Below are positions 1 through 64,000 of a DNA stretch of 64,000 nucleotides, one piece after another. Both the position numbers and the translations under genes were made by a program. A model generated the notes under the pieces. The model saw nothing but the letters and a program-made list of their open reading frames with translations. It ran no database searches and had not been told where the DNA came from. Within the stretch, counting starts at the first letter, position 1. Each line of letters starts with the position of its first letter. The DNA comes from Deltaproteobacteria bacterium (GTDB lineage Bacteria; Desulfobacterota; Desulfobacteria; Desulfobacterales; JAFDMD01). The stretch is taken from assembly GCA_019306065.1 (NCBI GenBank), contig JAFDMF010000001.1:1-64000 (forward strand), read 5' to 3'.

Positions 1-1463
1 TTTTAATTTTTGCGTTTAGATATGCTACGTCATAAAATTTTACCTGCCCTTTTTCTACGGCGCGTTTGTCAAATACTTCTTTAGGAATGTTTTTAAGGGT
101 AACGGATACCCCTTTTTCTTTTAGCGTTTGTATAAAATGCGGAGTTAAACCCATTTCAAATTCAAATCCTAATACGTCAACTTGGGTATAGAGTTTTTCT
201 TTGCATTCCTCAAATATGGTTTGAAGCAGACTTTGCGTAACAGGCGCTTCTAATGGTCCTATATGAATAAATCTGCCTGCTTTTATTCCGTGAAATATTG
301 TATCTCCGGCAACTGGTTTTGCTTTGTATGCTTCTAATATGAGATTAATATAGGTTTCTTTTTTGCTTTTTCTTGCTCCATTGCTGATGTCCTCTATAAA
401 AAACCGGCGCTCGTATTTGCCTAAGTTTACCGCAATTATATCGCCCTTGTTTGAAGAAGCTTTTATTATGCGGGTTAAAAGGGCTTCGGGTTTTTGGGTA
501 GGGTAGTTAAGACGTTCATTAGCTACCTGATTTATATAATTTATATCATCCCATAATTCACCAACTGTTAACCCCGGCAATTCATCTAAGTATCTAATTA
601 ACTGCTTCTTGCCATTCTTTGTAACATAAATCCTTCCCTGTTTTTCAAATTCTTTGATCTTCTCCTGACTATAATCACCTAAAGGGCAATCCCTACTATA
701 CAAACGACCATCTTTGTCTTTGAAACGAAATTTATTATTCTTACCATCTAAAATATAAGGCTTATACACATTGTTAAAAACGTAATTTTCTCTATCTTTA
801 GAATACAAAAATAAATAATCGACTAACTTTCCAAACTTTTTTGCTTTTCCTCTTGCCCCCTTTATTTCAGCACTTTTCCAAACAATTTCGTTTATATAAT
901 TTTTTTCTCCAAAAATATCATCTAAAACAAGCCTAACTACACTATTCACCCGCCAATCGCAATGAACATAGATACTTCCGTCTTCCGCTAGCAGACTATG
1001 CATTAATTTTAAGCGTTCATACATCATTGTTAAATAGGAGGATATTCCTTTGCCTGTTAAAGCCAAAGTCGGAACCTACTGCAAATGGGGGATCTATGTA
1101 TATTAGTTTTATTCCGCCCTGTTTTTCTATTTCTTCTCTTATGTGTCCGTTTATTAAAGATGATAAAATTAGTTTGTTGTCTCCCCAAATTAATTTGTTT
1201 GTCCATCCTTTAAGCTGTCTGCCTCTTGTATCGAACATTCCTTGCATTTTTAATTTTTCCGGTTTTTCTTTTCTCGGCTCGTCAATATGTTCTATGCAAT
1301 GGAAGGGCAGGGCAATGTTTGTAATTTCTTCTTTGCGTCCGTTCCAAAATAAAAAAACGTCTTCTTGGTCTGCAAAGAGTTTGTATATATATTCTTTGGA
1401 AAGTTTTTTGTTGTTTTGTATTAGCCCTATTATTTGGTTTTTATCTTGTTGGGTTAGATTCAT
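1..1463 (-). pseudogene. mod: Type III restriction-modification DNA methyltransferase (Mod), degraded and cut by the window edge
   Basis: The first reading frame (1463 to 1017) carries the N-terminal Mod region and the catalytic motif DPPF at residues 124-127, then ends at a TGA. Coding resumes one base shifted at about 1050 (TGKGISSYLTMMYERLKLMH) and stays open to the window edge, with NYPTQKPEALL and the C-terminal VDVLGFEFEMG and EVFDKRAVEKGQVKFYDVAY blocks typical of this Mod family. Compared with the family, about 25-35 residues are missing between DFGFN and TGKG. A second, in-frame loss joins SSNKGDIIA directly to NLGKYER, removing the SAM-binding FxGxGTT motif I. A protein without motif I should not methylate. 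This is read as a decayed gene, although an assembly artefact cannot be excluded. The res gene lies just upstream on the same strand. Confidence 0.8.
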
Positions 1464-1583
1464 TTTGTTTTTCCGTTTTTATTTTTGCAGAATAACTTTA
1501 TGTTTTATCGGTTGGATTGCGCCGCGCGTAAACCAACTTGTTTAACCGTAGATTGTTAATCCGCTCCGTAATTAACGATTGTT

Positions 1584-4129
1584 TCATAATTTATCCGAAA
1601 TAAAATAGGGACCGGAAAATATTTTAATTAGATCGGAAAAGCTTTTAATATGTTCCGATTTTTTTTCCCAATCTTCCTGTTTTATATATAAAGGGGTATA
1701 GGTATATTCGGTTTGGGCGGCATTTATATCTTTGCTCCATTCCGCCAAACGTTTTATTTTGCAAATATCTTCGGTTCCTTCTCTGCCTTTGGTTTCTATA
1801 ACAAAAAAGGTATTATGATTCTGTTTTACAAAAAAGTCGGGATAATATTCTCTTATATTTCCGTCTTGCGCCTGATACTCTATTTTAAAATTAACGCCTC
1901 TGTCTCCGCGGGTATTTTTTGCATAGGATATAATATCGGTAAAGCGGTTTTCCAAAGCTGCCGCAAATGTTAACTCGAAATTATTATCGCAAACGATTTT
2001 ATTAAAAACAGATTTTTCGGATATAAGATAGGGCTGATTTTCTACAACTTGGGGCTTTGTATCTTTTAAGGAGAGGTATTTTTTAATTTCCGCAAATCCT
2101 TTGTCCGTAATTGTTAGATTATCGATCGCTTTTTTAAAGGTTGTAAATATAATATTTTTTGTTTCGGCTTCGGATAGGTTGCGTAATGTTTGCGGATTGC
2201 TTAATTGAACTTCTTTTGTAAAAAGCCGGTCTTTTACAAAGCTTTTCACTTTAGGATATAATATGTTAAAACCGCTTCGTAATAATCGGCTTTCGTTTAA
2301 AATGCCGGAAGTAAAAAAGCCTATAACGTTTCTGTAATCGGAAATTGTAGTTTTAAAAACTGTTTTATGAGAAAACTCGCCGTTTATATGAGAAAAGATT
2401 ATTTCTTTTAACTGCCGTTCCTCAAATGTTTTAAAAACCGCTTTTTTATTTTTAAATTCGCCTATGTTTATTAATTCCAAATTTTTATATTCCCGATAAA
2501 TTCGCGGGCTCATTTGCGGAATTAAAATGTCTAATTCGTCTAAATTTTTATTTTTATTTTCTTGATCAACTTCTATGATTATCGGGTTTTTACTTCTTTG
2601 CGTAAAACTTATGGGGCTGTACTCAAATTCTACTCCTTCGGTTTTTAATTCTTCTACAAACTCTAAAAACGGGGTGGTTCCTATTACAACTAATTTTTCG
2701 GGCGCTTTCAAAGAAAACATTTTGCGTAATCCGCGCCCTATTGTTTGTTCTGGCAATATTTTAGACTTAGCTTGAAATGGTCTTAATCCTACGACTGTTG
2801 TTACGTTTTTAACATCCCATCCTTCCCTAAGCATTAAAACCGAGACTACGGCTTTGTATAAAGAGTTGTCTTTATCTAACTCGTCTGCGGCTTTGCGAAG
2901 TTTTTCCAACTCTTGCTTATCTCTTTTGCCTTTTGCCGTTTCTTTTATTTCGCCGGATTTGTTGGTGTGTATTGTCAAAACCTCTAAAAACTCCGCCGCT
3001 TGATCTGCCTCTTTGGTGTTGGTTGTCATTATAAAAAGTATGGGGGTTTTACAATTTTTAAATTCTTTATACTGTTTTTCCCATTCCAAATATCCCAAAC
3101 GAATATAATCTTGGTATCGCTCTATAAAATCAACGGAATCTTTTTCAACTATTTCTTTTCGGGATGCTTCGTCCGGCAAAACCGGAGACTTTACAACTTT
3201 TTGTTGTATGGCTTCTACAAGCGGATAATCGGATATTGTCTGAACAAATATTGCTCCGCTTTAAACCATGCAAGCTTTTTATCATGTATATGATGAGCTT
3301 CGTCGTTAAATATAACAAGGTCTTTTATTTTATCGCTTCGTAAAACTTTACCCAAATCCAAACCTTTTGAAGTGTCTGCATCAGGTTTTGGTTTTGCGCC
3401 TAAAAAAAGGGTTTCCAAAGTTTCTTCCGGCTCTTCATTCAAAAAAACTCTGTGAATATTAGTTAAAAATATGTTTCCGGATTCCGCAATCGGTTTTAAA
3501 GCGTCTTGAATATGTAAGGTTAATTGAAAATCATTTTTCCAGTCTTTATTATCAAAACCGTTTTCTGGAATAAACGGCTCTTGAAAAAACATTTTAAGCC
3601 TGTCAAAGTCTTTGCGTAATCTGTTTAAAACAATAATATTAGGCGCGACTATTAAAAAGTTTTTAGATAATTCGCAGTCTGTTTCGTAAAACTTGTTAAA
3701 ATAGGACCAAACTAACGCCAAGCCTATTACTTTGGTTTTACCCGTGCCTGTAGCCATTTTTACTACATACCGAGTCCATGTTTCGTCAAACATTTGCGCG
3801 CTTACTTGCTCGGAAGGATCAAAACGCATTAAATCGTATTTATCTTTTGCCTTTGCAACCTCATATAAATAAATTATGGATTCAATCGCCTCGCGCTGCG
3901 AAAAGAAAAAACGGAATCTGTTTTGTCCAATAAAATGCTCCTGTTCAAACCAAAATTTCATTAAAGATGCGGAAGTATCCGAAACGCCGGAATAGCCGTC
4001 ATCTCTCCACTTCTCAACCGCAATGCGAATTTTGCCAACTAAAGGCGGAAGCAGTTCGGCTGTTTTATCCGACGCAGGCATCCAACGTTGGTTCGGGGTA
4101 AGTATTTTAAAAGGATCCGAATTTTTCAT
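1584..4129 (-). pseudogene. res: Type III restriction enzyme Res subunit (DEAD/DEAH helicase-nuclease), frameshifted
   Basis: Two frames together make one Res protein. The upstream part (4129 to 3215, 304 residues) has Walker A ATGTGKT at about 126-132 and the DEAH box (IFNDEAHH) near 276, then runs out of frame and stops. The downstream part is readable from about 3250 in the other frame (GAIFVQTISDYPLVEAI) and continues to 1584. It has helicase motif VI (EQTIGRGLRK) and a C-terminal PD-(D/E)xK nuclease signature (YYPDFFVK, then IETKG). The block between LAWFK and GAIFVQ, which normally holds helicase motif III (TATP-type), is absent, and the junction shifts frame. A further short open stretch (about 4199 to 4115, starting MAKVKPAPVLERA) may be a displaced N-terminus. 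The enzyme is almost certainly inactive. Confidence 0.82.
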
Positions 4130-4418
4130 AAACCGCTCGCTCCAAAACCGGCGCAGGCTTTACCTTTGCCATCTTTATTATAACTCGAAATATATGCCGA
4201 CATAATTTTTAACCTCGCGCTTGGATTTAAAGTTAAAGATATTTTTTTTAAAGCAATTTGTTTCTATCATATATCGCAGATAGAATATAGAGTTAAAAGC
4301 GTTGGTTGTTATGCGTTAAAAACCTTATTGCTTGAATTGCTTTTAATGCTGTCATATATATTAAACGCCGATAACAATATTAATAATTATGCAAAAATAA
4401 ATAGGGATATTAACAATT

Positions 4419-6161
4419 ATGCTTTCCGAATTATCGATAAAAAATTTTGCCATAATAGACGATATAAAAATTAAATTTGCAGACGGGCTTACAATATTAA
4501 GCGGCGAAACCGGCGCAGGCAAATCTTTGCTTATAGAAGCGGTAAACCTTTTGCTTGGCGCCAGAGCCTCTTCAAAGATTATAAGAACAGGATGCGACGC
4601 CGCAGAGTTGGAAGCTTTTTTTGATATTAAAGAAAACTCTTACGCTGCAGAGATTATGAAAAAAAATGATTATGATCCGGCAGAAGGGCTTATGATAAGA
4701 AGGATAATATCGGCAAACGAAAAGCATAAAATATATATAAACGACAAACGCTCCTCTATGTCTTTTTTAAGCGCCGTTACCGAAAATTTAGCAAGCATAT
4801 CTGCTCAGCATTCTAACCAAAAGCTTTTAAAAGAGACAAATCATCTTTTAATACTTGATAAATTTGCAGGATTAACCCGACAGGTTAAAGAGGTTAAATC
4901 TATTTTTAAAAAATTGGAAAACAAGGTTTTAAAATTAAACGAATTGACGACGCTTAAAAACCGTAATGACGAAAATTTGGATTTTTTAAAATTTCAGCTT
5001 GAAGAGATAACCGGCATAAATCCTATTCCTAACGAAGATAGCAAACTGGAACAGGAAATAAAAATCCTTAAAAACGCCGAAAATTTATATAAAATACTTT
5101 CCGAAAGTATGGAAACTTTATATTTAAGCGAAGGCTCTGCTGCGGAAAGACTTGCCTATGCGGAAAAAAATATTAAAACCGCAACGGAAATAGACGGCAG
5201 CCTTGCAGATAATGCGGTAAGGATTGCGGATATAAAATATAAGATCGAAGATATTATTTCGGAATTAAGAAATTATACGGATAAAATATCAATAGACGAA
5301 AAACGCCTTGAAGACGCCGAAAACAGAGCTTATGATTTATCCAAACTTAAAAAAAAATACGGCGGAACCATAGAAGCGGTTTTGAAAAAAAAGGATAATA
5401 TTAAAGAGGAACTTATATCCGACGAAGATATTGCCGAAAAAATAAAAAAAACCAAAAAAAGTATATATGAGATTCATAAAGGATTATCCGAAGCCGCAAT
5501 GTTGCTTTCTGCAAAAAGAGAAAAAGCCGCAATAACTCTTTCGGAAGCGGCGGAAAAAGAGCTTGTTTTTCTTAAAATAGGAAACTGCCGTTTTAAAACC
5601 GTTTTAAAACCTAATCTGTCAAATGATAATACAGAATCTTATTTTGAGATAAACGGAAAAACAATTACCGAAACAGGTTTGGAAACGGCTTATTTTAATA
5701 TATCCGCAAACCCCGGAGAACCGCCAAAACCTCTTGCAAGCATAGCCTCCGGCGGAGAATTATCAAGAGTAATTCTGGCGTTAAAAGCTATTTTGGCGAA
5801 AACAGAAGATGTCGCTACAATTATTTTTGACGAAGTGGATGCCGGAATAGGCGGTAAAGCGGCGGAGTTGGCTGGCAAAAAATTATCTGATCTCTCAAAA
5901 TTTTATAGAATAATATGTATTACTCATCTGCCGCAAATAGCAAAATTTGGGGATCATCATTTTAAAATAGTAAAAAAGATTGAAAACAGAAGAACAAAAA
6001 TCGAAATTATAACATTAAACAAAGAGGCAAGAATAAAAGAGCTGGCAGAGATGATGGGAGGAGAAAAGATTACGCAGGCAACCATAGATTATGCAAAAGA
6101 GATGTTAAAAGAAAACCGCCCGTTATTAAAAATGTTTAATTATAAACAGGGAAAAAAATGA
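4419..6161 (+). CDS. recN: DNA repair protein RecN
   Basis: RecN is an SMC-like ATPase that acts early in recombinational repair of double-strand breaks. The 580-residue length is close to the family norm. Walker A GETGAGKS lies at residues 29-36. The middle is a long Lys/Glu-rich coiled coil with the hairpin region. The C-terminal half has the ABC signature (IASGGELSRV, near 445) and Walker B with the D-loop (IIFDEVDAGIGG, near 470). Its last codon overlaps the start of the following radical SAM gene (ATGA), so the two are translationally coupled. It diverges from the broken res gene across about 215 bp. Confidence 0.97.
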   Translation: MLSELSIKNFAIIDDIKIKFADGLTILSGETGAGKSLLIEAVNLLLGARASSKIIRTGCDAAELEAFFDIKENSYAAEIMKKNDYDPAEGLMIRRIISANEKHKIYINDKRSSMSFLSAVTENLASISAQHSNQKLLKETNHLLILDKFAGLTRQVKEVKSIFKKLENKVLKLNELTTLKNRNDENLDFLKFQLEEITGINPIPNEDSKLEQEIKILKNAENLYKILSESMETLYLSEGSAAERLAYAEKNIKTATEIDGSLADNAVRIADIKYKIEDIISELRNYTDKISIDEKRLEDAENRAYDLSKLKKKYGGTIEAVLKKKDNIKEELISDEDIAEKIKKTKKSIYEIHKGLSEAAMLLSAKREKAAITLSEAAEKELVFLKIGNCRFKTVLKPNLSNDNTESYFEINGKTITETGLETAYFNISANPGEPPKPLASIASGGELSRVILALKAILAKTEDVATIIFDEVDAGIGGKAAELAGKKLSDLSKFYRIICITHLPQIAKFGDHHFKIVKKIENRRTKIEIITLNKEARIKELAEMMGGEKITQATIDYAKEMLKENRPLLKMFNYKQGKK

Positions 6162-7105
6162 AAACAGAACCTATAAAAAACTATAAATACATATTCGGAC
6201 CCGTTCCGTCGAGAAGGCTCGGAACCTCGCTTGGCATAGACCTTATGCCGCATAAAACCTGCTCTTTAAACTGTATATATTGCGAATGCGGCAAAACTAC
6301 AAATCTTACTACGGATATAAAAGAATATGTTCCTATAGCAGAGGTAAAAAAGGAGATTAAAGCTTATTTGGCTATCAATAAAAATATAGATTATATAACC
6401 TTTTCCGGCTCCGGCGAGCCTACTTTGCATAGCAAAATAGGAGAGATTATAAATTTTTTAAAAGATAACTACCCCCAATATAAAATAGCTCTTCTTACAA
6501 ACGGAACCCTTTTTTATAAAAAAAATGTTATCGATCAAGTTATTAATGCAGACGTTATTATTCCTTCTTTGGACGCCGTATCCGAAAAAAATTTTAAAAA
6601 AATAAATAGACCTTGCCCGTCTTTAGATATTAATAAAATAATAGAAGGGCTTACATTATTACGAAAAAAATTCAAAGGAAAACTTTTATTAGAGGTTTTT
6701 ATAATACCTGAAATAAATGATAACAAAGAGGAACTTGAAAAAATTAAAGATGCCGCATTTTTAATTGCGCCGGATAAAATACAGGTAAATACTTTAGACA
6801 GACCTGGAACGGAATTAGATGTTGAACCTATAGACAAAGCTTCGGTTGAAAAGATTACAAAATTTTTTGCTAATGCGGAGTTTATTTCAAATAATAAAAG
6901 GGGCGGAAAAAATTGTTTTAATGAGGATATAGAAAATAATGAGGATAAAATTTTATCCGCTATTAAACGAAGGCCCTGCACTATAGAAGATATTATAAAA
7001 TTTACCGGAATTAAAAAAGAGGAGGCGGAAAAAATTATTAATAATTTTCAAAAAAACCATAAAATAAAAATAACAAAACTTAAACGAGGCGTATTTTTTC
7101 ATTAA
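6158..7105 (+). CDS. Radical SAM protein of the COG0731 type
   Basis: A 315-residue radical SAM enzyme. The opening block FGPVPSRRLGTSLGIDL followed by CSLNCIYC (Cys35, Cys39, Cys42) is typical of a widespread radical SAM family whose substrate is not established for most members. The SAM-binding GSGEPT element follows near residue 87. The C-terminal about 70 residues (RRPCTIEDIIKFTGIKKEEAEKII) look like a small winged-helix domain, which might recognise nucleic acid or act in regulation. It overlaps recN by four bases (ATGA). The pairing with recN is suggestive of a shared transcript but not of a shared function. Confidence 0.88.
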   Translation: MKTEPIKNYKYIFGPVPSRRLGTSLGIDLMPHKTCSLNCIYCECGKTTNLTTDIKEYVPIAEVKKEIKAYLAINKNIDYITFSGSGEPTLHSKIGEIINFLKDNYPQYKIALLTNGTLFYKKNVIDQVINADVIIPSLDAVSEKNFKKINRPCPSLDINKIIEGLTLLRKKFKGKLLLEVFIIPEINDNKEELEKIKDAAFLIAPDKIQVNTLDRPGTELDVEPIDKASVEKITKFFANAEFISNNKRGGKNCFNEDIENNEDKILSAIKRRPCTIEDIIKFTGIKKEEAEKIINNFQKNHKIKITKLKRGVFFH

Positions 7106-7115
7106 TTAAGAAGTC

Positions 7116-7146
7116 TGTCATTTCGAGCAGAGCGAGAAATCCATTT
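7116..7146 (+). repeat. TTTCGA-type dispersed repeat, copy 1
   Basis: A single copy of the short repeat that recurs through the window (core TCATTTCGA, then GCGAGAAATCC). ATTTC and GAAAT at its ends can pair to form a small imperfect hairpin. It lies directly behind the radical SAM gene. Confidence 0.75.
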
Positions 7147-7254
7147 ATTATTTCCTTTTACCTATCTCTCTCCTCACGTCTCCGTTTTATAATCATTCTT
7201 GTTTGTGTCTATAACATAATCATAAAAGTTTCCGTAGGAAAAAAGAATAAGGAT

Positions 7255-7352
7255 TGGCGGAAGCGCATGGGAATCGAACCCACCCGGGACGGTATTAATG
7301 CCCCACACCGGATTTGAAGTCCGGGAGCCCCGCCAGAGAGCTGGGCGCTTCC
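7255..7352 (-). tRNA. selC: Selenocysteine tRNA, anticodon TCA, CCA encoded
   Basis: Read on the minus strand from 7352, the RNA opens with GGAAGCGC and closes with GCGCTTCC, an 8-bp acceptor stem characteristic of bacterial tRNA-Sec. The anticodon loop is CTTCAAA with anticodon TCA (reads UGA). There is a long extra arm (TGTGGGGC ... GTCCCGGG), and the T loop is GGTTCGATTCC. The body is 95 nt (7258-7352), with discriminator G at 7258 and CCA encoded at 7257-7255. This shows that the organism decodes UGA as selenocysteine, so in-frame TGA codons elsewhere in the genome deserve care. No selA, selB or selD lies in the window. Confidence 0.95.
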
Positions 7353-7367
7353 TTAAAAAGTTGGTTT

Positions 7368-8279
7368 TTATTGTTGCTTATCCGTAGAAACTTTAAGATT
7401 TACCCCTATCTGATCCAAAAAGAGTTCCTTAACCCATTCAGGCGGCCTTTTGTTTTCCCATACGCAGGTTTTTATATATTTTTTGCATATATTAGGATAT
7501 TTTACAAAAGGAGAAAAAGAGCCTTTAAGTTCGCCTACGTTCCATTTTTTATAATAATCGACTGCTTTTTTGTCTCCGTAATTTTCAAAAAAACGGATTC
7601 TTTTATTTAAATTAAACTCTCCGAGATAAACAAAATCAATTATCGAAGTAGCCATTGTATCGAACAAAAATTTATCATTATTTGTAAGGGCGTTTGTAAC
7701 TTCTATGGCAAAATCTCCGATCAAAATCATTTTTTTATCTGCGACAGATAAGCTTTCATAATATATTTTGGGTCTTTTGGCAATATTAAACCACCCTGGC
7801 AATATTTCCAGCGCTTTTTTGTAGTTATAATCGGGCCAAACTTGGGATATTATATTTTCTATAATTTTTGTATCTATTATTCCCTGCTCTTCGTCTTCAC
7901 CTATAATAACAGGTTCTATTATTCCTTGTTTTGCCTCTTCTATTATTTTCAACTGAAATACCGGATAATTTTTTTCATTATAATTTATTTCGCCGTAATC
8001 TATAAAAGAGAGTATATCTGCAAAGGCATCTTGCGGTATTCCAAAGACAAAATCGTCTTCATTTGATTTTCCTGCGCCTTGTTTATATATTAATATCATT
8101 TTTTTATCATTGGAAAACCGCGCGGGAGTTATAAGAAAAGAGGGTCTTATAAGACCTCCCGAAAACGTGTTTTCGCCGCTTAAAAGGATTTCTCTGTTTA
8201 CCGAGGATATTATAAGGTTGCATATAATCAGAAGAAATAATATCAAAAGAATCATTAAAATTGATACGCGCTCGTTCAC
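7368..8279 (-). CDS. Tandem ExbD/MotB-like membrane protein B, without the channel aspartate
   Basis: A 303-residue protein with one N-terminal membrane segment (about residues 6-27, ILMILLILFLLIICNLI) and a large periplasmic part. It is a clear paralogue of the preceding gene: both share ENTF.GG, FIDYGEI, KRPKIYYESL, a FDTxAT stretch, YYKKW and a WVKxLFLDxIGVxLK ending. The start is GTG at 8279 inside a GTGA overlap with the stop of the upstream paralogue, preceded by GGAGG, so translation is coupled. Unlike its paralogue, the membrane segment has no aspartate, so it probably cannot carry protons itself. No OmpA-type peptidoglycan-binding domain is visible. The function is not known. Confidence 0.72.
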   Translation of the reverse strand: MNERVSILMILLILFLLIICNLIISSVNREILLSGENTFSGGLIRPSFLITPARFSNDKKMILIYKQGAGKSNEDDFVFGIPQDAFADILSFIDYGEINYNEKNYPVFQLKIIEEAKQGIIEPVIIGEDEEQGIIDTKIIENIISQVWPDYNYKKALEILPGWFNIAKRPKIYYESLSVADKKMILIGDFAIEVTNALTNNDKFLFDTMATSIIDFVYLGEFNLNKRIRFFENYGDKKAVDYYKKWNVGELKGSFSPFVKYPNICKKYIKTCVWENKRPPEWVKELFLDQIGVNLKVSTDKQQ

Positions 8280-9235
8280 CTGCCGCTAACCTCCGCTTCT
8301 ATATTTCCGTTTCTTGAGCCTATGATTTTAAGCTTTACCCCGATTCTATCAAGAAATAATCCTTTAACCCATACCGGAAGTTTTTCATTGTTTAAAACGC
8401 GGGCTTTAATATATTCTATTCTAGGTCTGTTATACTTTGCCAACGGCGAAAGCATGTCTCCAGGATTTTCGCGCCATTTTTTATAATAAGCCAATGCTTT
8501 GTCTGTTCCGTATTTTTCTAAAAAACGGAGTCTTTCTTCACTATCGAATTTACCGAGATAAACAAAATCCATCATTTCGGTGGCAAGAGTGTCGAATATG
8601 AATTTGTAATAAGAAGATATTCCAGCAGTTACGTCTATAATTATGTTTCCTATTACGATCATTTTATGACCGTTATTTTCCAAACTTTCATAATATATTT
8701 TGGGTCTTTTATTGATTTTAAATGAGCCGAACAGATTTTCGGGCAATTCTTCGATGTTATAATCGGGCCAAATATCTTTAAGGATATCTGTTAAGATTTT
8801 TTTATCTATTTTGCCGTTATTTCCTTCTTCATTTATAATTACCTTGTTGGTTATGTTTTGATTATCTTCGGATAGTTTTATATTAAAAACCGGATAATGC
8901 TTGTTTTCCAGTATAATTTCGCCGTAATCTATAAAGCCTATCAACCCTGCGAAGCCTTCGGCTGTCAAACCGAATAATGAAGCGTCCGATCTGATATCAT
9001 CTTCTCCGTGTTTATATATGTAAATTATATTTTTATCTGAGAAACGAATCGGCGATATTGAAAAACCTGGCATTGTCATGCCTCCTACAAAGGTATTTTC
9101 TTTACTTGAAAATTCAACTGTTAAAACGCTGAATGTAAATCTTACGATAACAAGAAGAAATATTAATAAAAGTATGGTTAAAAGATCAACTAAAGTATCG
9201 CCTATTTCGTCGTCTACATATAAAGGTAATCTCAT
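8276..9235 (-). CDS. ExbD/MotB-like membrane protein A, with a channel-type aspartate
   Basis: A 319-residue protein. Residues 11-36 read DEIGDTLVDLLTILLLIFLL, matching the ExbD/TolR/MotB layout in which an aspartate at the mouth of the single transmembrane helix carries protons. The rest is a unique periplasmic domain with no recognised fold, duplicated in the next gene. It follows a TolQ/MotA-like gene by 28 bp, the usual partner order. Unlike MotB or TolR it lacks an evident OmpA-like or TolR C-terminal domain. The call rests on the membrane segment and the gene context; the role is unknown. Confidence 0.72.
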   Translation of the reverse strand: MRLPLYVDDEIGDTLVDLLTILLLIFLLVIVRFTFSVLTVEFSSKENTFVGGMTMPGFSISPIRFSDKNIIYIYKHGEDDIRSDASLFGLTAEGFAGLIGFIDYGEIILENKHYPVFNIKLSEDNQNITNKVIINEEGNNGKIDKKILTDILKDIWPDYNIEELPENLFGSFKINKRPKIYYESLENNGHKMIVIGNIIIDVTAGISSYYKFIFDTLATEMMDFVYLGKFDSEERLRFLEKYGTDKALAYYKKWRENPGDMLSPLAKYNRPRIEYIKARVLNNEKLPVWVKGLFLDRIGVKLKIIGSRNGNIEAEVSGR

Positions 9236-9263
9236 GTTGTTATCGCTTTTAATTCATTTTTTT

Positions 9264-10253
9264 TTATTCGGAAGTTTTTTTTATTCTACCGCTTATTACA
9301 TCGGATTTATTTGAAAATATCGGGTTTATTTTTTCTACGCTTTTATGAAGCTTATATATGTCTTTAAAAAAATGCTTTAATGTGCCGGAAAGGGATTCTA
9401 CTTTTACCACTGCATGCTCTGCCGTACCTGCAATTTCGGATGAAACGGCATTTAAATTTTTTGAAAGGGATTCAAATGTCGAGAATAATTTTCTGGCATT
9501 GTTATTCATAATATTAACATTATCATTCATAACCCCGAATAATTTCTGAAAAGCCTCATGCTGTAATAAGAGGTCTTTATACTCCTGATCATAAGCGCGG
9601 CTACGATGCTTGGCATGTATTTTAATTAATTTCAACCTCATTTGCGAAACACTCTTAGACAACAGGTTGTTATGAAGTATTAAATTGATTCTTAACGAAA
9701 TTCCGCCCCCGAACGCTCCGAAAAGGGTGGTATAAAAAGCGGTGTCAACGCCGCTTAATATGTTATTCATTTCATTTAAAAGCGTAGCGGCATTACCGTT
9801 TCCCGAAGTAGCCATTGCTCCTCTTAACCCGGACATTGCAATAATTAAGCCGAATACCGTGCCAAGAAAACCAGACGTAATTAAAATGTTGGACAATGAC
9901 ACTATCATGTTTAAATATCTTCCTACCTTGCTTTCATATATTTTTATATATTCTTTCAGTATATTCAAATTTGTATCGGCATATTGATTCTTAATTTCAT
10001 CAATTATGCTTTTTCCTACGCCATCTTTTCTATTATCAAAAATAAGAGCGTTATTTTCGTTATATAACAGAGATTGCTGCCTATAAGAAAAGAATAAACC
10101 CAACAAAAATATTAAGGTTATAATAATTAGAAAAATTTGCGAAATGGTATCTAATGCAAAAACGTATTTGATAAATATTAAAATCATAACTGCCAGACTC
10201 ATACCAGAAAATATTGTCCAGCTTATAAATGTTTTGGTCAGCAGCTTTTTCAT
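9264..10253 (-). CDS. MotA/TolQ/ExbB-family proton-channel protein with a long C-terminal tail
   Basis: A 329-residue protein from the ATG at 10253 (AGAGAG upstream), preferred over an upstream TTG. Two N-terminal membrane helices (about 8-30 and 34-55) precede a cytoplasmic loop. Two further helices carry the family signature: LITSGFLGTVFGLIIAMSGL (about 125-145) and GVDTAFYTTLFGAFGGG (about 170-190). The last 110 residues are predicted helical and polar (NVNIMNNNARKLFSTFESL), longer than in TolQ or ExbB and reminiscent of the tails of ZorA-type MotA homologues. It forms an operon with two ExbD-like genes. A 147-bp gap holding a palindrome separates it from the pilus-like genes upstream. Confidence 0.8.
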   Translation of the reverse strand: MKKLLTKTFISWTIFSGMSLAVMILIFIKYVFALDTISQIFLIIITLIFLLGLFFSYRQQSLLYNENNALIFDNRKDGVGKSIIDEIKNQYADTNLNILKEYIKIYESKVGRYLNMIVSLSNILITSGFLGTVFGLIIAMSGLRGAMATSGNGNAATLLNEMNNILSGVDTAFYTTLFGAFGGGISLRINLILHNNLLSKSVSQMRLKLIKIHAKHRSRAYDQEYKDLLLQHEAFQKLFGVMNDNVNIMNNNARKLFSTFESLSKNLNAVSSEIAGTAEHAVVKVESLSGTLKHFFKDIYKLHKSVEKINPIFSNKSDVISGRIKKTSE

Positions 10254-10313
10254 ATCTATCTCTCTTTTCAAATTTTTATATGTTTATTCCGTTACCAGCC
10301 TGTAAGGTATAAA

Positions 10314-10341
10314 GTATAGACGTTGCAGGCAACGTCTATAC
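10314..10341. repeat. GTATAGAC palindrome, 13-bp perfect arms
   Basis: Arms GTATAGACGTTGC and GCAACGTCTATAC with a 2-base centre. It lies about 78 bp behind the stop of the GspF-like gene. Two relatives (27601 and 48246) also sit just behind genes. It may serve as a transcript-end hairpin, but no T tract follows immediately. Confidence 0.85.
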
Positions 10342-10418
10342 AGATCAAATTCTTAATCATAGTCTATTCTTGTTAATCATATAAATCAAAATCCAGACTA
10401 TTATGAGATTTCTTCTTA

Positions 10419-11414
10419 TTATAATATTTTTATTAAAAACAAAAAAAATCCTAATAAAAATACGCTTATAATAAAAAATATTACAAGGCTTACTATTGCT
10501 ATTATAAAATTAGTTATTAATTTATTTCCGGCATTATAAAGATCAAGCTCCGAAAGAGCGGCGATATATTGAAAATTTTTACTGTCCATAGCGGTATCGG
10601 ATATATCTGCCGCTATTTTTATTGAGTATGTAGGGAAAAAATCTTTTTTTGTATCTTCAAAAGCTTTATCTAACTGTTTTCCTGAAGTTACGCTATTATA
10701 AACCTCTTTTATGACTATTTGAAAGTAACTTTTTCCGTTTGTACAGGCTATATTAAGAGATTCTTTTAGCTTAATACCATTGGAACAAAGAAGAAATAAT
10801 TTGCGAAAAAATCGGTTTAATAAAAAATATTTTCTAACTTTTGATGCGGAGATATTCCATGAAATAAAAAAATTATCGCAAAAAATAGGGTTGATAACCG
10901 TTACTATTAGTAAAAATGCTAAAATTATTATACCTCCGTTAAATAATAAAGGCAGAATTTTCTTTATATTAGTTAAGATAAATGTAATCTTTTCGTTTAT
11001 CAACTCCGGCAAATATTGGCCGATATTAGGAATTATATTATAAAGCAAGGCGTTAAATCCGCTATAAGCCGCAGTTATAATAGCTCCGATCAAAAAAAAA
11101 AGAAGTGTGATTCGAAATAAAAGAATAGCCGTTTTATTTTTAAAATTTTTTAAATTATAAAGTGTATGCCTTAAATCCTTTTCGGTTGTGGCTGCGGAAA
11201 TAAGAGTATCTTCGACATCTGATAGAATAAATTCTTTTTTTACCGCTGAATAAAAAGACCTACCTTCCGAAATAGCGGACGCTACGGCTATTTCTTTGTG
11301 TGCGGGCTTATTATTTTTATCTAAAATATATACGGCTATTTTGTTTATTGAAAATTCCGCATTCAGTAATATCAGAATTTTTTCAAAAAATATCTCTTTT
11401 TCTCTGATCAGCAT
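10419..11414 (-). CDS. GspF/PilC/PilR-like inner-membrane platform protein
   Basis: A 331-residue polytopic protein with the two-fold repeat layout of type II secretion and type IV pilus platform proteins. A soluble helical domain (1-95) is followed by two membrane helices (about 100-120 and 160-185), a second soluble repeat (about 195-285, FFRKLFLLCSNGIKLKESL and GKQLDKAF) and a C-terminal membrane helix (305-328). In characterised systems this protein couples the assembly ATPase to the growing (pseudo)pilus. No such ATPase gene lies in the window. It is the last gene of the secretin operon, 18 bp from its neighbour. Confidence 0.78.
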   Translation of the reverse strand: MLIREKEIFFEKILILLNAEFSINKIAVYILDKNNKPAHKEIAVASAISEGRSFYSAVKKEFILSDVEDTLISAATTEKDLRHTLYNLKNFKNKTAILLFRITLLFFLIGAIITAAYSGFNALLYNIIPNIGQYLPELINEKITFILTNIKKILPLLFNGGIIILAFLLIVTVINPIFCDNFFISWNISASKVRKYFLLNRFFRKLFLLCSNGIKLKESLNIACTNGKSYFQIVIKEVYNSVTSGKQLDKAFEDTKKDFFPTYSIKIAADISDTAMDSKNFQYIAALSELDLYNAGNKLITNFIIAIVSLVIFFIISVFLLGFFLFLIKIL

Positions 11415-11432
11415 AAAATTTTACCGTAATCT

Positions 11433-12074
11433 CTATTGTTTTGATTTTCCAAATTTTTTCGGTACATTTGCTCCATAGCCTAAATAGATACTCTCGGGCG
11501 CCATCCCCTCTTTTTTCACAATAATGTGATTTTCTTTTACTTCCAAAAGCGTATAGCCTGAAATATTATCTCCTTCTTTTACTACTCGGTTTGTATTGTT
11601 TACAACAATTACGGCTTTCTTTTTTAAATAATTTATTGCAAACACTCTGATAAAACCGGAAGCGGACGTTTTGGGAATAACCTTTTTTATTAACGGTTTG
11701 CTTTTGGTTTTAATAGGTTCTCGCTTTTTCGGTTCGTTTGCCGAAGATAAGCTTTCAATATCTCTTCTAAGCTCCGCTATCATCTTCTTTTTTTTAAGAT
11801 CTATTATTTCGCTTAAGAAAGCCTCGTCTTCTTGAAACTGCTCTTTTGTAGCTTCTTCGATTTTCTTTTTTATCAGTCCTTTTTCAATGTCTCTAATGTC
11901 CTCTATACCGGACCGGACATCTTCTATGTTTTGCTGCATCGCTTCTACGTTTTTTAAAAGAATGTCATCTTCTTTCGGCTTTAAAGCGTAACGGGCAAAA
12001 TATAAAATAGTAGATATTACAAGAAGCAGTATTGATAATATTATTATATCTTTTCTACTAAATTTATATTTCAT
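11433..12074 (-). CDS. PilP/GspC-like inner-membrane protein
   Basis: A 213-residue protein with one N-terminal membrane helix (10-27), a Lys/Glu-rich coiled coil (about 35-115), a Pro/Lys linker and a C-terminal small beta domain (about 135-200). The C-terminal pattern RVVKEGDNISGYTLLEV followed by IIVKKEG matches the homology-region style of PilP and GspC proteins, which link the inner-membrane platform to the secretin. The start overlaps the previous stop (ATGA at 12071-12074). Assignment rests on domain layout and position; sequence identity to known PilP is low by eye. Confidence 0.6.
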   Translation of the reverse strand: MKYKFSRKDIIILSILLLVISTILYFARYALKPKEDDILLKNVEAMQQNIEDVRSGIEDIRDIEKGLIKKKIEEATKEQFQEDEAFLSEIIDLKKKKMIAELRRDIESLSSANEPKKREPIKTKSKPLIKKVIPKTSASGFIRVFAINYLKKKAVIVVNNTNRVVKEGDNISGYTLLEVKENHIIVKKEGMAPESIYLGYGANVPKKFGKSKQ

Positions 12075-12535
12075 TTTTTACCATACATCCTTGCATTAAT
12101 TACGGCTCCTTTTGTTTCCCCTTCCATGGAATGAATTAATAAAAAATTTTGAAAATTATTTAAAAGCATTTTTATCGTATATATTTGCTCAAAAATATCG
12201 CCATTAATAATTATGGTAATATCTTTATATTTTCCCATATAATCGGTAACAGTTGTTTTAACATCTTTATCTTCGCCGGTATAAGTTATTTGTAATTTAC
12301 CCAAACCTATTTTTTTTATGGAATAGAGTTTTTCTATATTTGCATCTAAATAATCTAAAGAAGATTCGGAAAGCGGAATAAGCTCGTTATAAACTTTTAT
12401 ATCATTAAGAGGAATAGCAAGGCTTATATCCGAAATGTCATTTCCGATTCTGAAATTATCTATCCCCTCACAAAATAAAAAAAAAGCCGCAATAATTAAT
12501 ATAGCGGATGTAAATGTTTTTATTATATCTTTCAA
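12071..12535 (-). CDS. PilO/GspM-like small inner-membrane protein
   Basis: A 154-residue protein with one N-terminal membrane helix (8-23), a short periplasmic coil and a ferredoxin-like alpha/beta pattern (KLQITYTG ... DITIIINGDIFEQIYTIK ... LLIHSMEG). That is the usual architecture of PilO, PilN and GspM/GspL periplasmic domains. It sits between the secretin and the platform protein, where these subunits are found. The specific subunit identity is inferred only from size, topology and order. Confidence 0.5.
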   Translation of the reverse strand: MKDIIKTFTSAILIIAAFFLFCEGIDNFRIGNDISDISLAIPLNDIKVYNELIPLSESSLDYLDANIEKLYSIKKIGLGKLQITYTGEDKDVKTTVTDYMGKYKDITIIINGDIFEQIYTIKMLLNNFQNFLLIHSMEGETKGAVINARMYGKK

Positions 12536-12545
12536 TTCCGAAAAC

Positions 12546-12956
12546 CTAAAAAAAACGTATGAAATATTTGGAACCGTCTATTCTTATTTCGCCATATCTT
12601 ATAAGTTTTTCCAGCATAGCCATATCGTCTTCGCCGGTTGTTTCCAGTTCAAGCAAGCCGTTATATTTATATCTATATTTTTTTATTCCGCTATACGGCA
12701 AATTTAAAGCGGTTCTTAAAATTGTTCTATAAACCAATAAAGAAATATTGTTGCTTGCAATTACGCTTCCGGCTTTTCTAGCGACCTCATTTTCAAAATC
12801 GCGATAAAAAATTCTTGCTTTTTCATAATGTTGTTCTGCCAGTTTTTCTTTTGAATTTTTTATAATCAACCCGATGCTAAACAGTATCAATGAGAATAAA
12901 AATAAAGCTATCGAAAAATAAAAAAAAAATGAAACTCTGTTTTGAGATTTTACCAT
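12546..12956 (-). CDS. Small single-pass membrane protein of the secretin operon
   Basis: A 136-residue protein with a strongly hydrophobic helix at residues 9-32 and a Lys/Arg-rich periplasmic domain ending in DGSKYFIRFF. No family is recognised. It overlaps the secretin stop by 7 bp and precedes the PilO-like gene by 10 bp, so it is very probably part of the same assembly machine, perhaps as a GspL/PilN-like or MshJ-like subunit. It is distinct enough that function should not be asserted. Confidence 0.5.
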   Translation of the reverse strand: MVKSQNRVSFFFYFSIALFLFSLILFSIGLIIKNSKEKLAEQHYEKARIFYRDFENEVARKAGSVIASNNISLLVYRTILRTALNLPYSGIKKYRYKYNGLLELETTGEDDMAMLEKLIRYGEIRIDGSKYFIRFF

Positions 12957-14683
12957 GAAACTTCTACCATTATAGCCACTTCGGAAATCTTTTTATGAGT
13001 CGATTTATATTGGAAGGGGATACCGAGTATCGGAATATCTCCCACAAACGGCACTCTTTTATCTGTTTTTATTTCCTCTTCCGCCATTAATCCGCTGATT
13101 AAAATTGTGCTTCCGTTTTTGACGTTAACAACTGTCTGTGTCTGTTTCAAACTAAGGCTCGGAGCTTCTACGGTAGCATTATCTCCTGCCTGAATGGTTC
13201 GCTGTTCTTGTAAAGCGGTTATTTCCGGAGATATATAAACAAGAGCCTCTTCGTCGGATATTATTCTGGGAAGCACATAAAAGCTTAAACCTGTTTGAAG
13301 CGGTTTTACTATAATGGAAGTGGTAACCGCATCCGAAACGGTTTTGGAGGAATATGACTGAGCTACATAAGACAAGGTTTGACCTACTATAAGCGAGCCT
13401 ATGGCGCCGTTTAAAACCGTTAAAGAGGGTTTGCTTATAACTTTTACGTCGCCGTATTCTTCTAATGCTCTTATATATGAATTAAGAGCGCCAGCGGCAA
13501 ATGAAGCCGATATTGCTATGGTATTACTCGCTATACTTGAAAAACCGCCGGCGGAACCGGTTAAACTTTTGTCGCCGCTAAGCACTTTAAAAAAACCGCC
13601 GTTTAATGCCGTAGAGCTCAATGCCTTATCCCAGTCTATACCATGCTCGTGCGCTTTATTTAATGTAACCTCCGTAATTATACCTTTTACATTTACCGGA
13701 ATTCTCAGTCTTTTATTAAGCTTTGCTATAAATTCGCCTATTCTGTCAACGACGTCTCCTCTGTCTCGTATCCATATAGTGCCTGTTTCTTTATGAATTG
13801 CAAATTTACCGGTTTCGGTTAAAAACGGTTTTATGGTCTCCGAAAGGCTTTCGACCGTAGAGGTTTTTCCGAAAGCCATTGCAGTGCTAAGTGCCGAAGA
13901 CATACCACCGTCCGAATAACTGTTTGTGCTTGCGGAAGAAGAAACTGTTCCGCTGCCTCCGACAGTATTGCCGATGCGTGAAGAAGTGATTTCAAAAGAT
14001 TGAGACATTAAAGGAAAGAATATATCAAACAGAGCCTCTTTTTCTTTATAGATATAATAAACTCCATCTTTTTTTTCCCAAAAAAGTTTAATCTGCGCAA
14101 GAAGTCTGTCTAAAGCTATACTAAGAGGAATTTCGTCAAAATCTGCCGTAACGATAGTATTTAATTCATCCTCCGCTCCGTCTTTTAAGGAATAATTATA
14201 GCCGCTTAACATAGCGGTTACAACTAGCCCGAAGGGCTGATTATACGCCATAAATGTAATAACAGGCTGTTTTATAATAATAATACTGTTATTCGATCTT
14301 TTAACATATCCAAGCCCTTTGGGTTTAAGAATTCTTGTTAAAATTTCGCTAACGGTTTTTTTTTCTGCATTTAAAGTGATAGGAATATTGATTGGAACGC
14401 CTTCCTCAAATTCAAAATTTTTTATGAGCTGGCGAATTACTCTTGAAAGAGGCTCTTTGTAAAAAGAGACCTTAACTTTTTTTTCAAAAACATTATGTTC
14501 TATATCCGAATGTTCTATATCCGATTGTGCAGACGTAAGCGCGGTTTTATAAATATCAGCCTGTTTTTTTATCTCGGAAAATTGTTCTATATTAATCTCA
14601 TTTTTCCCCCCATCAGTAACGCAGCCTCCAACAAAACAAAATGATACTACAGACATCAATATGAAAAAAAATTTTCTACTCAT
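12950..14683 (-). CDS. Outer-membrane secretin lipoprotein (PilN/MshL-like)
   Basis: About 577 residues from the ATG at 14683, placed 8 bases after a GGTGGGAG ribosome site; the GTG further upstream is less likely. A lipoprotein signal ends SFCFVGGC. Residues about 70-140 form a secretin/TonB short N-terminal-like domain (VIRQLIKNFEFEEG, SEILTRIL). A Ser/Gly-rich linker precedes an N1-like ring-building domain (IWIRDRGDVVDRIGEFI). The C-terminal third is the beta-barrel secretin domain with the hallmark VPFVGDIPILGIPF followed by VAIMVEV. The lipoprotein type and short gene set resemble type IVb (R64 thin pilus or MSHA) secretins rather than PilQ. It would form a large gated channel in the outer membrane. 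Confidence 0.92.
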   Translation of the reverse strand: MSRKFFFILMSVVSFCFVGGCVTDGGKNEINIEQFSEIKKQADIYKTALTSAQSDIEHSDIEHNVFEKKVKVSFYKEPLSRVIRQLIKNFEFEEGVPINIPITLNAEKKTVSEILTRILKPKGLGYVKRSNNSIIIIKQPVITFMAYNQPFGLVVTAMLSGYNYSLKDGAEDELNTIVTADFDEIPLSIALDRLLAQIKLFWEKKDGVYYIYKEKEALFDIFFPLMSQSFEITSSRIGNTVGGSGTVSSSASTNSYSDGGMSSALSTAMAFGKTSTVESLSETIKPFLTETGKFAIHKETGTIWIRDRGDVVDRIGEFIAKLNKRLRIPVNVKGIITEVTLNKAHEHGIDWDKALSSTALNGGFFKVLSGDKSLTGSAGGFSSIASNTIAISASFAAGALNSYIRALEEYGDVKVISKPSLTVLNGAIGSLIVGQTLSYVAQSYSSKTVSDAVTTSIIVKPLQTGLSFYVLPRIISDEEALVYISPEITALQEQRTIQAGDNATVEAPSLSLKQTQTVVNVKNGSTILISGLMAEEEIKTDKRVPFVGDIPILGIPFQYKSTHKKISEVAIMVEVSW

Positions 14684-15557
14684 GGAATATGCTCCCACCT
14701 ATTTTTTGTAAGTCATTTTCAGAAAAGAACGATAACAAACCGAAATCTATATTAATATTTTTTTTTTTATCTTTCAAAAAGTCATATTCGGTAGCTTTAT
14801 TTATTATAGCTCTATTTACTAATACTCCTGTTTTAATAACGTTTTTTAATTCAATTATAACATAATTATCATCAAACTCGAAAATTTTATTATATACCTT
14901 ATTTTTTTCATTATTATGTAACGTCTTTATTTCGGAAACAATCAAATGATTTTTTTCATTCTCCTGTATATCCATTTCCCAAACTTCAATTCCGACTTTT
15001 TCCGAAGCGGCTTTAAGGCTGGTTTTTAACGCTTGGGCATGAATTTTTTCCGCCAGCTTTTTGCTCGGATTATTTGCCCTGAAAAAAGCCTGAAAAATAT
15101 CGTCAACCGCCATAGGCTCTATTATAAGACGGTAATAATCCTCTTTCATATATCCTTTTATCTTGCCATAAAGTCCCTTCAGTATGGTGTTTGCTTCTAT
15201 AGTATTAATTGCGTTATCTCGTAAAATCGAAATATTTTTTTTTTTTAATATCTCTTTTTTTATCCCAGTTATTATTAAATAATATAAAGTCTCCTTGTTG
15301 GTTTTCTGCGCATTTCCGATTACTTCGCCTATCCAGCCTTCCACTTTGGATAGTTTCCACAAATCTGAATATGTATAACGGATACCGTTATTTCCTATAG
15401 TAACGATGGTTGCATTATAAAAAAAAAATCCCGCTATAGATATTAAAAGGATAGATAATCCTATTATCAAAAAAAACTTTTTGAGAAACCTTATTTTTAA
15501 ATAACCCTTATTAACGTTTTGAGAACTGGTAGCGAGCTCTTGCTCCTTTCTGACCAT
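14676..15557 (-). CDS. Membrane-anchored SurA/PpiD-like protein without an evident isomerase domain
   Basis: A 293-residue protein. A cytoplasmic N-terminus precedes one membrane helix (about 27-48, [20 protein letters not shown]). The periplasmic part is helical and resembles the N-terminal chaperone domain of SurA/PpiD-type proteins ([19 protein letters not shown]), with no clear rotamase motif. The ATG at 15557 lies inside rpsI, 47 bp before its stop, preceded by AGAGAG, so translation may be coupled to ribosomal protein S9. A TTG near 15475 is an alternative. As first gene of the secretin operon it may help a secreted or outer-membrane component fold; this is inference. Confidence 0.6.
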
Positions 15558-15906
15558 ATTTTTTTCTCTCTTTTACTCTCGGATCTCTTATGAGACAGCC
15601 TGCTTTTTTTAAAATTATTCTTAAATCTGGCTGAATTTGTATAAGGGAGCGAGCAATACCATGTCTTATAGCTCCCGCCTGACCTGTCATTCCTCCGCCT
15701 TTTACCGTAACTTGTATATCGAATGTATTTGAATTGTCGGTAATCAATAAAGGCTGGGTTACAAGTTTTTTTGCCGTATCAACGGAAAAATATTTATCCA
15801 TCGATTTTTTATTAATCGTTATATTACCGGAGCCAGGTTTAAGCCATGTTCTTGCTATAGCGGTTTTACGTTTTCCGGTAGCATAATATGCTTTAACTTT
15901 TTCCAT
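15511..15906 (-). CDS. rpsI: 30S ribosomal protein S9
   Basis: A 131-residue S9 protein of standard length. It opens [19 protein letters not shown] and ends with the conserved basic tail [17 protein letters not shown] that reaches into the ribosomal P site. It follows rplM by 14 bp as in most bacteria. Its 3' end overlaps the next gene by 47 bp, which ties the pilus-like operon to the ribosomal one. Confidence 0.97.
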
Positions 15907-15920
15907 CTAATTCTCCTGTG

Positions 15921-16355
15921 TTATACTGCCAATGTTTTCGGCTGTTGTGCCATATGGGGATGGCTGCCGCCCGCATATACTCTTAATTTTTTATTTAATT
16001 TTCTGCCTAGTCTGTTTTTGGGAAGCATTCCTTTTACCGCTAATTTAATTAAACCTTCCGGTCTTTTTTCTATCAACTGTTTAGCGGATATTGATTTAAG
16101 CCCTCCCATGTACCCGCTATATCTATAATAAAACTTCTGCTCAAGCTTGTTGCCTGTAAGAACTATTTTATCGGCATTAATAACTATTACATTATCTCCT
16201 GTATCGGCATGAGGAGTAAAAAGGGGGTTATGTTTCCCTCTTAACCTTGCAGCTATGGTTGTAGCCAATCTTCCCAAAATCTGTCCTTCGGCATTAATAA
16301 TAAACCATTCTTGCTTATTATCCACAGATTTCGCGCTATAAGTATATTTTTTCAA
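15921..16355 (-). CDS. rplM: 50S ribosomal protein L13
   Basis: L13 of about 144 residues (opening [20 protein letters not shown], ending with [16 protein letters not shown]). The favoured start is the TTG at 16355, seven bases after GGAGAA and in line with the usual L13 N-terminus. A TTG at 16373 would add six residues and swallow the ribosome site. A TTGACA-like element lies upstream near 16455. It heads the rplM-rpsI transcript and probably the pilus-like operon behind it. Confidence 0.96.
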
Positions 16356-16599
16356 TTTATTTTCTCCAAACAAAAAAAAGTTACAAAAAACTGTAATTAA
16401 TCTATTACTATCTTAATCTTATTTAGTATGATTACTATATTTGTAAATACTGTCAAGAAAAAACTATATCGGCAAGCAAGTTAAAAGGTTTGTATTCCAT
16501 TCGATTCGTTTATATATTTAAATCAACGTCTTCTTATTTATAGGTTTTTGTAATTCAGTTTGATTTTTTTAATTTTTCCGTAATTATTTTTTTTAATAA

Positions 16600-16645
16600 A
16601 AAAAACTCAACAGGCAAATATTGATATCCGCCTATTGAGTTTTTT
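16600..16645 (-). terminator. Intrinsic terminator of the BMP transporter operon
   Basis: Arms AAAAAACTCAACAGGC and GCCTATTGAGTTTTTT pair around a 15-nt loop, with one mismatch and a T run on either side. It starts about 30 bp behind the BMP gene stop and can work in both directions. The rest of 16374-16673 holds the rplM promoter region and GTTTCTACAGAAAC at 16657-16670, a small palindrome. Confidence 0.85.
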
Positions 16646-16673
16646 TATAAATAATAGTTTCTACAGAAACTAA

Positions 16674-17750
16674 TTAGCTTTTAGGCAGAGAGCCGACAAC
16701 TCCTTCTACAAAATAATCTATACTCCATATCTGGTCGTCTGTTAATTTTTCGCCTTCTTTAACTGCGGGTGAGCCGTCCTGTTTATTAAAGGGTCCCTGA
16801 AATACGAAGTATTTTTCGGCTATTATTTCCTCTTTTTTCTTATTTACTTTTTCTCGTATATCAGCAGTAACCATATCGCCAAAACCTACTATATCTGTAA
16901 TTCCGCTTTCAATTCCCCACCAATCTTTGCTTGTTTTCCAAGTTCCTGCGGCAACCTGTTTTGCAATATATTCGTAATAAACGCCCCAATTCAAAACTGC
17001 GGACGCAAGATGAGCCGAAGGAGCGTAAAGCGTCATATCCGAGTCGTTTCCTATGGCATATTTTCCGCGCTTTTCAGCGGCTTTCAATGCCGCCGCAGAA
17101 TCTGTGGTAATACTGACTATATCCGCGCCGTCGTCCATAAGACTGTCTGCAGCTGCTCCCTCTTTGGAAGGATCAAACCAAGCGTTAACCCATATCACTT
17201 TAACTTTTGCATCCGGATTTACCGAACGAACTCCCAAAGTAAAGGCGTTAATATGACGAATAATTTCAGGAATCGGATGCGAACCTATAACTCCTATTAT
17301 GTTAGATTTTGTCATATAGCCCGCTACTATGCCGGTTAAAAATTTAGCCTGATAAATTCTGCCGAAGTATGTTCCGACGTTCTCAGCCGTTTTAAAGCCG
17401 GAGCAATGCATAAAAACAGCTTCAGGGAATTCGGAAGCTACCGTAAGCGTAGAATCTATGTATCCGAAACTGGTAGTAAAAATAATATCATAGTTTTGTC
17501 TCGCAAAATTGCGGATTACTCTGATAGAATCTGTTTCCGGCACAGACTCAATATAAGAGGTTGTTACTCCCAGCTTTTCCAAATGTTTACGTCCCAGATC
17601 ATGAGAATAAGTCCATCCGCCGTCTCCTATAGGACCTACATAAATAAACGCGGCTTTAAGATCTTTAATATCTTTTCCAAAAACCGTAGTTCCGGTAAAC
17701 GCCAATATAACGGCAACGATTAATAATAAATGTAATCTGAAAACCTTCAT
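16674..17750 (-). CDS. BMP-family ABC transporter substrate-binding protein
   Basis: A 358-residue binding protein from the ATG at 17750, placed 3 bases after a strong GGAGGAAG; the longer ATG at 17804 adds an unlikely leader. The signal sequence is residues 1-25 (LLLIVAVILAFTGTTVFG). The mature part shows the Bmp/PnrA fold signatures AAFIYVGPIGDGGWTYSHD, GSHPIPEIIRHINAF and DIVSITTDSAA. Family members bind purine nucleosides or related ligands in the periplasm. It is the last gene of an ATPase-permease-permease-receptor operon. The exact ligand cannot be read from sequence. Confidence 0.93.
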   Translation of the reverse strand: MKVFRLHLLLIVAVILAFTGTTVFGKDIKDLKAAFIYVGPIGDGGWTYSHDLGRKHLEKLGVTTSYIESVPETDSIRVIRNFARQNYDIIFTTSFGYIDSTLTVASEFPEAVFMHCSGFKTAENVGTYFGRIYQAKFLTGIVAGYMTKSNIIGVIGSHPIPEIIRHINAFTLGVRSVNPDAKVKVIWVNAWFDPSKEGAAADSLMDDGADIVSITTDSAAALKAAEKRGKYAIGNDSDMTLYAPSAHLASAVLNWGVYYEYIAKQVAAGTWKTSKDWWGIESGITDIVGFGDMVTADIREKVNKKKEEIIAEKYFVFQGPFNKQDGSPAVKEGEKLTDDQIWSIDYFVEGVVGSLPKS

Positions 17751-17873
17751 TATCTTCCTCCTTTTAAAAATTAAAATAAAACCTCCTCGACTAAATTTAG
17801 ACATAACAACTAATGATTATAAAGGAGATGTCCAAAGTTTAACGCCTCGCAACTCTGTATCTTTGTATCTTAA

Positions 17874-18818
17874 TTAATGTTTTTCGCCTCTGAAAAAAGC
17901 TTCTCCCAAAGAAGCCGGCATTACGGCTATTTTTTTTTTGTTATTCCGAATTGTAGCAATAATAAGCGCTATTATTGTTAATATAAAAGGAAACATAGCC
18001 AAAAAATAAGGGGATATTTTAATATCTATTAATTGAAGGCGCAGTTGTAAAGATATTGCGGCTCCGAAAAGATACGCCCCGAACATTGCTTTGCCAGGAT
18101 GCCAAAATGCAAAAATTACCAAAGCTACGGCTATCCAACCTCTGCCTGCAGTAAGATTATCCACCCAAAAAGATGTTAATACCATAGGAAAATACGCTCC
18201 TCCTATGCCCACCATCATACCTCCTATTATTACGGCGGCATAACGATATTTCATTACAGAAAGTCCTATAGAGTCGCAGACTTCCGGCGCTTCCCCCATT
18301 GAACGGATATTTAATCCTATCCTTGTATAAAACAACAAATACCATATTACTGCAACCGATATATAGGAAAAATATACCAAAGCGTCCTGCATAAAAAATA
18401 TTTTCCCTATCAAAGGGATTGAGGAAAGAATTGGGAGCTTTATATCCATAAGAGGCGCTACTGTTTTGCCTGTAAGAGAATCTCCGAGCAAACCGCTTAC
18501 TCCCGTTCCAAACATTGTTAAAGCAAGCCCCGAAGCTATCTGGCTTGCCCTCATCGAAATGCAGACTAAAGCATGCAAAAAAGTTGCGGCTCCGGCTACA
18601 AAAGCCGCCGCGCTTACCGCCAAGATAGTAGAACCGGTATAAAGTTTTACTACAAATGAGGTGAGCGCGCCTATAAGCATTAACCCTTCCATGCCAAGAT
18701 TAATTACTCCGGCGCGTTCGCTGATTACTCCACCCAAAGTTCCAAAAAGTATTGGAGTTCCCATTTTTACAGCAGATACCAATACTATAACTATCCATTC
18801 AATAGCTGTTGTTTCCAT
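17874..18818 (-). CDS. ABC transporter permease, BMP-linked nucleoside type (second subunit)
   Basis: A 314-residue membrane protein with about eight to nine helices. The opening GTPILFGTLGGVISERAGVI and NLGMEGLMLIGA are hallmarks of the BmpC/YufQ/NupQ permeases. GRGWIAVALVIFAFWHPGKA near residue 225 is the conserved coupling segment. It begins three bases after the stop of the other permease, so the two subunits are made together and likely form a heterodimer in the inner membrane. Confidence 0.93.
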   Translation of the reverse strand: METTAIEWIVIVLVSAVKMGTPILFGTLGGVISERAGVINLGMEGLMLIGALTSFVVKLYTGSTILAVSAAAFVAGAATFLHALVCISMRASQIASGLALTMFGTGVSGLLGDSLTGKTVAPLMDIKLPILSSIPLIGKIFFMQDALVYFSYISVAVIWYLLFYTRIGLNIRSMGEAPEVCDSIGLSVMKYRYAAVIIGGMMVGIGGAYFPMVLTSFWVDNLTAGRGWIAVALVIFAFWHPGKAMFGAYLFGAAISLQLRLQLIDIKISPYFLAMFPFILTIIALIIATIRNNKKKIAVMPASLGEAFFRGEKH

Positions 18819-18821
18819 AAG

Positions 18822-19889
18822 TTAAGCTGTTTTTTTAATTTTAAGTTTATATTCGGCAAAAACATCGGAACCTAATACCGAAAAAAGAATTATACCTTGA
18901 AAAAGATATATCATAGCTACCGGTATTCCCGCGCTCATTTGCATTATTTCGCCGCCCACAAAGATAAACGCCATAAAAAAAGCGTTAAATATAACCCCCA
19001 AAGGATGCGCTCTGGAAAGCCATGTAACTATAATGCCCGTATAACCGTAACCAAGCGAAATATTTTGCTGTAATCTGTGATGAACGCCCGTAAGTTCTAT
19101 TACTCCGGCAAGTCCGGCTATTGCTCCGCTTATCATCATTATCAATATTATAAGCCTTTTTTTATTAACCCCCGAATATTGAGCGGCATTCGGATTATTT
19201 CCTACAATATTTACATAAATTCCAAATCTGCTCTTCTCCAGAAAAAAATATATTAATAATATTATAAAAATACCTATCAAAAAACCTATGTGAAGGTTAA
19301 TATTCTTTATCATAGGAAGCGCGGCTGCCGGCGGAAAAAGAGCGGTTATCGGAAAATTCAAACTGTTAGGATCCCGCCATGAACCGAAAAGAAAATAATC
19401 TACCAAGCTAATGGCTATATAATTCATTAAAAGAGTCGTAATAATATCATTTACGTTAAAATGCGCTTTAAAAAAAGCCGGAATAAATATCCATAAGGCT
19501 CCGGCGGTTACGCCTGCCAAAAACATCAGAGGAAGAAGCATCAGGCTATTGCCGGAACCTCCAAAGGTTAAAGCAACCCATGTAGCCGCGCATGCTCCCA
19601 TATAAAACTGACCGTCTGCTCCTATATTCCAAAGACGCATCTTCGCGGCAAGAGCAACCGAAATACCGGTAAGCATTAAAGGGCTCATTTTTAATAAAAG
19701 ATCCTCTATGCCCCATTTATTTGTAAATATCTGACTGCATACGTTAGAGTATGCGGAAAAAGGATTAACGCCTATGGTATATAAAAAAACGCCGCCTGCC
19801 AAAAGGGCAAATATAATAGCGCAAATCGTAATAGCTATCCGTATAAAACCGGAGCTGTAAAGACGTTTTTCAAAAAAAATATGAATCAT
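18822..19889 (-). CDS. ABC transporter permease, BMP-linked nucleoside type (first subunit)
   Basis: A 355-residue inner-membrane protein with the BmpB/YufP/NupP layout: a long first helix (15-38), then MSPLMLTGISVALAAKMRLW and NIGADGQFYMGA, the conserved motif of this permease family. YGYTGIIVTWLSRAHPLGVI near residue 285 matches the coupling region. It lies 28 bp downstream of the ATPase gene and directly upstream of the second permease. Confidence 0.93.
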   Translation of the reverse strand: MIHIFFEKRLYSSGFIRIAITICAIIFALLAGGVFLYTIGVNPFSAYSNVCSQIFTNKWGIEDLLLKMSPLMLTGISVALAAKMRLWNIGADGQFYMGACAATWVALTFGGSGNSLMLLPLMFLAGVTAGALWIFIPAFFKAHFNVNDIITTLLMNYIAISLVDYFLFGSWRDPNSLNFPITALFPPAAALPMIKNINLHIGFLIGIFIILLIYFFLEKSRFGIYVNIVGNNPNAAQYSGVNKKRLIILIMMISGAIAGLAGVIELTGVHHRLQQNISLGYGYTGIIVTWLSRAHPLGVIFNAFFMAFIFVGGEIMQMSAGIPVAMIYLFQGIILFSVLGSDVFAEYKLKIKKTA

Positions 19890-19917
19890 AATTTACTTTT
19901 ATTATATTCGTAAAAAT

Positions 19918-21483
19918 TTAACTCGGATTCTCGCGGGATGAGACTTCTACGCCTGTCATCATCAAACCGATTTTTTCAATATCAGCCTCCTCTTTTAAAA
20001 GCGAGCCTACAATTTTTCCGGCGCATATAACATAAATTCTATCCGATAAATTAATAAGTTCATCAAGGTCTTCCGAAATTAACAATACCGCAAGCCCGTT
20101 GTTTTTTGCTTTTAAAATCGCTTCGTGAATAAAACCGGACGCATTAATATCAAGTCCTCTTATAGGCTGACACGCAAGTAAAAAGCGCAAATATCGGGAG
20201 AGTTCTCTTGCAAGAATCATCTTTTGCATATTTCCGCCGGAAAGGGTTCCTACGGCGGTTTTTTCCGAAGCCGCCCGAACGTCAAATTCTTTCATTTTGC
20301 TTTTTGCATATTTATAAATTTTTTTCGTTTTTAATACGCCGAATTTGTTATAAAAATTCGAGTTGGTATAATCTCTCATTAAAAAATTATAAGATATGGA
20401 CATCCTTTCCACTATTCCGAATTTTTTTCTATCTTCCGGTATATAGCCCACTCCGAGTTTAGACATTTTTATAACGTCTGCCTGCTCAATCCTTTTACCG
20501 TCAAATTCGTAAATTCCTTTTGTAAAAGCAAGCATGCCTGCCAGCACTTCCGCCAAAGCCACTTGCCCATTGCCGGAAACCCCTGCAAGTCCAGCTATTT
20601 CTCCTTTATAAATCTCCATATTTATATTATGCAAAACCTGATTCCCCAGCCAGTCTTCGACGCATATATCTTTAATCTTAATTACAGGTTTTTCGCCTAA
20701 TTTTTCGAATGCCGGACATATATTCTTTTTATCCTCTTTTTGCCCGGCTTCGCCCATCATCATAGAAGCAAGCTGATTAATACTCGCTTCGCCTCGCGTT
20801 AGGGTAGCTATTGCTTTGCCTTTGCTCAATATAGTTATTCTATCCGAAAGAAGCGTTACTTCTTTCATCTTATGAGAAATAAAAATAATAGAATACTGCT
20901 CTTTTATCATCTTCCGAATTATCTTATACAAAGCTTCCGATTCCTGGGGCGTAAGCACAGCGGTAGGTTCGTCTAAAATTAAAATCTTTGCCCCTCTATA
21001 CAAAACTTTAAGAATTTCAACCCGCTGCTGCTCTCCCACCGTAAGGTCTTGAATTTTTTTATAAGGATCGACCAACAGATTATACTTTTTGCCCAGCTCG
21101 CGTATTTGATTGGAAATTTTAGACAGTTTCAGATTAAAAGGTTGAGGCGTTCCCAATATAATATTTTCGGTGACAGTATGATTTTGTATGAGCATAAAAT
21201 GCTGATGAACCATCCCTATGCCATTTTGAATTGCTTGACTTGGATTGGAAAAATGAACCTTTTTGCCGCGTAAAAAAATCTCTCCTTCGTCAGGAGGATA
21301 CAAACCGGAAAGAACATTCATTAAGGTTGATTTGCCGGCTCCGTTTTCGCCCAAAAGAGTATGGACTTCTCCGCTGCGGCAGTCAAATGTTATTTTATCG
21401 TTTGCTACAACTCCGGGAAAAATCTTTGTAATATTACGCAATTTTAAAACCGGATGTTTTAACTCGGATAATTGATCGGGCAT
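19918..21483 (-). CDS. Double-domain ABC transporter ATPase, BMP-linked nucleoside type
   Basis: A 521-residue protein with two fused nucleotide-binding domains. The first has a canonical Walker A (GENGAGKS, near 44) and Walker B (ILILDEPTAVLT), with signature TVGEQQRVEI. The second has a degenerate P loop (GVSGNGQVAL) and LSGGNMQKMILAREL, with LLACQPIRGLDINAS. This asymmetry is normal for the sugar/nucleoside importer family (YufO/NupO). It is the first gene of the operon; a terminator separates it from tetR, so it likely has its own promoter in the 72-bp gap. Confidence 0.94.
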   Translation of the reverse strand: MPDQLSELKHPVLKLRNITKIFPGVVANDKITFDCRSGEVHTLLGENGAGKSTLMNVLSGLYPPDEGEIFLRGKKVHFSNPSQAIQNGIGMVHQHFMLIQNHTVTENIILGTPQPFNLKLSKISNQIRELGKKYNLLVDPYKKIQDLTVGEQQRVEILKVLYRGAKILILDEPTAVLTPQESEALYKIIRKMIKEQYSIIFISHKMKEVTLLSDRITILSKGKAIATLTRGEASINQLASMMMGEAGQKEDKKNICPAFEKLGEKPVIKIKDICVEDWLGNQVLHNINMEIYKGEIAGLAGVSGNGQVALAEVLAGMLAFTKGIYEFDGKRIEQADVIKMSKLGVGYIPEDRKKFGIVERMSISYNFLMRDYTNSNFYNKFGVLKTKKIYKYAKSKMKEFDVRAASEKTAVGTLSGGNMQKMILARELSRYLRFLLACQPIRGLDINASGFIHEAILKAKNNGLAVLLISEDLDELINLSDRIYVICAGKIVGSLLKEEADIEKIGLMMTGVEVSSRENPS

Positions 21484-21538
21484 TTTAACACTTTCTTATT
21501 GAATTATATTTATAACTATCGTTTTAAATCATCTTTTA

Positions 21539-21567
21539 AAAAAAGTTGCAATATCTTTATATTGCAA
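21539..21567 (-). terminator. Hairpin and T run at the end of tetR
   Basis: Arms TTGCAATAT and ATATTGCAA (9 bp, loop of four) overlap the last codons and stop of tetR. On the minus strand they are followed by CTTTTTTT. This suggests that the regulator transcript ends or is attenuated before the transporter operon. Confidence 0.75.
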
Positions 21568-22207
21568 TCCGCTTTTCTTTAAGCAGTCCCCTGTATAAAA
21601 TCTCAAAAACAAGTTCGATAGTCGGCTTAACATAATTGCTCTCGTCATCGCCGGTTCCTTTGCCCTCCTCCCAAAGAATAATACCTGAAAATACGGATAT
21701 TATAATCTGCGCAAATGCCACAGGATGTTTTTTTATAAAAACCCCCTTTTCTATTCCTTCTTCAAAAATATCCGCTATTTCGTCTATTATCTGTTTGGTT
21801 ATCTCTTTTATCTCCTTGATAAACTCCGGCGATAATTTTTTTAAGATCTCTCTTGACTGCAAATGAAAAAGATTTGTTAAAGCCATAGGATCAAAATCGT
21901 AAGAATCAAGCAAAACCTCTTTTAAAACTTCCAATTTTTCTTCCGGGCTAAGATCAGCTTTCTCCGCTTTAATATGAGCAAGCCTCATGTTAAGAAACTG
22001 CAATACTTTTAAAGTAATTGACGCGTAAAGTTCATGTTTGTTTTTAAAATACAAATATAAAGTGCCCGAGCTTAACTCCGCCTCCTTTGCTATATCCTCC
22101 ATCGTTGCCTTATCAAAACCTCTTTCCAAAAAAATACGTTTTGCCGCAACCGTTATCTGCTGCTTACGCCTGCCCCGTTCCCTTTCTTTTCTTTCTCGTA
22201 TTCCCAA
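21557..22207 (-). CDS. TetR-family transcriptional regulator
   Basis: A 216-residue regulator. The N-terminal helix-turn-helix is typical: AAKRIFLERGFDKATMEDIA, then AELSSGTLYLYFKNKHELY. The helical C-terminal domain would bind a ligand and dimerise. It is encoded just upstream of the BMP transporter operon on the same strand and is a likely repressor of that operon or of itself. A perfect 25-bp palindrome lies 25 bp before its start. The effector is unknown; a nucleoside or fatty acyl ligand would be guesses. Confidence 0.92.
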   Translation of the reverse strand: MGIRERKERERGRRKQQITVAAKRIFLERGFDKATMEDIAKEAELSSGTLYLYFKNKHELYASITLKVLQFLNMRLAHIKAEKADLSPEEKLEVLKEVLLDSYDFDPMALTNLFHLQSREILKKLSPEFIKEIKEITKQIIDEIADIFEEGIEKGVFIKKHPVAFAQIIISVFSGIILWEEGKGTGDDESNYVKPTIELVFEILYRGLLKEKRIAI

Positions 22208-22231
22208 TTTTTATAAGCCTCTACTTTATAA

Positions 22232-22256
22232 ATATTATTTATTAAATAAATAATAT
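22232..22256. promoter_or_regulatory. Candidate TetR operator: perfect palindrome with 12-bp arms
   Basis: The left arm is ATATTATTTATT and the right arm is its exact complement, around a single central A at 22244. The 25-nt size, the perfect symmetry and the position 25-49 bp before the tetR start fit an autoregulatory operator. Pure A/T composition in an A/T-rich genome tempers confidence. Confidence 0.55.
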
Positions 22257-22364
22257 ACAAATTTTTCGTCGAATCAAGTAAAATCATAAATTATAAAAAG
22301 ATTTACATAACAAAAAAATTTTAAGCGGGGTCATATTGAAAAAATTTCGAGCATTAAAATTTGA

Positions 22365-22401
22365 GCATAACGTAGAAAAGAAGTAAAATAAGAAGTTATG
22401 C
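22365..22401. repeat. GCATAAC inverted repeat, copy 1
   Basis: GCATAAC at 22365-22371 and GTTATGC at 22395-22401 frame a 23-nt A-rich loop. It is one of several dispersed GCATAAC pairs and lies just behind the ParB-like gene. Confidence 0.6.
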
Positions 22402-22408
22402 AAAGGTG

Positions 22409-23377
22409 TTACGGCTGATCTATAATATTTTTTAAAACAGGGTTTAAAATCATAGAATCTACTGTTTTGACGCCAGCTTTCAATTCTTCAATATTTTTAA
22501 AGTTAATAGATAAAGAATAAATATCGTTCTCAAAATTTATAGGCGGAGTAAGACGTATATTACAACCCAAATTCAATTTTTTTAAGTTGTCTTCAAATCT
22601 TTTTTTTGCCTCTATTAATACAGGATAACGTCTTTTTGTCAAAGCTTCCAAAAGCAGTCTTGCTTTTTGTTTGTTATCCTTTTCTTTATCCGAAACAATG
22701 CAGGCTATCTCCTTATCTTTAAAAAAAAGTTCCGAAATCAAAACCTCTTCTATAATAGAAACCTCCTTTAAAAGAAGCATCAAAGACCTTTGTCTGTTTA
22801 AACTAAACCGAATCTTATCAAAAAGCCGGATAAAAATCTTCTGTTCCTCTTCGTCAAACCGCTTCATTTCCAAAGCTATAGGCAAAGCTACTGTCTCTTT
22901 AACAAGAGCATCTTGTAAAAAAGAGGGCATCTTATTTATTTTCATAATCTTTTCAAAAAATTCCGGGGAATTCGGCAGATTAAACTCCGTCGCTTTTTCA
23001 AGCATAACATCTTTATCCGAATAAACCTTTAATAAGAGATTAAAAGCCCGCGCCATTTCTACAAAATTCAAGGCCCTTGCAAAACTATTATTAGATATTG
23101 CTATGGTAGCCTTTAAATATTTGCCGTTTTGCTGCTTTAAATCTATAATATTTGCAAAAATCTTTCTAACGCCGATATGAATACAGGCTTTAACCCTGTG
23201 AAACCCGCTTATAATATAAAAATTTTTTTGATTGCGGCAAAGTGTTGGAAAATTTATAAGTCCGACACTTTTTATAGATTCTTCCAAAGCGGATAGCGGC
23301 TTATTTGTGCTTATCCTGTAAGAAGCATCCGCAACATCAATGTCTGCAATAAAAACCTCTTCGGTTTTGTAATTCAT
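22409..23377 (-). CDS. ParB-like nuclease-fold domain protein
   Basis: A 322-residue protein. The N-terminal about 100 residues match a ParB/Srx-fold domain: VFIADIDVADASYRIST, LEESIKSVGLINFPTL and SGFHRVKACI (GFHR at 58-61, box II-like). No clear DNA-binding helix-turn-helix of a true ParB, no parS and no parA neighbour are visible. The helical C-terminal half has long charged helices. It stands alone between the TetR gene and gcdA. It is probably not the chromosome partitioning ParB. It could be a CTP-binding regulator or switch of unknown target. Confidence 0.7.
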   Translation of the reverse strand: MNYKTEEVFIADIDVADASYRISTNKPLSALEESIKSVGLINFPTLCRNQKNFYIISGFHRVKACIHIGVRKIFANIIDLKQQNGKYLKATIAISNNSFARALNFVEMARAFNLLLKVYSDKDVMLEKATEFNLPNSPEFFEKIMKINKMPSFLQDALVKETVALPIALEMKRFDEEEQKIFIRLFDKIRFSLNRQRSLMLLLKEVSIIEEVLISELFFKDKEIACIVSDKEKDNKQKARLLLEALTKRRYPVLIEAKKRFEDNLKKLNLGCNIRLTPPINFENDIYSLSINFKNIEELKAGVKTVDSMILNPVLKNIIDQP

Positions 23378-23445
23378 TTAATAATATCCTTAATTTCTAT
23401 CATTAAAATTAAAACGCAAAAAGTAATTACATTCAAATCATCAAG

Positions 23446-23525
23446 GAATTTCTCGCTTCGCTCTACAGGACGGCTGGCATTTTCACCGTATCATTTCGAC
23501 GAACAAAGCGAGACGAAATCTCATA
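23446..23525. repeat. TTTCGA-type repeat, inverted pair
   Basis: A minus-oriented copy (GGAATTTCTCGCTTCGCTC) faces a plus-oriented copy (TCATTTCGACGAACAAAGCG) about 30 bp away. Together they can fold into a long hairpin. The same paired layout occurs at 36084-36178 and 56689-56809. Confidence 0.7.
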
Positions 23526-23566
23526 ATAATAAATATAAACTTGAACGACTCCCCTTTGAAACCTGT

Positions 23567-23621
23567 TGCATAACAAAATATTTTGTTCATTTTTACTGCG
23601 AGCAAAAAACGAAGTTATGCA
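23567..23621. repeat. TGCATAAC inverted repeat, copy 2
   Basis: TGCATAAC at 23567-23574 and GTTATGCA at 23614-23621, with a 39-nt spacer. Confidence 0.6.
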
Positions 23622-23749
23622 GCGAGCTTTATTTCTACTTATAATGTAACGCTGATTTTAATAGACTTATATATATATATATGCAATAAGCATTGCAACC
23701 TAACAATAATACTTACTAATAAATTTTAAAAAAATTCGGAGTATAAAAA

Positions 23750-25483
23750 ATGAGACCTTATTTTGAAAAAATGCAGGACTTCGGAAACGAATTAACCGAA
23801 AACCAAATAAAAGAAAGCAAAGAAAACATCCGGCAGATAAAAGAGGTTGAAGAGCAGATTAAAGCAGCGGAAGAAGAGGTGAAAAATGCGGGTTTTCCGG
23901 AAGAAAAAATAAACGCGAGAGGGCAGATGACAGTTTGGCAAAGACTGCGTTATCTTGTGGATCCGGGAACATGGAGCCCCTTACATACCCTTTTTAATCC
24001 GAATGATAACCCTGAAAAAACCACAAACGTAATTGACGGACTGGGAAAAATATCCGGCAAATGGGCCGTAATAATAGGTTTTGACAATAAAGTGCTTGCG
24101 GGAGCATGGCTTCCGGGGCAAGCGGAAAACATTTTCAGAGCGACTAATCTGTCAAAAAGACTAAACATACCGCTTGTATGGCTTGTTAATTGCAGCGGAG
24201 TAAAACTAACCGAGCAGGAAAAATTCTATGCGGGCAGAAGAGGCTCCGGCACAACATTTTACAGACACGCGGAGCTCGAACAAATGGGAATACCCGTTTT
24301 AGCGGGAATCTATGGAACAAACCCTGCCGGCGGAGGTTATCAGGGAATAAGCCCTACAATATTATTTGCTCATAAAAACTGCAACATAGCGGTAGGCGGA
24401 GGCGGAATATTAAGCGGAATGTCTCCGAAAGGCTGTTTTGACGTAGAAGGAGCCGAACAGCTTATAAACGCGGCAAAACAATTTAAAGCAAAACCCCCCG
24501 GATCTGTTGATATACACTACAAAGAAACGGGTTTTTTTAGATATGTTTATGAAGAGGAAACGGGTGTTTTAGACGGCTTAAAAGATTACATGAAAGACAT
24601 GCCCGCTTATAATCCGAAATTTTTCAGAGTTGCGGACCCCAAACCACCCGAATTCGACCGAAACAGCCTTTACAGTATCCTGCCTTTTAATCAGAAAAGA
24701 TCCTATGTGTTTGAAGAAATATTAGCGCGTCTTGTTGACGGCAGCGAGCATATGGAGTTTAAACCGGATTACGGACCCGAAATATATACGGGGCTATGCA
24801 AAATAGACGGTTTTCTTGTAGGATGCATAGGAAACAAACAAGGATTTTTAAAGGAAGGCTACCCGGAATATGCCGATTATCCGGGCATAGGAGGCAAGCT
24901 TTACAGACAAGGATTAATAAAAATGAACGAGTTTGTCACCCTATGCGGCAGAGACAGAACACCTATAATCTGGTTCCAAGACACAAGCGGAATAGATGTA
25001 GGAAACATTGCCGAAAAAGCCGAATTATTAGGACTCGGACAAAGCCTTAACTATTCCATACAGCAAACGGACGTTCCGCAGCTACTTATAGTTTTAAGAA
25101 AAGGAACGGCAGCCGCCCATTATGTAATGGGAGGACCTACTGCAAACAGACACAATGCTTTCAGCTTAGGGGTGGCGACTACGGAAATATATGTAATGCA
25201 CGGCGAAACCGCGGCAGCCGCGAGCTTTTCTCGAAGACTTGTAAAAGAAAATGCGGCAGGAAAACCGCTTGAACCGGTAGTGGAAAACATGAATAAAATG
25301 GTTCAGGAATATTACGACAATTCCAGACCAACATACTGCGCAAAACACGGTTTTGTAGACGAAATAGTAAATCTAATCGATTTAAGAAAATATCTTACCG
25401 CATTTGCAGGAGCGGTTTATCAAAATCCTAAATCAATATGCCCGCATCATCTTTTAATGACGCCGCGCATAATAAAAGGATAA
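23750..25483 (+). CDS. gcdA: Glutaconyl-CoA decarboxylase alpha subunit-like carboxyltransferase
   Basis: A 577-residue biotin-dependent carboxyltransferase, close in length to GcdA of glutamate fermenters (about 587). In the membrane decarboxylase, GcdA moves the carboxyl group of glutaconyl-CoA to biotin and a sodium pump removes CO2. The N-terminal carboxyltransferase half shows the acyl-CoA site (GRRGSGTTFYRHAELEQ; NPAGGGYQGISPTI; GGGGILSGMSPKG), and the C-terminal half has WFQDTSGIDVGN and YVMGGPTANRHNAFSLGVAT. No biotin carrier or GcdB-type pump gene is adjacent, so the partners must be elsewhere. A non-GCD acyl-CoA carboxylase role is possible. The start is set by the TTCGGAG site at -14. 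Confidence 0.88.
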   Translation: MRPYFEKMQDFGNELTENQIKESKENIRQIKEVEEQIKAAEEEVKNAGFPEEKINARGQMTVWQRLRYLVDPGTWSPLHTLFNPNDNPEKTTNVIDGLGKISGKWAVIIGFDNKVLAGAWLPGQAENIFRATNLSKRLNIPLVWLVNCSGVKLTEQEKFYAGRRGSGTTFYRHAELEQMGIPVLAGIYGTNPAGGGYQGISPTILFAHKNCNIAVGGGGILSGMSPKGCFDVEGAEQLINAAKQFKAKPPGSVDIHYKETGFFRYVYEEETGVLDGLKDYMKDMPAYNPKFFRVADPKPPEFDRNSLYSILPFNQKRSYVFEEILARLVDGSEHMEFKPDYGPEIYTGLCKIDGFLVGCIGNKQGFLKEGYPEYADYPGIGGKLYRQGLIKMNEFVTLCGRDRTPIIWFQDTSGIDVGNIAEKAELLGLGQSLNYSIQQTDVPQLLIVLRKGTAAAHYVMGGPTANRHNAFSLGVATTEIYVMHGETAAAASFSRRLVKENAAGKPLEPVVENMNKMVQEYYDNSRPTYCAKHGFVDEIVNLIDLRKYLTAFAGAVYQNPKSICPHHLLMTPRIIKG

Positions 25484-25530
25484 CCGCAAAACGGAGGACG
25501 CAGACAGGTTAAAAGGAAGTTTTTTTGCTA

Positions 25531-25567
25531 TATCATTTCGACGAGCGCAGCGATAAAAAATCTCATA
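25531..25567 (+). repeat. TTTCGA-type dispersed repeat
   Basis: A single plus-oriented copy (TCATTTCGACGAGCGCAGCG, then AAATCTCATAG) between gcdA and the PpiD-like gene. Confidence 0.75.
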
Positions 25568-25674
25568 GAAGTAAATATGATAGTTTGGTAATCAGGCGCG
25601 ACAAAAAGCGGGGCAAACAAACTTGGACATATCCGAACTGAATATAAACAGAGGAAAGGATACGGAGACAAATA

Positions 25675-27576
25675 ATGCTTAGTTTTATGCGCACACATGC
25701 AACCGGCTGGATTATTAAAGTATTGCTAGGCGCTATTGTGGTGGTTTTTATATTCTGGGGAGCTGGCTCTTTTAACTCGGAAAATAAAAACAACATCGGA
25801 ACAGTAAATGGCAAGCCTATAACAATTGAGAAATATAACGAAGTTTATAATAGACTTACGGCAGATATAAGCCGAAAGTTCGGAAAAGAACTGGATAAAA
25901 AAATGCTGAAAACATTAGATATAGAAAAAAAGAGTTTTCTTTATCTTGTAGATAAAATTATTTTATCCGACGAAGCAAAAAGACTTAATATTAAAGTTGC
26001 AAATCAAGAACTTGCCAATGCCATAAAAAAGAATAAAACCTTTCAAAACGAAAACGGAGTTTTTGACGATCAAATATATAACAGAGTATTAAACGCAAGC
26101 AGAATGACTCCCGAAAAATACGAAGCCTCTCTCAAAGAGGATATGGTTATACAAAAGCTTATAATGTTTGTTATAGGAAATGCAAAAGCAGGGGAAGGGG
26201 AAGCCCGTAAGTGGTATAATTGGCAAAATTCCTCGGTTAATATAAAATACCTTTTTTTCGATCCGTTATCTTATAAAAACATATCTGTTTCCAAACAGGA
26301 AATAAAAGATTACTTTAAAACCCATTCCCAAGATTACAAAACGCCAGAGCAGGTAAAAATAGAATATTGCAGTTTTAACATCTCCGACTATCAAAAAAAA
26401 ATCAATATTTCGGAACAGGAAATAAAAAATCATTATGAAACAAATATCGAAAAATATAAAAGTCCAAAAAAAGTAGAAGCAAGGCATATCCTATTAAAAC
26501 TTGATAAAGATGCAGATAAAAAAAAAGTAGCGGCAAGAAAACAGGAGGCTTATGATATAATCCGCAAAGCAAAAAACGGAGAAGACTTTGCAGAACTTGC
26601 GGTTAAATTTTCCGAAGGTCCAAGCGCCGCAAACGGAGGTTATATTAGTCCTTTTACCAAAGAAATGATGGTTAAACCTTTTAGCGAAGTCGCTTTTTCA
26701 TTAAAAGGGCAGGAAATCAGCCAGCCTGTAAAAACCGTTTTCGGCTGGCATATAATAAAAGCGGAAAAAATCCATAATAAAAAAATTACAAGTTTTAACG
26801 AGGCTAAACAAAATATAGCGACGCAATTAAAGGCTGAAAAAGCAAAAATTATGGCTTTTGCCGATGCCGAAGAACTTTATAACGCTTTAACCCTGCGATC
26901 CGATTGGACAGCGGTTTCAAAAGAAAAACAAATTTCCATTATTCAAACCGACTTTTTCACTTTCGACTCTCCGCATAGAGATATAGAAGATAAAGATACG
27001 GTTATAGAAGCGGCTTTTGCGCTTCAAAACATGGAGATAAGCGATATTATCGAATCAAAAAACGAGTTTGTAGTTATCCGCGTAATCGACAGAATTCTTC
27101 CTGAAATTCCGGCATTGGAAAAAGTCAAAGATAAAATTGAAAAAGATCTGAAAATAATAATCCAAAGAGATAAAGCAAAAAAGGATGCCCAAAACGCATT
27201 AAAAGCTTTAAGTAAAGATAAGGTTTTTGAAGATATTGCCAAAAAATATAATCTTGATTCGAATATTACCGGATTTTTCAAAAAAACAGAACGAATAAAA
27301 GATAACGGATATGATTCGATGCCGGTATCTAAAGCCGCTTTTGAAATAAGTTCCGAAAAGCCATATAAAATAGTATCCGTCAAAAAAGGCTGGTACCTAA
27401 TTGCATTAATAGATAAAAAATTTCCTAAAAAAGGGGAATTTGAAAAGAATAAAGAAAAAACTTTAAATATAATAAAAGAGATAAAACGAGAAGAATTATA
27501 TATAAAATGGCTTGCAGAATTAAGAAATAAAGCAAAAATATCAACAGGAAAACTCTTTAACAATAAAAAAAAATAA
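25675..27576 (+). CDS. ppiD: PpiD-like periplasmic foldase (SurA_N plus parvulin domains)
   Basis: A 633-residue protein matching PpiD in length and plan. One N-terminal membrane anchor (13-31, WIIKVLLGAIVVVFIFWGAG) precedes a SurA-type helical chaperone domain (about 40-200). A parvulin rotamase follows (about 258-360: KVEARHILLKL, FAELAVKFSEGPSAANGG, FGWHIIKAEKI). A large C-terminal domain completes it. It would sit at the inner membrane facing the periplasm and help newly exported outer-membrane proteins fold. GGAG lies ahead of the ATG. Confidence 0.87.
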   Translation: MLSFMRTHATGWIIKVLLGAIVVVFIFWGAGSFNSENKNNIGTVNGKPITIEKYNEVYNRLTADISRKFGKELDKKMLKTLDIEKKSFLYLVDKIILSDEAKRLNIKVANQELANAIKKNKTFQNENGVFDDQIYNRVLNASRMTPEKYEASLKEDMVIQKLIMFVIGNAKAGEGEARKWYNWQNSSVNIKYLFFDPLSYKNISVSKQEIKDYFKTHSQDYKTPEQVKIEYCSFNISDYQKKINISEQEIKNHYETNIEKYKSPKKVEARHILLKLDKDADKKKVAARKQEAYDIIRKAKNGEDFAELAVKFSEGPSAANGGYISPFTKEMMVKPFSEVAFSLKGQEISQPVKTVFGWHIIKAEKIHNKKITSFNEAKQNIATQLKAEKAKIMAFADAEELYNALTLRSDWTAVSKEKQISIIQTDFFTFDSPHRDIEDKDTVIEAAFALQNMEISDIIESKNEFVVIRVIDRILPEIPALEKVKDKIEKDLKIIIQRDKAKKDAQNALKALSKDKVFEDIAKKYNLDSNITGFFKKTERIKDNGYDSMPVSKAAFEISSEKPYKIVSVKKGWYLIALIDKKFPKKGEFEKNKEKTLNIIKEIKREELYIKWLAELRNKAKISTGKLFNNKKK

Positions 27577-27600
27577 AACCCCCACCCTTTACTTAACATA

Positions 27601-27629
27601 GTAGAGACGTTGCAATGCAACGTCTCTAC
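27601..27629. repeat. GTAGAGAC palindrome, 14-bp perfect arms
   Basis: Arms GTAGAGACGTTGCA and TGCAACGTCTCTAC around one central A. It starts 25 bp behind the PpiD-like stop. Same family as 10314 and 48246. Confidence 0.88.
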
Positions 27630-27815
27630 CGTCTTTTATATCTTGCAATTAAAAACCAATTCATTTATCCCCTTTGTATCTCTGTATATTAAATCAAAGT
27701 TCGGACAATTTTATGATTGATTTTAAAGTAGTATATGCAATAATATATCTATAATCTATATAAAATTCGATTTAAGCTTCGATTACCGATTATATATAAA
27801 GGGAGACTTTTCATA

Positions 27816-28769
27816 ATGAAATTGAGACGATTTATCTATATAGCAGCTATCATTCTTATAACCTTTGGGATAAATAAACATATAACATACAGTTTTGAAG
27901 TAAAAGAAAAAGCAAGGACATATTCTACCCTTCAAATAGGCAAAGGAACCGGATCCTATTCTTTACCTTCAACTGCCGGCAACCCGGGCGATGTGCTTTG
28001 GATCAACGAAAACAGAGAAGTAACATGGAAATATGTGATTCCCAAATGGAAACTTACCTTTTCGGAGCCGCTTTTAACAACCGAAGACAAATGCAATGAT
28101 AAAGTGGGATTAAATAAATTTCTTCCGTTAAATCCATATTATAAACCTAAAACCAAAGGTTATTGCATTGCAACATTAGACGGAACATGGGATGGAGTTT
28201 TAAAATATCAGGATAAAAACAACAAAATACAAGAAGGCGGGATTATAGCGCACGACGTTGGCAGGTATTGCGACGTTTATTATGAACAAGCATATAGTTT
28301 GCCGCCCGGATTCATAAATCAACTTTGGGATGCAATAACCTCAAGGCTTCCGAAAGATAGATATTGGGATAAATTCAAACCACTTGAACAGGAGGCTATA
28401 CTGGCTTTTGTAAAGGCTGTAACAGGCAAAAAGATATACTTAAGTCAATTTAACTATTATGAAACAGGGACGTTAGACCTGTCGATGTTCATAATCGGCG
28501 GATTCCGTCTTACAAATGAAAACCTGACAGACTTTCCCAACCCAGAGAAGCTTTCCGTTGCTGATCAGTGGGCTAAACAACAATTTCCTCTTTACGAAGG
28601 AAGTTTTTGGGATGGCAGCCTTCCTTTGGCATCTATGGTGTTGACACAATTAAAGGCTTTTTGTAGATTTCCTCCCAACTATACACAGAGTATAGATAAA
28701 AATGAAACGTCTTGTAAGGACGCAAACAACTATTTTTATACAAGCGTATATGCGATGTGCGTAAGATAA
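27816..28769 (+). CDS. Secreted protein of unknown function with a tail-fibre-like N-terminal motif
   Basis: A 317-residue protein with a Sec signal peptide (about 1-28, FIYIAAIILITFGINKHITY). Just behind it comes IGKGTGSYSLPSTAGNPGDV followed by LWINENREVTWKY. This resembles the YxLPxxxGxxGQVL...W motif common in phage tail fibres and bacterial surface proteins. The rest (about 85-317) is Trp/Tyr-rich with spaced cysteines (DKCND, GYCIAT, RYCDVY, AFCRFP, TSCKD, MCVR) that may form disulfides outside the cytoplasm. No catalytic motif is recognised. GGGAG precedes the start. It stands just ahead of queH, but a functional link is not evident. Confidence 0.6.
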   Translation: MKLRRFIYIAAIILITFGINKHITYSFEVKEKARTYSTLQIGKGTGSYSLPSTAGNPGDVLWINENREVTWKYVIPKWKLTFSEPLLTTEDKCNDKVGLNKFLPLNPYYKPKTKGYCIATLDGTWDGVLKYQDKNNKIQEGGIIAHDVGRYCDVYYEQAYSLPPGFINQLWDAITSRLPKDRYWDKFKPLEQEAILAFVKAVTGKKIYLSQFNYYETGTLDLSMFIIGGFRLTNENLTDFPNPEKLSVADQWAKQQFPLYEGSFWDGSLPLASMVLTQLKAFCRFPPNYTQSIDKNETSCKDANNYFYTSVYAMCVR

Positions 28770-28779
28770 ACTAAATAAT

Positions 28780-29367
28780 ATGAGTAAAAAATGTTTAATT
28801 CATGTTTGCTGCGCGCCATGTTCCGTTTATCCATTAAAAATACTGCAAAAAAAATTTGATTTTATAGTATGTTACTTTTATGGAAACAACATTCATCCTT
28901 TTACCGAATATATTAAGCGCCGAGATGCCACAATAAAATATACCGATTATACAGGGTTGCGTTTAATAATAAATAAAAAATACGATTTGGAAGGTTTTAT
29001 ACAAAAAGTTGTTTTCAGAGAAAATATAAGATGCGCCATCTGCTATTATGAAAGGTTAAAATCTGCCGCGAAAATAGCCAAAAAAGGCAAATTCGATTGT
29101 TTTACTACCAGTCTGCTTTACAGTAAGTTTCAAAAACATGAGGTGGTTAAATCTATAGGAGAAGCCGTAGAAAAAGAGACCGGCGCCCCTTTTTATTATG
29201 AAGATTTTAGATGCGGCTGGCGTGAAGGAATTGAAAAATCCAAAAAATTAAATCTGTATAGACAAGAATATTGCGGATGTATATACAGTGAAAAAGAGAG
29301 ATATTATAAAAAAAATGATAACAGTAACAAATCTTACCAAATATTTCGGGGACAAAAAAGCGGTTGA
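28780..29367 (+). CDS. queH: Epoxyqueuosine reductase QueH
   Basis: A 195-residue protein of the QueH (former DUF208) family, which reduces epoxyqueuosine to queuosine in the tRNA anticodon and is unrelated to QueG. Signature cysteines: HVCCAPCSVY (Cys10, Cys11, Cys14), RCAICYYERL, and the late FRCGW and YCGCIYS, which bind an Fe-S cluster and metal. The conserved FTTSLLYSKFQ is present. The downstream ABC ATPase starts inside its 3' end. No other queuosine genes are in the window. Confidence 0.92.
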   Translation: MSKKCLIHVCCAPCSVYPLKILQKKFDFIVCYFYGNNIHPFTEYIKRRDATIKYTDYTGLRLIINKKYDLEGFIQKVVFRENIRCAICYYERLKSAAKIAKKGKFDCFTTSLLYSKFQKHEVVKSIGEAVEKETGAPFYYEDFRCGWREGIEKSKKLNLYRQEYCGCIYSEKERYYKKNDNSNKSYQIFRGQKSG

Positions 29368-30289
29368 TAATATATCGTTTAATGTTTCCAAAGGAGAAAT
29401 TCTAGGATTTTTAGGACCTAACGGCTCTGGCAAATCCACTACAATGAGAATGGTTACAGGTTTTATTAAACCTACAAGCGGAACCGTATTTATAGATAAA
29501 CTTGATATGTCCCAAGATACAATGGCAGCTATGGCAAAATTCGGTTATCTGCCAGAAAACGCCGCTGTATATCCGGATATGACGGTTTTCGATTATCTTG
29601 AATTTTGCGCTTCCATAAGAGGTTTTAAAGGAAATTTTAAAAAAAAACGGGTAGAAGAAACTATCGAAAAATGCTTTTTAACCGAGGTAAAACAAAAAAG
29701 GATAGTTTGGCTTTCAAAAGGTTTTAAACAAAGAGTCTGTCTTGCTCAAAGCATTATTCATGACCCCGAATATCTTATATTGGATGAACCTACCAACGGG
29801 CTTGATCCGAATCAAAAAGAGGAAGTAAGGAGAATGTTAAAAAATATGGGAAGCAAAAAAGTTATAATTCTTTCGACTCATATTTTAGAGGAAGCAGATG
29901 CCGTATGTTCAAGGGCAATAATAATTGCAAACGGTAAAATAGTAGCGGACGATACTCCTGAAAATCTTAAAAAATACTCCCGTAAGCACGGAGCCGTTAC
30001 TCTTGAGATTTCCGAATGCGAGCCGGACAAACTTCTATCATTAATTAGAAATATCGAAAACGTAAATTCGGTTGAAATTACCAAAAAAAAACAGGAGATA
30101 TTAAAGCTTATTATTTTTAATGAAAAGGACGCCGTAATTTTTCCGGATAAAATAACTTCGGTTTTACATAACAGCGGATATAAAATAAATTCTATCTTTA
30201 TAGAAAAAGGGAAATTAGACGAGGTTTTTAGAAAGTTTACTTTAGAAAATAAAAGAGGAGAGGAAGATACAGTTGTGGACGTTTCATAA
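29315..30289 (+). CDS. ABC transporter ATPase, exporter type, without a permease gene
   Basis: About 324 residues from the ATG at 29315 (MITVTNLTKYFGDKKAVDNI); an upstream ATG at 29288 would add nine residues. Both starts lie within queH. Walker A GPNGSGKS, signature LSKGFKQRVCLAQ, Walker B LILDEPTNGLDP and the H-loop are complete. The C-terminal extension is seen in GldA/NatA/CcmA-type exporters. The next gene, 5 bp on, is smc on the opposite strand, so the usual membrane subunits (GldF/GldG-like) are not adjacent. It probably works with a permease encoded elsewhere. Confidence 0.88.
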   Translation: MITVTNLTKYFGDKKAVDNISFNVSKGEILGFLGPNGSGKSTTMRMVTGFIKPTSGTVFIDKLDMSQDTMAAMAKFGYLPENAAVYPDMTVFDYLEFCASIRGFKGNFKKKRVEETIEKCFLTEVKQKRIVWLSKGFKQRVCLAQSIIHDPEYLILDEPTNGLDPNQKEEVRRMLKNMGSKKVIILSTHILEEADAVCSRAIIIANGKIVADDTPENLKKYSRKHGAVTLEISECEPDKLLSLIRNIENVNSVEITKKKQEILKLIIFNEKDAVIFPDKITSVLHNSGYKINSIFIEKGKLDEVFRKFTLENKRGEEDTVVDVS

Positions 30290-30294
30290 CAAAT

Positions 30295-33200
30295 TTAACG
30301 AGCGTTCGAAGCAACCTTTACCGATACTATTTTCGACACCCCTTTTTTGCCCATCGTAACCCCAAAAAGCGTATCCGCAAATTCCATACTCCGTTTATTA
30401 TGAGTAACCATAACAATCTGAGTTTTTTCGCCTATTACTTTAAGCAGCCGGTTAAACCTGAATATGTTTGCCTCGTCAAGCGGGGCGTCTATTTCGTCTA
30501 ACAGACAAAAAGATGCGGGTTTGATAAAAAAAATTGAAAAAATAAAGGCTATGGCGCATAAAACCTTTTCTCCGCCGGAAAGAAGAGTAAGCCGAGCAAG
30601 TTTTTTGCCCGGAGGATGAATCACAATCTCAACTCCCGTTTCAAGAATGTTGTCCGGTTCGGTTAATATAAGCTTAGCGTCTCCGCCTTCAAAAAGTTTC
30701 GGAAATAAAACTCCGAGATTCTCATTTATCAAATTAAAGGTTTTTATAAATCTTTCCCGCGTAATATTATTTATTTTTTTTACTACCTTATATAAATCCT
30801 CTATAGCCTTATTAATGTCTTGTTTTTGAGCCGTTAAAAAATCGTATCTTGTTTTCAACTCTTCATATTCTTCTATTGCGCGTAAATTCACCTCGTTAAA
30901 TCCTGATGTAATTTTATCTTTAAGTTCGGTTAATTTTTTTTGATGTTCAAAAAGTTCGGTTTCCTGTTTTACGGCATAATTAAAAGGATTATTAAATATT
31001 GTTTCTTTAAACTCATCTAAACTTTTATGATAACGCTCTTTTATTCTTTCGTTTATATTTTCGCATGTCGCTTTTTTCCTCGATTGTTCCGGTTCAATCT
31101 CTCGTATCTTTCTATATATTTTTTCCAATTCCGATTTAACTGAGTCCGCCTCTTTTTTTTTCTCTTTTAACCTCAAATCTACGCTTTGATAATTGGCTTC
31201 AAAATTTTTAATGAGATTTTCTGTCCCATTTAAGTTGTCATATAAAATAAAAAGATTCTTTTTGCCGTTATTAATCTGGTCTTCTATCAAAACTAATCTA
31301 TTCTTTTTTTCTGCCGTTTGTTCGGAAAGCTTTTGAAGCCTGTTTTTACTCTCCTTATAAAAAGCGAATAATCTTTTTAATGTCGAAGCTTCGCTCTCCT
31401 TTTTTGCTTTCAGCGAGGTTATTTCAAGCTTTTTATCCACTATTATTTTATTAAATGTTTCCCCCTTATAAGAAACCTTTTCTATTTGAGAGGCGATATT
31501 TTCGATAAGGTTTTTGATATTTTCGGTTTTTTCTTCAATATCAATAAGCGCATCCTTTTGTTTCTTTATTTCGTCGTCAATATCGCTCTGTTCGCCTGCA
31601 AGTCTTTCTTCTTCCAACTCTGTTATTTTAAAATATTTCAAAGAATGCTTTAGGCTTTCTTCGGCAATATATAAACTTTTTTCAGTCTCCTGTTTTTGTA
31701 AATCCGCTTTATTCTTTTCCCGATTAAACGCGTCTATCATTTTTTCGGATATATCTGTTTTTGATTCGATTTCCGCAAGAATCTTTTTTTCAGAGTAAAT
31801 ATCGGCTTTTGTTTCTTCAATACGGGCTTCGATATTTTTAATCTCCTGCTTTTTTATTAAAATATTAGGAAGATTATCAGCGCTTCCGCCTATTATAATT
31901 CCTTTATCCAATATAATCTCTCCGTTTTTTGTAACAAATATTTTTTCACCCTGCTTTTTATCCCATAACAGTGCGGCATCCTCTATGGTCTCCGCCAGAT
32001 ATATGTTTTGAAATAATAATCCACATATCTTTTCAAACCCTTTTTTTATTTTAATATGATTTATAAGCTTATTCGAATTATTGCTATCATTCGCCAAAGA
32101 TTGGCAAATTGAAGAAAAAAAAATAAAACCGCTTCTGCCGAAACTGTTTTTAGCAAGAAAATCAATATATTCAAAAGAATCCTCTCTTTTATTTACAACT
32201 ATATATTGTAAAGCCTCTCCTAACGCCGCCTCTGTTGCGGTTTCAAAACCGGGATATGGCTCTATAATATCGGCTACAAGCTGTTTTATATCACCCTTGC
32301 AAATTTTACTACTCTTCATTATCGCTCTTACTCCCTCTTTATACCATCTAAAATCGTCTCTAATTTTGGTAAGAACAATAAGTTCTGACTTTAATTTTTC
32401 CTTTTTTATATCTGTCGCGAAATTTTTTTTAATCTGTTCCGAAAGCTGTTTTTCATTATTTTCAAGTATATTATATTCCTCTTTAATCTGCTCGGAAAGC
32501 TGTTTTATATGGTCCGCCGAAGATGCTTTTTTATTCTTTGCCTCTTTAACTTTTATTTCCAATTCTTTTTTTGTAATTCCGGCTTTTCTCTTTTCCTGCT
32601 CTATTGTTTTAAAACGTTTTGTAAGACTATCTCTGCCGCTTACCGCTGTATGATACATATTTTTAATCCGCGCTTCGGCGGCTGTCGCTTTCATAAGTTC
32701 CGATTTATTTTTTTCAAGCCGATTTTTCAGATCAGACAAAAAATTTATCGTATCTTTTGCGCTATATTCCTCCTCTTTTGCCGATTTGTATGTTCGGGCA
32801 AGATTTAAATCAATTTCTTTCAGTCTTTTTTTTATATCTTCAATTTCGGATAACAAAGATTGGTTTTTGGCGGTAAATTCGGCTTCCGAATCTTTGTCTG
32901 ATATTAAGGAAGCGGTTGTAGTTCTGTAATCTTTTTCAAGATGAGGCAGCTCGGTTTCAAATCTGTCTATTTTTCTATGCACCTCGAATTTCTTATTCTT
33001 TTTTTCGGATAATTCTTTCTCTTTTTCCTCTTTTTCAAATCTTACATTCTCGCAAAGAGCCTCTATATTCAATAATTCCGAAGAGTTTTTTATCTCCGAA
33101 TTCTTTAAGCTTGTTAATAATGCCTCATTTTTTTTAATATCTTTATTGATTTTATTATAATTAAAAATAGATATTAAAATTTCTAATATCTTAATTTGTT

Positions 33201-33867
33201 GTCTGTATTCTTTAAACCGATTTGCTTTTTCCGCCTGACGCTTTAAGCTTGTCATCTGACGTTTTACTTCCGATATTATATCGGTTACTCTTAAAAGATT
33301 CTCTTTTGCGGCGTCAATTTTTTTAACCGCTTCGGTTTTACTGGTTTTATATATTGCAACCCCTGCGGCTTCTTCTATAAAAAAACGTCTTTCCGCCGCT
33401 CCGGCTTCGGTTATGGCGCCGATATTTCCCTGAGTTATAATAGAATAGGTTTTATGCCCGGAACTGCTTTTTTCAAAAAGATTATGTATGTCTTTTAATC
33501 TGCATGGATGCTTATTTAAAAGATATTCGCTTTCGCCGGAGCGGCAAATGCGTCTTGTAAGCATAATCTCCGTATAATCGTCAAATTCGACGCCAGCGTC
33601 TTCTTTATGATTTTCAACGGTTAAACTGACTTCTGCAAAGTTTAAAGAATGGTTGGCCGGCGTTCCTGCAAATATCAGATCCTCCATAGATTTGCCGCGC
33701 AGCTTTTTGGCGCTTTGTTCCCCCATTACCCATAATAAAGCGTCTATAATATTGCTTTTACCGCATCCGTTAGGACCTACGATAGCGCATATTCCTTCCG
33801 GAAAAACAATCTGTGATTTATCTATAAAAGATTTAAACCCGTTTATTTCAAGCTTTTTTAGTCTCAA
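30295..33867 (-). CDS. smc: Chromosome segregation protein SMC
   Basis: A 1190-residue SMC of standard length. Its dimers with ScpA/ScpB compact and align chromosomes. The N-terminal head has Walker A GPNGCGKS (32-39), followed by two long coiled-coil arms. The hinge lies near 510-660 (YPGFETATEAALGEALQYIV). The C-terminal head has LLSGGEKVLCAIAF and Walker B CLLDEIDAPLD. The start is a TTG at 33867 (MRLKKLEINGFKSF), which matches the universal SMC N-terminus. scpA and scpB are not nearby. Confidence 0.97.
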   Translation of the reverse strand: MRLKKLEINGFKSFIDKSQIVFPEGICAIVGPNGCGKSNIIDALLWVMGEQSAKKLRGKSMEDLIFAGTPANHSLNFAEVSLTVENHKEDAGVEFDDYTEIMLTRRICRSGESEYLLNKHPCRLKDIHNLFEKSSSGHKTYSIITQGNIGAITEAGAAERRFFIEEAAGVAIYKTSKTEAVKKIDAAKENLLRVTDIISEVKRQMTSLKRQAEKANRFKEYRQQIKILEILISIFNYNKINKDIKKNEALLTSLKNSEIKNSSELLNIEALCENVRFEKEEKEKELSEKKNKKFEVHRKIDRFETELPHLEKDYRTTTASLISDKDSEAEFTAKNQSLLSEIEDIKKRLKEIDLNLARTYKSAKEEEYSAKDTINFLSDLKNRLEKNKSELMKATAAEARIKNMYHTAVSGRDSLTKRFKTIEQEKRKAGITKKELEIKVKEAKNKKASSADHIKQLSEQIKEEYNILENNEKQLSEQIKKNFATDIKKEKLKSELIVLTKIRDDFRWYKEGVRAIMKSSKICKGDIKQLVADIIEPYPGFETATEAALGEALQYIVVNKREDSFEYIDFLAKNSFGRSGFIFFSSICQSLANDSNNSNKLINHIKIKKGFEKICGLLFQNIYLAETIEDAALLWDKKQGEKIFVTKNGEIILDKGIIIGGSADNLPNILIKKQEIKNIEARIEETKADIYSEKKILAEIESKTDISEKMIDAFNREKNKADLQKQETEKSLYIAEESLKHSLKYFKITELEEERLAGEQSDIDDEIKKQKDALIDIEEKTENIKNLIENIASQIEKVSYKGETFNKIIVDKKLEITSLKAKKESEASTLKRLFAFYKESKNRLQKLSEQTAEKKNRLVLIEDQINNGKKNLFILYDNLNGTENLIKNFEANYQSVDLRLKEKKKEADSVKSELEKIYRKIREIEPEQSRKKATCENINERIKERYHKSLDEFKETIFNNPFNYAVKQETELFEHQKKLTELKDKITSGFNEVNLRAIEEYEELKTRYDFLTAQKQDINKAIEDLYKVVKKINNITRERFIKTFNLINENLGVLFPKLFEGGDAKLILTEPDNILETGVEIVIHPPGKKLARLTLLSGGEKVLCAIAFIFSIFFIKPASFCLLDEIDAPLDEANIFRFNRLLKVIGEKTQIVMVTHNKRSMEFADTLFGVTMGKKGVSKIVSVKVASNAR

Positions 33868-33885
33868 TCAATAACTATCCGTTTA

Positions 33886-34028
33886 GTTCCCGTAGAAACA
33901 AGCCTTCTTTTACTCGATTTCGGCGTTGGATAAAAATTTTAACCCTCGAAATACTTCTTGTATTCCTGCGGTTAAAATTTTTATCCGCCTTGAGCCTCAA
34001 GCACAATAAAACTTGTTTCTATGGGAAC
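33886..34028. repeat. Nested long hairpin element between aacS and smc
   Basis: Outer arms GTTCCCGTAGAAACAAG and CTTGTTTCTATGGGAAC (17 nt, one mismatch) enclose inner arms GGATAAAAATTTTAACC and GGTTAAAATTTTTATCC-type (about 17 bp, 33928-33944 with 33970-33986). The 143-bp unit fills nearly the whole gap between two minus-strand genes. Shortened relatives of its parts occur at 39365-39387 and 45195-45208. Confidence 0.75.
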
Positions 34029-34031
34029 TTG

Positions 34032-35996
34032 TTAGTTTTCTTTTAATTCTTTAATGGTTGCAAAATAATCCAATGATTCCGGATTTTTTAAAGAATCTTT
34101 GTTTAAAACGGGCTTTCCTTCAATTACTTTTTTAACCGCAAGCTCCACTTTTTTCATATTAAGAGTATAAGGAATATCAGGAACCTCTATAATAAATTTC
34201 GGAACATGACGGGGGGAAGCGTTTGTTCTTATAGTGGTTTTTATTTTATCTTTTAAAGAATCGGTTAATTTGTATCCGTCTGTAAGTTTCACAAATAAAA
34301 CAACTCTTATGTCATTTTCCCAATTTTGCCCTACTACAAGGCTGTCGTTAATCTCTTCGATCTGTTCTAAATGTCTGTAAATTTCGGCTGTTCCTATCCT
34401 TACGCCGCCCGGATTCAAGGTGGCATCCGAGCGCCCGTGCATAACAACTCCTCCGCGATCGTTTATTATTATAAAATCTCCGTGCCTCCATATTCCCGGG
34501 TATGTATCAAAATAAGCGGCAAGGTATTTTTTATTATCCGAATCATCCCAAAAAGCTATCGGCATAGACGGAAAAGGAGCCTCGCATACAAGCTCCCCTT
34601 CTTGATTAATAACAGGTTTTTCGTCATATCCGAATGATGAAACCTTCATTCCAAGTCCTCTGCATTGAAGTTCTCCTGCATAAACAGGAAGCATAGGATT
34701 GCCCAACGCAAAGCATCCGTTCAAATCCGAACCTCCGGAAATGGAAGCAAGCTGAATATCTTTCTTAACATTATTATAAATGTATTCAAAGCCTTCTATA
34801 GAAAGAGGCGAGCCTGTAGACAAAACGGCTCTTAAAGCCGAAAGATTATATTTTTCAGCAGGTTTTGCCTCGGAATCCATAAGAGCGCTTATGTAACCGG
34901 CGCTTGTTCCGAATACGCTTATTTTTTCATCTTCAGCCATCTTCCATAAAGCGTCAGGGGCGGGATGAAAAGGGTTGCCGTCAAAAAGAACAACGGAAGC
35001 CCCTACAGAAAAAGCGCATACAAGCCAGTTCCACATCATCCAACCGCAGGTGGTAAAATAAAAAATTGTATCTTCCCGTTTAAGATCAGTATGCAAGATA
35101 TGCTCTTTCATCTGATTTATTAATACTCCGCCAGCGCTTTGAACCATACATTTCGGAAGTCCGGTGGTGCCGGAAGAATACATTATATAAAGAGGATCGT
35201 TAAAATCAACCTGCGTAAATTCTATTTTCTGCCCGCTTTTATCCGATATAAAATCATCGTAAAAAACAGCGTTAGGAATATCTTTTATGTCCGGCGAAGC
35301 TTCGATAAACGGAATTATCACAACCTTTTCTATGGAAGGAAGCTTTTTTACAATATCGGCTATATTTTTTAAGGAATCTATCTTTTTACCTTTAAAAAAA
35401 TATCCGTCCGCAGTAAATAAAATTTTAGGTTTAATCTGCCCGAATCTGTCTAAAACTCCTTTTATGCCGAAATCGGGAGAACAGGAAGACCATACCGCTC
35501 CCAAACTTGTAGAAGCAAGCATTGCTATAACCGCCTCTGGTATATTAGGTATGAAACCGGAAACTCTATTCCCTTTTTTAACGCCTGCTTCTTTCAAAGA
35601 TAAAGCAAGCCTTGCGGTATTATCATATAATTTTGAATAGGAAATTTTTATAGACGGTTTATCCTCTCCTTTAAATATTATTGCAGTTTTATCATCTTTG
35701 TATCTAAGAAGATTTTCGGCAAAATTAAGCTTTGCCCCCAAAAACCATTTTGCAAAAGGCATCTTTGTTTCGTCGTCTATTACTTTATCAAAAGACTGAA
35801 AAAAGCGTATATCTGCAAACTCCCACATTGCCGCCCAAAATTCGGATATGTTATTAACAGACCATTCATATAATCCGTCATAATTCACAAAGTTATAACC
35901 GTATTTTTTATTTGCAAACCCCATAAATTTTTTCATATTTGAATTGTTTATTATCTCTTCGGACGGCTGCCATAATAATTTGGGACTATTTATCAT
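34032..35996 (-). CDS. aacS: Acetoacetyl-CoA synthetase
   Basis: A 654-residue acyl-adenylate-forming ligase that activates acetoacetate to acetoacetyl-CoA with ATP. The N-terminal cap (LWQPSEEIINNSNMKKFMGF) and the EFWAAMWEFADI block are specific to the AacS branch rather than to acetyl-CoA synthetase. The phosphate-binding loop is YIMYSSGTTGLPKCM, followed by TTCGWMMWNWL and the adenylate motif HGRSDATLNPGGVRIG. A conserved C-terminal lysine stretch is NMKKVELAVKK. It suggests ketone-body or C4-acyl metabolism, in line with gcdA. Confidence 0.93.
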   Translation of the reverse strand: MINSPKLLWQPSEEIINNSNMKKFMGFANKKYGYNFVNYDGLYEWSVNNISEFWAAMWEFADIRFFQSFDKVIDDETKMPFAKWFLGAKLNFAENLLRYKDDKTAIIFKGEDKPSIKISYSKLYDNTARLALSLKEAGVKKGNRVSGFIPNIPEAVIAMLASTSLGAVWSSCSPDFGIKGVLDRFGQIKPKILFTADGYFFKGKKIDSLKNIADIVKKLPSIEKVVIIPFIEASPDIKDIPNAVFYDDFISDKSGQKIEFTQVDFNDPLYIMYSSGTTGLPKCMVQSAGGVLINQMKEHILHTDLKREDTIFYFTTCGWMMWNWLVCAFSVGASVVLFDGNPFHPAPDALWKMAEDEKISVFGTSAGYISALMDSEAKPAEKYNLSALRAVLSTGSPLSIEGFEYIYNNVKKDIQLASISGGSDLNGCFALGNPMLPVYAGELQCRGLGMKVSSFGYDEKPVINQEGELVCEAPFPSMPIAFWDDSDNKKYLAAYFDTYPGIWRHGDFIIINDRGGVVMHGRSDATLNPGGVRIGTAEIYRHLEQIEEINDSLVVGQNWENDIRVVLFVKLTDGYKLTDSLKDKIKTTIRTNASPRHVPKFIIEVPDIPYTLNMKKVELAVKKVIEGKPVLNKDSLKNPESLDYFATIKELKEN

Positions 35997-36325
35997 TTTT
36001 TACCTCGCTTCTTTTCTTGATTCATAATATTTTATATAATCATCCCTTGTTGCGTCTCATTTTTTCTTGTTTATAATTTTATTATGAGATTCCTCCTCGC
36101 TTCGTTCGCCGAAATAACGCTGTAAAAAACGCCAGCCAAAATAAGAAGTCTGTCATTTCGACCGAAGAGAGAAATCCTTCTTTTATTTTGTTTGCTTTTT
36201 TATAACCATTCTTCTTTCCGGTTAAAATTTAGCCATGTTTCTATATATATTTTAATATTTCGTCCTTACGGGGTTTTTAAACCCTGTGAATAATCCAAAT
36301 TCGGCTGGGTAACTAAATTAAAAAA
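35997..36325. other. Intergenic region, repeats only
   Basis: A 329-bp gap with an inverted pair of TTTCGA-type repeats and T-rich spacers. The aacS promoter should lie at its left end, but no convincing -35/-10 pair is seen. Confidence 0.5.
36084..36178. repeat. TTTCGA-type repeat, inverted pair
   Basis: A minus-oriented copy (GAGATTCCTCCTCGCTTCG) and a plus-oriented copy (TGTCATTTCGACCGAAGAG) lie about 40 bp apart, with a spacer containing AAATAAGAAGTC also found near 56750. Confidence 0.7.
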
Positions 36326-36757
36326 TCAAGCGTCTTCTTCAGCTCTTTTCTCTTTTTTATTAATCAATTTAAAATAAGCGGAAGTCTCTTTTACAAAAAG
36401 ATAATAGCCGGAATATCCGAACAGTAGAATATTAATTGATAACAATACTAATATTGAATTTTCAAAGCTTACCCGAAGATAAAATACATAACACAAGACG
36501 GATATGACTACTACAAAATTACAAAACATACAAAGGATTCTTGCCCAGTTATACCCCTTAAAAACCAAAATCGTTATTCCTATGCCCGCAACAAGTATTT
36601 TACCCGGAATTTCGTCTAAAAGAATATACAGCGTTAAGAAAAACCAAATCCAGCCCGTAAGAAGAAGAACCATTCCATAACGCGCGCTTTTTGGATATTT
36701 TTCAAAATATTTAAAAGCTTCGTTCGGAAACCTTGTTAAGTCTTTTAAAAATGACAT
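36326..36757 (-). CDS. Small polytopic membrane protein of unknown function
   Basis: About 143 residues from the ATG at 36757, six bases after GGAG; an earlier start at 36769 has no site. It has four hydrophobic helices (about 28-45, 50-66, 74-95, 100-120) and a charged C-terminus (KKEKRAEEDA). No family is recognised with certainty. It is divergent from the symporter gene. The codon pattern and ribosome site support a real gene. Confidence 0.6.
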   Translation of the reverse strand: MSFLKDLTRFPNEAFKYFEKYPKSARYGMVLLLTGWIWFFLTLYILLDEIPGKILVAGIGITILVFKGYNWARILCMFCNFVVVISVLCYVFYLRVSFENSILVLLSINILLFGYSGYYLFVKETSAYFKLINKKEKRAEEDA

Positions 36758-36844
36758 ATTAAACTCCATAATATTTAAAAAAACGATTTTTTTATTTTCG
36801 TTATTACAAAAAAAATAGCAAGTATTATTTTAATAAAAAGCCTC

Positions 36845-36874
36845 TTGACAAATAAAGCGCATTTTTTGTATTCT
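36845..36874 (+). promoter_or_regulatory. Likely sigma-70 promoter of the symporter gene
   Basis: TTGACA at 36845-36850 and TATTCT at 36869-36874 with an 18-bp spacer. It leaves an untranslated leader of about 150 nt before the symporter ATG. Confidence 0.5.
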
Positions 36875-37034
36875 CAACAAAAAATGAATGGTATTTATCT
36901 TTTTTATAACACAATTATAAATAAAATGCTTTATAAAATGAAAGGGGGCGACGAGAAATATTTTTAAGTAAGATTGTCGCGCTTTTTATAAACGCGGCAG
37001 AATTTATTTTATTAAATAAATTAAGGAGGGTATA

Positions 37035-38831
37035 ATGCAGGATACAACATGGGTTTATATAATGCTTGGCTTATATATCGCATATTGTTTTTATTGGGGA
37101 TTAAAAGGTTATTTTACCGAAAAAACATCTTCGGGATATACGATTGCAGGCAGATCAATTCCATTCTTTGCTTTTCTTCTGGCAGCCACTGCCGCCTCTT
37201 TTTCGGGATGGACATTTATCGGACATCCCGGATTGATATGGCGAGACGGGCTTGCTTATGCTTTTGCATCTTTTTATGTACTAACAATTCCTATTACCGG
37301 AACCTTTTTTAACAAAAGAGTATGGCTTCTCGGTAAAAGATATGGGTTTATTACTCCCGGCGACATGTATGCCTATTATTACAATACCGAAACTTTAAGA
37401 TGGCTTGTTGTTCTTACCGCAGTATTATATTCGGTATTTTATTCGGCGGTTCAGTTAGCCGCGGCAGCTGCCTTATTTAAGGTAATTGCCGGCATTCCTA
37501 CATTATGGGGCGCTATTTTTATGAGCTTTATCGTATGGTTTTATGTATGCACCGGCGGACTTAAAGCAAGCACATGGGTAGGAGTCATTCAGTTTATTTT
37601 ACTTGTAGGCGGAATTATTCTGCTCGGTTTTTTTGTTATTATTCATCCTCAGTTCGGAGGCTGGAGCAATTTTTCCAAAGAAGTATTAGCCATGGATCCT
37701 AAATTTTTAGAGGTTCCAAGAATCATCAACTTCGGTCTCGGAGGCGCGGATGGCGAAACCGCATGGACAGCGGTTATGGTTTTAACCTACATGTTTGCAT
37801 TAATGGGTATTCAATCTTCTCCTGCTTTTACAATGTGGACATTCGGACTTAAATCTCCCAAACCTCTTGCATGGCAGCAGGCTTTTATGTCAACATTTGT
37901 AGTAGGCTTTGCTCTTTTCTTCTTTACCGCTTTTCAAGGATTAGGAGCTAAAATTCTTCAGCTGCAAGGCATTGAGGCGTTTCAAAATATTAATCAGGCA
38001 ACTGTAGTTCCAATATTGATGAAAGAATTTTTACCTCCGTTTGTTCTCGGAATAGTTTTTATAGGCGCTATCGCTTCCATACATTCTACGGCGGCTCCTT
38101 ATATAGGAACAGGCGGCTCAATTCTATTAAGAGACGTTTACTGGCGTTATATTAAAAAACAGGAAGCCGGACACAGCGAACAGATATGGGTTAATAGACT
38201 TCTTGCTACGGCGCTTACGATATTAGCGCTTTATGTAGCCCTTAATGCAAAAGCCGCGCTTGTTATACTCGGAGCGCTTGCAACCGCCTTCGGCTTTGTA
38301 ATGTATATATTGCTTTTAGGAGTAATATGGGGCGTAAAATTTCCTTCAAAAGGAGCGGTTCTCGGCGTGTTCAGCGGCATGATAGCGGTTTTTGTTACAT
38401 ATAAAATTTGGCCAAATCCGCTGTCTATGCACTGCGCGTTTTGGGGAACATTTACAGGGCTGGCAGTGGCTTTAATATGCAAAGCTGTCGGTATAAAAGA
38501 CGAGCAGAAAACAATTGAAATTCAGGCGGAGGTAAGAAATTATCTTGACGATATTGACGAGCCATCCGAAACAGGCAAAGCGTGGCGTAGAGTTATGAAA
38601 GTCGCCACCCCTGTATGGTATCTATTTGCAATAGGTCCCGCGTGTATTTTAGGCAATACCGCATTTTCATTTGCAGGATTTCCTCCTCTTTGGTCTTGGC
38701 AGATAACTTGGTGGATAATCGGTATAGTGATGATGTGGGCTCTTTGTTTTAAAGCGGAGATGTCGACCCTTTCGGAAGACAGAATTAAACGCGCCGATAC
38801 GGATACAAACATAGTTATTAAAGAAGCATAA
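37035..38831 (+). CDS. Sodium:solute symporter (SSS family)
   Basis: A 598-residue inner-membrane transporter with about 12-13 helices. Early signatures are SGYTIAGRSIPFFAFLLAATAASFSGWTFIGHPG (a SSS pattern beginning near residue 33), and PITGTFFNKRVWLLGKRYG. The core continues with GGLKASTWVGVIQFILLVGG and ASIHSTAAPYIGTGGSILLRDVY, which contain the sodium-site helices. Members import organic acids, amino acids or pantothenate with Na+. A perfect AAGGAGGG-type ribosome site precedes the ATG. It is followed by a 28-codon reading frame and a strong terminator, together a two-gene unit. The substrate is not readable from sequence; a short-chain acid is plausible given the acyl-CoA genes. Confidence 0.92.
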   Translation: MQDTTWVYIMLGLYIAYCFYWGLKGYFTEKTSSGYTIAGRSIPFFAFLLAATAASFSGWTFIGHPGLIWRDGLAYAFASFYVLTIPITGTFFNKRVWLLGKRYGFITPGDMYAYYYNTETLRWLVVLTAVLYSVFYSAVQLAAAAALFKVIAGIPTLWGAIFMSFIVWFYVCTGGLKASTWVGVIQFILLVGGIILLGFFVIIHPQFGGWSNFSKEVLAMDPKFLEVPRIINFGLGGADGETAWTAVMVLTYMFALMGIQSSPAFTMWTFGLKSPKPLAWQQAFMSTFVVGFALFFFTAFQGLGAKILQLQGIEAFQNINQATVVPILMKEFLPPFVLGIVFIGAIASIHSTAAPYIGTGGSILLRDVYWRYIKKQEAGHSEQIWVNRLLATALTILALYVALNAKAALVILGALATAFGFVMYILLLGVIWGVKFPSKGAVLGVFSGMIAVFVTYKIWPNPLSMHCAFWGTFTGLAVALICKAVGIKDEQKTIEIQAEVRNYLDDIDEPSETGKAWRRVMKVATPVWYLFAIGPACILGNTAFSFAGFPPLWSWQITWWIIGIVMMWALCFKAEMSTLSEDRIKRADTDTNIVIKEA

Positions 38832-38853
38832 AACTATTAAAGGAGGGAATAAA

Positions 38854-38940
38854 ATGAAAAAAGAAGATATATGCGTAATTGTTTTGGTTCTCTTTTCCAT
38901 CCTCTGGACTGCTTCATTCGGATGGGGCATGTTCGGATAG
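38854..38940 (+). CDS. Small accessory peptide of the symporter (28 residues)
   Basis: A very short gene with an excellent AGGAGGG site six bases ahead of the ATG, 22 bp behind the symporter stop and just before a terminator. The peptide has a charged start (MKKEDIC), a hydrophobic middle (VIVLVLFSILWTASF) and ends GWGMFG: one membrane helix. Tiny single-helix companions behind SSS and related transporters are known in anaerobic bacteria. A stabilising or gating role is inferred. Confidence 0.75.
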   Translation: MKKEDICVIVLVLFSILWTASFGWGMFG

Positions 38941-38977
38941 ATAACAAAAAAAACTTTTATTGATAAATAAAAATCTA

Positions 38978-39013
38978 ACAAAACAGGGCGGTATTTTTAC
39001 CGCCCTGTTTTGT
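38978..39013 (+). terminator. Strong intrinsic terminator behind the symporter unit
   Basis: Perfect 16-bp arms, ACAAAACAGGGCGGTA and its complement, with a TTTT loop, followed by TTTT. It closes the symporter-peptide transcript. Confidence 0.95.
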
Positions 39014-39095
39014 TTTTCAAGTGCCTTTATTCTGACATTAAAACACAAAAAAAAATGATTATAAAACAAAGACGGATTAAAAGGAAAAATTAATA

Positions 39096-39326
39096 ATGAG
39101 CCAGCCTTTTAAAGATATAAAGTGTCAATGCGGAGCGGTTATAACTACAAATAAAAATAAAAGATGGTGTGAAAAATGCGGAAAACCGGTATTTTATGAT
39201 GCAAAAGGTATGAGCAGACATAAAATAAATACGATCTATATAATCCTTATGTTAGTATTCGGTTTTGCTTTTTTAACATATATCTTTATAGAAATGATAG
39301 CCGGCCCAATATCAATGTTCAAATAG
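39096..39326 (+). CDS. Small zinc-ribbon membrane protein
   Basis: 76 residues. An N-terminal zinc ribbon (Cys10-x-Cys12 and Cys25-x2-Cys28, CEKCGKPV) precedes a short linker and one membrane helix (47-66, IYIILMLVFGFAFLTYIFIE). The zinc ribbon would face the cytoplasm. No function is known. It has its own short leader after the symporter terminator. Confidence 0.7.
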   Translation: MSQPFKDIKCQCGAVITTNKNKRWCEKCGKPVFYDAKGMSRHKINTIYIILMLVFGFAFLTYIFIEMIAGPISMFK

Positions 39327-39364
39327 CTCTCATAAAAAACCTCCTCTTTTGCTTGATTTGAAGC

Positions 39365-39387
39365 GGCAGATAAAAATTTTATCCGCC
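39365..39387. repeat. GATAAAAATTTTATC palindrome
   Basis: GGCAGATAAAAATTTTATCCGCC pairs with itself almost perfectly. It looks like the collapsed inner stem of the element at 33886-34028, and the flanking text (CCTCTTTTGCTTGATTTG) also recurs. Confidence 0.6.
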
Positions 39388-39443
39388 TTGATCTCAACTA
39401 AAACAAAATACTTTAAATTTTGGTTATAATAAAGGATTAACAG

Positions 39444-40571
39444 ATGGTTAATAAGCAGCGTCTATCCGAACTTTTTAAATCTTTAGCCGAGATTGACAGC
39501 GAATCCGGCGGTGAAAAAAATATATGCCTTAAAATAAAAAAAATTATGGAATCGCTCGGATGCGAAACCATAATAGATGATGCAAGCAAAAAAGCCGGAT
39601 CAGATACAGGGAATTTAATAGCAAAATTTAAAGGGAATAAATCAAAAGAACCTATAATGCTTAATGCTCATATGGATACGGTTAAACCGGGCAAAGGAGT
39701 AAAAGTACTTTTAAAAGACGGAGTTTTTACCAGCGATGGAACTACCGTTTTAGGAGCGGACGACAAAAGCGCCATAGCAATACTTATAGAAGCCTTAAGA
39801 GCTATAGTTGAAAACAGGCTTGCTTGCGGACCCATTGAATTTGTATTTACCATATCCGAAGAAATAGGGCTTTGGGGAGCAAAATATCTTAATTACGATC
39901 TTATCTCTTCAAAATACGGATATTGTCTTGATACAAAAGATATTTATACATTGGTTGTCCAAGCTCCTGGGGCTAACTTTCTTCAATTTAAAATACACGG
40001 CAAAGATGCACACGCAGGAATTGAGCCGGAAAAAGGAATAAATGCGGTATTAATTGCAAGCAAGGCAATAGCAAATCTTAAACTCGGCAGAATTGACGAA
40101 GAAACCACATGCAATATCGGTTTAATCGAAGGCGGTAAAGCGCCTAATATCGTTCCTTCTTATGTTGTTGTTACAGGAGAAGCAAGAAGCCATAGCGCAA
40201 TAAAATTACAAAAAATAAGCGATAACATAATAGATATATTTAAAAATACGGTTAATCTTTTTAAAAAAAATCATAGCGATAAACTTCCGTATCTTGAAGC
40301 GATATGCGAAAGAGAATTTTTTGCCACCAACTGCGACATATCGCACAAAATCGTTATCCTTGCCCAAAGGGCGGCAAAAAATCTGGGTAAAAAAATCAAA
40401 TTAATAACTACCGGAGGAGGAGCGGACGCTAATATATTTTTTGAAAAAGGCATAATAACAGGAGTGTTGGGAACAGGCATGAAAGATATTCATACATTAA
40501 GAGAATCAATATTAGTAGAGGATATGAAAGAAACTACCGAACTGCTGCTTGAAATATTAAAAATATCATAA
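39444..40571 (+). CDS. M20-family metallopeptidase, PepT-like
   Basis: A 375-residue di-zinc exopeptidase. Metal ligands and catalytic residues are visible: NAHMDTVKPG (His near 76), GADDKSAIA (bridging Asp), ISEEIG (catalytic Glu-Glu) and a late His in MKDIHTLRE. The lid/dimer domain occupies about 180-290 (HGKDAHAGIEPEKGINA). It is close to tripeptidase T-like proteins and cytoplasmic, as it has no signal peptide. It likely trims short peptides. Confidence 0.88.
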   Translation: MVNKQRLSELFKSLAEIDSESGGEKNICLKIKKIMESLGCETIIDDASKKAGSDTGNLIAKFKGNKSKEPIMLNAHMDTVKPGKGVKVLLKDGVFTSDGTTVLGADDKSAIAILIEALRAIVENRLACGPIEFVFTISEEIGLWGAKYLNYDLISSKYGYCLDTKDIYTLVVQAPGANFLQFKIHGKDAHAGIEPEKGINAVLIASKAIANLKLGRIDEETTCNIGLIEGGKAPNIVPSYVVVTGEARSHSAIKLQKISDNIIDIFKNTVNLFKKNHSDKLPYLEAICEREFFATNCDISHKIVILAQRAAKNLGKKIKLITTGGGADANIFFEKGIITGVLGTGMKDIHTLRESILVEDMKETTELLLEILKIS

Positions 40572-40577
40572 AAAATA

Positions 40578-40655
40578 TCACGAAAACGCGACAAAGGAGA
40601 AAGCATGATAGACAAATTGCTTAGCTTTATTTTAACACATATCGCGTTTTCGTGA
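40578..40655. repeat. Inverted repeat with 14-bp perfect arms enclosing a tiny reading frame
   Basis: TCACGAAAACGCGA (40578-40591) and TCGCGTTTTCGTGA (40642-40655) frame a 50-nt loop. Behind it lies a second pair, AAGTCAAAG / CTTTGACTT (about 40663-40696), before the hdrB stop. The gap separates convergent genes. Confidence 0.8.
40605..40655 (+). CDS. Possible 16-codon peptide gene inside the inverted repeat
   Basis: AAAGGAG lies six bases before the ATG at 40605. The frame reads MIDKLLSFILTHIAFS and ends on a TGA formed by the last bases of the right repeat arm. The peptide is hydrophobic and could insert into a membrane. The length makes chance possible, but the ribosome site is better than at many real genes here. 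Confidence 0.25.
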   Translation: MIDKLLSFILTHIAFS

Positions 40656-40704
40656 ATTTGTAAGTCAAAGCTTATTTATGTTATAACTTTGACTTGACTC
40701 TAAT

Positions 40705-41559
40705 TTACAAAATTTTTCTCTTCTTTAATAACTTTTTCGGATTTGTAAAAAATCTCGATAGATGGAAATTGCTCATTTTTTCTTCAAACGTCAAAGAAAG
40801 AATATCCGAAAGATAAAATATTGGAAGTGATTTGTCAAGTTGACAACGCGCTTCTAAATTTAATTGGCACATAACGCATGAGGTAACTATACATTCCGCG
40901 CCGGCGTCTATTGCTCCTTTCATTATATCTTCAACCTTGTCTTTTACAATATCGGGACGCATCGCCGTTAAATAACTTCCGCAGCAAGTTGAAGAATGAG
41001 CCCATCTTAAATTAAAACCTCCCAAAGATGATATAATATGCTCCATTATCCCGTAAAAGCTTTTGCCATGCCTTAATTCTCTTGAAGCGGCAAGCATACA
41101 GCCATAATAAGAAACACATTTTAGTCCGTTTAACCGTTTAACCCTATTATTTAATAAGCCCAACTGCTCCATTATCTCAAGCAATTCAAAAAGATGAGGA
41201 ATATAAAGATGTTTCGGATAATCCTTTCCCCATTTTTCTCTATACTCTTTTTGAAGCTTTTCATCTCGCTCTAAATGATAATATGCTTTTTTTAATTTCA
41301 AATAACAGGCAGGACACGGAACAAATAACAGACTTTCCGATTTGCATAAAGAAAAATTACGACTTAAAAGCTTAAATCCTAATTCGGTATCTATACTATG
41401 AACCGAAGATGACCCGCAACAGTTCCAATCCTCTAATTCTACAAGATTTATATCAAAATTTTCGCAAAATTTTTCAATTGATTTCCCAGTATGCTTTTCT
41501 GCGCTGGCAAGCGAACATCCTGGAAAATATGAAAACTCCGCTAATTTCCTATTTTTCAT
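40705..41559 (-). CDS. hdrB: HdrB-like CCG-domain iron-sulfur protein
   Basis: A 284-residue protein of the heterodisulfide reductase subunit B family. It starts YFPGCSLASAEKHTGKS. It carries two CCG cysteine motifs, CCGSSSVH (near 47) and CCGSYLTAM (near 197), each with an upstream CxxC or C partner (CPACY; YYGCM), which bind the unusual [4Fe-4S] clusters where disulfides are reduced. It starts at the stop of hdrC on the same strand (shared base at 41559), so the pair is coupled. No flavin subunit HdrA follows. An electron-transfer role in anaerobic metabolism is likely; the substrate is unknown. Confidence 0.88.
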   Translation of the reverse strand: MKNRKLAEFSYFPGCSLASAEKHTGKSIEKFCENFDINLVELEDWNCCGSSSVHSIDTELGFKLLSRNFSLCKSESLLFVPCPACYLKLKKAYYHLERDEKLQKEYREKWGKDYPKHLYIPHLFELLEIMEQLGLLNNRVKRLNGLKCVSYYGCMLAASRELRHGKSFYGIMEHIISSLGGFNLRWAHSSTCCGSYLTAMRPDIVKDKVEDIMKGAIDAGAECIVTSCVMCQLNLEARCQLDKSLPIFYLSDILSLTFEEKMSNFHLSRFFTNPKKLLKKRKIL

Positions 41560-42131
41560 TATACAAACAATTTTTTAAAATCATGGATATTTTTAATTTT
41601 AGAAGGCAAAATATTCAATTTATGCTTTGCAAGCATTTTCAAACCCACCTTTCCATCTCTGAACAGGTCTAATTTTTTAAGCTTGTAAGATAACATAATA
41701 CCAATTTTATATGCTCGTCCATGTTTTTTAACGGAGTTTAAAAACTCTTTATGAAAAGTATATATATCGTCCGAAGCAATTTTTACCTTCTCTTTAATAG
41801 CGGTCTCGCGAAGAGCGCTCATTACCGACGGAATATCAATTCCCATAGGACATTCCGACGTGCATGCATTACATCCCACGCAAAGCCATATCGTAGAACT
41901 TTCAAGTAAAGATTTTTTTCCCCCCAGCTGAATAGAACGTATTACTTGATTTGGCATAATATCCATTAAATCGGAAAAAGGACAGCCTGTAGTGCAGGTA
42001 TAACACTGCCAGCATAAGTTTATATTTACTTTTGATCTTTTTTTAATCGACGCGGCAAAATAAAAATCGGAGCTGGATATTTTTTTTACTGAACATGCAC
42101 AATCATTTTCCAATTTCATAGCTCTCGTCAT
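41559..42131 (-). CDS. hdrC: HdrC-like 4Fe-4S dicluster protein
   Basis: A 190-residue protein with two 4Fe-4S motifs: Cys40-x2-Cys43-x2-Cys46-x3-Cys50 (CWQCYTCTTGCP) and Cys84-x2-Cys87-x2-Cys90-x3-Cys94 (CVGCNACTSECP). QVIRSIQLG between them is typical of HdrC. It hands electrons to HdrB. It is the first gene of the pair, with a well-formed promoter about 60 bp ahead. Confidence 0.9.
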   Translation of the reverse strand: MTRAMKLENDCACSVKKISSSDFYFAASIKKRSKVNINLCWQCYTCTTGCPFSDLMDIMPNQVIRSIQLGGKKSLLESSTIWLCVGCNACTSECPMGIDIPSVMSALRETAIKEKVKIASDDIYTFHKEFLNSVKKHGRAYKIGIMLSYKLKKLDLFRDGKVGLKMLAKHKLNILPSKIKNIHDFKKLFV

Positions 42132-42190
42132 TTCTCACCTTCCAGCCTTATTTTTTTTCGGATCATTCCGCTTTCATTTAATGGATCGTA

Positions 42191-42219
42191 TATATAGAAA
42201 TTATAAAACTAATTGTCAA
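42191..42219 (-). promoter_or_regulatory. Sigma-70-type promoter of hdrCB
   Basis: On the minus strand, TTGACA (42219-42214) and TATATA (42196-42191) with an exact 17-bp spacer. A leader of about 55 nt would precede hdrC. Confidence 0.65.
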
Positions 42220-42315
42220 GAAAAATCTATTAAATTTTCTTATGGAAGTGAAAAACATACTTTAAAAAGCCCTAAAAACTAAAAAAAAATTTAATACATA
42301 ATACTGCTGTATAAC

Positions 42316-42975
42316 TTAAATTAAGAAAAAATCTCCTCTTTCCAAAAAGCTGTAATAACCCTCTTTGTTAAATATTATATGATCAAGAAACTCTATGCCA
42401 AGTGTATTGGCGGCTGTTTTTAGTTTTGCCGTAATCATTATATCTTCTTCGCTAGGCATAAAGTCTCCTATCGGATGATTATGCGCCACTATTATTCCGG
42501 ATGCCCTATCCATAAGAGGATCTGCGAAAACCTCTCTGGGATGAATATGATTCATATTAATAAGCCCTACCGATACAACTCTGCTTGTAATAACTTCGTT
42601 TGCTCCGTTTAAAGATATACATATAAAATATTCCTGTTTGCGGTCAGCATAATGTCTTATAATAGAAAATATATCCGAAGAATAAGAAATTTTAAATCCT
42701 TTAGGGTGAATACGACGCCTTGCAAATTCCAATGCCGCTAAGATAAGAGAAGCTTTAGCCTGCCCTACGCCCTTAACCTTTTGTAAATCTTGATGGGCTG
42801 ACGAATCCAGCACTTTCAATACCTGCTTTGAAATGCTTAACACATCATAATTTCCTGCTCCGCTGCCTATCAGAATAGCCATAAGTTCAAGATCAGACAA
42901 AGCCTGCGCGCCTTTTTTTTGAAGCTTTTCGCGGGGTCTGTCTATTTTGGGAATATTTGCAATACGTTTTTTCAT
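42316..42975 (-). CDS. radC: RadC-family JAB domain protein
   Basis: 219 residues. An N-terminal helix-hairpin-helix (RPREKLQKKGAQALSDLELM; VKGVGQAKASLILAALE) precedes the JAMM metal site His165-x-His167-x10-Asp178 (AHNHPIGDFMPSEED). The family was once named for DNA repair, but its biochemical role is still unsettled and many members sit near mobile elements. No mobile element is seen here. Confidence 0.92.
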   Translation of the reverse strand: MKKRIANIPKIDRPREKLQKKGAQALSDLELMAILIGSGAGNYDVLSISKQVLKVLDSSAHQDLQKVKGVGQAKASLILAALEFARRRIHPKGFKISYSSDIFSIIRHYADRKQEYFICISLNGANEVITSRVVSVGLINMNHIHPREVFADPLMDRASGIIVAHNHPIGDFMPSEEDIMITAKLKTAANTLGIEFLDHIIFNKEGYYSFLERGDFFLI

Positions 42976-43252
42976 AGTTTTAACATTCCTTTTTTTATAA
43001 AATATGTTATTATAATTTTAAAATAATCGAAAACCAAGCGCAACATTAAATATAAAACCGCTGCAACTTTAAGCGCTGGCTTATTAAAAATTTAAATGCA
43101 AAAAAAAATGATTATAAAGGACATCTCCAAAATTTTTTGCGGAGCGGCTCTTATCGCTGAGAAAAACGAACTTGGACATTCTCCAAGCCTAAATATGAAC
43201 AGATGAACATAAGTTGAATGTTTTGAGCATAACGTAAAAAAGGAACAAAATA
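42976..43252. other. Intergenic region between divergent radC and the MetE-like gene
   Basis: A 277-bp gap. It carries TGATTATAAAGGACATCTCC, a motif near-repeated at 17814-17837, and GAGCATAACG, half of the GCATAAC repeat. No gene is seen. Confidence 0.45.
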
Positions 43253-44326
43253 ATGATAAAAAATCTCAAACCGAACTGTATGCCTCTTTTAATAGGAAGT
43301 CTGCCTATAGACGATCATAAAAAAGCTTCAGAGATAATATTTGATTATACTCCAGAAATACCGTTATGGGCGCAGCTGCCTGCATATCAAAAAGAGGGAA
43401 TGATAGAACAATTTTTACCCGGAATGCCATCAGTTACAAATAAAAACAAAAAAACCTTTATAAACATAAAAGCTTCGGATTTTGAGGATGAAATTTTAAA
43501 GTTTTACGAAGATTATATAAACTCCAGAGACAAACAAATAGATTCCTTTAGCTCCAGATTTACCTTAACCGAAAACGAGGCAAAAGGTTTTTTTGTATTA
43601 ATGGAAAAAGTAAAAAAACTTTCCGACAAGCCTTATGCCGTAAAAGGACAAATAACAGGCCCCGTAACATTCGGCATAGGAGTTAAAGATCAGGATAATA
43701 AAAGCATATTTTATGACGAAAGACTAAAAGATATAGCCGTAAAACTTATAGCTATGAAAGCAAAATGGCAGGCAGGCAGGCTTGCTAAACTTACTACATC
43801 GCGGGTTATTATATTTTTAGACGAACCCGCTTTGGCAGGCTTCGGCTCATCCTCTTTTTTAACCGTATCGCGCGAAGAAGGAATGGACGCTTTAAAAGAG
43901 GTGATAGACGCCATACATACGGAAAAGGCTCTTGCCGGAATACATATATGCGCAAATTCAGACTGGTCTCTTGTTTTGGAAACTCCTGCAGACATTATAA
44001 GTTTTGATGCATATTCCTTCTTTGACAAATTCATCCTTTATCCGAATCATATCAAAAAATTCATTCGAAAAGGCGGCGCTCTGGCGTGGGGAATTATACC
44101 TACCGGAAATATAGAAGATATAGAAAAGGAAACTTCGGCGTCGCTTGCATCCGCATTTAAAGATAAAATTGCGCAAATCGAAAAAATGGGAATAGAAAAA
44201 AACATTCTACTTGCCCAATCTTATATTACTCCAAGCTGCGGAACCGGAAACATGAGTTTGAAACATGCGGAAAAGGTTTTAAAAATGACAAAAGAGGTGT
44301 CTGAGATTACAAGAAAGATGATATAA
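43253..44326 (+). CDS. Core MetE-like (UROD/MetE superfamily) methyltransferase
   Basis: A 357-residue TIM-barrel protein resembling the C-terminal catalytic half of cobalamin-independent methionine synthase. Zinc ligands appear as His231-x-Cys233 (GIHICANSDW) and Cys329 (TPSCGTGNM), with QITGPVTFG and FLDEPALAGFG as substrate-loop signatures. The folate-binding N-terminal half of classical MetE is absent, as in short core MetE proteins, which in anaerobes may take methyl groups from corrinoid proteins. A link to metK/ahcY (5 kb away) is inferred. UROD-like methyltransfer to another thiol is an alternative. Confidence 0.75.
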   Translation: MIKNLKPNCMPLLIGSLPIDDHKKASEIIFDYTPEIPLWAQLPAYQKEGMIEQFLPGMPSVTNKNKKTFINIKASDFEDEILKFYEDYINSRDKQIDSFSSRFTLTENEAKGFFVLMEKVKKLSDKPYAVKGQITGPVTFGIGVKDQDNKSIFYDERLKDIAVKLIAMKAKWQAGRLAKLTTSRVIIFLDEPALAGFGSSSFLTVSREEGMDALKEVIDAIHTEKALAGIHICANSDWSLVLETPADIISFDAYSFFDKFILYPNHIKKFIRKGGALAWGIIPTGNIEDIEKETSASLASAFKDKIAQIEKMGIEKNILLAQSYITPSCGTGNMSLKHAEKVLKMTKEVSEITRKMI

Positions 44327-44357
44327 ATATATTTATTATATTGCCATAGCGAGGCTT

Positions 44358-45013
44358 TCAGCTCTTATTTTGAATATATTCTTCAGGACGATTTATTACA
44401 ATTTCGCCTGTTTCATCTTTTATTTTTATTATATCGCGAAGTTGATTGGTTTCCAAATACTTTTTTTAATTTTATATGCTTTTACTTTATTATGCAACTC
44501 GCTTGTTATTTTATATCGGTTAGGCGGAATAAGTATTTCCACTTCTTTTTTGCAATCATTAATAACGAAATCAATAGGCGGACATAAATCGGAATCTGCG
44601 GAGATAACAAAAGCCTTATCAAAATTATTAAGACAAGCATGCTTTACCAAATAAATTGCAAGATTTACATCACTCTGTTTTTCTTCATGTTCAGACCATT
44701 TCGCGCTGCATTTTTTGCATTGTCTTCCTTTTTTTTTGAAATGACCGAGAACAGGAGTAACTCCAAAAGATTTGTTAGCTTTTATAAATTTTTTATGTCT
44801 TGCCGATGAATCTTTAAGCCAAGATGCTATAGCGGAAAAGTAATAAACTTTGATAAGCTTCTCGTTCAAAGATTTGATATAGGCATTGGAAAGTTTCCAA
44901 AGATTAACCCATTTAAGATAATTATAATCTGAACCGAGGGCGACGATAGAATGATATAAATTAAACCCGTCTATATAACAAATCACTCTTTTTTTTACCA
45001 ATGATAACTCCAC
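44358..45013 (-). CDS. NYN-domain (LabA-like) nuclease with a frame break in an A7 tract
   Basis: The N-terminal part (45013 to 44468) is a NYN/PIN-fold RNase: CYIDGFNLYHS near 12-22, SDVNLAIYLV, then ISADSDLCPPI, with a zinc-like CKKC insert. The zero frame stops at 44429 (IWKPINFAI), but a -1 shift at the seven A residues (44467-44461) opens YLETNQLRDIIKIKDETGEI and ends at 44358. The shifted end looks like the family C-terminus; the zero-frame end does not. It may be an indel, a sequencing error, or slippage during transcription or translation. The catalytic aspartates precede the break. Confidence 0.72.
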
Positions 45014-45335
45014 TAAAAAAACCCGGCGCGCTGGCTAACAGGGGATCGCTCAAGCATAATGCTTACGGGATGATTAATTTAAATTCATTTCTAGATAAAA
45101 ACTCTAGAATTTTTGTTAAAATAAGCTCGTCCATCCTTTTTATTTTTTCTATTTCTCATTTACTAAGAGATTAAGCGGTTTGCCCCTCTATTTAGTTTCT
45201 ATAGAAACAAGTTTTATTTTGCTTGAGTTTACATTTGATTTTTTTAAAAATTAATGCTAATCGGATATAAATTTTTTGACCTGTTTTTATCTTAAAATAA
45301 ACGGGTTATAATTAATAAAAGAGGAGAACTTTAAA
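45014..45335. other. Intergenic region between the divergent NYN and amino-acid ABC genes
   Basis: A 322-bp gap. It holds the palindrome GTTTCTATAGAAAC (45195-45208, also seen near 16657 and in the 33886 element) and, close to the next gene, a -10-like TTATAAT at about 45305 with GAGGAG as ribosome site. A minus-strand 23-codon frame near 45070-45140 (MDELILTKILEFLSRNEFK) might be a relic but has no partner. Confidence 0.45.
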
Positions 45336-46163
45336 ATGAAAAAAAATTTTTTCGGTTTTTTAACCGCTATATTTGTTATATTCATAATTGCATCGCCGTT
45401 TGCGGGAGCATCCGATATTGAGCTTGCAAAAAAATCGACTCTGGAAAAAATACTTAAAAGAGGAGAGCTTTTAATAGGCACGGAATCCGGTTATCCTCCT
45501 TTTGAAATGACAGATAAAAAAGGCAATATCGTAGGCTTTGATATAGACATTGCCAAAGAGATAGCAAAGGCTATGGGGGTTAAATTAAAAATTATAAATA
45601 CCGCGTTTGATGGCATTATTCCGGCGCTTACAACCAAAAAATTCGATATAATAATAAGCGGAATGACTATTACGCAGGAGAGAAATTTGAAAATCAACTT
45701 TTCGGATCCTTACATGATAGTAGGACAAACCATACTTCTTAATAAAAAGTATGAAGGCAAAATAACCTCTTACGAACAGCTTAACGACCAAAAATACATA
45801 GTTACTTCAAAACTCGGAACAACCGGAGAGCAGGCAATAAAAAGATTTATACCTAAGGCTCAGTATAAATCTTTTGAAGGATCCGGAGCGGCGGCTTTAG
45901 AAGTTGCTATGGGCAAAGCCGACGCTATAGTTTATGACCTTCCTTTTTGCGCTACGTTTATAGGAACGCAAGGAAAAAACAATCTGACGTTTTTAGACGA
46001 ACCTTTTACTTACGAGCCGCTGGCGTTTGGAATTAGAAAAGGGGACCCTGACTTTTTAAACTGGTTAAATAATTTTTTACGACAGCTTAAAAACGACGGC
46101 AGATACGACAAAATTTACAAAAAATGGCTTAATAATATGGATTGGACGAAAAATGTAGATTAA
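45336..46163 (+). CDS. Polar amino-acid ABC transporter substrate-binding protein
   Basis: A 275-residue family 3 binding protein. The signal peptide is 1-25 (FLTAIFVIFIIASPFAGA). The mature start ILKRGELLIGTESGYPPFEM, then GFDIDIAKEIAKAMG and DIIISGMTITQERNLKINFS, are typical of the glutamine/arginine/cystine receptor group. It is followed by permease and ATPase genes in the standard order. The ligand is probably a polar amino acid. Confidence 0.94.
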   Translation: MKKNFFGFLTAIFVIFIIASPFAGASDIELAKKSTLEKILKRGELLIGTESGYPPFEMTDKKGNIVGFDIDIAKEIAKAMGVKLKIINTAFDGIIPALTTKKFDIIISGMTITQERNLKINFSDPYMIVGQTILLNKKYEGKITSYEQLNDQKYIVTSKLGTTGEQAIKRFIPKAQYKSFEGSGAAALEVAMGKADAIVYDLPFCATFIGTQGKNNLTFLDEPFTYEPLAFGIRKGDPDFLNWLNNFLRQLKNDGRYDKIYKKWLNNMDWTKNVD

Positions 46164-46176
46164 AACCAAAAACCTG

Positions 46177-46238
46177 TGCATAACTTCCTCTTTTGCCCTG
46201 TTTTGGCGTTGGAACCGAACAAATTACTTTGTTATGCA
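46177..46238. repeat. TGCATAAC inverted repeat, copy 3
   Basis: TGCATAAC at 46177-46184 and GTTATGCA at 46231-46238. It lies between the receptor and permease genes, so it is within one operon. Its spacer shares CCTCTTTTGC and TTTGGCGTTGGA with the elements at 33886 and 39350. Confidence 0.65.
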
Positions 46239-46266
46239 ACATTTAATAAAAACATTTTTTTACCTT

Positions 46267-46302
46267 CTCATTTCGACGAACGAAGTGAGAAGAAATCTCA
46301 TA
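46267..46302 (+). repeat. TTTCGA-type dispersed repeat
   Basis: A plus-oriented copy (TCATTTCGACGAACGAAGTG, then GAAATCTCATA) inside the amino-acid transporter operon, immediately before the permease start. Confidence 0.75.
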
Positions 46303-46331
46303 AAACGGAGAAAGCCAAAAAAATAATAAAC

Positions 46332-47336
46332 ATGGTATCGAATATAAAACGTTTGAAAAAAAAAGGACTGTATAATTTTAGTATAGTCCTTTTTTTTGTC
46401 ATGCTTTTTTTAACAAGCGCTTCTCTTTATCTTGCCGCCGCAAAAATAGATTATGTGTGGAGATGGAACAGGGTTTTAAAATATTTTGCTTATAATAATA
46501 CGGTGGAAATAAAAACGGAAACAGACGGAACAGCAGTTATCGTATCAAATGATAAAGGCTGGAACATAGAAATAACCAAAAACAGCGAACAAAACATATA
46601 TTTTGTTCCTAAAAAAGCAAAGTTAAATATTTTAGACGGAGAATATGTTTATAAAGAGGGCATTATCGGAAGCTATTCCGAATTAAAAGCCGGAATTCTT
46701 GCAAGCGGACTTTGGCTTACCATTAAATCCAGCGCGATAGCCACAATTTTCGGAATCATAATAGGGCTTATATGCGGTATTGCAAGACTTTCTTCAAACC
46801 CTTTTTTTAAATGGTCTGCAATAACTTATGTGGAAATCATTCGAGGCTCGCCGCTTTTGGTTCAGATATTTATATGGTATTTTGTATTCGGTTCCATATT
46901 AGACGCTATCTTTGCAAGCCACGACTTTACCCGGATAGAGCCTATATGGTATGGAATTGCAGCTTTAGCGTTTTTTACCGGCGCTTATGTAGGCGAGATA
47001 GTTCGCGCCGGAATTCAGTCTATAAACAAAGGGCAGGCAGAAGCGGCAAGGTCTTTGGGAATGAGCGGTTATCAATGTATGCGTTACATTATTTTACCGC
47101 AGGCTTTAAAAAGAATCCTTCCGCCCCTTGCAGGGCAGTTTATAAACCTTATAAAAGATTCCTCTCTTTTAGGAATTATAGCAATCAGAGAGCTTACAAA
47201 GGCTACCCGCGAAGTTATTAGCACAAGCTTACAGCCCTTTGAATTATGGTTTATGTGCGCTATTATGTATTTGGTTTTAACCTTTAGCTTATCAATGGCT
47301 TTGCAGTTTCTTGAAAAAAGATCCCTTATAAAATGA
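46332..47336 (+). CDS. Polar amino-acid ABC transporter permease
   Basis: About 334 residues from the ATG at 46332. A longer frame from GTG 46176 would translate through two intergenic repeats and is rejected. A first helix (16-37) and a periplasmic insert of about 90 residues precede the standard His/Glu/Gln/Arg permease domain ([20 protein letters not shown]). The EAA loop is [20 protein letters not shown]. The long first loop is unusual for the family. No good ribosome site is visible ahead of the ATG, so the start is uncertain by some codons. Confidence 0.88.
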
Positions 47337-48067
47337 TAGAGATAAAAAACATATATAAAACCTTTCATACTCCGCATGAAGTCCAAGCATTAGTAGATGT
47401 TTCCTGCAAAATAGAAGCCGGAGAGGTTGTTGTCGTAATAGGTCCTTCCGGTTCCGGCAAAAGCACTTTTTTAAGATGTATTAACAGATTGGAAACTGCA
47501 AATTACGGAGAAATTTTGATAGAAGGGATAGATATATTTTCCCGTAAAACCAATATGAACAAAATAAGAGCCAAAGTAGGAATGGTGTTTCAGTCTTTCA
47601 ATCTTTTTCCGCATAAAACCGTATATGAAAATGTAATGCTTACCCAACTGGAAGTTTTAAAACGAAGCAAAGCGAAAGCGGATAAAAAAACCGTTTATCT
47701 TTTAAAAAAAGTGGGCATAACCGATAAAGCAAAAGCGTATCCAGCGCAATTATCCGGCGGGCAGCAGCAGCGGGTTGCCATAGCAAGAGCCATTGCTATG
47801 GATCCTAAAGTTATGCTTTTTGACGAGCCTACCTCCGCGTTAGACCCCGAAATGATAAGCGAAGTTTTAAACGTGATGAAAGCTTTGGCAAAAGAGGGTA
47901 TGACTATGGTTGTTGTTACTCACGAAATGGGCTTTGCAAAAGAGGTTGCAGATAGAGTTATTTTTATGGATTACGGTAGAATCGTAGAAGAGGGAACGCC
48001 CGAGCATTTCTTTAAAAATCCTACCCATCAAAGAACAAAACTTTTTTTAGATCAAATCTTATCTTAA
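47333..48067 (+). CDS. glnQ: Polar amino-acid ABC transporter ATPase
   Basis: A 244-residue ATPase. Walker A is GPSGSGKS (near 38-45), the Q-loop is [15 protein letters not shown], the signature is [14 protein letters not shown], Walker B is [13 protein letters not shown] and the H-loop is VVTHEMGF. It overlaps the permease stop by four bases (ATGA). Standard GlnQ/HisP type. Confidence 0.95.
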
Positions 48068-48245
48068 CCCTTCATGAAAAACCTAACTTATATTATCCGT
48101 CTATTAATCAAATAAAAGCAAAACCAACCTTCGTATGACCTGTTTTAACGTTTAAACTGGTTTATATGAACGCTAATATAGTCAAAAATAAAAATTAAAT
48201 TAACATGAATGAAACCAGCAACTCAATTACTCGCCCGAAGAATGC

Positions 48246-48273
48246 GTAGAGACAAGGCATGCCTTGTCTCTAC
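48246..48273. repeat. GTAGAGAC palindrome, 14-bp perfect arms
   Basis: GTAGAGACAAGGCA and TGCCTTGTCTCTAC with no spacer. It lies 30 bp behind the ahcY stop. Third member of the family; the inner bases differ while the ends are kept, as expected for a conserved hairpin. Confidence 0.88.
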
Positions 48274-48302
48274 AAAAATCTCTGCGTAATCTGCGGCGCT
48301 AT

Positions 48303-49727
48303 TTAGTATCTGTAAAAATCCGGCTTAAACGGACCGTCAACAGACACTCCTAAATAATCCGCCTGTTTTTTTGTAAGCTTTTCAAGCGAAGCGTCAAACC
48401 GTTTTAAATGAAGGCGCGCTACCTCTTCATCTAATTTTTTATCAAGAACATAAACCTGTTTTTCCAATTTTTCGGAAACAAGTTTTATCTGAGCCAAACA
48501 CTGATTTGTAAAGCTTGCGCTCATTACAAAACTTGAATGCCCTGTAGCGCAGCCTAAATTTACAAGTCTTCCTTCAGCAAGAACTACTATGGATTTGCCG
48601 GATTTTAAACGCCATCTGTCAACTTGAGGCTTTATATTTTCTTTTATGCAGTCTTTATTGTTTTCAAGAAAAGACATCTCTATTTCGCTGTCAAAATGCC
48701 CTATGTTGCATATTATAGCTTCATCTTTCATCATCTCCATATGCCTGCCTGTTATAACGTCGCAGCAGCCGGTAGCGCTTACAAATATATCTCCCATTTT
48801 TACCGCCTTTTCCATAGTTATAACTTCATAGCCCTGCATTAAAGCCTGCAAAGCGCATATAGGATCTATTTCCGTAACCATTACTCTCGCGCCAAATCCC
48901 CGCATAGACTCGGCGCAGCCTTTGCCTACGTCTCCGTATCCGCATACAACTACAACTTTACCGGCAATCATTATATCCGTAGCCCTTTTAATGCCGTCCG
49001 CCAAAGATTCTCGGCATCCGTAAAGGTTATCGAATTTTGATTTGGTAACGGCATCATTTACATTTACCGCCGGAAACAAAAGGTTGTTTTCAGAAGCTAA
49101 TTGATAGAGTCTGTGAACTCCCGTTGTGGTTTCTTCGGAAACTCCTTTTACTTTGGAAGCTATATTTGTCCAAAATTTCGGGTCTTTTGTATAAACCTCT
49201 TTAAGACGCCCTACAAGACATCTCATGTCTTCGCTGTCATACTCTTTATCAAGCAAAGACGGGTCTTTTTCTATATCTACTCCATAATGAATAAATAATG
49301 TAGCGTCTCCTCCGTCATCTACTATTAGATCGGGACCCGTATTATCGGGCCAAATTAACGCCTGATGTGTACACCACCAATATTCTTCAAGATTTTCCCC
49401 TTTCCATGCAAAAACTGCGGCGGAACCTTTTTTTGCTATTGCCGCCGCCGAATGATCTTGAGTGGAAAATATATTGCAGCTTGCCCATCTTATATCGGCT
49501 CCAAGCTCTTTTAAGGTATCTATAAGCATAGCGGTTTGTATTGTCATATGGAGACTGCCGGTAATTTTAAGCCCTTTTAACGGCTTTTTATCCCCGTATT
49601 TTTCCCGTATAGCCATAAGCCCCGGCATTTCGTTTTCGGACAACGCCATCTCTTTTATTCCGAAATCCGCCAAATTAATATCCGCCACTTTAAACGGAAG
49701 CGAAGTATCTAACTGCAAAAAACTCAT
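48303..49727 (-). CDS. ahcY: Adenosylhomocysteinase
   Basis: A 474-residue S-adenosylhomocysteine hydrolase, which splits the product of SAM-dependent methylation into adenosine and homocysteine. Signatures: [16 protein letters not shown] (near 57-72), [17 protein letters not shown]-binding [20 protein letters not shown], and a C-terminal [11 protein letters not shown] ending of the family. A GGAG site lies before the ATG. It follows metK by 21 bp. Confidence 0.97.
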
Positions 49728-49748
49728 AATATAATTATCTCCTTTTTA

Positions 49749-50918
49749 TTATAACCCTGCTTTTTCTCTTATAATATCTGCCTTATTGGTTTTTTCCCAT
49801 GTAAAACCGGGCTCGTTTTTTCCGAAATGTCCGTAAGCCGCCGTTCTTTTATAAACAGGCTGCAAAAGATCAAGGTATTCGATAATAGCGGCAGGTCTTA
49901 AATCAAAAACTTCATTTACAATTCGCGCCATACGCTCTTCGGAAACTACGCCTGTTCCCATAAGATCAACTAAAACAGATACCGGCTGGGCTACTCCTAT
50001 GGCATAAGCTATCTGAACTTCGCATTTTTTAGCGGCGCCGGAAGCTACGATGTTTTTGGCTATATGTCTCGACATATAAGAGCCGGATCTATCCACTTTG
50101 GAAGGGTCTTTTCCGGAAAAACAGCCTCCGCCATGGCTGCCGTTGCCGCCGTAAGTATCAACTATAATCTTACGCCCCGTAAGCCCGCAGTCTCCCATAG
50201 GTCCGCCTATTATAAACTGCCCTGTAGTATTAATAAAATATTTGGTCTCTTTTTTAATCATTTGCTGCGGAATAACCTTTTTTATAACCTCTTCTATAAT
50301 AGCCTCTTTTAATTGATTGTAAGGTGCGTCCGGGTTATGCTGAGCCGCTATTACTATAGCATCTACATGTTGAGGTATTCCGTCTTCATACCTTATAGTT
50401 ACCTGCGACTTTCCGTCCGGCCTTAAAAAATCAAGGGTTTTATCTTTTCTAACCGCCGCAAGTCTTTTGCATAAAGAATGAGCGTAACTTATTGGCATCG
50501 GCATTAAACTTTCGGTTTCATCCGTCGCAAAACCGAACATAAGCCCCTGATCTCCCGCTCCCTGATCTTTAAAAAGCCCTTTTCCTACGTCAACTCCCCG
50601 AGCTATATCCGGCGACTGCCTCCCTATGCTTGTAACAACCGAACATGTTCGGTAATCAAAACCCATATCCGAAGAATCATATCCTATTTCCGCAATCGTA
50701 TCGCGTGCTATCCGAGTCATATCTACATAACAATCCGTGGTTATTTCGCCGGATATAAAGGCAAGCCCCGTAGTTACAAGAGTTTCGCATGCCACGCGGC
50801 ATCCTTTATCTTGCGCTATAATAGCGTCTAATATTGAATCCGATATTAAATCCGCCACTTTGTCCGGATGCCCTTCCGTTACGGATTCCGAAGTAAACAA
50901 ATGTGATTTTTTACTCAT
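49749..50918 (-). CDS. metK: S-adenosylmethionine synthase
   Basis: 389 residues, the standard MetK length. The N-terminus [16 protein letters not shown] holds the methionine/ATP site; [10 protein letters not shown] and [16 protein letters not shown] are the hexapeptide and nonapeptide signatures. It makes SAM from methionine and ATP. Middle gene of panC-metK-ahcY; no SAM riboswitch fits in the 59-bp gap upstream. Confidence 0.98.
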
Positions 50919-50977
50919 AAAATAAGTTTCCTTTTTTTCGTTGAAAATTCGTCATGCGAGCGGTTACACCCGATTAG

Positions 50978-51823
50978 CTATTGGAATAGAATTATATTAT
51001 CAATTAATCTTGTCCTACCCGCTTTAACGGCAAGAGCCATTAAAACCGGACGATCTATTATTTTAACCTCTTCAAAAAATTCAAAATCGCATATTGATAT
51101 ATAATCGATTAAAATTTCGTCAAAAGAATTTATTAATTTGGAAGCGGCATTTATAATTACTTCGGCTTTTTTTTCGCCTTTTTTAACGAGATTTTCGGCT
51201 TTTTTGAGCGCTTTGTAAAGGCTTAATGCAGAGTCTCTTTGATTCTTTTTAAGATAAGCGTTTCGGGAGCTCATAGCAAGCCCGTCTGCTTCGCGGATAA
51301 TCGGCGCTCCTATAATTTCAATATTAAAATTAAGGTCTTTTACCATCCGAGAAACTATAACAAACTGCTGAAAATCCTTTTTGCCGAAAACCGCTTTATC
51401 CGGATTTACTATGTTGAATAGTTTTGTTAAAACCGTTGTTACGCCCTGAAAAAGAGCAGGCCTTGAAATGCCGCAAAGATGCTCGGATAGTTTTAATGTG
51501 TTAACATAAGTTTGATACCCCGCAGGATATAACTCTTCCGACGCTGGCGCAAAAACCGTTTCAACCCCTTCTTTTTTCAACAAAGCGCAGTCTCTTTCCA
51601 AATCTTTCGGATATGAATCAAGGTCTTCGGCAGGTCCGAATTGAGTAGGATTTACAAATATGCTCACTATAACTATGTCGCAAACCTTTTGTCCTATTCT
51701 TACCAAAGAAAGATGCCCTTCGTGCAGATACCCCATAGTAGGAACCAAAACAATTGTTTTGCCGGATTTTTTAATCTGTGCGGATATCTTTTGCATCTCT
51801 TCTATTTTGTTAATAATATTAAT
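50978..51823 (-). CDS. panC: Pantothenate synthetase, probable ATT start
   Basis: PanC joins pantoate and beta-alanine using ATP. Motifs: VLVPTMGYLHEGHLSLVR (HIGH-type), NPTQFGPAEDLDSYP, KDFQQFVIVSRM and AMSSRNAYL. The first ATG is at 51796 (272 residues) and has no ribosome site. Nine codons earlier, an ATT at 51823 follows GAGG with a 6-base spacer and gives NIINKIEEMQKISAQ, the exact N-terminal pattern of PanC proteins, with 281 residues in total. ATT is a rare but known initiator. It is the first gene of the panC-metK-ahcY run. Confidence 0.93.
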   Translation of the reverse strand: MNIINKIEEMQKISAQIKKSGKTIVLVPTMGYLHEGHLSLVRIGQKVCDIVIVSIFVNPTQFGPAEDLDSYPKDLERDCALLKKEGVETVFAPASEELYPAGYQTYVNTLKLSEHLCGISRPALFQGVTTVLTKLFNIVNPDKAVFGKKDFQQFVIVSRMVKDLNFNIEIIGAPIIREADGLAMSSRNAYLKKNQRDSALSLYKALKKAENLVKKGEKKAEVIINAASKLINSFDEILIDYISICDFEFFEEVKIIDRPVLMALAVKAGRTRLIDNIILFQ

Positions 51824-51962
51824 TTTTTACCTCGTTTTAAATTCGTTTTTTTGCTCTAAAATAAACTGCTCGCTTAACTGAAAAAGCGGTTATTGCGGAA
51901 TTTATCGAATAGAGCCATTAATATCTCCTGTTGTCTGACCGGAAATTGTTTTAAAATTTTTC

Positions 51963-52232
51963 TCACGAGTTAATTGATCTGGCTTCTATCTTATCAATTT
52001 CTGATACTAATACCGCAAGCTCGGTTTGCGTCTCAAGAGCGAATCAATAATTAATAAAATCAATGGTTTTTTCATCTATCTTTTCTTTATATCTTTCAAG
52101 CTGCTTATTGCTGTTGTTATTTATAAGCTCCTTCGCATTATTAAGTGATTCGTCTCCCGTTTTTTTAATTTTATCCATATTAATATCGGCGGTTTTTACC
52201 TTACATATCAATATAGACAATTGTATTGCCAA
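51963..52232 (-). pseudogene. Possible relic of a small helical protein, interrupted by an in-frame TGA
   Basis: From a TTG at 52232 the frame gives 62 residues rich in Lys, Asn and Glu (DINMDKIKKTGDESLNNAKE), reaches TGA at 52046-52044 and continues in frame for 26 codons (LETQTELAVLVSEIDKIEAR) to a second TGA at 51963. The text after the first TGA is coding-like. With tRNA-Sec present a read-through is formally possible, but the context has no redox motif, so decay is the simpler reading. Confidence 0.35.
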
Positions 52233-52435
52233 GCTGATATTTTACCATCATAATCAGCCAAATTATAACAAACCGCCGTTTCAAAACTTCCTTGATAGCA
52301 TGTTATTATTCGGATATAAAGGATTTATTTTTTTAGACAAATTCTATCTATAAAAAAAATTAAAGTAAAATACATAAAAATAATGCGTTAGTAACGATAT
52401 TGAGAAGAAAAAAACCTCGAATATTTTCTTGCCGT

Positions 52436-52470
52436 GTCATTTCGAGGAGCGCAGCAAGGAGAAATCTCAC
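52436..52470 (+). repeat. TTTCGA-type dispersed repeat
   Basis: A plus-oriented copy (TCATTTCGAGGAGCGCAGCA, then GAAATCTCAC) 37 bp before the fumarase ATG. Confidence 0.75.
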
Positions 52471-52506
52471 TAAAAAAGCCGAAAATTTTAAAAGGAGTAA
52501 AATATC

Positions 52507-54117
52507 ATGAACGATTTTAATTACATGGAAATGTTAAAAATTAAAAAAGATACAACCGAATATAAACTGCTTACAAAAGATTATATAAGCTTATCCGAAT
52601 TTGAAGGCGAAAAAATTTTAAAAATAGCCCCGGAAGCCTTAACCCTTATTGCAAAAAGGGCTTTTACTGATATCTCCTGCTATTTAAGAGCAAGTCATTT
52701 AAAACAGCTTGCAACAATTATTGAAGATAATCAAAGTTCTGCAAACGATAAATATGTAGCCGTAGAAATGCTTAAAAATGCGGTTATATCCGCGGAAGGA
52801 GTTTATCCTATGTGTCAGGATACGGGTACCGCTATTATAATGGGCAAAAAGGGGGGAAGGGTATATACGGGATGTTCGGACGAAAAAGCTTTATCTAAAG
52901 GAGTTTTTAAGGCTTACACAGAGAATAATCTGCGTTATTCCCAAAATATTCCGACAGATTTGTATGAAGAAAGAAACAGCGGGAATAATCTTCCTGCTCA
53001 AATAGAGATATACTCTACAAACGACGACGAATATAAATTTCTATTTATTGCAAAAGGAGGCGGTTCCGCAAATAAGTCTTTTCTTTTTCAACAAACAAGG
53101 GCTGTTTTAAATCCCGAAACCTTATTGAATTTTTTAACCGAAAAAATCAAAGCAATAGGCACTTCCGCTTGCCCGCCTTATCATCTTGCTGTAGTTATAG
53201 GAGGCACATCTGCGGAATTTAATTTAAAAACCGTAAAACTCGCCTCTGCCGGATACCTTGATAATATCCCGACAAAAAGCGGAGAGGATTCTATAGGATT
53301 CAGGGTTTTGGAATTAGAAGAAAAATTGCTTGAAATTACAAAAAATTTGGGAATAGGAGCGCAGTTCGGAGGAAAATATTTCTGCCATGACGTAAGAATA
53401 ATAAGGCTTCCCAGACACGGAGCGTCATGTCCTATAGGCATAGGTGTAAGCTGCAGCGCGGATAGAAATATTAAAGGCAAAATCACAAAAAAGGGTATCT
53501 TTTTGGAAAAATTAGAAAAAAATCCCGCAAAATATTTTACCCCCGTAACTGTTGAAGAAAACAAGGCGGTAAAGATAAATCTAAATGTTTCAATGGCGGA
53601 ACTTATAGCGACGCTTTCAAAATATAAGGTAGGAACCGCGCTAAGTCTTACCGGAAAAATAGTGGTTGCAAGAGATATTGCTCATGCAAAACTTATGCAG
53701 CGTTTAAATGATACCAGCGAGCTGCCGAAATACTTTAAAGATCATATTATATATTATGCAGGTCCGGCAAAAACTCCAAAAGGAGCGGCAGCCGGTTCTT
53801 TTGGTCCTACTACCGCCGGCAGAATGGACGCTTATGTTCCTATTTTTCAAAAATGCGGGGCGTCTATGGTAATGCTTGCAAAAGGAAATCGCTCAAAACA
53901 GATAACCGAATCTTGTAAAAAATACGGAGGATTTTATCTTGGCTCGATTGGAGGGCCCGCTGCAAGGCTTGGAAAAGATTGTATAACAAAGGTTGAAATT
54001 TTGGAATATCCAGAACTTGGAATGGAAGCGGTTTATTCCATAGACGTAAAAAATTTCCCGGCGTTTATTATAACTGACGATAAAGGAAACGACTTTTTTG
54101 ACGGGCTTTTAAATTAA
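52507..54117 (+). CDS. fumA: Class I fumarate hydratase, single-chain
   Basis: 536 residues, the size of iron-sulfur fumarases with fused alpha and beta domains. The alpha domain carries cluster cysteines in [18 protein letters not shown] (near 103) and in the ARGASCPIG-like stretch [18 protein letters not shown]. The beta domain shows [13 protein letters not shown] and [21 protein letters not shown]. It interconverts fumarate and malate in the cytoplasm, and the cluster is oxygen-sensitive. GGAG precedes the ATG. Confidence 0.95.
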
Positions 54118-54152
54118 TCTCCATAACTATAGTTAAAACATAAAAAAAATTT

Positions 54153-54179
54153 GCCCGTTTTCTACATTATGCGACGGGC
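54153..54179 (+). terminator. Probable terminator behind the fumarase gene
   Basis: GCCCGT and ACGGGC pair (6 bp, extended by AAATTT/TTTA) around a 15-nt loop, followed by TTTAAT. Modest strength. Confidence 0.5.
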
Positions 54180-54201
54180 TTTAATAAAAACATAAAATAA
54201 G

Positions 54202-55368
54202 ATGAACAATACAATTACAACCGAAAAACTGCCAATAAAATTATGGACAAACGAGATTGAAGAAGGGGCGTTGCACCAAACAAAAAATCTTGCAAATCAC
54301 CCCTGCGCTTTTAAACACGTAGCAATTATGCCGGACGTTCACGAAGGATACGGTATGCCTATAGGCGGAGTTATAGCAGTAAAGGAAGCGCTTATTCCTA
54401 ATGCGGTAGGGGTAGATATTGGCTGCGGAGTATGCGCGGTAAAAACAGATATTGATAATTTGGAAAAAAAACAGATTGAAACTATAGTATATAAAATAAA
54501 ATCAGCCATACCTACAGGCTTTAAATGGCATTCAACCCCGCTTTCCGAAGATAAAATGCCTCAAATCTTATCCGAAGAATTAACTCTTATAGTATGTAAA
54601 GAATATAAAAAAGCAAGAAAACAACTTGGAACCCTGGGAGGCGGAAATCATTTTATAGAGATTCAAAAAGGAAAAGATAATTATATATGGATTATGATAC
54701 ATTCCGGAAGCCGCAATTTGGGAAAACAGATAGCCGATACATATAACCGTTACGCAAAAAAATTTAACGAAAAATTATCAAATCCAATACCAAAAAGCTG
54801 GCAGCTTGCTTATCTGCCTATAGACAATAAAAAGGCGCAACAGTATAAAGCCGAAATGCAATATTGTATTTCTTTTGCTTTGGCAAACAGGCAAGCTATG
54901 ATGGAAAAATCTCTTGAAATTTTAATAGATGTTACAGGCAGTATAAATTATCAACCCTTGATTAATATAGCTCATAATTATGCCGCTTATGAAAAGCATT
55001 TTAAAAAAGATTTATTTATTCATAGAAAAGGCGCAACATCCGCAAAAAAAGGAGAAATCGGTATAATACCCGGATCTCAGGGAACAAACAGTTTTATAGT
55101 AAAAGGAAAAGGGAATCCGGAAAGCTTTAAATCATGCTCTCATGGGGCTGGAAGAAGACTCGGAAGAAAACAGGCGGTTAAAGAACTTGATTTTAAAAAA
55201 GAGGTAGGACTGCTTGATAAAAAAGGTATTCTTCATTTTATAAGATCCCGTGTAGATTTAGACGAAGCCCCCGGAGCATATAAAAATATTGATACAGTTA
55301 TAAAAAATCAGGCTGATCTTGTAGATATTATAGAAGAACTTGAACCTTTGGCGGTTATTAAAGGGTAA
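54202..55368 (+). CDS. rtcB: RNA ligase RtcB
   Basis: A 388-residue RtcB, which joins RNA 2',3'-cyclic phosphate and 5'-OH ends using GTP and manganese. Visible motifs: MPDVHEGYGMPIGGVIAV, GVDIGCGVCAV (metal-binding Cys), GTLGGGNHFIEIQ, HSGSRNLGK, then IPGSQGTNSFIVKGKG and SCSHGAGRRLGR with the guanylylated histidine. It is on the short side of the family. No archease or RtcA gene neighbours it. It converges with thiC, four bases apart. Confidence 0.95.
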   Translation: MNNTITTEKLPIKLWTNEIEEGALHQTKNLANHPCAFKHVAIMPDVHEGYGMPIGGVIAVKEALIPNAVGVDIGCGVCAVKTDIDNLEKKQIETIVYKIKSAIPTGFKWHSTPLSEDKMPQILSEELTLIVCKEYKKARKQLGTLGGGNHFIEIQKGKDNYIWIMIHSGSRNLGKQIADTYNRYAKKFNEKLSNPIPKSWQLAYLPIDNKKAQQYKAEMQYCISFALANRQAMMEKSLEILIDVTGSINYQPLINIAHNYAAYEKHFKKDLFIHRKGATSAKKGEIGIIPGSQGTNSFIVKGKGNPESFKSCSHGAGRRLGRKQAVKELDFKKEVGLLDKKGILHFIRSRVDLDEAPGAYKNIDTVIKNQADLVDIIEELEPLAVIKG

Positions 55369-55372
55369 CCGC

Positions 55373-56659
55373 CTATTTTTTTAAAACTTCGTTCATGTTT
55401 TTTACAGCGCACATTTTACCGCACATAGTACATGTCTGTTCATCTTCCGGAATAGAGCTTTCTCTATATATTTTCGCTTTTTCCGGATCAATTGCAAGCT
55501 TTAACATTTTATCCCAGTCTAAAGCAGCCCTTGCAGAAGACATTCTATCGTCCCAATCTTTTGCTCCCGGAAACTTTTTTACAATATCTGCCGCATGAGC
55601 GGCTATTTTTGCGGCTATAATACCTTCTTTCATATCCTCTAACGTAGGAAGTCTTAAATGTTCCGCAGGGGTTACATAACATAAAAAATCTGCCCCTTTT
55701 GCGGCGGCAATAGCTCCGCCTATAGCGCTTGTAATATGATCGTATCCAGGAGCTATATCTGTTACAATAGGTCCTAAAACATAAAACGGCGCCCCGAAAC
55801 ATAACGATTTTTGCAAAACCACATTTGCCTCTATCTGATCAAGAGGAACATGCCCGGGACCTTCTATCATTACCTGAACATTTTTCTCCCATGCTCTTTT
55901 TGTAAGTTCCGCCAATTTTATCATCTCGTGTAATTGAGTTATGTCTGTAGCGTCATCTATACTTCCGGGCCTGCATCCGTCTCCCAAACTTAAAGTAACG
56001 TCATATTCAACGCATATATCAAGAAGTCTATCATAATATTGATAAAAAGGATTCTCTTTATTATTTGCTTCCATCCATCTATATAACAAAGAGCCTCCTC
56101 TTGAAACTATCCCTGTTCTTCTTTTTCCGAATTTTATACTTTCTATAACCTCTTTGGTTAACCCTGCATGAATTGTCAAAAAATCAACTCCGTCTTCTAC
56201 GTGAATTTTAACCACTTTAAAAAACTCATCTACGGTAATATCGGTTAATTCTTTATCATAAAAACCTACCGCATCATAAATAGGAACCGTTCCTATCATA
56301 GCGCTCGACATTTTTACCAATTTTTGTCTAAAATCTCTTGTTCTGCCAAAACAGCTTAAATCCATTATAGCTTCGGTTTTAAGCATAAGAGCATGTTTTA
56401 CCTTTTCCATCTCAGCTTCTATATTTGGGCAGTCTTTTGAAATTCCCAAATTAACGTTTATTTTAGTTCTCATAGATTCGCCGATAGCTTCCGGATCAAG
56501 AGATTTATGAGCTTTATTTGCAGGTATTATTACCTTCCCTTCGGCTATTTTAGATGCCAATTTTGTTATATTTATATTCTCCTTTTTTGCGGCTATTTCC
56601 ATTTCTTTGGTTATTATGCCTTTTCTTGCGGCATCCATCTGAGTTGTATATTTCATCAT
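55373..56659 (-). CDS. thiC: Phosphomethylpyrimidine synthase ThiC
   Basis: A 428-residue radical SAM enzyme that converts aminoimidazole ribotide into the thiamine pyrimidine. The C-terminal cluster motif is CTMCGKMC (Cys-x2-Cys-x3-Cys), as in the shorter ThiC form of anaerobes. The core shows [14 protein letters not shown] and [26 protein letters not shown] precedes two tandem ATG codons. No TPP riboswitch pattern is seen in the 276 bp upstream. Confidence 0.97.
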
Positions 56660-56688
56660 TTAATTTCCTATAATTATATTTACTATTA

Positions 56689-56809
56689 TGAAATTTCTCC
56701 TCGCCGCGCTCGTTGACATTACAGGGCAAAAAACTTCAACCGAAATAAGAAGCCTGTCCTGTCGAGGCTGCTATTTCATCCTGTCATTTCGAGCGAAGCG
56801 AGAAATCCA
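56689..56809. repeat. TTTCGA-type repeat, inverted pair
   Basis: A minus-oriented copy (GAAATTTCTCCTCGCCGCGC) and a plus-oriented copy (TGTCATTTCGAGCGAAGCGA, then GAAATCC) with a degenerate third half (CCTGTCGAGGCTG) between them. The spacer AAATAAGAAGCCTGTC matches the pair at 36084. Confidence 0.7.
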
Positions 56810-56935
56810 TTTAACCCGTTTCCCTCCTACGTCTTATAATCATCCTTTTTTTATGTCTATATCTCTTTAGTCATGGGACTTTCCTCTGCTTATATTAAGG
56901 AATAATTAGGAGATATCCAAGTTTATTTGTTTTGC

Positions 56936-57775
56936 TTAAAACCGTCTTCTGTAACTAACATTTAAAGCCCTGTTGTAATCTCCGCTTTTTTTAAACAAAA
57001 CTCCTAAAAAAGGAACATCGCCGGAAGAACAATTTTTTATATTAAAATCGGAATCTATATTAAGCGCTCTTATCCAATTTATTAATTCTCTTGTAGCCGG
57101 CTTTTTTTCTATTCCTTCCAATTCCCTTAATTGATAAAAAATTTTTATTATATTTTCGGTAAGACTCTTTTCCAAACTCGGAAAATGAACATCTATAATT
57201 TTTTTCATCATTTTAGGATCAGGAAAGGCTATATGATGAAAATTACATCTTCCTAAAAAAGGATCTGAAAGATCCTTTTTCGCATTTGAAGTTATTATTA
57301 TAATAGGTCTGTGTTTTGTGCTTATTGTTTTATCTGTTTCTATAATATCAAACTCCATCTGATCCAAAACATCTAACATATCGTCTTGAAAATCTGTATC
57401 CGCTTTATCTATTTCATCTATTAAAAGAATGGCTTTTTTATCATTTGTAAAAGCCTGTCCTATTTTACCCATTTTTATATAATCTTCTATATTACTTACG
57501 TCCCTTTTTGAATCTTTAAATCTGCTGTCATTAAGTCTAGTAAGAGTATCATACTGATAAAGAGCGTCTATAAGCTTCATACTAGATTTAACGTTTAATA
57601 CTATAAGCGGCATATCTAAATACTTTGCTATTGCATGAGCAAGCATTGTTTTACCTGTTCCGGGCTCTCCTTTAAGTAAAAGCGGCATTTGCAACGCAAT
57701 AGATATATTAACTATTTTTGAAAGTTCAGGATCAATAACATACTTGTTATTTATAGAAAAGTTTTTATTTTCCAT
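56936..57775 (-). CDS. MoxR-type AAA ATPase
   Basis: 279 residues. Walker A is GEPGTGKT (near 36-43), Walker B is ILLIDEIDKAD (near 115), sensor 1 is IIITSN and the arginine finger is in DPFLGRCNFHH. MoxR proteins act as chaperones that load metals or assemble complexes, normally with a von Willebrand (VWA) protein encoded next door. No VWA gene is present beside it here. The C-terminal lid is complete. Confidence 0.88.
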   Translation of the reverse strand: MENKNFSINNKYVIDPELSKIVNISIALQMPLLLKGEPGTGKTMLAHAIAKYLDMPLIVLNVKSSMKLIDALYQYDTLTRLNDSRFKDSKRDVSNIEDYIKMGKIGQAFTNDKKAILLIDEIDKADTDFQDDMLDVLDQMEFDIIETDKTISTKHRPIIIITSNAKKDLSDPFLGRCNFHHIAFPDPKMMKKIIDVHFPSLEKSLTENIIKIFYQLRELEGIEKKPATRELINWIRALNIDSDFNIKNCSSGDVPFLGVLFKKSGDYNRALNVSYRRRF

Positions 57776-58270
57776 ATTTATTTACTCCGTCATAATCCAA
57801 AATAAACTCTTAAAAGAGGTAAAAAAGAATGATTATAAAAATAATAAATTTTAATATGCGATTATCAGATATTTAAATTATTGACAATAAATAGTTCCTT
57901 TTTTTATTGTCTTTTTATATATTTTAAAATACTATACTTTTTTTAATATTCACCCATGACTATATTATAGACACAAAAAGGGATGATTATGAAACTGATA
58001 TGAGTTAAAATTTTTATCTACCTATAAAAAAGAAATCAAACTATGTTAATTATAATGTTGAAAAAAAACGGATTATAAGCAGGTTTTAAACCGATTATTT
58101 TAAAGTATATAAAAAAAGTAAAATATTAATAAAATAAAAACTTTTTTCTTATCAAAAAAATATCTCTTTTTATAAAGAAATAAATACGTTAAATAAGATA
58201 TTATAATTATGAACATAGTATTATAATAAATATTAATTTTAAAAGATAAATAGTTATAAGAGGTATGAAA
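57776..58270. other. AT-rich intergenic region upstream of dnaN
   Basis: A 495-bp, very A/T-rich gap between the divergent MoxR-like gene and dnaN. Since dnaN commonly lies close to the chromosome origin, DnaA boxes were sought by eye. Only weak look-alikes (TTATAGACA near 57965) are seen and no cluster. It probably carries the promoters of both genes. Confidence 0.4.
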
Positions 58271-59398
58271 ATGAAATTAATAATAAATAAAAAAGACATT
58301 TTAGAATGTATCGCAAATCTTCAAGGAATAACTGGAAGAAAAACAAATCTTGCTATAACATCCTGCATTTTAATTAAAACAGAATCATCTGATACTATTT
58401 CTATTAACGCTAACGACCTTGAAACAGGATTTGAAGGAATTTATCCCGCAATCGTAGTAGAAGAAGGTGTAATTGCCGTTAATTCTAAAATATTTTTTGA
58501 AATAATAAAAGAATATCCAGACGAAAAAATATTAATAACAAAGGATGAAAACAGAAAAATAAAAATAGGCGAAGGAAAATTAGAATTTAATCTTGTAAGC
58601 ATGAACGAAGAAGAGTTTCCAGATAATCCAATTATAGAACAGGTTGACTATTTTGAAATAGATTCTTTTTACTTACGAAAAATGATAAGTCAAACCGTAT
58701 TAATAGGAACCACGCCGGACGAAAAAAAGGCTTATATAAACGGAGTATATTTTAATCTTACAAAAGAAGGCGAAAATAAAAAGATCGAAATAACTTCTAC
58801 AGACGGCGGAAGATTATCAAGATCAAAATATATATATAAAGATGATCAAAATATTTCTTTTGAAAAATATCAGATTATACCAAAAAAAGGACTATCCGAA
58901 TTATTAAAATTTATAGATAATGAAATAATAATTAAGATAGGGTTTAAAGGAAGCAACTTTATATTAAAAAAGGATAATGAAACCATAACAATAAGATTAT
59001 TAGAAGGAAAGTTTCCAGAACATAAAGATATATTAAAAACAGATAGTTGTAATAGTATAATAATTAATAAAAATATATTTTCTATGGTATTAAGACGAAT
59101 GTCTATCTTATCTGCTACAGACGGTTATTATAAAAGCGTTATATTTAATTTTGATAACGATAAATTAACGATATCAAGCGCGGATTTTGAAAAAGGGGAA
59201 TCAAAAGAAGACATTGATATAGAATATAAAGGAGAAAAATTTAAAGCCGCTTTTAACTCAAAATTTTTTATAGATTTAATGAATCTAATGATAGATAAAA
59301 ATATAATATTATATATAAAAAACAAAGAAAAACCGTGTGTAATAGAAGGCGAAAACGATAAAACCTTTAAAACTGCAATTATGCCTATGGAAGTATAA
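58271..59398 (+). CDS. dnaN: DNA polymerase III beta subunit (sliding clamp)
   Basis: About 375 residues. The start at 58271 is preferred because GAGG sits seven bases ahead; the ATG two codons earlier is too close. The three-fold clamp pattern is visible: LIINKKDILECIANLQGITG, LEFNLVSMNEEEFPDNP, STDGGRLSRSKY and the C-terminal AIMPMEV, close to the usual MPMR-type ending. It keeps polymerase on DNA as a ring dimer. No dnaA or recF lies beside it. Confidence 0.93.
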   Translation: MKLIINKKDILECIANLQGITGRKTNLAITSCILIKTESSDTISINANDLETGFEGIYPAIVVEEGVIAVNSKIFFEIIKEYPDEKILITKDENRKIKIGEGKLEFNLVSMNEEEFPDNPIIEQVDYFEIDSFYLRKMISQTVLIGTTPDEKKAYINGVYFNLTKEGENKKIEITSTDGGRLSRSKYIYKDDQNISFEKYQIIPKKGLSELLKFIDNEIIIKIGFKGSNFILKKDNETITIRLLEGKFPEHKDILKTDSCNSIIINKNIFSMVLRRMSILSATDGYYKSVIFNFDNDKLTISSADFEKGESKEDIDIEYKGEKFKAAFNSKFFIDLMNLMIDKNIILYIKNKEKPCVIEGENDKTFKTAIMPMEV

Positions 59399-59401
59399 TT
59401 A

Positions 59402-59436
59402 TTATTTCGACCAGCACTGCGAGGAAAGATCTCATA
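59402..59436 (+). repeat. TTTCGA-type dispersed repeat
   Basis: A degenerate plus-oriented copy (ATTTCGACCAGCACTGCGAG, then AAAGATCTCATA) directly behind the dnaN stop. Confidence 0.6.
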
Positions 59437-59510
59437 ATTATCTAAACCGCAGATTTATATAATAGACTATGATTAAAAATCTAATTTAAAAAGAATTATA
59501 ACAATACTAA

Positions 59511-61922
<2,412 letters not shown>

Positions 61923-62010
61923 TATAAGAGGAGAAATTTCATAATTGTCTGAGCTATAATTAAGAATCTGCTATATTTTATAAAAACAAAGACTCTTTCG
62001 GAGATAAAAA

Positions 62011-63112
62011 ATGAATATAGAAACCGATATTGAAATAAAACAGATAATAAAAGAAATCCACACCAAATTCAAACAATTTGAAGACTATCTTTGACTTAAA
62101 AAGCAAAGAAAAAAGATTACTGGAAATAGAAAACATAATTAAAAAAGATAGTTTTTGGAATAATTTTGATAATACTACAGAGATACTAAAAGAAAGGACT
62201 TATTTATCTTTAACAATAGAAAAATTTAAAAAATTGAAAAGCGGGTTTGAAGACGGCAAAATACTTTTGGAATTATCCGCAGAAGAGAAGGATGCCGTAT
62301 CTTATAAAGAGGCGTATAGCCAGATAAAAGAAATAGAAATAAAAATAAAAACTTTTTCTATTGAATTAATTTTAAACGGAAAAGACGATAAAAATAACGC
62401 TATTATATCTATAAATTCCGGAGCGGGCGGCACGGAAGCTCAGGACTGGGCAGAAATTTTATTTAGAATGTATATAAGATGGGCGGAAAGAAGAGGATAT
62501 AATTCCGAAATAATAGATATTCAGCATGGAGACGAGGCTGGCATAAAAAGCGTAACATTTTCTATAAAAGGAGAATATGCTTACGGTTATCTTAAATTTG
62601 AAACAGGAGTTCATCGTCTTGTAAGAATATCTCCGTTTAATGCAAACGGCAAAAGACATACATCTTTTGCTTCCGTATCTGTTTATCCTGAAATTTCCAA
62701 AGAAATAAACATAAACATAGAGGAAAGCGATATAAGAATAGACGTTTTTAGAGCAAGCGGCGCTGGAGGACAACATGTTAATAAAACAAGCAGCGCGGTT
62801 AGAATAACCCACATACCTACAGGAATTATAGTCAGCTGCCAGCAGGAAAAATCTCAGCACAGAAATAGAGAAATAGCTACAAAAGTTCTAATGTCCCGCT
62901 TATATAAACTTGAAGAGAGCAAATTAGACGAAAAGAAAAAAGAAATACATGATAATAAAAACGGAATAGCATGGGGAAATCAGATAAGATCTTATGTAAT
63001 GCATCCTTATCAGATGGTAAAAGATCATAGAACCAATTATGAAACAGGAAATATAACAGCGGTATTAGACGGAGATATAGATAATTTTATAGAAAAAAAT
63101 ATGGCTGCATAA
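62011..63112 (+). CDS. prfB: Peptide chain release factor 2 with programmed +1 frameshift
   Basis: The zero frame runs from the ATG at 62011 for 27 codons to CTT TGA at 62089-62094. The ribosome must skip one base (CTTTGAC) to read GAC at 62093 and continue to 63112. TATCTTTGAC matches the classic RF2 site exactly, so RF2 regulates its own level at the UGA. The usual upstream G-rich internal ribosome site is weak (GAAGAC). The RF2 anticodon-like tripeptide SPF occurs in VRISPFNANG and the catalytic GGQ in GAGGQHVNK. The total product is about 366 residues. Confidence 0.96.
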
Positions 63113-63136
63113 CAAAACACTTTGTTATGCAGCCAT
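63101..63136. repeat. Perfect 16-bp hairpin over the prfB stop codon (TGCATAAC family)
   Basis: Left arm ATGGCTGCATAACAAA (63101-63116), loop ACAC, right arm TTTGTTATGCAGCCAT (63121-63136). The left arm encodes the final Met-Ala-Ala-stop of prfB. It may work as a transcript-end hairpin, although no T tract follows. Confidence 0.9.
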
Positions 63137-63208
63137 ATTGAATCAAAATATAAGCAGAGGAAACGCCCATTATAAAAATATTTAGACATAAAATATAATG
63201 AGGAAGTT

Positions 63209-64000
63209 ATGGCAAATATAGTTAAATGCAAAAATATAACAATAGGAAAAGGCTGTCCGCTTGTTTTTATATCAGGACCATGCGTTTTGGAAGATTACAA
63301 AACAGCTTATGAAATAGCCGCATTTTTAAAAAAGATTACAAAACAGCTTAATATTTCTTTTATATTTAAAGCTTCTTATGATAAAGCTAACAGAACGTCG
63401 GTAAATTCGTATAGAGGACCAGGTATAAAAAAAGGGCTGGAAATACTTGACGCCTTAAAAAAGGAATTAAACATACCGATACTTTCCGATATTCATAGAA
63501 TAAGCGAAATAGAAGATGCAGCGGAAATATTAGATATAATACAAATACCGGCTTTTTTGTGCAGACAAACCGATTTAATATTGGAAGCCGCAAAAACAGG
63601 AAAAATAATAAATATAAAAAAAGGACAATTCTTATCTCCATTTGACATGAAAAATGTAGTGGAAAAGGCAAATTCGGTTAAAAATAAAAAAATAATAATT
63701 ACCGAAAGAGGAACAATGTTCGGATATAACAACCTTGTGGTAGATTTTAGAGGTATTAAAATAATGCAAGATATCACAGGGTTTCCGATTATTTTCGATG
63801 CAACCCACAGCGTTCAGCTCCCCGGAGGCGCGGGAACAAGTTCTGCAGGGCAAAGAGATTTTGCGCCTATTTTGGCAAAAGCGGCGGTTGCGGCAGGAGC
63901 GGACGGAATATTTGCGGAGGTTTATAAAGATCCGAATAAAGCGCTTTGCGACGGGCCCAATTCCCTTTATCTTGATTCCGCGCCGGATATTTTGAAAGAT
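63209..64000 (+). CDS. kdsA: 3-deoxy-8-phosphooctulonate synthase (KDO-8-phosphate synthase), 3' end beyond the window
   Basis: 264 codons are present and the frame is open at the window edge. The enzyme condenses phosphoenolpyruvate with arabinose-5-phosphate to make the Kdo precursor of lipopolysaccharide. Signatures: ISGPCVLEDYKTAYEIA, FKASYDKANRTSVNSYRGPG, DIIQIPAFLCRQTDLI, NIKKGQFLSPFDM, then TERGTMFGYNNLVVDFRG and DATHSVQLPGG. GAGG precedes the ATG. It follows prfB by 96 bp and confirms a Gram-negative envelope. Confidence 0.97.
   Translation, partial: MANIVKCKNITIGKGCPLVFISGPCVLEDYKTAYEIAAFLKKITKQLNISFIFKASYDKANRTSVNSYRGPGIKKGLEILDALKKELNIPILSDIHRISEIEDAAEILDIIQIPAFLCRQTDLILEAAKTGKIINIKKGQFLSPFDMKNVVEKANSVKNKKIIITERGTMFGYNNLVVDFRGIKIMQDITGFPIIFDATHSVQLPGGAGTSSAGQRDFAPILAKAAVAAGADGIFAEVYKDPNKALCDGPNSLYLDSAPDILKD

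Follow-up and report, generated by a model that had tools for sequence, protein, structure and literature searches.

Can the cytoplasmic ATPase of a secretin assembly related to type II secretion and the type IVb pilus be replaced by a proton-driven motor? The question is raised by nine collinear ORFs on the minus strand of the window, i.e. the whole 64,000-nucleotide stretch of DNA analysed here; they occupy positions 7368–15557 in the order membrane protein, secretin, three small proteins, GspF-like protein, MotA/ZorA-like channel protein and two B paralogues (Table 1). The initial annotation had described a packed run of a secretin, three small membrane proteins, a GspF-like platform and a SurA-like protein, followed by a channel protein and two ExbD-like proteins. 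This run was confirmed: within either module the ORFs are spaced by ≤29 bp or overlap. The described gene set as a whole stood, its label "SurA-like" fell, and "ExbD-like" held for the transmembrane helix only. Upstream of the nine-gene run lie two ORFs that we take, reading by eye, to be rplM and rpsI; these names, as well as TolR, ExbD, ZorB, MshI/J/K/M/N, VirD4 and lipoprotein, are presumptive throughout, given in part by eye and in no case from a family search. A tRNA-Sec gene (7255–7352) follows B subunit b. The source genome comprises 1.97 Mb in 47 contigs; its completeness is 93%, that of the two congeners 99 and 97%. The nine proteins are 75–90% identical to their congener counterparts, dN/dS being 0.10–0.52 across the nine genes (each gene vs one or two congeners); the locus appears to consist of two separable modules, both under purifying selection.

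Table 1: Features of the secretin and motor modules (positions in the window).
Feature	Position	Strand	Basis
Membrane-anchored protein, unknown family	14676..15557	-	ORF; one hydrophobic helix; 83% identical in L015
MshL-like secretin	12950..14698	-	Pfam and NCBIfam profiles
Small protein 1, one N-terminal TM helix	12546..12956	-	ORF, hydropathy
Small protein 2, one N-terminal TM helix	12071..12535	-	ORF, hydropathy
Small protein 3, one TM helix, C-terminus weakly MshK/GspC/PilP-like	11433..12074	-	weak profile matches
Degenerate GspF/PilC-type platform protein	10419..11414	-	Pfam T2SSF and alignment
Inter-module gap	10272..10418		147 bp to TTG start, 165 bp to ATG at 10253
MotA/ExbB/ZorA-type channel (A) subunit	9264..10271	-	Pfam, PADLOC, motifs
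B subunit a, one TM helix with motor Asp	8276..9235	-	alignment
B subunit b, paralogue of a	7368..8279	-	alignment; dN/dS 0.13–0.16

The secretin was recognised by Pfam Secretin (7e-31) and STN (1e-9); its best NCBIfam model is TIGR02519 MshL (8e-54; 182.6 bits, below the cut-off of 250.2), a lipobox-like cysteine (VGGC, read by eye) stands at its N-terminus, and its dN/dS vs congeners is 0.10–0.17. The operon contains an outer-membrane secretin, as a type II secretion or type IVb pilus system does. The first ORF, which runs into the 3' part of rpsI on one side and into the beginning of the secretin on the other, gave nothing above cut-off in Pfam or NCBIfam, no match better than E 0.19 among PDB sequences and no match with the real SurA/PpiD-type protein of the window (25675–27576), and the name "SurA-like" was dropped.

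The small membrane proteins had been called PilO/PilP-like. Small protein 1 gave nothing above the Pfam cut-off and resembled none of the PilN/O/P or MshJ/K-position sets; small protein 2 gave no useful match in Pfam, in PDB sequences or in the same sets. Only small protein 3 weakly resembles a known part: approximately residues 149–191 were matched by T2SSB (0.0047), CdsD_C (0.005) and T2SSC (0.1), all below the Pfam cut-off, and comparison with the MshK-position set gave 64 columns at E 6e-4 with a probability of 28%, the best among 21 such profile comparisons; nothing useful was found for it among PDB sequences.

The GspF-like protein matched Pfam T2SSF above cut-off (7.5e-14), as a platform protein should, and it is degenerate. 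Ten full-length GspF/MshG proteins, hand-picked from the fetched related-secretin loci, served as reference set; of their 34 invariant columns 8 are kept by the window protein and 9 by each of the two congener proteins, as against 28 by the PilC of the source genome, the alignment being uncertain at single columns owing to divergence. The N-domain is missing, Tyr-Pro (YP) is gone from the first membrane segment and Glu-Pro (EP) from the last, and the GExxG motifs are gone from both cytoplasmic domains; the congener proteins retain the first Glu. For PulF the N-domain was reported not to be essential, the YP and EP residues line a proposed ion channel, and the Cyto1/Cyto2 domains touch the ATPase in a model of the type II secretion system (PMC10790770); GExxG itself may make this contact. 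Because the invariant residues are lost, it seems unlikely that this GspF would couple to PilB.

Neither a GspE/PilB-type ATPase nor a PilM/GspL-type docking protein was found among the operon proteins in Pfam and NCBIfam searches, and the operon holds no pilin. Above cut-off the genome gave one long PilB-type and one PilT-type ATPase match, both on other contigs (best NCBIfam models: PilB, below cut-off, and PilT, above cut-off, respectively); each congener has one long PilB/GspE-type and one PilT-type match. The sole extra T2SSE match above cut-off in the congeners is a short ORF in G001, which by eye we take to be VirB11-like, beside a presumably VirD4-like ORF. A spare ATPase thus appears to be absent from the three genomes as assembled. 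A separate PilC and a pilMNOPQ cluster, which includes a PilQ, are located on other contigs of the genome, the PilM-like protein of the cluster falling just under the model cut-off. N-methyl (pilin) matches number one in the genome, on another contig, and 7 and 3 in the congeners. In a genome that is 93% complete an ATPase could be missed; likewise, the operon could borrow PilB, and a pilin might be shared.

The assignment of the next protein as a TolQ/MotA-like channel was borne out. The A subunit, the start of which is more likely the ATG at 10253, matched Pfam MotA_ExbB (PF01618) above cut-off (7e-8), as the A subunit of a 5:2 motor does; its best PADLOC model is ZorA1 (1e-12, residues 92–283, reaching into the tail), and it has in common with the TolQ-, ExbB- and ZorA-like proteins of the genome the GxxGT..G motif and a Thr in the last helix. 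Hydropathy and a low-confidence structure model (two-row alignment, pLDDT 55.3, all-helical) indicate about four transmembrane helices and a helical cytoplasmic tail; Foldseek gave nothing for the model at E ≤0.001, and comparison with PDB sequences nothing useful.

The two B subunits are approx. 46% identical and have one N-terminal helix each. D17 of subunit a aligns with the Asp of the TolR-, ExbD- and ZorB-like proteins of the genome; in subunit b Ser replaces this Asp, in all three species, and the transmembrane Asp of a 5:2 motor is accordingly carried by one of the two (a). The designation "ExbD-like" holds for the transmembrane helix, in which 14–20 columns resemble ExbD-type profiles, and goes no further: neither subunit matched Pfam ExbD (PF02472) at E ≤1, and subunit b has Ser for Asp. 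No Pfam family, peptidoglycan-binding domains included, was found in the periplasmic part (ca. 270 residues), and no solved structure matched by sequence better than E 0.012. A structure model of subunit a (six-row alignment, pLDDT 40.5) was discarded; neither this model nor that of the A subunit shows an interface. As only subunit a retains the Asp and selection on both genes is purifying, a mixed a + b pair would be the simplest reading, and the axle would then be a heterodimer bearing one proton site. Whether one Asp per motor is enough can thereby be put to a direct test. The motor appears to be new, within the 5:2 motor kind, in its asymmetric B pair, its unmatched periplasmic domain and its ZorA-like tail; of these the asymmetric pair stands out most clearly as new, and it does not depend on whether the motor is coupled to the secretin module.

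Measured to the ATG, the gap between the modules spans 165 bp here and 207 and 223 bp in the two congeners, much more than the spacings inside them. A terminator-like site was found in it in none of the three species. On its coding strand the gap contains two 9-of-12 promoter-like matches (10385–10356 and 10376–10349); such matches number 56 vs 41.5 expected in the surrounding region, which is near the chance number in AT-rich DNA. In the congener gaps the coding strand carries two overlapping matches in L014 and none in L015. Both the 147-bp gap and the palindrome noted in it earlier are real, and the latter turned out to be a dispersed repeat of the genome and not a feature of the operon: its core (10317–10338) occurs at 7 sites in 148 kb (the window and six fetched stretches of the source genome), and neither congener locus has a copy. 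It was not called as a terminator, and a role as operon terminator or regulator was rejected.

The order secretin, three small proteins, GspF, MotA-type protein, B, B, proposed earlier as a thing to look for in related genomes, is kept in the three species of the genus examined. In G001 the upstream part is on another contig, with the break inside the secretin, and in the second congener a run of N breaks up the A subunit. As far as the contigs reach, every ORF of the secretin module is intact in all three species. The rpsI and tRNA-Sec flanks are also conserved in the congeners, and for this reason the synteny is weak evidence for coupling.

A search of 242 genomes from the order for relatives of the secretin (E ≤1e-20) gave 39, among them the three of the genus; those outside the genus are 22–32% identical to the window secretin. 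Neighbourhoods of 20 secretin matches from the 39 genomes were inspected, and 19 were retained after exclusion of one congener. The best ATPase match is of PilB type at 11 of these 19 loci and of PilT type at one (L097); the rest include short contigs. No motor protein was found beside the related secretins at any of the 19 loci (phmmer, E ≤1e-3). Two of the 19 (L112 and L113) have secretins that are closer to PilQ than to the window secretin and are of GspD type, not MshL type.

Order- and phylum-wide searches for the motor were run with the B subunits only; beyond the phylum, a contig collection was scanned with the A subunit for close relatives only. Across the phylum the B-subunit profile matched 1 of 395 sampled genomes, namely the source genome, and a broader profile gave the same result. 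Within the order (E ≤0.01) it matched 6 of 389: the three of the genus, two from another family and one marginal. The marginal match (G568, E 0.0098), included in this count, was judged to be due to chance, the long ORF being read as a fatty-acid oxidation-type enzyme. The two other-family matches (L123 and L124; 4e-67 and 6e-69) come from 2 of the 12 genomes examined of that family; each locus shows one B gene, with Asp, a second B gene being seen in the window's genus only. Their A-subunit tails are roughly 300 and 450 residues long, and that of L124 contains 32-residue repeats (9 of 10 motif matches spaced 32 residues apart). Neither secretin nor GspF is found beside the motor in L123 or L124, on contigs of only 7.4 and 12 kb; in both, the motor is followed by a coiled-coil protein in which a lipobox can be read by eye. 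A search of 389 genomes from the order gave relatives of the latter protein in 3 (L123, L124 and one weak match), none of them in the window's genus. In both settings the motor adjoins the gene of a presumed outer-membrane lipoprotein, the secretin being lipobox-like as well, which is suggestive only. As a single query the A subunit matched 7 of 58 relatives, with the source genome appearing in the list as well; outside the genus these were G024, G050, G043 and G015, with E values of at least 2e-7, and no secretin operon was recognised by eye near any of them.

Functional coupling of the secretin module and the motor is plausible, at somewhat less than an even chance. The initial annotation had proposed that proton flow powers the secretin assembly; the missing operon ATPase, the lost GspF motifs and the synteny within the genus speak for it, and the motor that occurs elsewhere without a secretin speaks against it. 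It had also named modules standing apart in relatives as the observation that would count against the link, and this was found in part: the motors of L123 and L124 have no visible secretin, on short contigs. Going by these two, association with a secretin is not obligatory for the motor. Their independence weakens the case for coupling; the lost GspF motifs and the lack of a spare ATPase strengthen it.

If the modules do act together, a reduced secretin assembly related to MSHA and type II secretion, consisting of the secretin, three small membrane proteins and one platform protein, would have given up its ATPase. Trans-periplasm force would then most likely be supplied to it, in this genus, by the MotA/ZorA-type motor with its paralogous B pair, whose large domains may touch the secretin or its small membrane proteins. 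For this motor in relatives, the gene neighbourhood points to other outer-membrane partners, probably the coiled-coil lipoproteins. The complete proposal, in which the ATPase is replaced by a MotA/ZorA-type motor with an asymmetric B pair and one protonatable site per motor drives the secretin machine, is rather doubtful.

The strongest competing explanation is that the modules are mere neighbours: a free-standing motor with partners elsewhere, next to an independent, reduced MSHA-like secretin operon that works with the single PilB or is passive. It is about as likely as coupling, again at somewhat less than an even chance. It accounts for the motors beside coiled-coil lipoproteins in L123 and L124, for flanks that are conserved in the congeners along with the modules, and for a gap of 147–223 bp with promoter-like matches here and in L014; it does not account for the second B gene, seen in no genomes but those of the genus in which the secretin adjoins, it would, if PilB is the engine, rely on a degenerate GspF that seems unlikely to couple to PilB, and it has to accommodate modules on the same strand without a terminator-like site between them.

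An improbable alternative is a signalling or defence motor akin to Zorya, in which ion flow would be passed to the cytoplasmic tail while the periplasmic B domains sense the envelope. The A subunit does resemble ZorA models, as in ZorAB with a helical tail, its best PADLOC match extends into that tail, and the long tails of L123 and L124 recall the elongated tail of ZorA (PMC11890865). In the window's genus, however, the tail is short; the B subunits have no recognisable peptidoglycan-binding domain (Pfam) of the kind expected for Zorya, and the genome has a separate ZorA2-like gene. The other eight proteins gave no PADLOC match at E ≤0.1 except for a weak cyclase-model match of small protein 3, and no Pfam or PADLOC match to the effectors ZorC/D or ZorE was found among the nine proteins. 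It is very improbable that what remains here is an MSHA-like pilus system in decay. The ATPase, a PilM/MshI-type protein and pilins are missing when compared with several relatives of the order (gene names there given partly by eye), invariant residues are gone from the platform protein and dN/dS reaches 0.52, but the secretin-module ORFs are intact in three species wherever contigs cover them, and the secretin itself has a dN/dS of 0.10–0.17.

Returning to a motor-driven secretin assembly, its likeness to the MSHA/type IVb pilus and type II secretion systems lies in the MshL-like secretin, the GspF-type platform, the weakly MshK/GspC-like protein and the one-helix proteins; it differs from them in that the window operon has no ATPase, PilM/GspL or pilin, the platform is without the invariant motifs, and a proton motor follows. 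AglRQS of Myxococcus gliding likewise has one MotA/TolQ-like A subunit and two TolR/MotB-like B subunits in a cluster (PMC3169522). AglQ and AglS are both predicted to have the transmembrane Asp (PMC9389320), whereas window subunit b has none; moreover, both match Pfam ExbD, which neither window B subunit does, and the window A subunit, unlike AglRQS, has a tail. The channel of type 9 secretion differs from a secretin, and no GldL/GldM model was among the Pfam/NCBIfam matches listed for the motor proteins. Common to GldLM and the present proposal is the idea of a proton motor that drives an outer-membrane secretion machine (PMC8986121). In Myxococcus, ExbB/ExbD/TonB and Oar, linked to the proton motive force, are implicated in secretion of PopC across the outer membrane (PMC6434023), the outer-membrane part of the Oar system being a TonB-dependent transporter and not a secretin. 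No secretin system with a MotA/ExbB-type motor was found among the matches listed in the open-access literature. It has also been proposed that type IV filament machines draw their power from the membrane potential (PMC10790770); the channel in that model is PulF itself, via YP/EP, whereas the window GspF is without these motifs and a separate motor adjoins.

Should the two modules be coupled, the locus would represent a natural replacement of the engine in the type IV filament family, and it would test how far membrane potential alone drives such machines, the question raised for PulF.

The MotA-like proteins of the free-standing motor (the same motor with no secretin seen; contigs L123 and L124 of two genomes outside the genus) carry a very long tail, in which a 32-residue spacing was obtained for 9/10 motif matches in L124. 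The coiled-coil family encoded at this motor was present in 3 of the 389 genomes of the order; in two of them the gene adjoins the free-standing motor, and in the third a weak match was located elsewhere.

The selenocysteine tRNA gene downstream of the motor genes is kept in both congener loci. The palindrome core ACGTTGC-NN-GCAACGT is dispersed, with further copies in L040, L041 and L042 of the window's genome (7 sites in all within the 148 kb searched); in the congener loci 0 sites were found.

Features of the window, its genome and related genomes
Feature	Location	Remark
tRNA-Sec gene	window 7255-7352	directly downstream of motor genes
Palindrome core	window 10317-10338	
SurA/PpiD-type foldase, true one	window 25675-27576	SurA_N + rotamase domains
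ZorA2-like gene	L038:4721-6740	window's genome; below model's cut-off
VirD4-like + VirB11-like ORFs (as read)	L022:3-2244	congener G001; adjacent
MotA-like protein	L123:3831-5435	
MotA-like protein	L124:7059-9065	
Coiled-coil protein	L123:1857-2585	lipobox (by eye)
Coiled-coil protein	L124:10492-11953	lipobox (by eye)

The neighbour of the ZorA2-like gene was ZorB-like by eye. In congener G001, the VirD4-like/VirB11-like pair hints at a type IV secretion element.

Follow-up and report, generated by a model that had tools for sequence, protein, structure and literature searches.

The window (the whole stretch of DNA analysed, 64,000 nucleotides) carries on its minus strand a MotA/TolQ/ZorA-like gene followed by two tandem paralogous genes, copy A and copy B, for single-helix inner subunits. 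The helix of copy A carries the aspartate typical of such motors, whereas copy B has a serine at this position. From these sequences we tentatively propose that the three proteins may form a 5:2-type ion-driven inner-membrane motor, in which the inner dimer would be, at least in part, an A/B heterodimer with one carboxylate. The Asp-less second copy thus hints at an asymmetric motor in which only one site, not two, would carry ions. The features of the locus are as follows.

9264..10253, minus strand: MotA/TolQ/ZorA-like channel subunit, 329 aa, ATG at 10253, PF01618 match
8276..9235, minus strand: copy A, single-helix inner subunit (DTLVDLLTILLLIFLLVIV), ORF of 319 aa starting with ATG, Asp17 in helix
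9179..9196, minus strand: codons of copy A residues 14-19 (TLVDLL), read with position counted from the ATG at 9235
9187-9185, minus strand: GAT codon of copy A Asp17, from the codon read
8276..8279, minus strand: GTGA overlap of the copy A stop (TGA) and the copy B start (GTG), junction sequence identical in 3 species
7368..8279, minus strand: copy B, paralogue of copy A with Ser6 (TCA) at the Asp position, ORF of 303 aa starting with GTG

The preliminary description of this DNA reported a pair of tandem paralogues, and this was confirmed with exact coordinates. In BLASTP, copies A and B are 49% identical over 266 aligned residues (E=3e-81), so that the duplication cannot be attributed to chance. 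The overlap between them is limited to the four bases 8276-8279 and suggests, as judged by the sequence, a coupled output of both copies at similar level. No third paralogue was found when the whole genome was searched: only A and B were returned, and a further copy elsewhere in this genome was thus ruled out.

Copy A contains one hydrophobic helix, whose best 19-residue window starts at residue 15 and includes Asp17 (N-terminal helix region GDTLVDLLTILLLIFLLVIV), as had been described. Copy B also contains one, with the best window starting at residue 6 and no acidic residue inside (NERVSILMILLILFLLIICN); a second hydrophobic stretch is absent from both. When aligned with the single-copy relatives presented below, Ser6 of copy B falls in the same column as Asp17 of copy A and Asp18/20 of the relatives, which is the position of the MotB/ExbD/ZorB aspartate. 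The register of this column is secure, since a Phe located 9 residues further is fixed in 8/8 aligned sequences and the Asp-to-Phe spacing is identical in the genome's own ZorB-like protein. It is therefore right to say, as was done previously, that copy B has no acid in its helix, but it would be wrong to say that it has none nearby: a conserved Glu3 lies at the cytoplasmic edge, 3 residues ahead of the site. In copy A and the single-copy relatives, an Asp is found 4 residues ahead of the site. Copy B has no cytoplasmic N-terminal segment, with 5 residues preceding the site.

Glu3, about one turn from the site, could in principle take the carboxylate role, in which case an A/B heterodimer would have two sites at different heights. 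This would agree with the invariance of Glu3 in the three available copy B sequences and with the offset of about half a turn between the inner helices in the solved structures of TolR and ExbD (PMC12215075). However, copy A and the single copies possess a boundary Asp in addition to the helix Asp, and Glu3 most simply matches the former. We consider this possibility improbable.

The copy B helix resembles that of copy A, with 10/21 identical positions compared to 3.7 in shuffles (p=2e-4). This argues against a drift to a generic anchor, and the helix is still recognisable as a pore helix of this family, although its position inside the pore is not thereby proven.

Outside the membrane, both copies carry a matching periplasmic domain of roughly 270 aa, for which no credible match was obtained in Pfam, NCBIfam, PADLOC, PHROGs (no useful match) or the PDB, where the best hit of a sequence search with the inner-subunit profile, at E 0.012, was not credible. 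An AlphaFold2 model of copy A built from six sequences was poor (pLDDT 41). With this family, the motor class would gain a periplasmic domain that is apparently undescribed. The name 'ExbD-like' initially given to the pair was not supported by profile: PF02472 (ExbD/TolR) matched neither copy at E<=1, and its only hits in the whole genome were the ordinary genes for TolR and ExbD, located on other contigs. When the inner-subunit profile was compared with 29 ExbD/TolR proteins, the helix alone aligned, Asp on Asp, with a probability of 15%; the same was observed with ZorB, with a probability of 4%. The loss of Asp in copy B is unusual, since this residue is present in 30/30 ExbD/TolR proteins sampled from the order (29 with the regular pattern and the thirtieth, PMVDVMLVLL, read directly).

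The partner of the pair, described earlier as a TolQ-like channel gene, was identified as such by PF01618 (MotA/TolQ/ExbB), where it exceeds the curated cut-off (32.7 bits vs 22.9, E=7e-8). ZorA is its best-scoring PADLOC family (ZorA1, PDLC00597, E=1e-12, residues 87-278), while the score with NCBIfam ZorA_2 (14.9 bits) is far under the 100-bit cut-off. In hhalign, the protein matched the genome's own ZorA-like protein with a probability of 88%, the two threonine-bearing helices being aligned. It carries the TolQ/ExbB-like threonine motifs GTVFG and AFYTTLFG, kept as GT(V/I)FG and AF(Y/F)TTLFG in 5/5 family members. Both motifs are those lining the ion path in TolQ/ExbB/ZorA, and motors of this class have a Ser/Thr ring around the Asp (PMC11890865, PMC12215075). 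The channel core is followed by a helical cytoplasmic tail of roughly 100 aa. As for copy A, the AlphaFold2 model was poor (pLDDT 48, three sequences), and a PDB fold search with it yielded nothing at E<=0.001, the hits being only generic long helices.

The genus of the window's genome, and its family, consist of three genomes of three species of uncultured bacteria, all metagenome-assembled. The MotA-like gene, A and B occur in identical order in all three, and the pairing of an Asp-carrying with an Asp-less copy is fixed (3/3 species). Copy A sequences of different species share 83-86% identity. Between-species dN/dS is 0.18-0.22 for copy A and 0.13-0.20 for copy B, and dN lies at 0.06-0.09 in both cases, indicating that both copies are maintained by purifying selection. 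Decay of copy B, or an assembly error producing the Asp-to-Ser change, would explain why a residue conserved elsewhere is missing, and has no other support. Against it, the site codon is TCA in all three metagenome-assembled genomes, each of a different species, the frame is open throughout and the dN/dS is low; this explanation is extremely unlikely, and a pseudogene was ruled out by the three-species conservation and dN/dS.

We then looked at the family outside the genus. Among 291 genomes of the class, a profile search retrieved one relative, and a second was obtained by searching the first relative's own family. No further relatives were found among 389 genomes of the order or, for the MotA-like protein, among 389 genomes of the class, none beyond the genus among 395 genomes across the phylum, and none in viral contigs. 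The motor family is rare and apparently undescribed. Both relatives come from one other family of the same order, each from a genus of its own. Each has a MotA-like gene, then a single inner-subunit gene with Asp (DVMSDLMMVILI), then a gene for a coiled-coil lipoprotein. Their MotA-like proteins, of 668 and 534 aa, are longer, carry a coiled-coil tail and share 35-42% identity with that of the window, and a single-copy inner subunit matches PADLOC ZorB profiles across the helix (E=2e-4). The lipoproteins (L017:10492-11953 and L023:1857-2585) have a common N-terminus, EYIK..V..EVKSELK after the lipobox Cys, and are candidate outer-membrane partners of the motor family.

The pairing proposed initially therefore stands for the three species of the genus, but not as a family-wide rule, which is ruled out by the single Asp-carrying copy located behind the MotA-like gene in both relatives. 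Single-copy homologues with retained gene order had been named beforehand as evidence against the pairing, and the two relatives fit this in part. Copy A, copy B and the single copies form three supported groups in a tree, and A and B (49% identity) are closer to each other than either is to a single copy (38% and 34%, respectively). As the tree is unrooted, the order of duplication is not proven. Given the single-copy relatives, a single Asp-carrying gene nevertheless appears ancestral, and in the simplest history the duplication would have occurred in the lineage of the genus, with an Asp-to-Ser change in B specific to the genus.

Since the relatives work with one Asp-carrying gene, the family does not need a heterodimer, and the obligate heterodimer put forward initially is a hypothesis. 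A copy A homodimer would be a normal two-site motor, and the locus could thus encode an ordinary two-Asp 5:2 machine with copy B as a non-energised accessory that has the periplasmic domain in common with copy A and is anchored beside the pentamer as, for example, a load partner, periplasmic adaptor or scaffold, where it might stand in for the lipoprotein. Three observations fit this: single Asp-carrying genes suffice in two relatives; the window's genome yielded no counterpart of their motor-adjacent lipoprotein, in a search that was weak as it had no positive control; and copy B is devoid of the N-terminal cytoplasmic segment, a region where ExbD residues bond to ExbB (PMC12215075). On the other hand, copy B has kept the pore-helix pattern beyond what anchor composition would predict, and its start codon overlaps the stop codon of copy A. 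We regard an accessory copy B as a plausible but rather less likely arrangement.

For the flagellar, Ton, Tol and Zorya motors, models assume two equivalent sites that swap protonation, which gives 36-degree steps. Solved structures of Ton, Tol and Mot motors show the two Asp in unlike environments, one at a threonine and one facing the cytoplasm (PMC12215075), and in current 5:2 models the two sites alternate, swapping protons (PMC9389320). In the heterodimeric motor that we favour, a ring of five MotA-like subunits would enclose the helices of two inner subunits, as can be expected from the homology of the channel core, and the working inner dimer would be mostly A/B, with a 5:1:1 stoichiometry. 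Copy A would carry the ion past the ring of threonines in the pentamer, while copy B would provide a passive second axle helix and pair with copy A in the periplasm. Two-site alternation would be impossible with A and B together; a single-site cycle would operate instead, one site serving the five ring subunits. The load would be periplasmic.

A stalled one-site dimer can also be imagined. Copy B would then act as a brake, A/B or B2 complexes being inactive and B tuning the number of running motors. A site-less helix can still fill the pore, and stalling could follow from the two-site proton-swap 5:2 models (PMC9389320). This is unlikely: overlapping genes would give a fixed rather than an adjustable A:B ratio, and no sign of separate control of copy B was seen at the locus. 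If the one-site heterodimer is true, it would represent a natural test of the two-equivalent-site assumption, and a clean comparison, because related single-copy motors with a normal Asp exist.

The locus is bordered upstream of the channel gene by a secretin/GspF-like cluster and downstream by a tRNA-Sec gene (7255-7352, minus strand), immediately after copy B. The cluster (10419-15557, minus strand), located behind rplM-rpsI, encodes a secretin (nearest MshL), small membrane proteins and PilP/GspC-like and GspF-like proteins; it is type IV pilus or type II secretion-like and includes no recognised pilins or ATPase. A PilB/GspE-like ATPase is encoded elsewhere in this genome, on contig G000:C15. 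That the motor powers this neighbour is a weak idea, because the ATPase is on another contig and the cluster was not found beside the motors of the two relatives, in the available stretches around them, contigs of 12 kb and 7 kb. Further away, a type III restriction enzyme (Res-like) gene is split into two ORFs in different frames (1584-4129, minus strand) and accompanied by a short Mod-like fragment (1017-1463); these remnants look like a broken restriction system.

To our knowledge, the inner dimers of MotAB, TolQR and ExbBD are homodimers with two Asp. The window motor shares with these systems a channel core with conserved threonine positions and an inner-helix Asp near its start, but the periplasmic domain of its family is unrelated or unrecognisable. 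The same genome also contains a TolQR-TolA-like locus, an ExbBD-TonB-like locus and a ZorAB-like pair accompanied by an HNH gene, all separate, and the window motor is therefore a fourth system and not the Ton/Tol machine of the cell. The ZorA-like, ZorB-like and HNH-endonuclease trio (G000:C46:3843-6740, L043) is probably a Zorya type II defence system.

Among 5:2 motors, the anti-phage ZorAB of Zorya offers several likenesses: the window channel subunit scores best with ZorA profiles, the inner helix has the form (S/V)DL(M/L)xxLxxxF as in ZorB, and the cytoplasmic tail of the relatives' channel subunit is long and helical, as in ZorA. In contrast to ZorAB, no OmpA-like peptidoglycan-binding domain was recognised in A, B or the single copies by Pfam and PADLOC, no zorC/zorD or zorE, nuclease or helicase gene adjoins the motor, and there are two inner subunits, one without Asp. 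As judged by sequence comparison, the likeness to ZorAB, MotAB and TolQR is limited to the channel core.

No description of a tandem pair with one Asp-less copy was found in the literature searched, which left out most subscription journals. Tandem inner-subunit genes as such are known. In Xanthomonas campestris and Flavobacterium psychrophilum, iron uptake does not require the ExbD2 of tandem ExbD genes, although another trait does (PMC3551730). These ExbB-ExbD1-ExbD2 loci resemble the locus described here in the tandem arrangement of the genes; nevertheless, they encode Ton-system ExbD, whereas in the window the periplasmic domain is much longer and no TonB gene adjoins the pair. In the AglRQS gliding motor of Myxococcus xanthus, a TolQ-like gene is accompanied by two tandem inner-subunit paralogues, which may form hetero- or homodimers; a conserved aspartate was reported in both AglQ and AglS (PMC9389320), and both match PF02472 (PMC3169522). 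Although the locus described here differs in the absence of Asp from copy B and in the lack of a PF02472 match for either copy, it shares with AglRQS the association of one TolQ-like gene with a tandem pair of inner subunits.
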